A stretch of 33,391 bases of DNA, taken from contig VFJO01000288.1 of assembly GCA_009886045.1 (NCBI GenBank), forward strand, positions 1 to 33,391, read 5' to 3'. This document shows, piece by piece, positions 1 through 33,391 of this stretch; positions within the stretch are counted from its first letter, which is position 1, and the number at the start of each line of letters is the position of its first letter. Position numbers and translations under genes: made by a program. The DNA comes from Verrucomicrobiota bacterium (GTDB lineage: Bacteria; Verrucomicrobiota; Verrucomicrobiia; Chthoniobacterales; Terrimicrobiaceae). The notes beneath the pieces were generated by a model. The model saw only the letters and a program-made list of their open reading frames with translations. It did not search any database and was not told where the DNA came from.

Positions 1-1026
1 CCCGAAGAGAAAGAACGCGGCATCACGATCAACACAGCGCACGTTGAATACGAGACCGCAAACCGTCACTACGCGCACGTCGACTGCCCCGGCCACGCCG
101 ACTACGTCAAAAATATGATCACCGGTGCCGCCCAGATGGACGGTGCGATTCTCGTTGTTAGCGCTGCTGACGGCCCAATGCCTCAGACCCGTGAGCACAT
201 CCTTCTCGCCCGCCAAGTCGGAGTGCCTTCGGTCGTTGTTTTCATGAACAAGGTCGACATGGTTGACGACAAAGATCTCCTTGAGCTCGTTGAAATGGAA
301 GTCCGCGAACTCCTCAGCAAATACGAGTTTCCAGGCGACACAATTCCAATCATCAAAGGCAGTGCTCTCAAAGCCCTCGAAGGCGACGCCGAATACGAAA
401 AAGAAATCCACGCCCTTATGGCAGCCGTGGATGAATACATCCCACAGCCCGAGCGTCTGAAGGATCTTCCTTTCCTCATGCCCGTGGAAGATGTGTTCAA
501 CATTGAAGGTCGTGGCACCGTAGCCACCGGCCGTGTAGAACGTGGTATCCTTAAGAAAATGGAGGAAGTCGAAATCGTTGGTCTTCGCGACACGAAAAAG
601 ACAACCGTCACCGACATCGAAATGTTCCGCAAGCTCCTCGACACCGCCGAAGCCGGCGACAACGTCGGTGTGCTTCTCCGTGGCACTAAGAAAGAGGAAA
701 TCGAGCGCGGCCAAGTCATCGCCAAGCCCGGTTCGATCAAGCCACACACCAAGTTCAAAGCCGAGGTCTATGTCCTCAGCAAAGACGAAGGTGGTCGCCA
801 CACGCCGTTCTTCACCAACTACCGCCCGCAATTCTATTTCCGTACGACCGACGTGACCGGAACAGTCAAATTGCCAGAAGGAGTTGAAATGGTCATGCCC
901 GGTGATAACGTTTCCGTGGAAGTCGAGCTCATCACTCCAATCGCAATGGAAAAAACCATCCGCTTTGCTATCCGCGAAGGCGGCCGCACCGTAGGTGCCG
1001 GACGCGTTGGTGATATCATCGCCTAA
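1..1026 (+). CDS. tuf: Elongation factor Tu, 5' end missing
   Basis: EF-Tu delivers aminoacyl-tRNA to the ribosome as a GTP complex. The reading frame is open from base 1, so the gene runs off the left edge. By comparison with E. coli EF-Tu about 53 residues are missing, including the P-loop (GHVDHGKT). Visible GTPase motifs are RGITINT (switch I), DCPGH (G3), NKVD (G4) and GSALKALEG (G5). Domains 2 and 3 are complete and end in [15 protein letters not shown]. The order tuf, tRNA-Trp, secE, nusG is a classic bacterial arrangement and supports the call. Identity is essentially certain; only the start is unseen. Confidence 0.98.
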
Positions 1027-1069
1027 CCACAAACGCCCGCTTCACAAACGGGCCGGAGTCAAATTCCGA

Positions 1070-1142
<73 letters not shown>

Positions 1143-1169
1143 TGGCTCCTTCTTAACAACACAAACCCG

Positions 1170-1385
1170 ATGTTTTCAAAAATCCGCAAGTTCACCTCCG
1201 AAGTCAGGGTGGAACTCGGCAAGGCCCAGTGGCCATGGGATCCCAGTGAAAAAGGATTCCGCCGATATAAAGAACTCACCGACTCAACAATCGTCGTTTT
1301 CGTGGCCATGGTATTGCTTGGTGGCTACATCGCATTCTTCGACTTCATTCTCATCAACGTGGTTGGTTTTTTAACCAATCCCTAA
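1170..1385 (+). CDS. secE: Preprotein translocase subunit SecE
   Basis: SecE is the small clamp subunit of the SecYEG channel in the inner membrane. The 71-residue product has the standard short-SecE layout: an amphipathic N-terminal helix with the conserved stretch VRVELGKAQWP, then one transmembrane helix (about residues 42-66, STIVVFVAMVLLGGYIAFF and onward). I chose ATG 1170 because the in-frame upstream ATG at 1116 lies inside the tRNA-Trp gene. The next gene, nusG, starts 24 bases downstream, the usual pairing. Confidence 0.95.
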   Translation: MFSKIRKFTSEVRVELGKAQWPWDPSEKGFRRYKELTDSTIVVFVAMVLLGGYIAFFDFILINVVGFLTNP

Positions 1386-1409
1386 TCTCCTCCGAACGGA
1401 ATTTACAAA

Positions 1410-1973
1410 ATGGCATTAGCCCCGAAAGATCAATGGTTTGTCGTGCACGTCCTCTCCGGACAGGAGCAGAAAGTGAAAGACAATATCGACCGCCGAATCA
1501 TCACCGATGAAATGTCCGAACTCATTTTTGAGGTCCTCATCCCAACCGAGCGCGTGCAGGAAATTAAGCGAGGCAAAAAGACCGAGACGACTCGCAAGTT
1601 TTTTCCGGGTTATCTGATTATCAACATGCACCTCCTCGATGAAAACAACCAACTCGTCGAGAAGACGTGGTATTTCATCAAAGACACCGCAGGCGTTCTT
1701 GGCTTTGCTGGCACAAAGGACCGCCCGATTCCCATGCGTCCGAAGGAAGTGGAAGGTCTTCTCGCGCAAATCCGCGACCGTGAAGACACGGTGAAACCGA
1801 AAATCCATTTCGAAGTCGGTGATAAGGTCAAAGTAGCCGATGGCCCGTTCCAAAATCAAAACGGTCTCGTTGAAGAAATCGATCCCGAGCGCGGCAAACT
1901 CCGTGTTTCTGTGAGCATCTTCGGCCGCGATACCCTCGTGGATCTCGAATACTGGCAAGTCGAAAAAGCCTAG
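1410..1973 (+). CDS. nusG: Transcription elongation/antitermination factor NusG
   Basis: NusG binds RNA polymerase to prevent pausing and couples it to ribosomes or Rho. The 187-residue protein has an N-terminal NGN domain beginning QWFVVHVLSGQEQKVKDNI and including FFPGYLIINM, followed by a C-terminal KOW domain (about residues 130-187) with VGDKVKVADGPFQNQNG. Length matches the family. It follows secE, as in most bacteria, but the expected rplK does not come next. The last codons and the TAG stop fall inside a 14-bp tandem repeat (1958-1996), so the C-terminus ends VEKA directly at the repeat. Confidence 0.97.
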   Translation: MALAPKDQWFVVHVLSGQEQKVKDNIDRRIITDEMSELIFEVLIPTERVQEIKRGKKTETTRKFFPGYLIINMHLLDENNQLVEKTWYFIKDTAGVLGFAGTKDRPIPMRPKEVEGLLAQIRDREDTVKPKIHFEVGDKVKVADGPFQNQNGLVEEIDPERGKLRVSVSIFGRDTLVDLEYWQVEKA

Positions 1974-1996
1974 TCGAAAAAGCCTAGTCGAAAAAG
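1958..1996. repeat. 14-bp tandem repeat spanning the nusG stop codon
   Basis: The unit AGTCGAAAAAGCCT occurs at 1958-1971 and 1972-1985, and its first 11 bases recur at 1986-1996. The first copy encodes the final residues of NusG and the TAG stop begins at its last base. The later copies are non-coding. The pattern fits replication slippage that duplicated the end of the gene. No hairpin or promoter is evident within it. Confidence 0.95.
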
Positions 1997-2060
1997 ATTG
2001 ATCCCATCTTCCAAAAATTTTCCTATCCGGCGGGAATCAAAGCATGCCGGAAAATGTAGT

Positions 2061-2074
2061 CCGGATTCATCCGG
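2061..2074. repeat. Short perfect inverted repeat in the rpsA leader
   Basis: CCGGAT (2061-2066) and ATCCGG (2069-2074) form a near-continuous palindrome about 90 bases before the rpsA start. The gap between nusG and rpsA (1974-2166) otherwise holds the tandem repeat and no convincing promoter. A weak TTGATC at 1998-2003 has no good -10 partner. The leader could be an S1 autoregulatory region, as S1 in other bacteria represses its own mRNA, but nothing here proves that. Confidence 0.4.
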
Positions 2075-2166
2075 TCAAACCTCGCGCGCGGTCGACGTGG
2101 CCGCAAGCCGCCCTCACTTTCCTGTTTGAGGCCGGTGGCGAACAAAAACAAGGAACCATCAACCAT

Positions 2167-3846
2167 ATGTCAGCATTTCAAGAATTGATCGCTAGCTCGA
2201 TCAAAAACTATCGTGAAGGAAGCATCGTCAAGGGTCACATCCTTGAGATCAGACCACGGGAATTCCTCGTGGATATCGGATACAAAAGCGAGGGCGTGAT
2301 CCCGGCCTCGGAATTTGACGAACCTGAATCCGTCGAACTCGGCGACGAAGTCGAAGTCCTCCTCGAGCGCCTCGAAAACGACGAGGGCATGGTCGTTCTC
2401 TCAAAAGAGAAAGCCGCTCAACGCCAGAATTGGGAAAAAATTGTCGGAGTTTTTAAAGGTGACGGACTCATCAAAGGTAAAGTTCGCAGCGCCGTCAAAG
2501 GCGGTCTCACCGTCAATGTGGGCGTGGAGGCATTTCTCCCCGCATCGCAGATCGACATCGTGCCCCCGAAGGATCTTCAACAATTCGTTGGCAATACCTA
2601 CGACTTCAAGATCGTCAAAATCAACGAAGATCGCAAAAACGTCGTTCTCAGCCGCCGCGAAATCATCGAGCAGGAACGCTCCGAAAAACGCCAAGCCTTC
2701 CTCGGCGGAGTCAATATCGGCGATACAATCGTCGGCACGGTCAAAAATATCACCGACTTTGGAGCATTCATCGACCTCGATGGCATTGACGGACTTCTTC
2801 ATGTCACCGACATGTCGTGGGCTCGCTTGAACCATCCATCCGAACTCATCAAGGTCGGCCAGCAACTCTCTGTTCAAGTCCTCGATATCAACAAGGACAA
2901 GGAGCGCGTCTCACTTGGTCTTAAGCAGCTGCAGTCAAACCCATGGGATAAGATCGAAGAACGCTTCCCAGTTGGCCAAAAAGTCTCAGGCAAGGTCACA
3001 AACCTCATGCCATACGGCGCCTTCGTGCAGATCGAAGACGGCGTCGAAGGTCTCATCCATGTGTCGGAACTCTCTTGGACCAAGCGTATCGCTCGTCCGT
3101 CAGATGTCCTCACCCTCGGTCAGGAAGTCGAAGCCCTCGTACTTGGCGTCAACAAAGATGAGCAGAAAATCTCTCTCGGCGTCCGCCAGCTCGAACCAAA
3201 TCCTTGGGACGAGATCGAGCTTCGCTACATGATCGGCAAACAGGTCAAGGGCAAAGTTCGCAATATGACCGCCTACGGCGCATTCGTGGAACTTGAGGAA
3301 GGCATCGACGGCATGATCCACGTGTCCGATCTCTCTTGGACACGCAAGATCAACCACCCGAGTGAAATGCTCAAAAAAGGTGACGATCTCGAAGCCGTGG
3401 TGCTCGACATCGACAAGACCAATCAGCGCATCAGCTTGGGAGTTAAACAAATCGACACCGATCCTTGGAAAGAAATCGATGGCCGCTTCCGTATCGGCGA
3501 TCTGGTCAAGGGTACGATCTCAAAACTCACCAACTTTGGCGCCTTTGTCCAACTCCAAGACGACATCGACGGCCTCGTGCACATCTCGCAGATCAGCGAA
3601 GACCGTGTCGAGAAAGTCAAGGACGTCCTCAAGGTCGGCCAAGAAGTCGAAGCCCGCGTCATTAAGGTGGATAAAGCCGAGCGCCGTATTGGCCTTTCGG
3701 TCAAGGCCGCCAATTACAGCGAGGAAGCTCTCCGCAAGGAAGCTGAAACGCTTGACACCCTGCGCCCAGGCGAAGATATGGTCGGACTCGACCAAGCTTT
3801 CCAGTTCGCAGAAGACGAATACCGTCCCGGTGAACCAAAAAATTAA
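2167..3846 (+). CDS. rpsA: 30S ribosomal protein S1
   Basis: S1 helps mRNA bind to the 30S subunit. From ATG 2167 the product is 559 residues, close to the 557 of E. coli, and starts MSAFQELIASSIKNYREGSIV, matching the family N-terminus. Six S1 (OB-fold) repeats follow; the typical signature GAFV-x-GVEG-L-IHVSELSW recurs in repeats 3 to 5, with SLGVKQL-type linkers. An in-frame ATG at 2044 would add 41 residues that do not look like S1. AAGGAA (2150-2155) precedes ATG 2167 with suitable spacing, so I prefer the shorter form. rpsA directly after nusG is unusual. Confidence 0.96.
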   Translation: MSAFQELIASSIKNYREGSIVKGHILEIRPREFLVDIGYKSEGVIPASEFDEPESVELGDEVEVLLERLENDEGMVVLSKEKAAQRQNWEKIVGVFKGDGLIKGKVRSAVKGGLTVNVGVEAFLPASQIDIVPPKDLQQFVGNTYDFKIVKINEDRKNVVLSRREIIEQERSEKRQAFLGGVNIGDTIVGTVKNITDFGAFIDLDGIDGLLHVTDMSWARLNHPSELIKVGQQLSVQVLDINKDKERVSLGLKQLQSNPWDKIEERFPVGQKVSGKVTNLMPYGAFVQIEDGVEGLIHVSELSWTKRIARPSDVLTLGQEVEALVLGVNKDEQKISLGVRQLEPNPWDEIELRYMIGKQVKGKVRNMTAYGAFVELEEGIDGMIHVSDLSWTRKINHPSEMLKKGDDLEAVVLDIDKTNQRISLGVKQIDTDPWKEIDGRFRIGDLVKGTISKLTNFGAFVQLQDDIDGLVHISQISEDRVEKVKDVLKVGQEVEARVIKVDKAERRIGLSVKAANYSEEALRKEAETLDTLRPGEDMVGLDQAFQFAEDEYRPGEPKN

Positions 3847-3879
3847 TCCGCTGCGCTCACTGGAGTCGTATCACATAAG

Positions 3880-4212
3880 ATGAACAAACCCGAAATCACA
3901 GCTTACCTAAAAACCCATTGTGGTTGGAGCCGTGGCGTACGCGCGGTTTTTGAAAAATATGACCTCTCCTACACCGAGAAGGACATCATTCAAAACTCGA
4001 ACTATCGCTTTGAGATGGAGCAACTGAGCGGCCAACCGCTCTCCCCCTGCGTCCTCATAGACGGCAAAATGCTCGCCGATATCAGCGGTGAGGAAGTGGA
4101 AGCCTATATGCTCCAAAACAGCATTGTAGGCGATGCTTCCAAACCCACCGACGTCCCACTGAATGCCCCGTGCTCCGACGAGGAACACGTGGCCATGGTT
4201 CAGGTCCGGTAA
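3880..4212 (+). CDS. Monothiol glutaredoxin-like protein
   Basis: A 110-residue thioredoxin-fold protein. The active site is C14-G-W-S, a variant of the CGFS monothiol motif. The cis-proline is in LSPCVLIDG, followed by a glutathione-site-like DISGEEVEAY helix. Proteins of this class can carry or transfer Fe-S clusters or reduce mixed disulfides with glutathione. Two extra cysteines (one beside the cis-proline, one in the C-terminal APCSDEEH) could be redox partners. It follows rpsA by 33 bases and ends before a strong terminator, so it is probably co-transcribed with rpsA. The substrate is unknown. Confidence 0.8.
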   Translation: MNKPEITAYLKTHCGWSRGVRAVFEKYDLSYTEKDIIQNSNYRFEMEQLSGQPLSPCVLIDGKMLADISGEEVEAYMLQNSIVGDASKPTDVPLNAPCSDEEHVAMVQVR

Positions 4213-4233
4213 GCAAAAAATATACTCAACTCC

Positions 4234-4274
4234 AAAGACCGCTGTGATGTGAATTCGCAGCGGTCTTTTTCTTT
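4234..4274 (+). terminator. Rho-independent terminator after the glutaredoxin gene
   Basis: AAAGACCGCTG (4234-4244) pairs perfectly with CAGCGGTCTTT (4258-4268) around a 13-base loop. The 3' arm runs into a T-rich tail (TTTTTCTTT). It should end the transcript covering rpsA and the glutaredoxin gene. Confidence 0.9.
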
Positions 4275-4328
4275 AACGCCACATTCAGCGCGCTATTCTC
4301 CTCCGAGCATGAGGCTCTTTCACAAGTC

Positions 4329-5507
4329 ATGATTAAACGTCGTAAAAAAGCTCGATCAGGCTTGGATTCATCTCAGCCTAGGAATTTGCACGAACGAACC
4401 ATGGTGCTCGTGGATCAGCATCCGCTTCGGGAGGCAGCCGGTCAGGAGGCTCAGGAACTGCTTCGTGAAGTCGATAGACTCCACGCTGCTTTAAACGAGT
4501 TCGATCGCACGATTCAGCCGAATTACGAGCGTTGGGAGTCTCAAAATTTGGGGTTACTGCTCGAGGAGGAACGTCAACTGGAGTATAAAATCTCGGAACT
4601 GCAAAACGACATTGACTTTGCTGAGGCGGAAGCTTTTTTCAAACACGCAGACCCTTACAAAATTTTTAAAAAAGCCGAGGCGCAGCGTGAAGTGGCGAAA
4701 GCTGCTCAGCAAGAAAATGACACCGACCGCTCAGATGCTTCCGCGCAGACAGAAGCCGAAAGCCAAGCTCAATACGAGCGAGAAGCCCAATTTAGTGAAG
4801 AGGAACAGGCATTTCGAATCTACGTGCGCTTGTCAACCGGGCTCGAGCCGGACGCCCTCAGCGAATACCAATATGGCCGACTCTTTGAGGAGTACCGTAC
4901 ATGGCGTAAAAAAGCTGATTCGATCAAAAAAATAACCAAAAAAAAATCCACTGACATCCCAACGCAAATTAAGGAAATCTACAGGACTCTCGTGCGCCGC
5001 TTGCATCCGGATGCGTCAAAATTCGGCTCTCATTCCCAAGCCCGCACGCTTTGGCATGAATTGCAGCGTGCTTATGGAGCGTGCGATCTCGAGCAGCTTG
5101 AAGTCCTCCTTGCCATCACAGACCTTCATGAAAATGGAACCGCATCGCGATCCACGATCTTTCACATCCGGAAGGTCGCAAATAAAATGAAGCGTACGGC
5201 TTCAAGCCTTAAATCACGTCTCGGTGAAATCCAGAAAACTCAAGCTTGGATTTTCTGGCATGCGAAAGACCGTGAAGGGACTGGGTTAAAAATCCGTCGA
5301 TCTGTTGAACGGCGCATCAAGGAAGCCAGAAGTTACCTGGCAACTCTTAGTGCTGAAATCGAGGTGTGGAAGCGCCAGTCTGAAAAGCAGCGACCTGCAA
5401 AGAAGCCTCTCAAAAAACAAGCCCCTCCTCCTCTCCCTCTCAAGCAAAAGATATCCCCAAAAATCAAAAAAATGGACGCGTCTGAACAAACGGCTTTTGA
5501 TTTTTAG
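4329..5507 (+). CDS. Coiled-coil protein with a C-terminal-half J domain
   Basis: A 392-residue, highly charged, probably cytoplasmic protein with no signal peptide or membrane segment. Residues about 30-200 are long helices rich in E, K, Q and R (likely coiled coil). A J-domain core lies near residues 205-265: helix II (IKEIYRTLVRRL), the HPD tripeptide that stimulates Hsp70 ATPase, and helix III (ARTLWHELQRAYG). A second basic helical region and a K/P-rich tail follow. It is likely a DnaJ-like co-chaperone of the specialised class, lacking the Gly-rich and zinc domains. The start is uncertain: ATG 4329 or ATG 4401. It stands alone after a terminator. Confidence 0.75.
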   Translation: MIKRRKKARSGLDSSQPRNLHERTMVLVDQHPLREAAGQEAQELLREVDRLHAALNEFDRTIQPNYERWESQNLGLLLEEERQLEYKISELQNDIDFAEAEAFFKHADPYKIFKKAEAQREVAKAAQQENDTDRSDASAQTEAESQAQYEREAQFSEEEQAFRIYVRLSTGLEPDALSEYQYGRLFEEYRTWRKKADSIKKITKKKSTDIPTQIKEIYRTLVRRLHPDASKFGSHSQARTLWHELQRAYGACDLEQLEVLLAITDLHENGTASRSTIFHIRKVANKMKRTASSLKSRLGEIQKTQAWIFWHAKDREGTGLKIRRSVERRIKEARSYLATLSAEIEVWKRQSEKQRPAKKPLKKQAPPPLPLKQKISPKIKKMDASEQTAFDF

Positions 5508-5724
5508 ACAGGATGGTCCGCCTATGTAAAGGCAACTCCGGCAGGACGAGGCAGGACTATCAGGACCTGCAGGAGGATCGTGGGAATGTTGGAGGTCATA
5601 TACAAAAAGAATGCTTGTAGAGTTGTAAATAACTCATTCTCTAAGCTCTCTGTTGCCTCTGCAGTTAATTCTGCTGGATTCGGGTTTAACCAACGCTACC
5701 CTTACATTGATCCTTTTTGAAAAC
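5508..5724. other. Intergenic region with phased CAGGA repeats
   Basis: This 217-base gap before ispD has no coding signal. CAGGA occurs four times at 5542, 5552, 5561 and 5570, spaced 9-10 bases apart, and the last overlaps the palindrome CCTGCAGG (5566-5573). A small inverted repeat, GAGTT/AACTC, lies at 5620-5635. No convincing sigma-70 promoter was found, although ispD must be expressed from somewhere in this gap. Confidence 0.5.
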
Positions 5725-6387
5725 ATGAATGCCGCCATCCTTGTTGCCGCCGGTTCGAGTGTTCGCATGGGCTTTGACAAGCTCATGGCTCCACTTTGTG
5801 GGAAGCCGGTTTTGGAATGGTCGCTCCGCGCCATCGAAGATTGCCCTGGCATCGACCACGCCGTGCTCGTTTGCGCCACGACTCGCATGGCGGAATTCAC
5901 CGAACGCGCGGCCGCGTTCCCCAAGTTTCGCGACATCGTCGCGGGAGGAGCCGAGCGCAGTGTCTCGGTGCTGCGTGGCCTCCAAGCCCTCGCCACGAAT
6001 CCGCCGAATCTTGTCGCCGTGCATGACGCCGCCCGCCCACTGGTGACTTCGGCTCTCATCGAGAAAATCCTCCTTGCCGCTGCAAGCCACGGCGCGGCTT
6101 CAGCGGCCCATCTTGCCACCGACTCGCTTCATCGGGCCGATGCAACCGGCGCTCTTGTGGAAACGATTCCCCGCGTCAACCTCCTTGCTATGGAAACTCC
6201 GCAGGCCTCGCGCTACGATCTTCTCTTGGCCGCTCTGGAGGCACACCACGCGGGAGCGACGGATGAAGTCTCCGCACTCATTGCCAATGGTATCCATCCC
6301 ATTCCTGTTCTTCATGAGGAACCCAATTTCAAGATCACCTTCCCGCGAGACCTCGCGCAGGTAGAATTTTTTCTCCAAGCATCGTGA
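5725..6387 (+). CDS. ispD: 2-C-methyl-D-erythritol 4-phosphate cytidylyltransferase
   Basis: IspD couples MEP to CTP to give CDP-methylerythritol, the third step of non-mevalonate isoprenoid synthesis. The 220-residue protein has the nucleotide-binding AAGSSVRMG loop at its N-terminus, VHDAARPLV in the middle, then ETPQ, TDEVSALI and KITFPRDL, all family signatures in the expected order. An upstream in-frame ATG (5653) adds a non-homologous leader; ATG 5725 places the beta strand NAAILVAAG at the start as usual. The stop overlaps the GTG start of the acyltransferase by 4 bases (GTGA), implying translational coupling. Confidence 0.93.
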   Translation: MNAAILVAAGSSVRMGFDKLMAPLCGKPVLEWSLRAIEDCPGIDHAVLVCATTRMAEFTERAAAFPKFRDIVAGGAERSVSVLRGLQALATNPPNLVAVHDAARPLVTSALIEKILLAAASHGAASAAHLATDSLHRADATGALVETIPRVNLLAMETPQASRYDLLLAALEAHHAGATDEVSALIANGIHPIPVLHEEPNFKITFPRDLAQVEFFLQAS

Positions 6388-7400
6388 GCGCAGAAAATCC
6401 TTCACCCGAACCGGCCCAGCGAGCCGTCTCCAGCTTCAAGCGCCTGCGATACCAACTCGAGTTGATAGGCCTCCAGCTCGTTGAAGCCTTTCTTCCACAC
6501 CTGCCCTACACTGCGCTTCAGCCGCTGGCCAACATCCTCGGGTTTGCCTTTTTTCACTTGGACTCCCGCTCCCGAGCGGTGGCGATGGATAATTTGCGGG
6601 TGGCATTCGGATCCACCTACACCCCGGCAGAGCGAGCCCGCATCGCCCGCAAGTCGTTTCAGAATTTCGCGCGAACCATGCTCTGCCTCTTCTGGTCACC
6701 AAATCTGACTCCGGAAAATTATCAAAACTACATCCGCATCGATGGTCTCGATAACCACCCAATCCATCGCAGCAAAAGCACGCCCGGCGTTTATTTCCTC
6801 ACGCATTTCTCGAACTTTGAGTGGATCAGCCTTGCAAGTTCCTTCGCAGTGACCCCTGGCCTAGTCATCACGCAGACATTTAAAAATCCTCTCCTCGGTC
6901 CCATATTCGACCGACTCCGGGCCAGGGGCGGCCACACGATCATTCCTCCCTCGCGCGCCCTCATTCGGATGATCAAGCTCCTGCGTGCAGGGGGAAAGGT
7001 CGGCGCTGCCGCCGATCTGAGTATCAATCCGAAACATGGCGCTGTCCCCGTGCGCTGCTTCGGACTCTGGACATCCATGAGCCCCATAGCTGGTATCCTC
7101 GCCGAGCGCGGCGGCGCAGGCCTCGTCCCAAGCCAAATTTTCCCAGAGCCTAACGGCCGCTTCCGACTGGTTTACCATCCCCCGCTTGCGTTGCCAGATG
7201 GCGCCACGCACCAGCAAATCGCTCAAGCTTGTTGGGATATCATGGAGCCCATGATCATCAAAAATCCCGAACTCTGGCTTTGGAGCTACAAACAGTGGAG
7301 ATACAAGCCCTCGACCGCTCCAGAGGGCCGTTACCCATTCTACGCCAATTCGACCAATCGTTTTGACGAAATCTTAGACGGCCAACCTTCGGCCCTTTGA
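6384..7400 (+). CDS. LpxL/HtrB-family lysophospholipid or lipid A acyltransferase
   Basis: A 338-residue member of the bacterial lipid A biosynthesis acyltransferase family, which transfers fatty acyl chains to lipid A precursors or related lipids at the inner membrane. The catalytic HX4E motif is H141-FSNF-E146, followed by conserved GHTIIPPSRALIRMIKLLRAGG and a later substrate-groove region (GAVPVRCFG). Hydrophobic stretches near residues 28-60 suggest membrane attachment. The start is GTG 6384, overlapping the ispD stop. Whether it acts on lipid A or another glycolipid cannot be decided from sequence; a lipid A role would mean an LPS-bearing outer membrane. Confidence 0.82.
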   Translation: MSAENPSPEPAQRAVSSFKRLRYQLELIGLQLVEAFLPHLPYTALQPLANILGFAFFHLDSRSRAVAMDNLRVAFGSTYTPAERARIARKSFQNFARTMLCLFWSPNLTPENYQNYIRIDGLDNHPIHRSKSTPGVYFLTHFSNFEWISLASSFAVTPGLVITQTFKNPLLGPIFDRLRARGGHTIIPPSRALIRMIKLLRAGGKVGAAADLSINPKHGAVPVRCFGLWTSMSPIAGILAERGGAGLVPSQIFPEPNGRFRLVYHPPLALPDGATHQQIAQACWDIMEPMIIKNPELWLWSYKQWRYKPSTAPEGRYPFYANSTNRFDEILDGQPSAL

Positions 7401-7401
7401 T

Positions 7402-7908
7402 TTATTTGTCTCCAGCCCCAGGCAAACCTTGTAGGCGTTCGCCCGGCCAGATGTTGTTTTTCGTAAACCACCCGCGTGGCATCTCAAGGGCTAACGCAAT
7501 TTGAGGGAACCGGCTCGGCACGGGACGTTCGCTAAACGGTTCGAGATCGTGAATCTCCATGATCGCGCCGTTGGGAGCAATGTAGGCGATGGTGAGCGGC
7601 AGCTCGGTATTCCGCATCCAGAAGGCAACCGGGCCGGTCTGAGGCATAATGAAAAGCATGCCGGCATCCGGTGCGAGAGCCTTTCGGAACATCAGCCCCG
7701 CCGCTCTCTCGTGCTCTTCATCGGCGATTTCCGCGCGGATAGTTTTGCTCCCGATGGAGAGGTTTACTGATTCCAATTCTGGCTGCGCCGCCGTTTGAGC
7801 GGGAGCGATTGGAGCCACTGCAAGAAAAAAAACGGCAATGAGCCACGCGCGCCAAGCAAAAGAAAAATCGCCGAATTTATTGACAGGTTGGTTGGAATTT
7901 GGAGACAT
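7402..7908 (-). CDS. Secreted DUF192 protein
   Basis: A 168-residue protein of the DUF192 family, whose function is not known. The N-terminus has a signal sequence (about residues 18-38, WRAWLIAVFFLAVAPIAPAQ) with a likely cleavage after AQT or AQA. The domain shows RAAGLMFRKAL, MLFIMPQTGPVAFWMRNT and the acidic IHDLEP. I chose ATG 7908 because it begins just before the signal peptide; a longer frame to 7977 adds nothing recognisable. It is convergent with the acyltransferase gene (1-base gap) and divergent from actA. Confidence 0.82.
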   Translation of the reverse strand: MSPNSNQPVNKFGDFSFAWRAWLIAVFFLAVAPIAPAQTAAQPELESVNLSIGSKTIRAEIADEEHERAAGLMFRKALAPDAGMLFIMPQTGPVAFWMRNTELPLTIAYIAPNGAIMEIHDLEPFSERPVPSRFPQIALALEMPRGWFTKNNIWPGERLQGLPGAGDK

Positions 7909-8052
7909 AAGACGCCTATAAAAACATGTATCTCGAACAGTAGTCACCTCGTAAACATCAATCGCCCTAGCCTCCAAACTGGGCTTCTTACAAAATGGGG
8001 ATGCAAATCTGAAAACACTGAATCAAAACTTTCAATTATGACGCTCTGATCA

Positions 8053-8706
8053 ATGGCGAATCTTTTTCCAAAATGGACAAACTGGCTTCCCCTGAAGCTA
8101 GTCATTTGCGCCGGCGTGCTGGTCACGACGATGGCCGGTGGTCTTACTTATTACTTCACCCCGAAGTACACCCGCGTTGGCTATGAGCCGAACCAACCGG
8201 TTCCTTTCTCCCATGTCATCCACGTCCAGCAACTCGGCATGGATTGCCGATACTGCCACAGCTTCGTCGAGGTGGCCTCGCACTCCAACGTGCCGACAAC
8301 TCAGACCTGTATGGCCTGCCACACTCAAATCAAGGCCAATAGTCCTAAACTCACCGCCGTGCGCGAGAGTTGGAAAACGGGCGAACCGGTCAACTGGGTT
8401 CGCATTCACCAAGTGCCCGACTACACTTATTTCAACCACGCCGTGCACGTGAACCGAGGCGTGAGCTGCTATAGTTGCCATGGAGCGATCAATGAAATGA
8501 AGGTCGTTTACCAGCACGAGCCGCAGAGCATGTCTTGGTGTCTCGATTGCCACCGCGCTCCGGAAAATCACCTCCGTCCACCCTCGGAAATCTACAACAT
8601 GGCTTGGAAGCCGCCAGCGGATACCACCCAGCGCGAGATCGGCCTGAAGTTTAAAGAGGAGTGGGAAGTGAACCCGCCCGTCACTTGCGGAGGTTGCCAC
8701 CGATGA
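8053..8706 (+). CDS. actA: Alternative complex III subunit ActA, pentaheme cytochrome c
   Basis: ActA is the multiheme subunit of ACIII, a quinol-oxidising complex that replaces bc1. The 217-residue protein has an N-terminal membrane anchor (about residues 14-34) and five CXXCH heme sites at C65, C86, C139, C163 and C212 (CRYCH, CMACH, CYSCH, CLDCH, CGGCH), the number known for ActA. It faces the periplasm. There is no good Shine-Dalgarno before ATG 8053. The stop overlaps the actB start by 4 bases (ATGA), and the act genes follow in standard order. Confidence 0.95.
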   Translation: MANLFPKWTNWLPLKLVICAGVLVTTMAGGLTYYFTPKYTRVGYEPNQPVPFSHVIHVQQLGMDCRYCHSFVEVASHSNVPTTQTCMACHTQIKANSPKLTAVRESWKTGEPVNWVRIHQVPDYTYFNHAVHVNRGVSCYSCHGAINEMKVVYQHEPQSMSWCLDCHRAPENHLRPPSEIYNMAWKPPADTTQREIGLKFKEEWEVNPPVTCGGCHR

Positions 8707-11700
8707 AGAAAAATCTGAACCACCCAGCCCCAGAGACTAACCCGCGCATCTGGCGCAGTCTCCGCGAGCGCGAGAACGACCCCGAATTTTTGAAACACCT
8801 GCGGGCGGAGTTTCCGCGCGGAGCAGGTATCTATGAGGATGGAGGCCTTTCCAAGCGCGACTTCATGAAGCTCATGGGGGCTTCCATCGCCCTCGCCGGA
8901 GTAGGGCTTGTAGGTTGCCGTCGCCCAGAGTCCTACCTTGTTCCATTCACCAAAGGTGTTGAATACGCCATTCCAGGCAAGTTTCTTTTCTACGCGACTT
9001 CGATGCCTGCCCGATATGGCGCGGTCCCGCTCATCGTGACGACAAGCGATGGACGTCCCACCAAGCTCGAAGGCAATACCCTCCACCCCTTCAGCAATGG
9101 GGGAACGGACAGTTTCGCGCAGGCTGAAATTCTCAACCTCTACGATCCACACCGCTCAAAGCAGATCACGGAAAAAGGCGCGCCCTCCGACGCTGCCGCA
9201 TTCGATGCCTTCGTTCTCTCTCTCGCCAGTGGTAAGGGGGACGGGCTCGCGATCTTGGCCGAGGCAAACAACTCTCCAACGCGTAGCCGTTTGCGCGGCC
9301 TGCTCGAAGCAAAATTCCCGAAGCTCCTCTGGGCAGAATACGATCCTCTTGCTGCTTCAGCCACCACCGAAGCCAATAATGCTTCTTTTGGCACCAACAC
9401 GCGACTCATTCCGGATTTCAAGCTCGTGGACGTAGTTCTCGCGATCGGCAGCGATTTTCTAAACCCCATAGAGACCGGCATTGGCTTTGCTCAAGGCTTT
9501 GCTGCCCGACGCAATCCAGATCAGGACGGATCTTCGATGAACCGCCTCTACTCTGTCGAAAACCATTACACGGTTACCGGCGGCATGGCCGATCATCGCC
9601 TTCGCTGCAAGGCTTCCGAACTCGGTGAATTCACCCGCCAACTCGCACTTGCTCTTGCTGAAAAAACAAAAGACCCAAGCCTCGCCGCAGTCGCCAAGGC
9701 ATTCCCCGAGTCAAAAACCAGCCTCGCTGCCAATTGGATTCAAGAGTGTGCCGCCGATCTGGCAGCGCACGCAGGCCGCTCTCTCGTTATCTCGGGCCCG
9801 CTCACTCCAGCTCCTCTTCAGGTGCTCGTCAATGCGATCAATAACGCGCTCGGCAATATCGGAACCACTTTGAAATTGGTTATAACCGATACCATTGATG
9901 CCGCTTCGATCGAAGACCTCGCCGCATCCATCAATAAAGGCAGCGTCAAAACTCTCATCCTTCTGGGCGTTAATCCCGTGCAGAACGCTCCGGCCAACTT
10001 GGATTTCCCTGCTCTGTTAGCAAAAGTCCCCGACACGGTTCATCTCGGTCTCTTTGAGGATGAAACCGCTAAAGCCACTCGCTGGCATGTGCCTGCCGCC
10101 CATTTCTTGGAAACCTGGAGCGACGTGCGCACTTTCGATGGGACGTACACATCGGTCCAGCCGATGATCCTCCCCTTGTGGAATGGCGCTTCTGAATTAG
10201 AACTCCTGAACAAGCTCGCCGGAGCCCCCACACCCGAGGGCCCTGCCTTGGTTCGAGCCACTTTCAATAAAATTGCCAAGGATTCCAGCGATGAATCATG
10301 GAACGCGTTTTTGCGTGATGGATTCCTCCCGAATTCAGCCTTCGTTCCCGCTAAAGTTTCCTTCAATGCTGCATCCGCAGGTACCTTGGCCAAACAAGCC
10401 CAACCCGCGAATTCCGATGCCTTGGAACTCGTGTTTCTCCAAAGCTCCAGCGTGGACGATGGACGCTATGCCAATAATTCTTGGCTCGTTGAAACACCCG
10501 ACTTTGTGACCAAAGTCACTTGGGACAACGCCGTCATGGTGAGTCCAGCTACCGCAAAAAAGCTTGGCATCAAGGCAAATAATTTCGATGTCCTCGGCGA
10601 CGTTGCCGAGAAGATGGGCAACGATGTCAACTACGACCTTGTCGCCGATATCGTGGAAATTTCTGATGGGAAAAAAACCATCGAAGCTGCTGCAATCGTC
10701 GCCCCCGGCCACGCCGACGACTCGCTCTCGATCGCTCTCGGCTACGGACGCAAAGGCGTTTCGGCTCTCATGGAAAATGTTGGATTTGATGCTTATCCGC
10801 TTCGTTATTCCGAGTCCATGTTCTTCCTGAGCGCTGTCACGCTCAAAGTCACAAATCGCAACTACCCGATGGCTCAAACCCAAGAGCACCGCAGCATGGA
10901 AGGCCGTGACCTCGTTCGTGAGGGAACTCTCGAGCGCTACGATAAAGACAACGCTTTCGCCCAAAAGATGGGCATGGACAGTCACACTCCGCCGAACATT
11001 TCGCTCTACACCCATCCTGAACTGACCTCGAAGGAACAGTGGGGAATGACGGTGGACCTCAATACCTGCACCGGTTGCAACGCCTGCGCAGTTGCCTGCC
11101 AAGCTGAGAATAACGTGCCTGTCGTCGGAAAAGACCAAGTGCGCAAAAACCGCGATATGGCTTGGATTCGACTCGACCGCTACTTTGCAGGCGATGCCGA
11201 GGACCCCGAAATGCTTTCGCAAGCTATCATGTGCCAGCACTGCGAAAATGCACCTTGCGAAACAGTTTGCCCCGTGAACGCTACCGTCCACAGCGAGGAC
11301 GGTCTCAACCTGATGGCTTATAACCGCTGCATCGGAACTCGCTACTGCGCGAACAACTGCCCGTGGAAAGTGCGCCGGTTCAATTATTTCGATTACAACC
11401 AGCGTCCGATCGATCAACTTTACTGGGGCCCGCTCGCCAAAAAAGGTATGGCCGATAGCCTCAAGATGGCCAAGAATCCGAATGTCACAGTCCGCATGCG
11501 TGGCGTCATGGAAAAATGCACCTTCTGCATTCAACGCATCGAGGAATCCAAAATCTCCCGCCTCGTGGAAGCAGGTCCGACTCCAGCCAGCGATACGCCC
11601 ATCGCCTCGTTCAAAGTCGCTTGCCAACAAGCCTGCCCCAACGACTCGATCGTTTTTGGCGACATCGCCAATCCAAAGAGCGAAGTTTCAAAAATGCGCA

Positions 11701-11918
11701 AAAGCCCGCGCCGCTATGAGATGCTTAAATATCTCAATGTCACGCCACGCGTTCTTTACTTGGCCCGTATCAAAAACCCAAATCCCAAAATGCCTGGGGC
11801 CAATCAGGTCGGAATGGCTAACGGTTCCGGTCACCATGGAGATGCCCACGGTGCAGGTCACGATTCGCACAATGCCCAACCGCCACACGGCGAAACCCAC
11901 GCGCCCGCAGGCCACTAA
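8703..11918 (+). CDS. actB: ACIII subunit ActB, molybdopterin-like and Fe-S fusion
   Basis: ActB is the large periplasmic electron-transfer subunit. The 1071-residue protein fuses a molybdopterin-oxidoreductase-like domain (about 90-740, not expected to bind Mo in this family) to a ferredoxin-like module with cysteine groups near residues 789 (CTGCNACAVAC), 843 (CQHCENAPCETVC) with CIGTRYCANNC after it, and 938 (CTFC) with ACQQACP after it, enough for four clusters. The N-terminal export motif is S-K-R-D-F-M-K, so the first twin arginine is lysine, and a cysteine follows at 72. The last 31 residues contain eight histidines. ATG 8703 overlaps actA. Confidence 0.95.
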   Translation: MKKNLNHPAPETNPRIWRSLRERENDPEFLKHLRAEFPRGAGIYEDGGLSKRDFMKLMGASIALAGVGLVGCRRPESYLVPFTKGVEYAIPGKFLFYATSMPARYGAVPLIVTTSDGRPTKLEGNTLHPFSNGGTDSFAQAEILNLYDPHRSKQITEKGAPSDAAAFDAFVLSLASGKGDGLAILAEANNSPTRSRLRGLLEAKFPKLLWAEYDPLAASATTEANNASFGTNTRLIPDFKLVDVVLAIGSDFLNPIETGIGFAQGFAARRNPDQDGSSMNRLYSVENHYTVTGGMADHRLRCKASELGEFTRQLALALAEKTKDPSLAAVAKAFPESKTSLAANWIQECAADLAAHAGRSLVISGPLTPAPLQVLVNAINNALGNIGTTLKLVITDTIDAASIEDLAASINKGSVKTLILLGVNPVQNAPANLDFPALLAKVPDTVHLGLFEDETAKATRWHVPAAHFLETWSDVRTFDGTYTSVQPMILPLWNGASELELLNKLAGAPTPEGPALVRATFNKIAKDSSDESWNAFLRDGFLPNSAFVPAKVSFNAASAGTLAKQAQPANSDALELVFLQSSSVDDGRYANNSWLVETPDFVTKVTWDNAVMVSPATAKKLGIKANNFDVLGDVAEKMGNDVNYDLVADIVEISDGKKTIEAAAIVAPGHADDSLSIALGYGRKGVSALMENVGFDAYPLRYSESMFFLSAVTLKVTNRNYPMAQTQEHRSMEGRDLVREGTLERYDKDNAFAQKMGMDSHTPPNISLYTHPELTSKEQWGMTVDLNTCTGCNACAVACQAENNVPVVGKDQVRKNRDMAWIRLDRYFAGDAEDPEMLSQAIMCQHCENAPCETVCPVNATVHSEDGLNLMAYNRCIGTRYCANNCPWKVRRFNYFDYNQRPIDQLYWGPLAKKGMADSLKMAKNPNVTVRMRGVMEKCTFCIQRIEESKISRLVEAGPTPASDTPIASFKVACQQACPNDSIVFGDIANPKSEVSKMRKSPRRYEMLKYLNVTPRVLYLARIKNPNPKMPGANQVGMANGSGHHGDAHGAGHDSHNAQPPHGETHAPAGH

Positions 11919-11932
11919 CAGATTCCTGACCA

Positions 11933-13351
11933 ATGTCTAACCCGACAGCTACAGCCGAACACAACGAGCCGCCCACGGCCGAGGACAAACAGCTTGTCCG
12001 TCCACCGCTCGTGCTCAACCAGCGCACGATGGGCTGGATCAGTTCTTACATCAGCTCGATCGTCGAAGGAAAAACACCTACTTGGTGGTATGTCTCCATG
12101 GCATTCACCATTCCGCTTACGCTCCTTTGCTTGGCACTCCTCGCCTATCTTATTTCTACAGGTGTAGGTGTTTGGGGAAATAACCACCCCGTCGGCTGGG
12201 CGTGGGATATCACAAACTTCGTGTTCTGGATCGGTATCGGCCACGCTGGTACCCTCATCTCAGCCATCCTCTTCCTGACCCGTCAAAAGTGGCGCACCTC
12301 GATCAACCGCGCCGCCGAGGCTATGACCCTCTTCGCCGTGGTTTGCGCCGGTATCTATCCTGCTCTTCACGTTGGCCGCGTCTGGATGGCTTGGTGGCTG
12401 GCTCCAGTGCCAAATGCCAATGCGATTTGGCAAAACTTCCGCTCACCGCTCTTATGGGACGTGTTTGCCGTATCCACTTATTTCACTGTTTCCGTCCTCT
12501 TCTGGTACACCGGCCTCATTCCCGACCTTGCAACCTTGCGTGACCGCTGCACGACAAAAATTCGCAAATTCATCTACGGCGTCCTCGCCCTCGGATGGCG
12601 CGGGGGTAACCGCCAGTGGCGCCACTACGAAATGGCTTACCTCATCCTCGCAGGCCTGTCGACCCCTCTCGTTCTCTCCGTGCACTCGGTCGTGTCTTTC
12701 GACTTCGCGACTTCCGTGGTTCCCGGTTGGCACACAACGATTTTTCCGCCTTACTTCGTGGCAGGAGCTATCTTCGGTGGATTTGCCATGGTGCTGACCA
12801 TCATGATTCCCGCCTGCGCGATTTACAAACCGCTCCATGACCTTGTCACCGTGAACCATGTGGACAAGATGTGTAAAATCATCCTGCTCACCGGTTCGAT
12901 CGTGGGCTACGCCTACCTCATGGAGCTTTTCATCGCTTGGTATAGCGCAAATCCTTACGAACGTGCCGCTTTCTGGTATCGTGCCTTCGGTCCCTACTGG
13001 TGGGCTTATTGGTCCATGATGTTCTGCAACGTGGTCTCGCCGCAGTTCTTCTGGTTCAAATTCTTCCGCACGCACCTCGTGTGGGTCTGGATCATTGTTC
13101 AATTCCCGAATATGGGCATGTGGTTCGAACGCTTCGTCATCATCGCCACCACTTTAACTCGCGACTTCACGCCATCCGCTTGGGGAATGTTCCATCCGAC
13201 TTGGGTTGATATCTGCACATTCATCGGAACCTTTGGCCTATTCGGCACTTTATTCCTGCTCTTCATCCGTTTCCTTCCAATGATCTGTATGTTTGAAGTT
13301 AAAGCGGTTCTGCCAGAAGCAGATCCGCATCACGGAGAGGCCCATCACTAA
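11933..13351 (+). CDS. actC: ACIII subunit ActC, NrfD-like integral membrane protein
   Basis: ActC is the NrfD/PsrC-family membrane subunit thought to hold the quinol site and a proton half-channel. The 472-residue protein has about ten transmembrane helices between residues 45 and 450, with signatures such as [28 protein letters not shown] and [17 protein letters not shown]. The C-terminus ends in a histidine cluster (DPHHGEAHH). It starts 14 bases after actB, and its TAA overlaps the next ATG by one base. ActF downstream is its structural paralogue. Confidence 0.94.
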
Positions 13352-13911
13352 TGAACGCAGTCGGCAACACATCCGCTCCAGTTTACGGCATCGCAGCCGA
13401 ATTCCAGTGCGCTCGCGATCTCTATCACGCAGCCCAGAAAATCCGCGACGCCGGATTTCAAAAATGGGACGTCTTTTCCCCATTCCCGATTCACGGCATG
13501 GATGAGGCCATGGGCATGAAACGCTCGATCCTTGGAAAAGTTGTCTTCCTCGGCGGACTCACCGGCTTTCTCACCGCTGTGACCCTAGAATTCGGCACTT
13601 CGTCGTTCCTCTACCCGCTTATCGTCGCCGGAAAACCCACGAATCTTTTCACCGTTCCGGCTTTCTTTCCGATCATGTTTGAGTTGACCATTCTTCTCTC
13701 GGCCTTCACTGCTGTCTTTGGAATGCTCTTGATGAACGGTCTGCCCCGTTTGAACCATCAACTTTTCAATTGGGATCGGTTCAAACTCGTCACAGAGGAC
13801 AAATTCTTTGTCGCCATCGAGGCGAAGGATCCTCAATTCTCGTCCCGCTCGGTGAGCGATTTCTTGGAATCCCTCGGCGGCACACACATTACCACCATCC
13901 ACGGCGATTAA
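13351..13911 (+). CDS. actD: ACIII subunit ActD (DUF3341)
   Basis: ActD is a small membrane subunit of ACIII. The 186-residue protein has the DUF3341 layout: a soluble N-terminal domain beginning PVYGIAAEF with GFQKWDVFSPFPIHGMDEAMG, then two transmembrane helices (about residues 63-86 and 106-130), and a cytoplasmic C-terminal ferredoxin-fold-like tail (EDKFFVAIEA). It overlaps actC by one base (TAATG), a sign of coupled translation, and lies 6 bases before actE. Confidence 0.9.
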   Translation: MNAVGNTSAPVYGIAAEFQCARDLYHAAQKIRDAGFQKWDVFSPFPIHGMDEAMGMKRSILGKVVFLGGLTGFLTAVTLEFGTSSFLYPLIVAGKPTNLFTVPAFFPIMFELTILLSAFTAVFGMLLMNGLPRLNHQLFNWDRFKLVTEDKFFVAIEAKDPQFSSRSVSDFLESLGGTHITTIHGD

Positions 13912-13917
13912 ACGATC

Positions 13918-14613
13918 ATGCTAAAATACTTTTTTTATACATTTGTTTTGGTCGTCGTTCTGATTGTAAGTGTTGCAGGATTCCGAGGCCAAAAATCCAC
14001 GAAACCACCATTTGAGTTTTTCCCGGACATGGACCGCCAGCCTAAGGTAAAAGCTCAAGTTCCGAGCAACTTTTACGCCGATGGACGTGGCAATCGCGAG
14101 CCGATCTCCGGTACCGTTCCGCTCGGATATGCCATGCCCCAGCACAAAAAACTGGCTGGATCAACTGGGGAATCCGAAAGCCCGTACAAACAAATTCATT
14201 TCTCCTCGGGCGTCTCTTACTCGAGTACAGGGAAAATAGGCACCCAATGGGGGACTGGAATGCCACTTGAAGTCACTCCCGAGGTCATTGCCCGCGGCCA
14301 AGAACGCTTCGCCATTTCCTGCAAAGTTTGCCACGGGGCCACAGGAGCCGGAAATGGCATCGCTGGAAAATACGGCCTCGTCGGAATTGCCAACCTTCAC
14401 CAACAACGAATTCGCGATATGGCAGATGGCGAAATTTTCAATACCATTGCCTACGGTAAAAATACTATGATGGGGTACGGCGACCGCATTCAAGTACAAG
14501 ATCGGTGGGCCATCGTCGCCTACATCCGTGCCCTCCAAAAATCCCAAGGTGGCGCAGCGATCAACGATGTTCCAGCCACAGAACGGGCAAAATTAGAATC
14601 GCAGACCAAATGA
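13918..14613 (+). CDS. actE: ACIII subunit ActE, monoheme cytochrome c
   Basis: A 231-residue periplasmic cytochrome c anchored by one N-terminal transmembrane helix (residues 3-22). The single heme site CKVCH is near residue 135 and the likely axial methionine is in NTMMGYGDRI. The pre-heme region includes the family's FEFFPDMDRQPKV motif and GTVPLGYAMP. In ACIII, ActE is one of the c-type heme subunits that can pass electrons toward an oxidase. The stop overlaps actF (ATGA). Confidence 0.92.
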   Translation: MLKYFFYTFVLVVVLIVSVAGFRGQKSTKPPFEFFPDMDRQPKVKAQVPSNFYADGRGNREPISGTVPLGYAMPQHKKLAGSTGESESPYKQIHFSSGVSYSSTGKIGTQWGTGMPLEVTPEVIARGQERFAISCKVCHGATGAGNGIAGKYGLVGIANLHQQRIRDMADGEIFNTIAYGKNTMMGYGDRIQVQDRWAIVAYIRALQKSQGGAAINDVPATERAKLESQTK

Positions 14614-15806
14614 GCGGACACGAACCATCACAACCCAGCAGCCATACTTTTGACTACAAGCACGTTGGTGGTCGATTCCTCGGCCTCGTTGCCCTAGCCG
14701 TCGTGGCATTCGCTGCAGTAGCCATTGGCGCTTTTACTAATACGAAGCAATTCGCTTTTTCTTACCTTTTTGCATTCACATTCTTCCTGACGATCTGCAT
14801 GGGCGGACTCTTCTGGACTTTCGTGCATCACGCAGTTGACGCCGAATGGAGCGTGGTAGTCCGTCGTCAGTTGGAAAACATTGCCAGTCTTCTGGCCGTG
14901 ATGGGGATTTTATTCATTCCATTGATTTTTGTAGCTCCGACGCTCTGGTATTGGATGAAACCCGAAAACGCCAACGATCCCCTGCTGATCGAGAAGTGGC
15001 CCTACCTTACCAAAGAATTCTTCTGGATTCGTGCCGCCTTCTACTTTGTCTTTTTCACCGTGGCCAGCCTTTGGCTCCGTAGGAATTCTATCAAACAAGA
15101 CACCTCTGGTTCGGCAAAATACACTCTTCTGAACCGCAAGATTACCTTCGGAAGCCTCCCGCTCTTCGCCGTGAGCCTCACCTTCGCCGCGATCGATTGG
15201 CTCATGGGCCTAGACTACCACTGGTTCTCGACCATGTGGGGCGTTTACATTTTTGCAGGAACCGCCTTGAGCAGCATGTGCGTGCTGGTTCTCATCATCA
15301 CCGCCCTGCGCAACGCGGGATACTTCAAAAATGTCATCACCATCGAGCATTACCACATCATGGGCAAGCTCATGCTGGCATTCACGATTTTCTGGGCATA
15401 CATCGGCTTCAGCCAATACATGCTCATTTGGTATGCTAACATCCCAGAGGAAACCATCTATTTCCTTCGCCGAAATACCGAGAGCTGGCAAATCCTGAGC
15501 ACCGCACTCGTCGTTGGACACTTCTTCGTTCCATTTCTGCTGCTGCTCTCAAACATGGGTAAGAAAAATCCTGCCTTTCTCTGCGGAATGGCACTCTGGA
15601 TTCTGACGATGCATCTTCTCGATATCTATGTAGTTGTCCTTCCTGCACTTCACAAAGCAGGAGTGCAACCGAATTGGCTCGATTTTGCATGCCTCGCAGC
15701 CATAGGCTGCACACTTGCCGCGCTTTTCCTGAAACGCCTTGGTGATTCCCCGCTCTGGCCGCTTCGCGACCCGCGCCTCAAAAATTCCATCGCTCTCAAA
15801 AACTGA
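14610..15806 (+). CDS. actF: ACIII subunit ActF, integral membrane protein
   Basis: ActF is the second large membrane subunit, related to ActC but usually without the quinol site. The 398-residue protein has about ten transmembrane helices, with conserved DWLMGLDYHWFSTMWGVYIFAG split by helices, and a WAYIGFSQYMLIWYANIPEE segment typical of ActF. ATG 14610 overlaps the actE stop and is followed by the expected soluble N-terminal tail; frames extending further upstream fall inside actE. Its stop overlaps the next gene by one base (TGATG). Confidence 0.92.
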   Translation: MSGHEPSQPSSHTFDYKHVGGRFLGLVALAVVAFAAVAIGAFTNTKQFAFSYLFAFTFFLTICMGGLFWTFVHHAVDAEWSVVVRRQLENIASLLAVMGILFIPLIFVAPTLWYWMKPENANDPLLIEKWPYLTKEFFWIRAAFYFVFFTVASLWLRRNSIKQDTSGSAKYTLLNRKITFGSLPLFAVSLTFAAIDWLMGLDYHWFSTMWGVYIFAGTALSSMCVLVLIITALRNAGYFKNVITIEHYHIMGKLMLAFTIFWAYIGFSQYMLIWYANIPEETIYFLRRNTESWQILSTALVVGHFFVPFLLLLSNMGKKNPAFLCGMALWILTMHLLDIYVVVLPALHKAGVQPNWLDFACLAAIGCTLAALFLKRLGDSPLWPLRDPRLKNSIALKN

Positions 15807-16324
15807 TGCAACCCGCCAACACCCACCACGAAGAACCTGCTGGACAGAAAAAACCTGTCTTCTGGATTTTTGTCGCCGGAATGATCGGCCTCATCCTCTT
15901 CGCCGTCTTCAATTCCATCTTCCTCGGAAAAACGGAGTCCTCTCTTAACCCTGAAGACCCTGCTCGGGATGTTGAACGCGTGAAAAATCTTGCGGACCTC
16001 CAAGCTGAGAATGAACCAAAACTGAATACTTACGCCTGGGTTGATCAAGCAAAGGGTTCCGTGCAAATTCCGATTGCCGAAGCAATGAAACTCGTTATTT
16101 CGGACCTCAATTCTAAAAAGCCTGCTCCAGCCTACCCCATTCTTGACTCTGCAGGGCAACCCCTATCCGCAACCACGTCTGCAGCAGCTTCAGCCATGGA
16201 TTCAGCTGATTCCCTGCCAACCGAACCTGTTGCGTTAAGTCAGACGTCGTCCAATGTGCTTGCCGCCCCCGTCGAATCCGGTCAAGACAAGCCGATTAAA
16301 TCCAAAAAACCAGCCAATCAATGA
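15806..16324 (+). CDS. Small one-pass membrane protein of the ACIII cluster, unknown function
   Basis: A 172-residue protein with one transmembrane helix (residues 18-40) and a soluble tail. Residues 74-97 hold a tidy motif, NTYAWVDQAKGSVQIPI followed by AEAMKLV. To my recollection similar Y-W-D...G-V-x-IPI-x-x-AM segments occur in small proteins beside cytochrome oxidase or SCO genes in several phyla, but I cannot verify this here. The last 70 residues are low-complexity (A, S, P, T). It overlaps both neighbours, so it is probably a structural or assembly part of the respiratory complex. It has no CXXC or heme site and is not a SCO protein. Confidence 0.7.
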   Translation: MQPANTHHEEPAGQKKPVFWIFVAGMIGLILFAVFNSIFLGKTESSLNPEDPARDVERVKNLADLQAENEPKLNTYAWVDQAKGSVQIPIAEAMKLVISDLNSKKPAPAYPILDSAGQPLSATTSAAASAMDSADSLPTEPVALSQTSSNVLAAPVESGQDKPIKSKKPANQ

Positions 16325-17781
16325 GCAACGACCAGTCCAGCCAGACGGACACTCTCAGCAGCGCCGAACGCTCGGCCATCGACTCCTCGGTGGCTAGCCC
16401 GGTAATTCTTTTTTTCGGCACCTCCATTCTTTGGTTACTCCTAGGCTCGATCTTTGAACTCACCAGCTCCATCAAGCTTGTCTGGCCATTCTTTCTGGAT
16501 GGTCTCAGTTTCCTCACCTACGGCCGCACAAGTATTGTTTCCGTCAATGCCCTTGCCTACGGATGGGCGACTCCAGCGGCCATCGGGATTGGACTCTGGC
16601 TCACAACCCGCCTTTGCCGGGTCCCCCTCGCTCACCATAAATTGCTAATAGCTTCTGGAATTATCTGGAACCTCGGCGTTTTTGTCGGTGTCTCCGGTCT
16701 CCTCATTGGTGATAGCACTTCGATTCCTCTCTTAAACTTCCCTGCCTACTCCACTCACATCTTGCTTCTCTCCTTCGCGCTGATTGCCACCTGGGCCATT
16801 GTGACTTTCTTCCAGCGCCAGTCCGGGCCGCTCTTCGTTTCCCAATGGTTCCTTGTTGCGGGATTCTTCTCATTCCCATGGCTTTTCGCTACGGCCAGCC
16901 AGCTTCTCGTCTGGAATCCTATCCAAGCTAGTGCTCAATCTCCCATCGCCGCTTGGTACGCTGCCGGTTTTTTTAACCTCTGGCTCGTGCCAATGGGTCT
17001 AGCTGCCGCTTTTTATCTGATCCCAAAATCAATCGGCCGTTCTGTGAACAGCCACCACCTGAGCCTGCTCGCCTTTTGGTCGATTCTTCTTTTTGGGGCG
17101 TGGTCAGGTACCAGCCGCCTAATCGGCGGGCCGCTTCCAGCATGGATGGTAAGCGTAGGAGCCGCAGCTGGGGTCATGATGATCATTCCAGCCCTAGCTG
17201 TTGCTCTGAATTTGCATTTTACGCTCGAAGGGCACTACGCTCCAGTAGCATGGAGTCCCTCTCTTCGCTTCATCGTTTCGGGAGTCTTATTCCTTCTCAC
17301 CACTTGGCTTCTTTCCGCAATAAATTCAATCCCATCGGTAAACTCTGTCACGAATTTCTCCGACCTCACACGTGGCTTGAATCTTCTCGGATACTACGGG
17401 TTTTTTAGTATGATAGCTTTTGGATCAATTTATTACATCTTGCCACGCCTCACGGGTAAGGAATGGCCCTCCTCCTGCCTCATCTCATGGCACTTCTGGC
17501 TTGCGTTGTCTGGAATTCTTCTGGGAGCGTCGGCTCTCATCCTAGGTGGACTGATTCAAGGTTTCGCACTCCAAGATGTGGGCATCACGTTCCGTAGTTC
17601 GATGGATTTTATTTCTCCGTTCAGGTTTTGTGCCGCATTGGCTTCAATCCTTCTTGTTGCAGCTAACCTTGGCTTCGCTCTTCTCTTTGCCGGGCTTCTC
17701 TGGTCCACACGCCGCTCCGGCGCGACGCCCACCCTGATCGCAGTGCGCGAAGAAAATTCCCAAGAGCCCGTCGCGGTATGA
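16321..17781 (+). CDS. CcoN-like membrane protein lacking all heme and copper ligands
   Basis: A 486-residue, about 12-helix protein that aligns by eye with cbb3 oxidase subunit I (CcoN): LVWPFFLDGL...YGRT, WYAAGFF...FYLIPK, WSG...LPAW, GSIYYILPRLTG and SWHFWLALSG. The functional residues are gone. The low-spin heme b histidine of helix 2 is S74; the CuB histidines are A215, S265 and R266; the helix 10 HxH pair is L353 and L355; the cross-linked tyrosine is G259. It is therefore not a conventional oxidase. It overlaps a CcoO-like gene, so a scaffold role for that cytochrome is plausible. The fold call is strong; the role is inferred. Confidence 0.85.
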   Translation: MSNDQSSQTDTLSSAERSAIDSSVASPVILFFGTSILWLLLGSIFELTSSIKLVWPFFLDGLSFLTYGRTSIVSVNALAYGWATPAAIGIGLWLTTRLCRVPLAHHKLLIASGIIWNLGVFVGVSGLLIGDSTSIPLLNFPAYSTHILLLSFALIATWAIVTFFQRQSGPLFVSQWFLVAGFFSFPWLFATASQLLVWNPIQASAQSPIAAWYAAGFFNLWLVPMGLAAAFYLIPKSIGRSVNSHHLSLLAFWSILLFGAWSGTSRLIGGPLPAWMVSVGAAAGVMMIIPALAVALNLHFTLEGHYAPVAWSPSLRFIVSGVLFLLTTWLLSAINSIPSVNSVTNFSDLTRGLNLLGYYGFFSMIAFGSIYYILPRLTGKEWPSSCLISWHFWLALSGILLGASALILGGLIQGFALQDVGITFRSSMDFISPFRFCAALASILLVAANLGFALLFAGLLWSTRRSGATPTLIAVREENSQEPVAV

Positions 17782-18407
17782 ATAAACTCACTCTCCTTTT
17801 CACAGGCATCGTTCTGACTTTCGGTTCGGCTTGGGTTGGCTTTGTGGCCTACCCGGTTGCAAACCTTGCCAACATGGAACCGCTTCCCGATGAAGAAACT
17901 GGAGGACTCATTCCTCCAACGCTTTCAGGCCTTGCCGTTGCCGGCCAAAAAGTGTATGCAGCGAGTGGATGTGTCGAGTGCCACTCCCAGCAAGTCCGTC
18001 CCGATCCTCTTACGACTGATATCGCCAAACAACTCGGTAAACGTCAAACTGTTCCGCGTGATGAAATTCGCGAACACACTCCCTTCCTCGGCGAGTATCG
18101 GATTGGCCAAGATTTATCGAACTATGGAGCGCGGGAAACCGATGTCGCAGCAGTACACCGTCACCTTTACTCGCCTCAACTCGTATCACCTTGGTCGAAC
18201 ATGCCATCTTACAGCTATCTTTACCAATATCGGAAAATTGTGGGCCAGCCATCCTCTCATGCATTACAGGGACTTACCGGATCATTTGCTCCGAAAGCAG
18301 GTTACGAAGTCGTTCCGACTCAGCAAGCGGAGGCTCTGGTTGGTTACCTGCTCTCCCTGAATCAAAACTACCCGCTGCCGGAATCTCCGGAGCCCACCGC
18401 CAAGTAA
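17778..18407 (+). CDS. ccoO-like: CcoO-like membrane-anchored monoheme cytochrome c
   Basis: In cbb3 oxidases CcoO passes electrons to CcoN. This 209-residue protein has an N-terminal transmembrane helix (residues 5-28), heme site C65-VE-C68-H69 followed by SQQVRP as in CcoO, then RIGQDLSNYGAR and the axial-methionine segment SNMPSY (M142). All expected heme ligands are therefore intact, unlike those of its CcoN-like neighbour, whose stop it overlaps (ATGA). It probably remains bound to that protein and serves as an electron carrier in the ACIII cluster. Confidence 0.88.
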   Translation: MNKLTLLFTGIVLTFGSAWVGFVAYPVANLANMEPLPDEETGGLIPPTLSGLAVAGQKVYAASGCVECHSQQVRPDPLTTDIAKQLGKRQTVPRDEIREHTPFLGEYRIGQDLSNYGARETDVAAVHRHLYSPQLVSPWSNMPSYSYLYQYRKIVGQPSSHALQGLTGSFAPKAGYEVVPTQQAEALVGYLLSLNQNYPLPESPEPTAK

Positions 18408-18411
18408 CACC

Positions 18412-19146
18412 GTGACTTCCCATACGCCATCGAACGAGCCACAAAACGGCAAAAGCCCTGAACCAAACGACCCTGTTCTTCGCGAAGGACCTGAGCCTTC
18501 GGAAAAAGGGGCACCCGTTCCTTTCTGGCTCACCATCCTCGCATCCGTCATCATTTTTTGGGCTGGTATCCAGCTTGCTCTCAACAGCGGAGGCTTCCGC
18601 GCTGACGTGTACAACCCTTCTCTTGTCTCTTGGAGCGGCGGCGGCGGTGGGGGCCCCGTAGCACCCCCAGATCCTAAAGTTATCGGGAAACGCCTCTACA
18701 ATCAAAATTGTATCGTCTGCCATCAATCTTCTGGTATGGGAGTCGCTGGCCAATTTCCACCTCTCTTAGCCAGCGAATGGGTCGTCGGCGGCGATTGGGT
18801 CGGCGATAACCACCTTGTCAAAATCCTGCTCGCCGGCATGCAAGGCCCAGTCCAAGTCAAGGGGAGTACCTACAACAATGCCATGCCCCCATGGTCCCAG
18901 CTCAAGGATGAGCAAATTGCCGCAGTCCTCACCTACATCCGCTCCGAATGGGGAAACGCAGCTGTGCCCATTACAGCTGATTATGTGAAAACCATTCGCG
19001 CTGCCAACGCCGACCGCAAGGAGCCCTGGTCCCAAAAAGAGCTGAAAGCAATTCCCACAGAGATCATTTCCGCTGGAGCGGGAGCCCCGCCGGCGCCTCC
19101 TGCTGCTCCTCCATCTCCTGCTTCTGCCGCCCCGCCTGCTGCCTGA
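18412..19146 (+). CDS. Membrane-anchored monoheme cytochrome c
   Basis: A 244-residue protein with a disordered acidic and proline-rich N-terminus, one transmembrane helix (about residues 38-58), a Gly-rich linker (seven residues near 75-81) and a class I cytochrome c domain with C100-IV-C103-H104 and a likely axial methionine in NNAMPPW (M158). The tail after residue 220 is Ala/Pro-rich. It starts at GTG 18412, 4 bases after the CcoO-like gene. It resembles a one-heme version of CcoP, or the fused cytochrome domain of caa3 oxidases encoded separately. It likely hands electrons to CuA of the next gene product. Confidence 0.82.
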   Translation: MTSHTPSNEPQNGKSPEPNDPVLREGPEPSEKGAPVPFWLTILASVIIFWAGIQLALNSGGFRADVYNPSLVSWSGGGGGGPVAPPDPKVIGKRLYNQNCIVCHQSSGMGVAGQFPPLLASEWVVGGDWVGDNHLVKILLAGMQGPVQVKGSTYNNAMPPWSQLKDEQIAAVLTYIRSEWGNAAVPITADYVKTIRAANADRKEPWSQKELKAIPTEIISAGAGAPPAPPAAPPSPASAAPPAA

Positions 19147-19158
19147 TTTGACCCGACT

Positions 19159-19992
19159 ATGAATTTCCTGCTGAGAATCCTTTCCATCACCTCTCTTCTC
19201 CTTGTGAGCGGTTCTATGCCAGCTCTTGCCGAGCAGCGCACATCCAACCTCTACTGGGCCCCACCAAACATCACGGTCGGTGGAGAAAAAATTGACTCCC
19301 TTCTCAATTTTATTTTCGTCCTCACTCTAGTCGTCTTTATTCTCACGCAGGTCGTCTATGTGATTTACCTCATCAGCTACCGCCGTCGCCCAGGTCACAA
19401 GGCCCACTACAGCCACGGAAACAACACTCTCGAGTTCTGGTGGACGATTATTCCAACCGCCGTATTTCTCCTTTTAGCCGTTTGGTCCAACCGCATCTGG
19501 TTTGAACTTACCGAGTCACCGATTGCGCCGGATGCCATTACGGTTGACATCGTTGGCTATCAATTTGGTTGGGATTTGCGCTATGCTGGGGCCGATGGAC
19601 AACTCGGTGCAGGTGATGTGAAGCGTTTCAGCCTAGAAAATAAATTTGGCGTGGACCCTACTGATGCCGCCGGAAAAGATGACTTCACTTCCACCGAACT
19701 TGTCATCCCGGTCGGCAAGCCCGTTCACGTCCTCCTTCGCTCCCGAGACGTGATCCACTCTTTTTACGTTCCATCGTTCCGACTTTACCAAGACGCTGTT
19801 CCTGGTCGCACGATCAAGTGGATGCAATTCACCACAACCCGCACGGCGGATATCGAGCTCGCTTGCAGTCAGCTCTGCGGAACCGGTCACTACAACATGA
19901 AGGCCAAAATTCGCGTTGTTCCTGTTGAGGAATATGAAAAATGGTACGCCGGCAAAGTTGCCGCTGCGCAAGCAGCCGCCGCGTCTCTGTAG
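19159..19992 (+). CDS. coxB: Cytochrome c oxidase subunit II with intact CuA site
   Basis: Subunit II accepts electrons from cytochrome c at its binuclear CuA centre. The 277-residue protein has a signal peptide (cleavage near ALA, residue 24), two transmembrane helices (about 46-72 and 92-114) and a cupredoxin domain. CuA ligands are H200, C236, C240, H244 and M247 (CSQLCGTGHYNM). The aromatic YQFGWDLRY stretch at 134-142 is the usual electron-entry region. A glutamine replaces the common glutamate between the two cysteines. No subunit I, III or IV follows; the cluster stops here and a pilin gene faces it. Confidence 0.93.
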   Translation: MNFLLRILSITSLLLVSGSMPALAEQRTSNLYWAPPNITVGGEKIDSLLNFIFVLTLVVFILTQVVYVIYLISYRRRPGHKAHYSHGNNTLEFWWTIIPTAVFLLLAVWSNRIWFELTESPIAPDAITVDIVGYQFGWDLRYAGADGQLGAGDVKRFSLENKFGVDPTDAAGKDDFTSTELVIPVGKPVHVLLRSRDVIHSFYVPSFRLYQDAVPGRTIKWMQFTTTRTADIELACSQLCGTGHYNMKAKIRVVPVEEYEKWYAGKVAAAQAAAASL

Positions 19993-20181
19993 GTCTTTCT
20001 TGAAAATCACTGAACAGGGCCTTTAAAAGCAATAGGCCCACCAGGGAGTAGCTTTAGGCAAAAGTTCTATCTCAGAGCCGCCTACCAAAGAAATTACCAG
20101 CGATTTTTAAGGTTTATTGTGCCAATAAATTCAAGCGCAACAAATCTTCACTTATTTGCCAGTAAGGAACAAGCCGCTTCG
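19993..20181. other. Convergent intergenic region with weak hairpin
   Basis: The gap between coxB and the pilin gene contains GGGCCT (20017-20022) with AGGCCC (20034-20039), an 11-base loop and no T tract. This may be a transcript end or processing stem for the respiratory operon, but it is not a clear intrinsic terminator. Nothing coding was seen. Confidence 0.35.
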
Positions 20182-20712
20182 TTACCAGTTTTTGACCCAC
20201 TGATTGGCGTTTGTGGTTCCGCTTGTTGACCAAAGATCAAAAAAACCTGATCCCGAACGCGTTGAATTTCCTGGATACTGGTAGCCGTAGCGATTCCCAA
20301 ATGGATCCAAAACATTCTGGTTGGTATCTTTCGAAAGGGTAGCGTTTGTCCCCATTCCTTTTGAAAATTCAAAGTAAACCTTGTTGAGTGAATTTAAGGA
20401 ATTTGTACCATATGGAGCCAAAGCCCCTCGCAAAAAACTATTAGTCCCGGTGCTTACATTCGTATTTGACCCCGCCGGATAATCCCCCATATCAGCCTTG
20501 TAGCTTTCGAGCGCCGCAGAAAGAGCTGCAATTTCAGCTTCCGCCCGGCTGCGGGCAGCTTTTTTCTGGACGTAGCCTGCGGTCTGAAGCACGAGCGCGG
20601 CTAGGATCGCAATGATCGTGATTACGACAAGCAATTCAATGAGGGTAAAGCCGTGCAAAATGGCCGGAGTTCCTTTTGAGCGCAAGGGGCGTGGGGTATT
20701 GAGAAAGCTCAT
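20182..20712 (-). CDS. Type II secretion/type IV pilin-like protein (GspG-like)
   Basis: A 176-residue prepilin. The leader ends at G21 and the mature chain would start F-T-L-I-E (Glu at mature position 5), followed by the hydrophobic helix LLVVITIIAILAALVLQ. The C-terminal half has the GspG-type pattern SYKADMGDYPAG, DPFGNRYGYQYPG and FDLWSTSG. Such pseudopilins are assembled by a type II secretion or type IV pilus machine, which is not encoded here. It is a lone gene convergent with coxB and divergent from nrdR. Confidence 0.85.
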   Translation of the reverse strand: MSFLNTPRPLRSKGTPAILHGFTLIELLVVITIIAILAALVLQTAGYVQKKAARSRAEAEIAALSAALESYKADMGDYPAGSNTNVSTGTNSFLRGALAPYGTNSLNSLNKVYFEFSKGMGTNATLSKDTNQNVLDPFGNRYGYQYPGNSTRSGSGFFDLWSTSGTTNANQWVKNW

Positions 20713-20787
20713 GTAATTAACGTGTGAAACCCTTCGCCTTTGGACAAGAAAAACTTTTAAAAATCTCGATTCTTTTTAAGAATAAAG

Positions 20788-20816
20788 TTGACCTCACTAC
20801 ATCTTGTGGTGATTTT
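20788..20816 (+). promoter_or_regulatory. Candidate nrdR promoter with NrdR box
   Basis: TTGACC (20788-20793) could be a -35 element. A weak -10 (GATTTT, 20811-20816) lies 17 bases on. Between them is TCACTACATCTTGTGG (20794-20809), which matches the known NrdR-box consensus acaCwAtATaTwGtgt at 12 of 16 positions by my count, and the surrounding bases form an imperfect palindrome. The position suggests that NrdR represses its own gene. The -10 assignment is the weak part. Confidence 0.5.
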
Positions 20817-20846
20817 GTAGTCGCTCCTCGGTTTAGTACAACATAT

Positions 20847-21338
20847 ATGCGCTGCCCAAAATGTGGGACTCTCGACGATAAGGTCATTGACTCCCGTCTC
20901 TCCAAAGACGGAGCCACAATTCGTCGCCGCCGAGAATGCCTCGATTGCCAGTCTCGCTTTACGACGTATGAAGTACTAGAGCGCAATGAATTGCGTGTGA
21001 TTAAGCGTGATGGTCGCCACGAGCTTTTCGAGCGTAGCAAGCTGCTCGGCAGCATCGGAAAAGCCTGCGAAAAGCGTTCGGTTACCTTGGAGGCCATCGA
21101 GCATGTCGTTGAAGACATTCTGCAGGAAATCGAAAATAGCCAAGAGCGTGAATTCTCATCGAAACACCTCGGTGCTCTCGTAATGGCACGCCTGCATGCG
21201 CTTGACCCTGTGGCCTATGTGCGTTACGCCTCAGTTTACCGCCAGTTTCAGGAGGTTGGCGACTTCATCGAGGAAATTGAATCCCTCGGCCGACGCGTCG
21301 CCCTCACTCCCGATCAGGCTGAACTCTTTAAAAAGTGA
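20847..21338 (+). CDS. nrdR: Transcriptional repressor NrdR
   Basis: NrdR represses ribonucleotide reductase genes when its ATP-cone domain binds dATP/ATP. From ATG 20847 the protein is 163 residues and starts MRCPKCG. Zinc-ribbon cysteines are C3, C6, C31 and C34 with the conserved RRRREC. The ATP-cone spans about residues 49-139 (VIKRDGRHELFERSKL to AYVRYASVYRQF). An in-frame ATG at 20724 is rejected because it precedes the zinc ribbon and the candidate NrdR box. It overlaps the next gene by 4 bases (GTGA). Confidence 0.95.
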   Translation: MRCPKCGTLDDKVIDSRLSKDGATIRRRRECLDCQSRFTTYEVLERNELRVIKRDGRHELFERSKLLGSIGKACEKRSVTLEAIEHVVEDILQEIENSQEREFSSKHLGALVMARLHALDPVAYVRYASVYRQFQEVGDFIEEIESLGRRVALTPDQAELFKK

Positions 21339-21895
21339 TTGCCCTCCGCGACAACTACCCGCTCGTTCGCTTCGCAGATGGCAGCGTGATGAATTATGAC
21401 CGCGCATGGTTGGCATCCGCCGTCGTTCGGGCTGCCGAGGTCGCGGGCTACAAAAAGTGGTGGCTCACGACACACGTCACAGAAAGTATCTCGAGCTACC
21501 TCCAGCAAGAATTCGAGGAAAATATCGTGACCATCTCCCGCTTGGAAAAAGCCGTCCAATCCGTGCTCCAAGTCATCGGCTACTCGGATGTCGCCCGCTG
21601 CTTTGAGACACTCCCTCCGCCCGTCACGCTCTCACTCTCTGAACTCGCCCTCCGCGCCGACTCTGGCTATGAGCTGGTTTTCTTCAAGCTCCTCCACATG
21701 CGCCTGCACGAAATCCTCGAGTCTCCCGCACGCCATGTTGAAATTCATGGCCTGCACGACTGCGTCAAGCTCCTTCGCTGTGCCAAGCACTGGAGCAGCG
21801 ACTGCTCCACTCTCATGAGCGAGATCGTCGCGTTCATTCGCACCGAAGCCGCTTCAAGCCACCGCGCTCAAGAACTCAACCTCCAACTCGCATGA
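21335..21895 (+). CDS. Unknown protein with ATP-cone-like N-terminal domain
   Basis: A 186-residue protein of unrecognised family. Residues 10-90 resemble the ATP-cone layout: LVRFADGSVMNYDRAWLASAVV, a helical middle, then VQSVLQVIGYSDVARCFE, which matches the usual end of that domain. The C-terminal half is helical with many His and Cys (HGLHDCVKLLRCAKHW). It starts at GTG 21335 overlapping the nrdR stop and overlaps the HIT gene by 4 bases, so all three are co-translated. A nucleotide-sensing partner of NrdR is possible but unproven. The ATP-cone assignment is by eye. Confidence 0.55.
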   Translation: MIALRDNYPLVRFADGSVMNYDRAWLASAVVRAAEVAGYKKWWLTTHVTESISSYLQQEFEENIVTISRLEKAVQSVLQVIGYSDVARCFETLPPPVTLSLSELALRADSGYELVFFKLLHMRLHEILESPARHVEIHGLHDCVKLLRCAKHWSSDCSTLMSEIVAFIRTEAASSHRAQELNLQLA

Positions 21896-22230
21896 CCCTC
21901 TTCGAAAAAATCATCGCTCGCGAAATCCCCGCCGATATCGTTTTTGAGGACGACCTGTGCCTGGCCTTCCGCGACATCTCTCCGCAAGCGCCCGTCCACA
22001 TTCTCCTCGTTCCCAAAAAACTCATCGCGCGCATCGGAGGCGCACAAGCCGATGATCAGAACCTCCTTGGCCACCTGCTCCTCACGGCTGCCGAAATCGC
22101 CCGCCGCGAAAATATCGCCTCCTCCGGCTACCGCCTCGTCATCAATAACGGTCCGCACGGCGGCGAATCCGTTCCCCACCTCCACCTTCATATCCTCGGT
22201 GGGCGACACATGGATTGGCCTCCAGGCTAA
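21892..22230 (+). CDS. HIT-family hydrolase (HINT-like)
   Basis: Histidine-triad proteins hydrolyse nucleotide phosphoramidates and similar AMP adducts. The 112-residue protein matches the HINT length and pattern: TLFEKIIAREIPADIVFEDD at the N-terminus, VHILLVPKK in the core and the catalytic triad HLHLHILGG near the end. ATG 21892 overlaps the preceding stop (ATGA). The substrate cannot be told from sequence. Confidence 0.92.
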   Translation: MTLFEKIIAREIPADIVFEDDLCLAFRDISPQAPVHILLVPKKLIARIGGAQADDQNLLGHLLLTAAEIARRENIASSGYRLVINNGPHGGESVPHLHLHILGGRHMDWPPG

Positions 22231-22252
22231 GATCAAAAACTCACGCCGTGTA

Positions 22253-22270
22253 GCGGGCTTCATAGCCTGC
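22253..22270. other. Hairpin between convergent HIT and midA genes
   Basis: GCGGGCT (22253-22259) pairs with AGCCTGC (22264-22270), with one G-T pair and a 4-base loop. It lies 22 bases after the HIT gene and before the minus-strand midA stop. There is no T tract, so it could serve as a weak bidirectional end signal only. Confidence 0.35.
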
Positions 22271-22327
22271 CAATATGATCATGCACGGAGGCGGTGGAGT
22301 CATTCTGAATCAGCCACTCGAGAGCGC

Positions 22328-23470
22328 TCAGGCGGATATGGGGGCGTGGCGCTGATCCAGAAGATAGTCCGAATTCTTTGCGTGTTGAAACCCAGATAGA
22401 GGCTTGGCGAGGGCAGCGTTTTTTGAGAACAGGATCGATTTGAATTGAGTCCCCATGGTCTCGGGGTGGAGGAGCGTGCGCAGGCTGCGTAGGATTTTGA
22501 GCGTGGAGCGAGTGAGGGGGAGGGCTTCGAGGGATTTGAGCAGAGGCGTGGAGGCCCCCACGAGGAAGTGGTGCTGGTCGGTGTAGCCCTCCAGATGTAG
22601 GCCGCAGGCGGTGGCATCCCTCGCAAGCGCGGTAAAATCCACATGGGCCGTGATGTCTTTTTCTCCCGGATTTTCCAGTGGTGCGGCATCGCGTTGATGG
22701 CGTGCGTAGCAGGCAAGAGTCCCTCCCGAGCGGTGGGGGGCGAGGAGCTCTGCGTGTGTCATGCCATAGTCGATGGCTAGAAGAAATCCGCGCTGCAGGC
22801 GGTTACTCACGGCTTGAAGCAGCTCGCGCTGGTGGCGTCGGATTTCCACCTGGAAGCCGTCTGGTCGGGGCGGCAGAGGGACGTCAGCCAATGTTTGGCA
22901 TGAGCGATTGAAATGAAATCCCTCATCATCGGCATGCACTAAGAGTTCGTGCCAGAGCCCGCTGCGAGCTTCCAAAATATCGAATGGCAGGGCGTCGAAA
23001 AGCTCGTTGGAAAAATGTATTCCCTGAAAGCCCTCGAGCTTCTCAGGCCCTTCGATCCAGCGCACATCGTGGTCGCTGAGTGTGGCAGACTGTTTTTCAC
23101 GAAGATGAGCCAGTGGCTCGATGAGGGTCAGTCGGGCGCAGGCAAGCGGGGTGTCAGCAAGAGCGTTTAGGATATCGCAGGCAAGCCTGCCATCATTTCC
23201 CCCTTGCTCGATGAGTTGAAAATCTGGGGGCTGGCCCAGCCTATCCCACATCTCCAAAAACTGACTTGCCAGCACAGCTCCGAAGACGGGGCCAACGCTC
23301 ACACTGGTGAAAAAATCCCCCTCTTTTCCCACAGAAGCTCGGTTCGAAGCGTAGTAACCGTCGAGCTGATCGTAGAGCGCCAACTCCATAAAGCGGGAGA
23401 AGTGCATCGGCCCCTTGGCTCGGATTTCGGATTGGATCCGCCCGCTAAGGCTGGGTGACCTCGCGGACAT
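22328..23470 (-). CDS. MidA/NDUFAF7-type SAM-dependent methyltransferase
   Basis: A 380-residue methyltransferase of the MidA family (COG1565), whose mitochondrial member NDUFAF7 methylates a complex I subunit during assembly. Visible parts are the N-terminal MHFSRFMELALYDQLDGYY, the SAM site LIEQGGNDGRLACDI (a divergent glycine loop), FSNELFDALPFDI and FLLAIDYG. It overlaps the preceding membrane-protein gene by 26 bases and is last in a minus-strand operon with the Fe-S carrier. The role in this organism is unproven, but a link to respiratory complex assembly is reasonable. Confidence 0.85.
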   Translation of the reverse strand: MSARSPSLSGRIQSEIRAKGPMHFSRFMELALYDQLDGYYASNRASVGKEGDFFTSVSVGPVFGAVLASQFLEMWDRLGQPPDFQLIEQGGNDGRLACDILNALADTPLACARLTLIEPLAHLREKQSATLSDHDVRWIEGPEKLEGFQGIHFSNELFDALPFDILEARSGLWHELLVHADDEGFHFNRSCQTLADVPLPPRPDGFQVEIRRHQRELLQAVSNRLQRGFLLAIDYGMTHAELLAPHRSGGTLACYARHQRDAAPLENPGEKDITAHVDFTALARDATACGLHLEGYTDQHHFLVGASTPLLKSLEALPLTRSTLKILRSLRTLLHPETMGTQFKSILFSKNAALAKPLSGFQHAKNSDYLLDQRHAPISA

Positions 23471-24923
23471 ACACGTTGATCTGCCCGCCTGGATTCTCCT
23501 TCACATCCATGACCTGAAAGGGGCGTCGCGCATCGCGCGTCACGGCAGATCCCTCCGCCGGGGCGGTCATGCCGTTCGGGTATTGCACAATGATACGAAC
23601 ATTGTCGGCCCTCGATCCAAAGCGCTGGGGCAAGCGCATGACGGCGCGGTCGCCTCCTGCAGCAGTGACATTGAAGCTGCCTTGCAAATAAATCCGCTCA
23701 CCACCGGTTCCCTTTTTTGCAATATCGGAGAGTTCGCCGGTCGCGATGAGACGTCCTCTTGGCATGCGGCTGGGTTCGTAGGTTTGCCAATTTTTAGAGC
23801 CTGCCGCAGCGATGGCTTTGCGAGTCTCAGGAGTAGGCGATGAAATCGGTGAAACGCTTGGAGACGGACTTGGAGAGGAAATTGGAGAGGGTTCTGCAGA
23901 TGGAGAAGGCAACGGCGTGGGAGCCGGGGTGGGGGAGGGCACGATATCGCTTGGCGTGGGGGCAGCAGATGCCAGAAGTACTGGACTTGGAGCAGGAGTG
24001 GCCTCTGGAGTGTAAGCGGGAAGAGGCCTCTCGACTCGCATGAGCCGAGCTTGGCCAATAGCGGGATCTTCGACCTTGGGCTCTTGTTTTTTTGAGGCCA
24101 AGCGGGCCTTCTTACGGAAGTGCTCGTACTTTGCATCGGCTTCTCCCTGTCGGTCTTCATTGGTAACAGGAAGTCCGGCTTTCACGTTGAGCAATGTGGG
24201 CGGATCGAGCGTGAATGTGCCGTCGGCAGACGCGGATTCGTAACTCGGATACATGATCGATACGGTTGTCAGCTTGAGTCGCCCATCCTTGAGCTTCTCG
24301 ATGTGGATGATGGCTGCCAGTTCATTCTCGCGCTTCAGATCAATATCGAGACCGGTCAGCAGTGTGCGGTGGAGCGTAGGTATAACCCGCTTTCCCGATG
24401 AAAAAATCTGCTCGATGAGAAGGCGGGGGTCGTCCTTCGACACAGCCACTGCAGCCACGCCCGAAGAGAAATAATCATTTCCCGTGAGTTCAAATGAGTC
24501 GAGAATATTGAACGTGCCGAGCACATAGGGAACAAGCCCGTCGGCTGGCTTGTAGTTTCGGATATAATTTCGAATGAGTGTCTCATTCGTGCGCTCGAGT
24601 TGGCGGGGTTTCATTTTCCCGTAGCGATCGAGAATTTGTTGCGCGCGAAGAAACTCGCCGCGCGGCGCTTCGGTGAGCTCAAAGCGCTTCGGAGGCTCGA
24701 TTTTTTTCAGCTTCGAGAGGACCTCATGGCTAAATGGTTTTTCTGGATGTCCGAAAATGTAGAAGCTGCAGATCCAGCAAGTAATTGCTATTCCGATGAA
24801 TATAAGAATGAGAATCGTCCATCCAAAGAGACCGGTTTCCTCGTTTTGGGAAGGTTTGGAGGGATCGGAATCGGGGTCCTTAAACCAAGCGCGGCTGTTT
24901 TTTGTCTCCGGATTATGCGGCAT
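23445..24923 (-). CDS. One-pass membrane protein with Pro/Ser-rich linker, unknown function
   Basis: A 492-residue protein I do not recognise. A short cytoplasmic N-terminus precedes one transmembrane helix (about residues 34-56, GWTILILIFIGIAITCWICS). A folded domain covers about 60-265, then a charged stretch. A low-complexity linker of about 65 residues (roughly 305-370) is made mainly of Pro, Ser, Ala and Thr repeats, and a small C-terminal domain (about 375-492) includes GRLIATGELSDIAKKGTGGERIYLQG and FQVMDVKENPGGQINVYV. It lies 6 bases from the Fe-S carrier gene and overlaps midA, so it belongs to that operon. It may be an envelope protein reaching through a wall layer. Confidence 0.65.
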   Translation of the reverse strand: MPHNPETKNSRAWFKDPDSDPSKPSQNEETGLFGWTILILIFIGIAITCWICSFYIFGHPEKPFSHEVLSKLKKIEPPKRFELTEAPRGEFLRAQQILDRYGKMKPRQLERTNETLIRNYIRNYKPADGLVPYVLGTFNILDSFELTGNDYFSSGVAAVAVSKDDPRLLIEQIFSSGKRVIPTLHRTLLTGLDIDLKRENELAAIIHIEKLKDGRLKLTTVSIMYPSYESASADGTFTLDPPTLLNVKAGLPVTNEDRQGEADAKYEHFRKKARLASKKQEPKVEDPAIGQARLMRVERPLPAYTPEATPAPSPVLLASAAPTPSDIVPSPTPAPTPLPSPSAEPSPISSPSPSPSVSPISSPTPETRKAIAAAGSKNWQTYEPSRMPRGRLIATGELSDIAKKGTGGERIYLQGSFNVTAAGGDRAVMRLPQRFGSRADNVRIIVQYPNGMTAPAEGSAVTRDARRPFQVMDVKENPGGQINVYVREVTQP

Positions 24924-24929
24924 TCTTGT

Positions 24930-25265
24930 CTAAGCCTCAGCTGACGGTGCTGGTTCAAAGGATGTTCCGCAACCACATGAGCGCGTGGCGTGGGGATTGT
25001 GAATGCGAAAACCAGCGCCCGAGAGACCATCCTCGTAGTCCAATGAAGAGCCTTTCAGCCGTTCGGCACTCTCTGGGTCAATGAACACCTTGGCGCCCAA
25101 GTGCTCGATGATCAAATCTGAGGGCTTTGCCGAGTCGATCTCCATCACGTATTGAAGCCCCGCACATCCGCCTTTTTCAACGGCAAGGCGGAGTCCATCG
25201 CCCGAACCTTTGGATGCAATAAGGTCGAGCAGGGCACGAGCGGCTTGGTTCGTGAATGTGATCAC
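24930..25265 (-). CDS. HesB/IscA/ErpA-family Fe-S cluster carrier
   Basis: A-type carriers bind and deliver Fe-S clusters to target proteins. The 111-residue product has the three conserved cysteines, C34 (KGGCAG), C97 and C99 (SCGCG), and the usual core YVMEID...FIDPESAERLKGSSLDYEDGL. Whether it is ErpA or IscA cannot be settled from sequence, and no isc or suf genes are nearby. It is the first gene of a minus-strand operon and divergent from mutL with only 40 bases between starts, so the two promoters must overlap. Confidence 0.92.
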   Translation of the reverse strand: MITFTNQAARALLDLIASKGSGDGLRLAVEKGGCAGLQYVMEIDSAKPSDLIIEHLGAKVFIDPESAERLKGSSLDYEDGLSGAGFRIHNPHATRSCGCGTSFEPAPSAEA

Positions 25266-25305
25266 GTTCTTTTCTTATGAACGAATCCGTGCAAAGTCAA
25301 ATGAC

Positions 25306-27024
25306 ATGGGAAAAATCCGCCTGCTCACAGATGAAGTCGCAAGCCAAGTCGCAGCGGGTGAGGTTGTCGAGCGTCCGGCTTCTGTGGTGAAGGAACTTGT
25401 TGAAAATAGTATTGATGCGGGGGCGCGAAGGATTCGGGTGGAATTCGCCAGAGGAGGCACCCAGCTGATCCGTATCGAGGACGATGGCTCCGGTATGGAT
25501 CGGGAGGATGCCCTTCTGAGCCTAGAAAGGCATGCCACAAGCAAAATCCGATCCGCTGCAGATCTGGCAGATGTCGGCACGATGGGATTCCGAGGGGAGG
25601 CTCTACCGAGCATCGCAAGCGTCTCAAGATTCCGCTTGGTGACTCGTCCTTCCGAGGCAGACGTCGGCACGGAGATCCAAATCAGTGGAGGTAAAATCGA
25701 GTCTGTTGTGGACAGTGGCGGAGCTCCCGGGACCTCGGTTGAAGTGCGATCGCTGTTCTTCAATCTCCCTGCGCGCAAAAAATTCCTGCGAGGCGAGGAG
25801 ACCGAGGCAGCTCACATTTTGCAGCAAATGCAGTCCCTCGCCATTGCGCATCCCGACGTGGCGATGAAGCTCATGCGCGATGGGCGACTCGTGTGGCAGG
25901 CGGCAGCCACAAATGATGACGAAGTGCGTATTCGGGATCTCCTCGGAGCTGATTTTACAGCGCGCCTCATGCCCATCGAGTCGACTGAAGATAATGGGAT
26001 TCGGATCGAGGGCTTTGTCGCCAAACCTGGGGAGGGCAGGCCCGACCGGGAACTTCAATTTGTGATTCTGAACCGTCGAGTGGTGCAATGTCCGGCTGTT
26101 TTTCAATCGCTCCGCGAAGCTTACTCTGGAGCGCTTCCCAAGGGGAGACATCCGCTCGCCGTATTGAGGATTTCGATGAATCCGCTGGCCTTCGATTGCA
26201 ACGTCCATCCCGCCAAGCGCGAGGTGCGTCTGCATAGGCCAGACCTCGTTCGGCAGGCCGTTTATACAGCCGCGAAGCGAGCGTTGGATGCATTTCGGAC
26301 TCCCATTGCAGCGCCTTCAAAAATGGATCGCCCCCTTCATCGCGAAGAGCCTCCGGTTTCTGTTTCTCCAACGCCTCAGCATGTTTCATTTCCTCTACCG
26401 CCTCACATCGAGCTGCCTTCGATGTCGCTTCCGTCGAAGCCTGACGAGGCGGTTGATGCATTTCGATTAGTGGGAGGTCTCGGTGGACGTTGGATTTTAA
26501 TGGAGGGAGCTGAAGGCCTTGTTCTACTCGATACTCGTGCGGCCTCGGAGAGAATCCTTTTTGAGGGTCTTCGCTGGGAAGCTGGAATGGGTCAGGTTGG
26601 TTCCCAGCAACTCCTCATGCCTGAGATTATCGAGCTGACTTCAAAAGATGCGGTCTGGATTTCTGAAAATTTAAGTGCACTGCAGGCGGTAGGTTTTTTG
26701 CTTGAGCCTTTCGGCGGTTGCTCATTCAAGGTGGAAGGCCTGCCGACTTGCCTCTCTCAACGTGATGCCCGCACGGCTCTGCTGGATGTTTGCGAAACCC
26801 TTCGCTCTACCGGCCTTGTCGGATCGGGTCAGCCAGTGCTCGACGCACTGGTGCGATCGGTCTCACGAATTGCTGCAATTAATGGGTTCAAATACGAGGA
26901 ATCATCGGCGCGCCGCCTGGTACGCGAGTTGTTGAAATGCGAGTTGCCGTATGCTTGTCCCCAAGGTCGCCCTACGATGATTCAGTGGTCGTTCCACGAG
27001 TTGGATCGAAAATTTGGACGTTGA
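25306..27024 (+). CDS. mutL: DNA mismatch repair protein MutL
   Basis: MutL links MutS to strand incision. From ATG 25306 the protein is 572 residues. The N-terminal GHKL ATPase has E33-NSIDAGA, DDGSGM (59-64) and GFRGEALPSIASVS (94-107). The C-terminal dimer domain starts after a Pro-rich linker. The endonuclease site is degenerate: DTRAASE at 409-415 instead of DQHA-x2-E, a VSRIAAINGF in place of the cysteine-bearing metal motif, and CPQGRP at 551-556 instead of CPHGRP. Intrinsic nicking is therefore doubtful. An upstream in-frame ATG (25210) overlaps the divergent gene and adds no homologous residues. Confidence 0.94.
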   Translation: MGKIRLLTDEVASQVAAGEVVERPASVVKELVENSIDAGARRIRVEFARGGTQLIRIEDDGSGMDREDALLSLERHATSKIRSAADLADVGTMGFRGEALPSIASVSRFRLVTRPSEADVGTEIQISGGKIESVVDSGGAPGTSVEVRSLFFNLPARKKFLRGEETEAAHILQQMQSLAIAHPDVAMKLMRDGRLVWQAAATNDDEVRIRDLLGADFTARLMPIESTEDNGIRIEGFVAKPGEGRPDRELQFVILNRRVVQCPAVFQSLREAYSGALPKGRHPLAVLRISMNPLAFDCNVHPAKREVRLHRPDLVRQAVYTAAKRALDAFRTPIAAPSKMDRPLHREEPPVSVSPTPQHVSFPLPPHIELPSMSLPSKPDEAVDAFRLVGGLGGRWILMEGAEGLVLLDTRAASERILFEGLRWEAGMGQVGSQQLLMPEIIELTSKDAVWISENLSALQAVGFLLEPFGGCSFKVEGLPTCLSQRDARTALLDVCETLRSTGLVGSGQPVLDALVRSVSRIAAINGFKYEESSARRLVRELLKCELPYACPQGRPTMIQWSFHELDRKFGR

Positions 27025-27075
27025 TTTCCTCGCTGTCGGGTTGCTTGCGGGAACGTGGTGTGAGATAGGATCTCC

Positions 27076-27537
27076 ATGCCCGATCTCCAATTCGAACCCG
27101 CGACTTTGGACGACCTTCCCGAGTTGACAGAACTACTTCGTGATTTGTTCCAGCAGGAAGCGGATTTTCAACCTGATTCCGAGAAGCAAATGCGCGCACT
27201 GCGTTTGATATTGGAGCAGCCCGCAAGGGGTCGTATTTTTGTTCTTCGTAACGAGCGGATGATTATTGGCATGATCAATCTTCTCATCACCATCAGCACG
27301 GCAGAGGGTGGATTTGTTCTCGTGCTCGAGGACTTGGTGGTACACCGAGACCATCGCGGAAGCGGCTACGGCTCTCGCTTGCTGCAGCATGCCATCGGGT
27401 TTGCGCGTGAAAAAAAATTTCTCCGAATCACACTTCTCACCGACAACCCGGAGGAAAGCCGAAGCTTTTACCGGAAGCATGGATTTATCGAAAGCGAGAT
27501 GAAGCCGATGCGTTTCTTTGTCTCGCATGAAACGTGA
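27076..27537 (+). CDS. GNAT-family N-acetyltransferase
   Basis: A 153-residue acetyl-CoA dependent acetyltransferase. The fold is visible from ATLDDLPELTELLRDLF (helix 1), beta strands VLVLEDLVVH, and the acetyl-CoA pyrophosphate loop RGSGYG (94-99), ending in SFYRKHGFIESE, the typical alpha4/beta7 signature. The substrate is unknown. It starts 51 bases after mutL and ends 24 bases before the nucleotidyltransferase; it may share a transcript with both. Confidence 0.9.
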   Translation: MPDLQFEPATLDDLPELTELLRDLFQQEADFQPDSEKQMRALRLILEQPARGRIFVLRNERMIIGMINLLITISTAEGGFVLVLEDLVVHRDHRGSGYGSRLLQHAIGFAREKKFLRITLLTDNPEESRSFYRKHGFIESEMKPMRFFVSHET

Positions 27538-27561
27538 CTATGTCCCGGCGGAGGATTTTCT

Positions 27562-28551
27562 TTGAGTAAAAACATTAAGACCGCCTTCGTGCTCGGCGCT
27601 GGATTGGGAACGCGCCTGCGACCACTCACCGATGAGCGGCCCAAGCCTCTTGTGCCTATCTTCAACAGGCTTCTCATAACGTTTGCGCTGGATCATCTCA
27701 TAGCGGCAGGGATTACCCGCTTCGTGGTCAATACGCACCACCGACCGGAGGCTTATTCGCGCTTGCTTGGCGAGGAGTCCGGCCAAGCGGAGTATCGCGG
27801 ATGTTCCATTTCGTTTCGACATGAGCCGCATCTCTTGGAAACCGGAGGAGGAATCCTCAATGCACGCGACCTCATCGGCGATGAGCCTTTTATGGTTTAT
27901 AATGGGGATGTGCTTGCCGACTTTCCCCTTCAGACATTGCTCTCATCGCATCAGCGCTCGGGTCGCATCGCCACGTTGGCGCTTCGAGGCTCCGGAGGCG
28001 AACGCCGCATCCAGTGCAATCCGACTACAGGTTGCATCACCGACATGCGCGGGCTCATTGGTGGCCGTTCAGAGCCGGCATTTCTTTTTACGGGAGTGAG
28101 TGTTTTTTCGCCCGAGATTTTCCAATTTATCCCGCCTCACGAAAAAATTTCCATCATACCAGTTCTAGTTGACCTGATGCGGCGTGGAATGCCCGTTGGA
28201 GGCGAGGTGATCAAGGAAGGCGTGTGGTTTGATATCGGAAACCTACCGGCTTACATGGAAGTTCATCAGGCCTTGACTGTCGGCGGGCATCAATTTTCGT
28301 ATCTTCCGCCCGACTGGCTTGAGCCTATTCAAATCGGTGCGAGGGTTGATGAGGAGGCCGTCATCACGGGATGGTCCTCGGTTGCTGCCGGAGCAGAGGT
28401 AGAGAAATTTGCAAGGCTCGAAAACGTGATTGTTTGGCCTGGAGCGAAGGTAAATGCTGGCCTCGCTTTGAAGAATTCGATTGTTACCCCGAGCGGTGTC
28501 TGCCAATCCGATTGCGGCTCGCCAGATGCCGGTGCACACTCATTTCCCTAA
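27562..28551 (+). CDS. Sugar-phosphate nucleotidyltransferase with left-handed helix tail
   Basis: The 329-residue protein is of the NTP_transferase family, which makes NDP-sugars. The N-terminus has FVLGAGLGTRLRPLTDERPKPLVPI (nucleotide loop plus catalytic lysine region), then ETGGGI and VYNGDVL. The C-terminal 80 residues contain hexad-like repeats (VITGWSSVAAGAEV, IVWPGAKV), a left-handed beta-helix start. A strong Shine-Dalgarno GGAGG (27550-27554) sits 7 bases before TTG 27562, which is why I use TTG. MurU-, mannose-1-phosphate- or heptose-type activity cannot be told apart here. It may supply envelope sugars. Confidence 0.85.
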   Translation: MSKNIKTAFVLGAGLGTRLRPLTDERPKPLVPIFNRLLITFALDHLIAAGITRFVVNTHHRPEAYSRLLGEESGQAEYRGCSISFRHEPHLLETGGGILNARDLIGDEPFMVYNGDVLADFPLQTLLSSHQRSGRIATLALRGSGGERRIQCNPTTGCITDMRGLIGGRSEPAFLFTGVSVFSPEIFQFIPPHEKISIIPVLVDLMRRGMPVGGEVIKEGVWFDIGNLPAYMEVHQALTVGGHQFSYLPPDWLEPIQIGARVDEEAVITGWSSVAAGAEVEKFARLENVIVWPGAKVNAGLALKNSIVTPSGVCQSDCGSPDAGAHSFP

Positions 28552-28558
28552 TAGTATC

Positions 28559-29035
28559 ATGGAGCTTTTTACAAAAATACGATTCGTTCTTTTTTGCGCA
28601 ACGATCTGCCTTGTCAGTTGCGCAACTGAGAAATTCGATCCATCCCAAGCGCCAGAGTTTTTAGTCAAAGAGGACTACGGACTTTTTTATCTCGTTGGAC
28701 CTGCCCAAGAGAGGGGACCCGATGCCTCGCTCCGCCATGGAGAGCGGGTCAAAATGCTACGCCGCGAATTTGGCTACAGCTATGTGACGATTGCTGACGG
28801 TCGCTCGGGCTACATCGCAAACGAAGCGCTCTCACCCGCGCCGGCGCCGAAGCCGATCGAGCCTGCAAGCCGCTCCCACAAACGGTCCGCGCGTGTAGGA
28901 GTACCACCTTCTCCCGATCCTGTCTCACCATCTTTTCCTCTTGAGATCGAGCCTCTGCCGGAATCTGTTGATGTGATCCACCCGATTTCTGAGATGGAGT
29001 CTTCGGCTGATGCGAAGCCGGATTTCCGCTACTAA
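28559..29035 (+). CDS. Lipoprotein with SH3-like domain
   Basis: A 158-residue lipoprotein. The signal peptide ends in lipobox L18-V-S-C21. A small SH3b-like domain (about residues 40-100) contains ASLRHGERVKMLRREFGYSYVTIADGRSGYIANEAL. The rest is Pro/Ser-rich and disordered. Such domains often bind peptidoglycan or proteins in the envelope. ATG 28559 lies 7 bases after the previous stop; the longer upstream frame overlaps that gene and lacks the signal peptide at its start. Confidence 0.75.
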   Translation: MELFTKIRFVLFCATICLVSCATEKFDPSQAPEFLVKEDYGLFYLVGPAQERGPDASLRHGERVKMLRREFGYSYVTIADGRSGYIANEALSPAPAPKPIEPASRSHKRSARVGVPPSPDPVSPSFPLEIEPLPESVDVIHPISEMESSADAKPDFRY

Positions 29036-29301
29036 ATTTATAAATGAAACGCCCACACATCGAATCACGTTGAGCCCGCAGTTTTTTTTTCATTTTTTCT
29101 CTTGCCAATTTTCAACAGCTCTATAATTTCCCCCTTCCCGCTAAGCCTTGGGGGGACCAGTAGATGACTCATCGCCACTCTCGTTCCTTTAAAATTCGAG
29201 GCTCAACGGAAAAATCCACACATGAAATTCCATGCACACATTCGTTCCGAAGCCACTTCCATAGCGGTTTCGATTTATTGTGCAGTTGAAAAAATTTGAC
29301 C
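29036..29301. other. Leader region before rplD
   Basis: This gap separates the lipoprotein from the ribosomal genes. It holds a run of nine T (29082-29090), a TATAAT at 29122-29127, and a 9-base inverted repeat CGTTGAGCC (29068-29076) with GGCTCAACG (29200-29208). No coding sequence is apparent, and there is no sign of rpsJ or rplC. A long leader of about 165 bases would follow transcription from this -10. In other bacteria, S10-operon leaders bind L4; I cannot show such a structure here. Confidence 0.5.
29100..29127 (+). promoter_or_regulatory. Possible promoter of the rplD operon
   Basis: A perfect -10 hexamer TATAAT (29122-29127) lies in an AT-rich stretch. The -35 is poor: TCTTGC (29100-29105) at 16 bases spacing, or TTGCCA (29102-29107) at only 14. 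Transcription would start near 29134. Confidence 0.35.
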
Positions 29302-29919
29302 ATGAGCGCAACAGTTCTTACAGCCGCAGATGCCGCAAAGGCAAATATTGAACTCATCACTGATGAAGCGAAGGGCAACCAAGCTGTACATGACGTCGTT
29401 GTTGCTCTGCAAGCAGCTCGACGCAGCGGTACAGCCTGCGCCAAAACTAAAGCGGATGTGAACCTCTCCGGTCGCAAGCCGTGGCGCCAAAAGGGAACAG
29501 GCCGAGCTCGTGCCGGTTACTTTTCTAGCCCCGTCTGGGTCGGTGGTGGAGTAGCCCACGGCCCTGTGCCGCGTGATTACACCAAGAATACTCCGAAAGC
29601 AGTGAAGAAGCTCGCCCTCCGCAAAGCCCTCAGCGCCCGCATCGCTCTTGGCGATGTTTTGCTCGTCGATACCTTCACCGTCGCTGAGCCGAAAACTAAA
29701 CAATTTGTTACTCTGCTCAACTCGACAACCTCGAACGCACGTAAAACTCTCGTCGTCTCCGAGGGCTTCGATGAAAACACTTTCAAAGCCGCTCGAAACG
29801 TCGCAACGGCTCAACTTACCCGCGCAGCCGATGTCAATACCGAGCACTTGCTCGCCTTTGATAAAATCATCCTCACTCGTGGAGCGCTAGAAAAAATTTC
29901 CGAAAGGCTTGCGTCATGA
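29302..29919 (+). CDS. rplD: 50S ribosomal protein L4
   Basis: L4 binds 23S rRNA and lines the peptide exit tunnel. The 205-residue protein has the family core HDVVVALQAARRSGTACAKTKADV and SGRKPWRQKGTGRARAG, the tunnel loop, and a C-terminal domain ending FDKIILTRGALEKISERL. I prefer ATG 29302 over the TTG two codons upstream. It overlaps rplW by 4 bases (ATGA). Normally rpsJ and rplC precede it; here a lipoprotein gene and a long gap do. Confidence 0.96.
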   Translation: MSATVLTAADAAKANIELITDEAKGNQAVHDVVVALQAARRSGTACAKTKADVNLSGRKPWRQKGTGRARAGYFSSPVWVGGGVAHGPVPRDYTKNTPKAVKKLALRKALSARIALGDVLLVDTFTVAEPKTKQFVTLLNSTTSNARKTLVVSEGFDENTFKAARNVATAQLTRAADVNTEHLLAFDKIILTRGALEKISERLAS

Positions 29920-30203
29920 ACACAGATATCTACGACCATATTCAAACGGTTCTGCTAACCGAAAAAGCTACCCTCCTCTCCGAGAAGCTCAACAAATACG
30001 TTTTTCGCGTTCGCCCCTCGTCAAACAAAATTCAGATCAAACGCGCAATTGAAGTCATCTTTAAAAAGAAGGTTGTTGCCGTAAACACAGCAAACTATGC
30101 CGGTAAGAAAAAACGTGAGCGCCGTGCCGACTTCGGCCGCCAAGCCAACTGGAAGAAGGCAATCGTGACTCTCAAAGAGGGCGATAAAATCGATCTCGTC
30201 TGA
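29916..30203 (+). CDS. rplW: 50S ribosomal protein L23
   Basis: L23 sits at the tunnel exit and docks trigger factor and SRP. The 95-residue protein has the usual start ([24 protein letters not shown]), [24 protein letters not shown], and a basic loop [13 protein letters not shown]. It overlaps rplD. The final Leu-Val codons and TGA stop lie in a 10-bp tandem repeat (30195-30224). Confidence 0.96.
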
Positions 30204-30224
30204 CCTCGTCTGACCTAGTCTTAG
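30195..30224. repeat. 10-bp tandem repeat spanning the rplW stop codon
   Basis: CTCGTCTGAC occurs at 30195-30204 and 30205-30214, and a third, diverged copy CTAGTCTTAG is at 30215-30224. The first copy encodes the last two residues of L23 and contains its TGA stop (30201-30203). The second and third copies lie in the gap before rplB. This is the same type of end-duplication as at nusG. Confidence 0.9.
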
Positions 30225-30235
30225 AAACTCGAACC

Positions 30236-31084
30236 ATGGGCATCAAAACTTTTAGACCTCTCACACCGTCAGCGCGATTCAAGGCGCTCCCCGATTTTGC
30301 TGAGATCACAAAAACTAAACCGGAAAAAAAGCTCACAGAAGCGATCAAGCGCACTGGAGGCAGGAACAACCAAGGCCGCATTACAATGCGTCACGTTGGT
30401 GGCGGTCACAAGCGTCGCTATCGCATCATTGATTTCAAGCGCAGCCGTCGCGATGCGATTGCTGAAGTGATTGCGATTGAGTATGACCCTAATCGTACTG
30501 CTCGTATCGCTCTTCTCAAATACGAGGATGGAGAGAAAGCCTACATTATAGCTCCAGTCGGCCTCGAAGTTGGTAATAAAGTTGTGGCTGGCGAAAAAGT
30601 GGATCCTAATGTGGGCAACGCTTTGCCTCTGAAATCCATTCCTCTTGGCACTTCAATACATAACGTGGAATTTATCCCAGGCCGTGGCGGACAAATCGTT
30701 CGTAGTGCCGGTTCCGTAGCTATCCTTGCCAACCGCGAAGGTGGGTATGCACTTGTTAAATTGGCCTCCGGAGAAATCCGTCGCATCAACGAAAATTGCT
30801 ACGCCACGATCGGCCAAGTGGGAAACTCCGACCACATGAACGTCTCATCGGGTAAGGCCGGCCGTAGCCGTTGGCTCGGAATTCGCCCCCATGTGCGAGG
30901 CATGGTCATGAATCCTGTCGATCACCCAATGGGTGGCGGACAAGGAAAAAGTAAAGGCGGTGGCGGTCGCCACCATCCTATGTCCCCATGGGGACAGCTT
31001 GCAAAAGGCTTCAAAACACGTCGCAAACACAAGCCCAGCGATACCTTCATCGTTCAGCGCCGCAAATCCAAAGCTAAGAATTAA
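30236..31084 (+). CDS. rplB: 50S ribosomal protein L2
   Basis: L2 contacts the peptidyl-transferase centre and the inter-subunit bridge. The 282-residue protein has [21 protein letters not shown] near the start in two parts, the SH3-like core ([22 protein letters not shown]), and the C-terminal [20 protein letters not shown] signature with the functionally important histidine. The length is close to the usual 270-280. It begins 32 bases after rplW and ends 2 bases before rpsS. Confidence 0.97.
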
Positions 31085-31086
31085 TC

Positions 31087-31365
31087 ATGGCACGTTCACT
31101 TAAAAAAGGTCCTTATGTCGAGTGGAAGCTCCTCGATAAAATCGATAAAATGAATGAAGCAGGTGGGAGGAAGCCAATTAAAACTTGGTCCCGCCGGAGC
31201 ACAATCACGCCTGACTTTGTCGGCCACACTTTTAATGTTCACAATGGCAAGACCTTCATACCAGTGTTTGTAACAGAAAACATGGTTGGCCATAAATTGG
31301 GGGAATTTTCCCCAACGCGAATCTTTAAGAAACACGGTTCTCACACCGCAAAAGTGACCAAATAA
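31087..31365 (+). CDS. rpsS: 30S ribosomal protein S19
   Basis: S19 binds 16S rRNA in the head of the small subunit with S13. The 92-residue protein starts [19 protein letters not shown] and includes [25 protein letters not shown] and [12 protein letters not shown], all standard. The next start codon is only 4 bases after its stop, but it belongs to a non-ribosomal gene instead of rplV. Confidence 0.97.
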
Positions 31366-31369
31366 ACTC

Positions 31370-32155
31370 ATGAGAGTTGTCGCCATGGCGGCAGCACTCA
31401 TCATCCTGCCGGCTCTTTTCGAAGCGCAGGCGAAGGATGACCGATCTTTGACAGATTTTAAATCACAGACTGAAGACCCTAGGCAAAATAGCCTAGAGTC
31501 CGATTCAAATCTTGCTGCCGCATTAAAGGAGAAACTTCTCCTTGCGGAAACGACGATAAACTCTCTAAGCAACACTGTTGCACACGCTAGCGACCAAGCT
31601 GAGACCAGCCGAAGGGAACTAGCCGAAGCCAATTTGCGTCTCGAGACGCTCGGCGTCTATAGCCAAGAAACCAACGGTTCCCAGCTTGAGACGCAGCTCA
31701 TCCAAGCATTCAGAGAACTTAGAGTGCTGAAGGAAAACAACTCCAAGGCTCGAGACCAGCTTTTATTGCTTTCGGAGTCCGTACAAGTCCTTCTCCAGAC
31801 ATCCCACGGAATCAATCCACAATGCAGAATGAATGTCGAAACTGAATTAAGGCAAACCGTGGAAATACTCAGTTCCAGCCTAACTCAAGAAGCAAAAAGC
31901 TCGGCACCATTGCTCTCAGATGCTATAGTCATTGAAACCAAAGACGAAATCTCCTTGGTTGTTGCAAATGTTGGCAGGTCCCACGGAGTTAAGGTAGGAA
32001 TGCCGTTTAATGTTCTTCGCGATGGCAAAGTCATAAATCAAGTCAAGGTAGTCGACGTGCGAGAAAAAATTTCCGGCGCTGTGATTCAAAGTCTAACTTC
32101 TGAAGCGGGAACAGTACGAAAAGGTGACATCCTCAAAGTGGATGCGAAAAAATAA
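31370..32155 (+). CDS. Secreted coiled-coil protein inserted in the S10 operon, unknown function
   Basis: A 261-residue protein I do not recognise. Residues 1-21 look like a Sec signal peptide (hydrophobic VVAMAAALIILPALF, cleavage after AQA). Residues about 40-180 are a long E/L/A/S-rich helix, probably coiled coil, with heptad-like leucines. Residues about 190-261 form a small beta domain: IVIETKDEISLVVANVGRSH, GVKVGMPFNVLRDGKV, VDVREKISGAVIQ and VRKGDIL. That pattern resembles C-terminal beta domains of some envelope proteins such as FlgT, but weakly. It starts 4 bases after rpsS and ends 16 bases before rplV, so it is expressed with ribosomal proteins. Confidence 0.75.
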   Translation: MRVVAMAAALIILPALFEAQAKDDRSLTDFKSQTEDPRQNSLESDSNLAAALKEKLLLAETTINSLSNTVAHASDQAETSRRELAEANLRLETLGVYSQETNGSQLETQLIQAFRELRVLKENNSKARDQLLLLSESVQVLLQTSHGINPQCRMNVETELRQTVEILSSSLTQEAKSSAPLLSDAIVIETKDEISLVVANVGRSHGVKVGMPFNVLRDGKVINQVKVVDVREKISGAVIQSLTSEAGTVRKGDILKVDAKK

Positions 32156-32171
32156 TTTAACACAAATAAAA

Positions 32172-32648
32172 ATGCAGGTAAAATCAATTCATAGGTTTGC
32201 AAAAATCTCGGCCTTCAAGGCTCGCGAGGTTACTCGTGCCATTCAAGGGCTCCCCGCTACGGATGCGCTCGATCTCTTGCGATTCACTCCGAAGAAAGCG
32301 GCTGGGCTGATTCTCAAAACCCTCAAGAGCGCTATCGCCAATGCAGAAAATAACAACAGCCTCAACCTCAATGATCTAGTAGTCAAAGAGGCGGTAGTAG
32401 GCGAAGGCCCCACCTTGAAACGTTCGCAACCAAAGGCTCGTGGTAGCGCTGGCCCAATCCGCAAGCGCACAAGTCACATTCGCGTTATTCTTACCGACGA
32501 GATTGAAATTGTTCGCCGAGAGGACAAACCAAAAAGTAAAAAGTCAACAACCAAAAAAGCCGTCAAGAAATCCTCAGCCCCAAAGGCCGAGAAACCTGCG
32601 GCCATAGAAATTGAAGCTCCCGCCACGCCAGCGGACACCAAGGAATAA
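32172..32648 (+). CDS. rplV: 50S ribosomal protein L22 with C-terminal extension
   Basis: L22 lines the exit tunnel and binds all domains of 23S rRNA. The 158-residue protein contains the family core [50 protein letters not shown] and the tunnel-loop motif [25 protein letters not shown]. After about residue 113 comes a 45-residue tail rich in Lys, Ala, Pro and Ser that E. coli L22 (110 residues) lacks. ATG 32172 is chosen because it begins directly before the conserved core; the upstream frame overlaps the preceding gene. Confidence 0.95.
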
Positions 32649-32650
32649 TC

Positions 32651-33355
32651 ATGGGACAAAAAGTTAATCCAATCGGGTTCCGCCTCCCCATCACTCGTGA
32701 CTGGGGCTCGCGCTGGTACGCATCACGCAAAGATTTTGCCGACTATCTCATCGCAGACCAAAAAATCCGCAATGTTCTTAAGAAAAAGCTAAAACAAGCA
32801 GCCATCTCACGCATCGTGATCGAGCGGGCTTGGAACAGCGTTCGTGTTACCATCCATACAGCTCGTCCAGGTGTTGTGATTGGTCGCCGTGGCCAAGAAA
32901 TCGAAGGCCTCACCAAAGAAGTGAGTGATCTTGCAGGCGGTAAACAAGTCAAAATTGATATTGTTGAGGTCAAAAATCCTGACTTGGATGCCCAACTCGT
33001 TGCAGAAAACGTTGCCTCACAACTAGAGCGTCGCATTTCTTTCCGCCGAGCCATGAAGCGCGCCGTTCAAATCACGATGGAACAAGGCGCACTCGGAATT
33101 AAAATTCGCGTAGCTGGTCGCTTAGGTGGTGCTGAAATTGCCCGTACCGAGCGTTATCACGAGGGCAAGGTTCCGCTTCATACCCTCCGTACCCCAATTG
33201 ATTATGGCTTCACAGAAGCTGAAACAGTTGCTGGTAAAATTGGCGTCAAGTGCTGGATTTGTAAAAAAGTTGAGGAAGTCGTAGAAAAAGCTCCCGAACC
33301 ACGCCAGTCCTCTCTTGCATCACAAGCCCCAGCAAGTGAAGCGCAACCGGTTTAA
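32651..33355 (+). CDS. rpsC: 30S ribosomal protein S3
   Basis: S3 guards the mRNA entry channel. The 234-residue protein begins [22 protein letters not shown], carries the KH-domain GXXG loop ([11 protein letters not shown]), and the C-terminal SAM-like core [21 protein letters not shown] and [22 protein letters not shown]. The last 30 residues are Ala/Ser/Pro-rich. A Shine-Dalgarno-like AAGGAA overlaps the last rplV codons. AAAAGGA near 33382 suggests that another gene, most likely rplP, starts just beyond the window. Confidence 0.97.
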
Positions 33356-33391
33356 TCAACATATTAACAAAATTCAAGTAAAAGGATAAAA

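Follow-up and report, generated by a model that had tools for sequence, protein, structure and literature searches.

Gene content of the locus

The window, a 33,391-nucleotide stretch of contig VFJO01000288.1 from a Verrucomicrobiota bacterium, carries on its forward strand genes in the order ActA-ActB-ActC-ActD-ActE-ActF-X-N-O-cytochrome c-CoxB, with a CcoN-like gene at position N and a CcoO-like gene at position O. The features are as follows.

8053-8706, forward strand: protein with five CXXCH motifs, Pfam Cytochrome_C7; place kept in relatives
8703-11918, forward strand: ActB, molybdopterin-like/iron-sulfur subunit; Pfam Fer4, TIGR04519 TAT-variant domain, QrcB/QrcC matches; likely start at 8703, within an ORF opening at 8661
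11933-13351, forward strand: ActC, NrfD-like membrane subunit; Pfam NrfD, E 2e-16
13351-13911, forward strand: ActD; Pfam ActD, E 1e-60
13918-14613, forward strand: ActE, monoheme cytochrome c; one CXXCH, Pfam cytochrome c domains
14607-15806, forward strand: ActF, membrane subunit, named from its place between ActE and X, which is conserved in relatives; no Pfam match; start at 14607, within an ORF opening at 14505
15806-16324, forward strand: X, 172-aa protein between ActF and the CcoN-like gene, in the same place in most relatives; no Pfam or NCBIfam match
16321-17781, forward strand: ligandless CcoN-like subunit, identified by COX1, TIGR00780, phmmer and AlphaFold2/Foldseek
17778-18407, forward strand: CcoO-like monoheme cytochrome c; Pfam FixO, E 1.3e-15; CVECH and MPSY motif kept
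18412-19146, forward strand: monoheme cytochrome c (CIVCH); Pfam Cytochrom_C; predicted N-terminal membrane segment; place kept in relatives
19159-19992, forward strand: CoxB, CuA subunit of an A-type oxidase, without CXXCH or fused cytochrome c domain

The locus belongs to an ACIII-associated CcoN-CcoO operon family of Verrucomicrobiae with the order ActA-F, X, N, O, cytochrome c, the conserved operon being ActABCDEF-X-N-O-cytc(-CoxB-CoxA). A search for homologues, suggested by the original prediction made from this DNA alone, found them adjoining act genes in conserved order. Within the window's taxonomic order, 68 of the 77 genomes searched gave a match to N, the weakest matches being canonical fused CcoNO proteins, and gene order was the same in nearly all loci with readable flanks. 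Protein X is possibly an ActG-like extra subunit. CoxB scored 147.2 bits in TIGR02866, just below the cut-off of 147.7. The window operon ends at CoxB without a CoxA, while several sister families keep CoxB and CoxA together. The window's genome has two A-type subunit I genes; one, of CoxA2 type, stands alone on another contig and is the likely partner of the window CoxB. No other C-type subunit I was found in this genome. Right after the respiratory operon lies a type II secretion/pilin-like protein (T2SSG, N_methyl; 20182-20712, reverse strand), and further downstream a 492-aa proline-rich membrane protein without a Pfam match (23445-24923, reverse strand).

A CcoN-like protein without heme or copper ligands

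The CcoN-like gene (16321-17781, forward strand) starts with ATG, encodes 486 aa without an internal stop and overlaps both flanking ORFs by 4 bases, the upstream one ending at 16324 and the downstream one starting at 17778. Its product matches Pfam COX1 over residues 28-442 (135 bits, E 3.3e-39) and P. stutzeri CcoN, 3mk7_A, by phmmer (E 1e-27), placing it in the COX1/CcoN family by full-length homology; with the TIGR00780 ccoN equivalog model it reached 119 bits (E 2e-34), far below the cut-off of 583. The TYGR, FYLIPK, YYILPRL and HFW marks are all present.

The phmmer alignment pairs the six active-site histidines of 3mk7_A with S74 (H60), A215 (H207), S265 (H257), R266 (H258), L353 (H345) and L355 (H347), and the cross-linked tyrosine Y251 with G259. 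In cbb3 oxidases, we take the low-spin heme b to be bound by H60 and H347, the high-spin heme by H345, and CuB by H207, H257 and H258. The window protein thus has S, A, S, R, L and L in place of the histidines for the low-spin heme, the high-spin heme and CuB. Among proton-channel positions, S240 is kept as S248, Y317 is replaced by L325 and H337 by N345, so that the channel is not conserved as a set. The same ligand positions are lost in a homologue from another genome that is 95% identical, and in further relatives; this concordance and the synteny of the locus throughout the order rule out chance or a sequencing slip. Misalignment or sequencing error was likewise rejected on the agreement of phmmer, MAFFT and independent genomes. 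The original prediction had described an intact, stop-free gene overlapping on both sides, aligned with CcoN along its length and bearing its structural marks, and had assigned exactly these residues to the ligand and tyrosine positions; each point was borne out, and the alignment placed no histidine at any ligand position. Since the site is missing, the window protein is predicted to have no oxygen reductase activity.

Structure prediction indicates that the CcoN fold has been retained. An AlphaFold2 model of the window protein, built with 62 natural sequences, gave a pLDDT of 89.5 and a pTM of 0.90, poor prediction being confined to the first 9 and the last 18 residues. The best Foldseek matches in the PDB were cbb3 CcoN chains (3mk7_A: TM 0.86/0.90, rmsd 2.2 Å, 22% identity), a result that rules out an unrelated multi-helix protein. 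The window protein therefore shares length, fold, marks and a CcoO-like partner gene with CcoN/FixN (3mk7_A), its best structural and sequence match, but lacks the ligands for heme b, heme b3 and CuB, the cross-linked tyrosine and most channel residues. In addition, a monoheme cytochrome replaces the diheme CcoP of cbb3 oxidases.

Active-site residues across the operon family

We assembled 192 non-redundant operon-type N homologues of Verrucomicrobiae from 80 named contigs, all of them Verrucomicrobia-like records apart from one listed under Omnitrophota, and from a phylum-wide search in which 130 of 387 genomes matched, the weaker matches being canonical cbb3 proteins. Retention of the seven active-site residues was bimodal: all seven are present in 82 proteins and none to two in 105, with five proteins in between (HRYHHHH, HHCSHHH, HHSARHH and two that keep three residues). 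The family therefore includes normal-looking C-type oxidases, and the possibility that its members are always ligandless is ruled out by these 82. Intermediates with one to three changes are rare (L119, HHCSHHH; L174, HHSARHH; L087, HRYHHHH); the genome of L119 is fragmented, and no A-type CoxA was found in it.

Ligandless patterns are specific to lineages, with SGGSRLL in the window clade, HSAQKFI in two families, and QQGRHQQ (L249) and AHSSRRW in an Opitutaceae-like family. In a Chthoniobacter-like clade (HNAQRYH or HNSQRYH) the ligands of the high-spin heme and of CuB are lost, and exactly two histidines remain, the equivalents of the low-spin heme b ligands H60 and H347. These patterns occur at loci L038, L039, L040, L041, L102, L103, L152, L167, L178 and L180-L183 (except L182).

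To compare constraint, 139 columns conserved in at least 95% of liganded members were scored in ligandless ones. The seven ligand columns are retained in 0-33% of the latter and the columns equivalent to R57, S240, Y317 and H337 in 21-37% (Y317, 37%; H337, 24%), while many Gly, Trp and Pro columns are retained in 80-100%. The active site has thus been freed from constraint, and the body of the protein has not.

Partner proteins and the A-type oxidase

The heme c site of the CcoO-like subunit persists where the N site is lost: its CXXCH, which is CVECH in the window, is kept in all 109 readable ligandless loci. A simple pattern search recovered an MPxY-type motif, which is proposed to supply the CcoO Met ligand, from 74 of 108 O-like proteins of ligandless loci and from 70 of 85 of full-ligand ones (outgroups counted); the O heme site may therefore vary. 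Five CXXCH motifs occur in ActA in 70 of 71 ligandless operons, and none in CoxB in 46 of 46. Neither known bridging heme domain, be it the sixth ActA heme of F. johnsoniae or the caa3 cytochrome domain of R. marinus (PMC8552683, PMC5928083), is therefore present. The CcoO-like subunit and the extra cytochrome c could fill the place of this missing bridging heme.

An A-type CoxA was present in all 79 ligandless genomes tested and in 33 of 39 liganded ones (Fisher p 0.001, with genomes treated as unrelated). Some liganded operons also carry CoxB-CoxA, and the presence of an aa3 oxidase alone therefore does not explain the loss. CoxA and CoxB are not adjacent to many Opitutaceae-like ligandless operons, where the aa3 partner would need to be encoded elsewhere.

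Verrucomicrobial methanotrophs

A cbb3 oxidase adjoining ACIII has been described in verrucomicrobial methanotrophs, and one paper ties it to high oxygen affinity (PMC8498564, PMC6688271). For both these methanotrophs and Opitutaceae, a C-type oxidase encoded with ACIII is reported by Refojo et al. 2010 (cited in PMC8498564) and in PMC6688271; the combination of ACIII with a C-type oxidase is already known. Five genomes of one family in our set (f16) have an N-like gene together with pmoA-type AMO genes, the marker on which we base their assignment as methanotrophs. All four N proteins read from this family are ligandless (SESSHFV, ADAAHQT; L264, L268, L269, L270), and the five genomes yielded no other C-type subunit I. 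Operon family and gene order are the same as published; unlike the functional oxygen reductase of those reports, the methanotroph N proteins and many Opitutaceae-like ones are ligandless here. Judged by its residues, the ACIII-adjacent 'cbb3' gene of methanotrophs cannot encode an oxygen reductase, and the ligandless state extends to many lineages, among them methanotrophs in which the gene has been published as a cbb3 oxidase.

A proposed membrane anchor for a heme c relay

At the level of sequence, the analysis documents ligand loss, a retained predicted fold, selection, synteny, an O heme c site and co-occurrence with an A-type oxidase. We consider it reasonably likely that the dead CcoN serves as a membrane anchor for a heme c relay from ACIII to an aa3 oxidase. 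The ancestral Verrucomicrobiae ACIII operon would have encoded a CcoN-CcoO pair of C type (cbb3-like) whose active site was complete. Wherever a lineage possesses an A-type oxidase as well, the CcoN active site, made up of the high-spin heme, CuB, usually the low-spin heme b, and proton-channel residues, would have been lost, and this repeatedly. The 12-helix CcoN body would have been retained for keeping the CcoO-like monoheme cytochrome c, and possibly the adjacent membrane cytochrome c too, in place beside ACIII. From ActA/ActE, electrons would then reach the CuA centre of the aa3 oxidase by way of the CcoO heme c. Ligandless N probably contains no cofactor; that it belongs to an ACIII supercomplex, and that electrons are relayed in this way, is what we infer, with operon linkage as the basis for the association.

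In Flavobacterium johnsoniae an additional heme domain of ActA has been suggested to do this electron-transfer job, and in Rhodothermus marinus the cytochrome domain of caa3 (PMC8552683, PMC5928083). The ACIII-caa3/aa3 supercomplexes of these two organisms have ActA-F, an A-type oxidase and an extra heme c between them in common with the system proposed here. They differ in having no CcoN-CcoO pair, and their bridging heme resides in oxidase subunit II or ActA. On balance, we lean slightly towards the view that the catalytic N subunit of a heme-copper oxidase was converted many separate times within a single bacterial class, to become a docking subunit free of heme and copper in a mixed ACIII-CcoNO-aa3 respiratory assembly; intermediates would survive (full enzyme, one-ligand losses, b-heme-only and ligandless), and the methanotroph 'cbb3 oxidase' would not be an oxidase.

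Constraint, probable repeated loss and alternative explanations

A decaying pseudogene that by chance is still open would have lost all catalytic residues, as here, and would fit the longer branches of ligandless proteins. We regard this as very improbable, given that dN/dS is 0.08-0.25 in 15 ligandless pairs, similar to the 0.03-0.21 of 10 liganded pairs, that frames are open and position is conserved across families, and that 105 few-ligand proteins have intact reading frames. For the window gene itself, dN/dS is 0.12 against the 95%-identical relative and 0.083 against an 80%-identical one. On dN/dS and conserved frames we therefore reject decay. Less improbable, though still unlikely, is a single ancient ligandless CcoN lineage that spread through many operons by replacement of N alone. 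The N tree needs just 3-4 state changes, also after removal of conserved columns, as this account would have it, whereas the minimum is 17 on the ActC tree (16 without intermediates), 15 for ActD, 14 each for ActE and ActF, and 12 for the O-like subunit, numbers that imply repeated loss. ActC rejects a single ligandless clade (p-AU 4e-51), though its well-supported branches on their own force only four changes in a 45-row set, and if loss is assumed irreversible its tree implies about 22-24 losses, few-residue-change cases included. The N data, for their part, are compatible with a clade uniting the window genus and its liganded members (p-AU 0.38); the window protein is about 47-51% identical to liganded members of its own family and 34-42% to ligandless ones of other families; and ligandless states differ among lineages. 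The low N-tree count could stem from long-branch attraction, to which we mainly ascribe it, and from a shared release of constraint. Judged from the neighbouring genes, a single origin is disfavoured, and all heme and copper ligands have apparently been lost many times over in soil and lake Verrucomicrobia.

It is rather improbable that N still binds a cofactor through other residues, be it a quinone or a heme held by a new pair of ligands, or that the low-spin heme b alone is kept in one branch. The two histidines kept in the Chthoniobacter-like clade make the latter plausible there, and its N is possibly a b-heme-only oxidase subunit by its residues. In the window clade, by contrast, conserved His, Met and Lys residues are few (H299, H391, M286, M364, K236), and no Cys is conserved. 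As the former are conserved in liganded relatives too, none looks like a replacement ligand, and no such ligand was found in this clade. A role as a proton path or coupling subunit, beyond that of an anchor, is more doubtful still. ActC and ActF, which are cofactor-free membrane subunits, are thought to conduct protons (PMC5928083). Most cbb3 channel columns are lost in N, however, and in the window, where Y251 is G, Y317 is L and H337 is N, only S240 is kept.

Relation to known systems and implications

An anchoring CcoN has a counterpart of a kind in bd oxidases, in which CydB, beside CydA, has an oxidase-type fold without cofactors of its own and is a structural subunit. The two folds are unrelated, and the CydB loss is old and fixed, whereas the CcoN loss is apparently recurrent, with surviving intermediates. 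No description of a ligandless heme-copper subunit I was found in the open-access literature searched, which is weak evidence of absence. The original prediction had interpreted the gene as a heme-copper oxidase fold kept as a scaffold and selected for, not decayed. Total ligand loss, a kept fold, purifying selection and act neighbours uphold it in part, with a scaffold role as a likely reading; the loss is neither universal among homologues nor peculiar to this gene.

A site of six histidines is taken as the hallmark of the heme-copper superfamily, and here about a hundred genomes retain the fold, intact in sequence, after loss of that site. Such genes are annotated as cbb3 oxidase in published work, and high oxygen affinity is deduced from them; inferences on oxygen affinity in Verrucomicrobia, methanotrophs included, therefore need residue-by-residue checking. 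With a series from full enzyme to ligandless protein in one operon, the origin of a respiratory pseudoenzyme and a structural role of CcoN in supercomplexes become directly testable.
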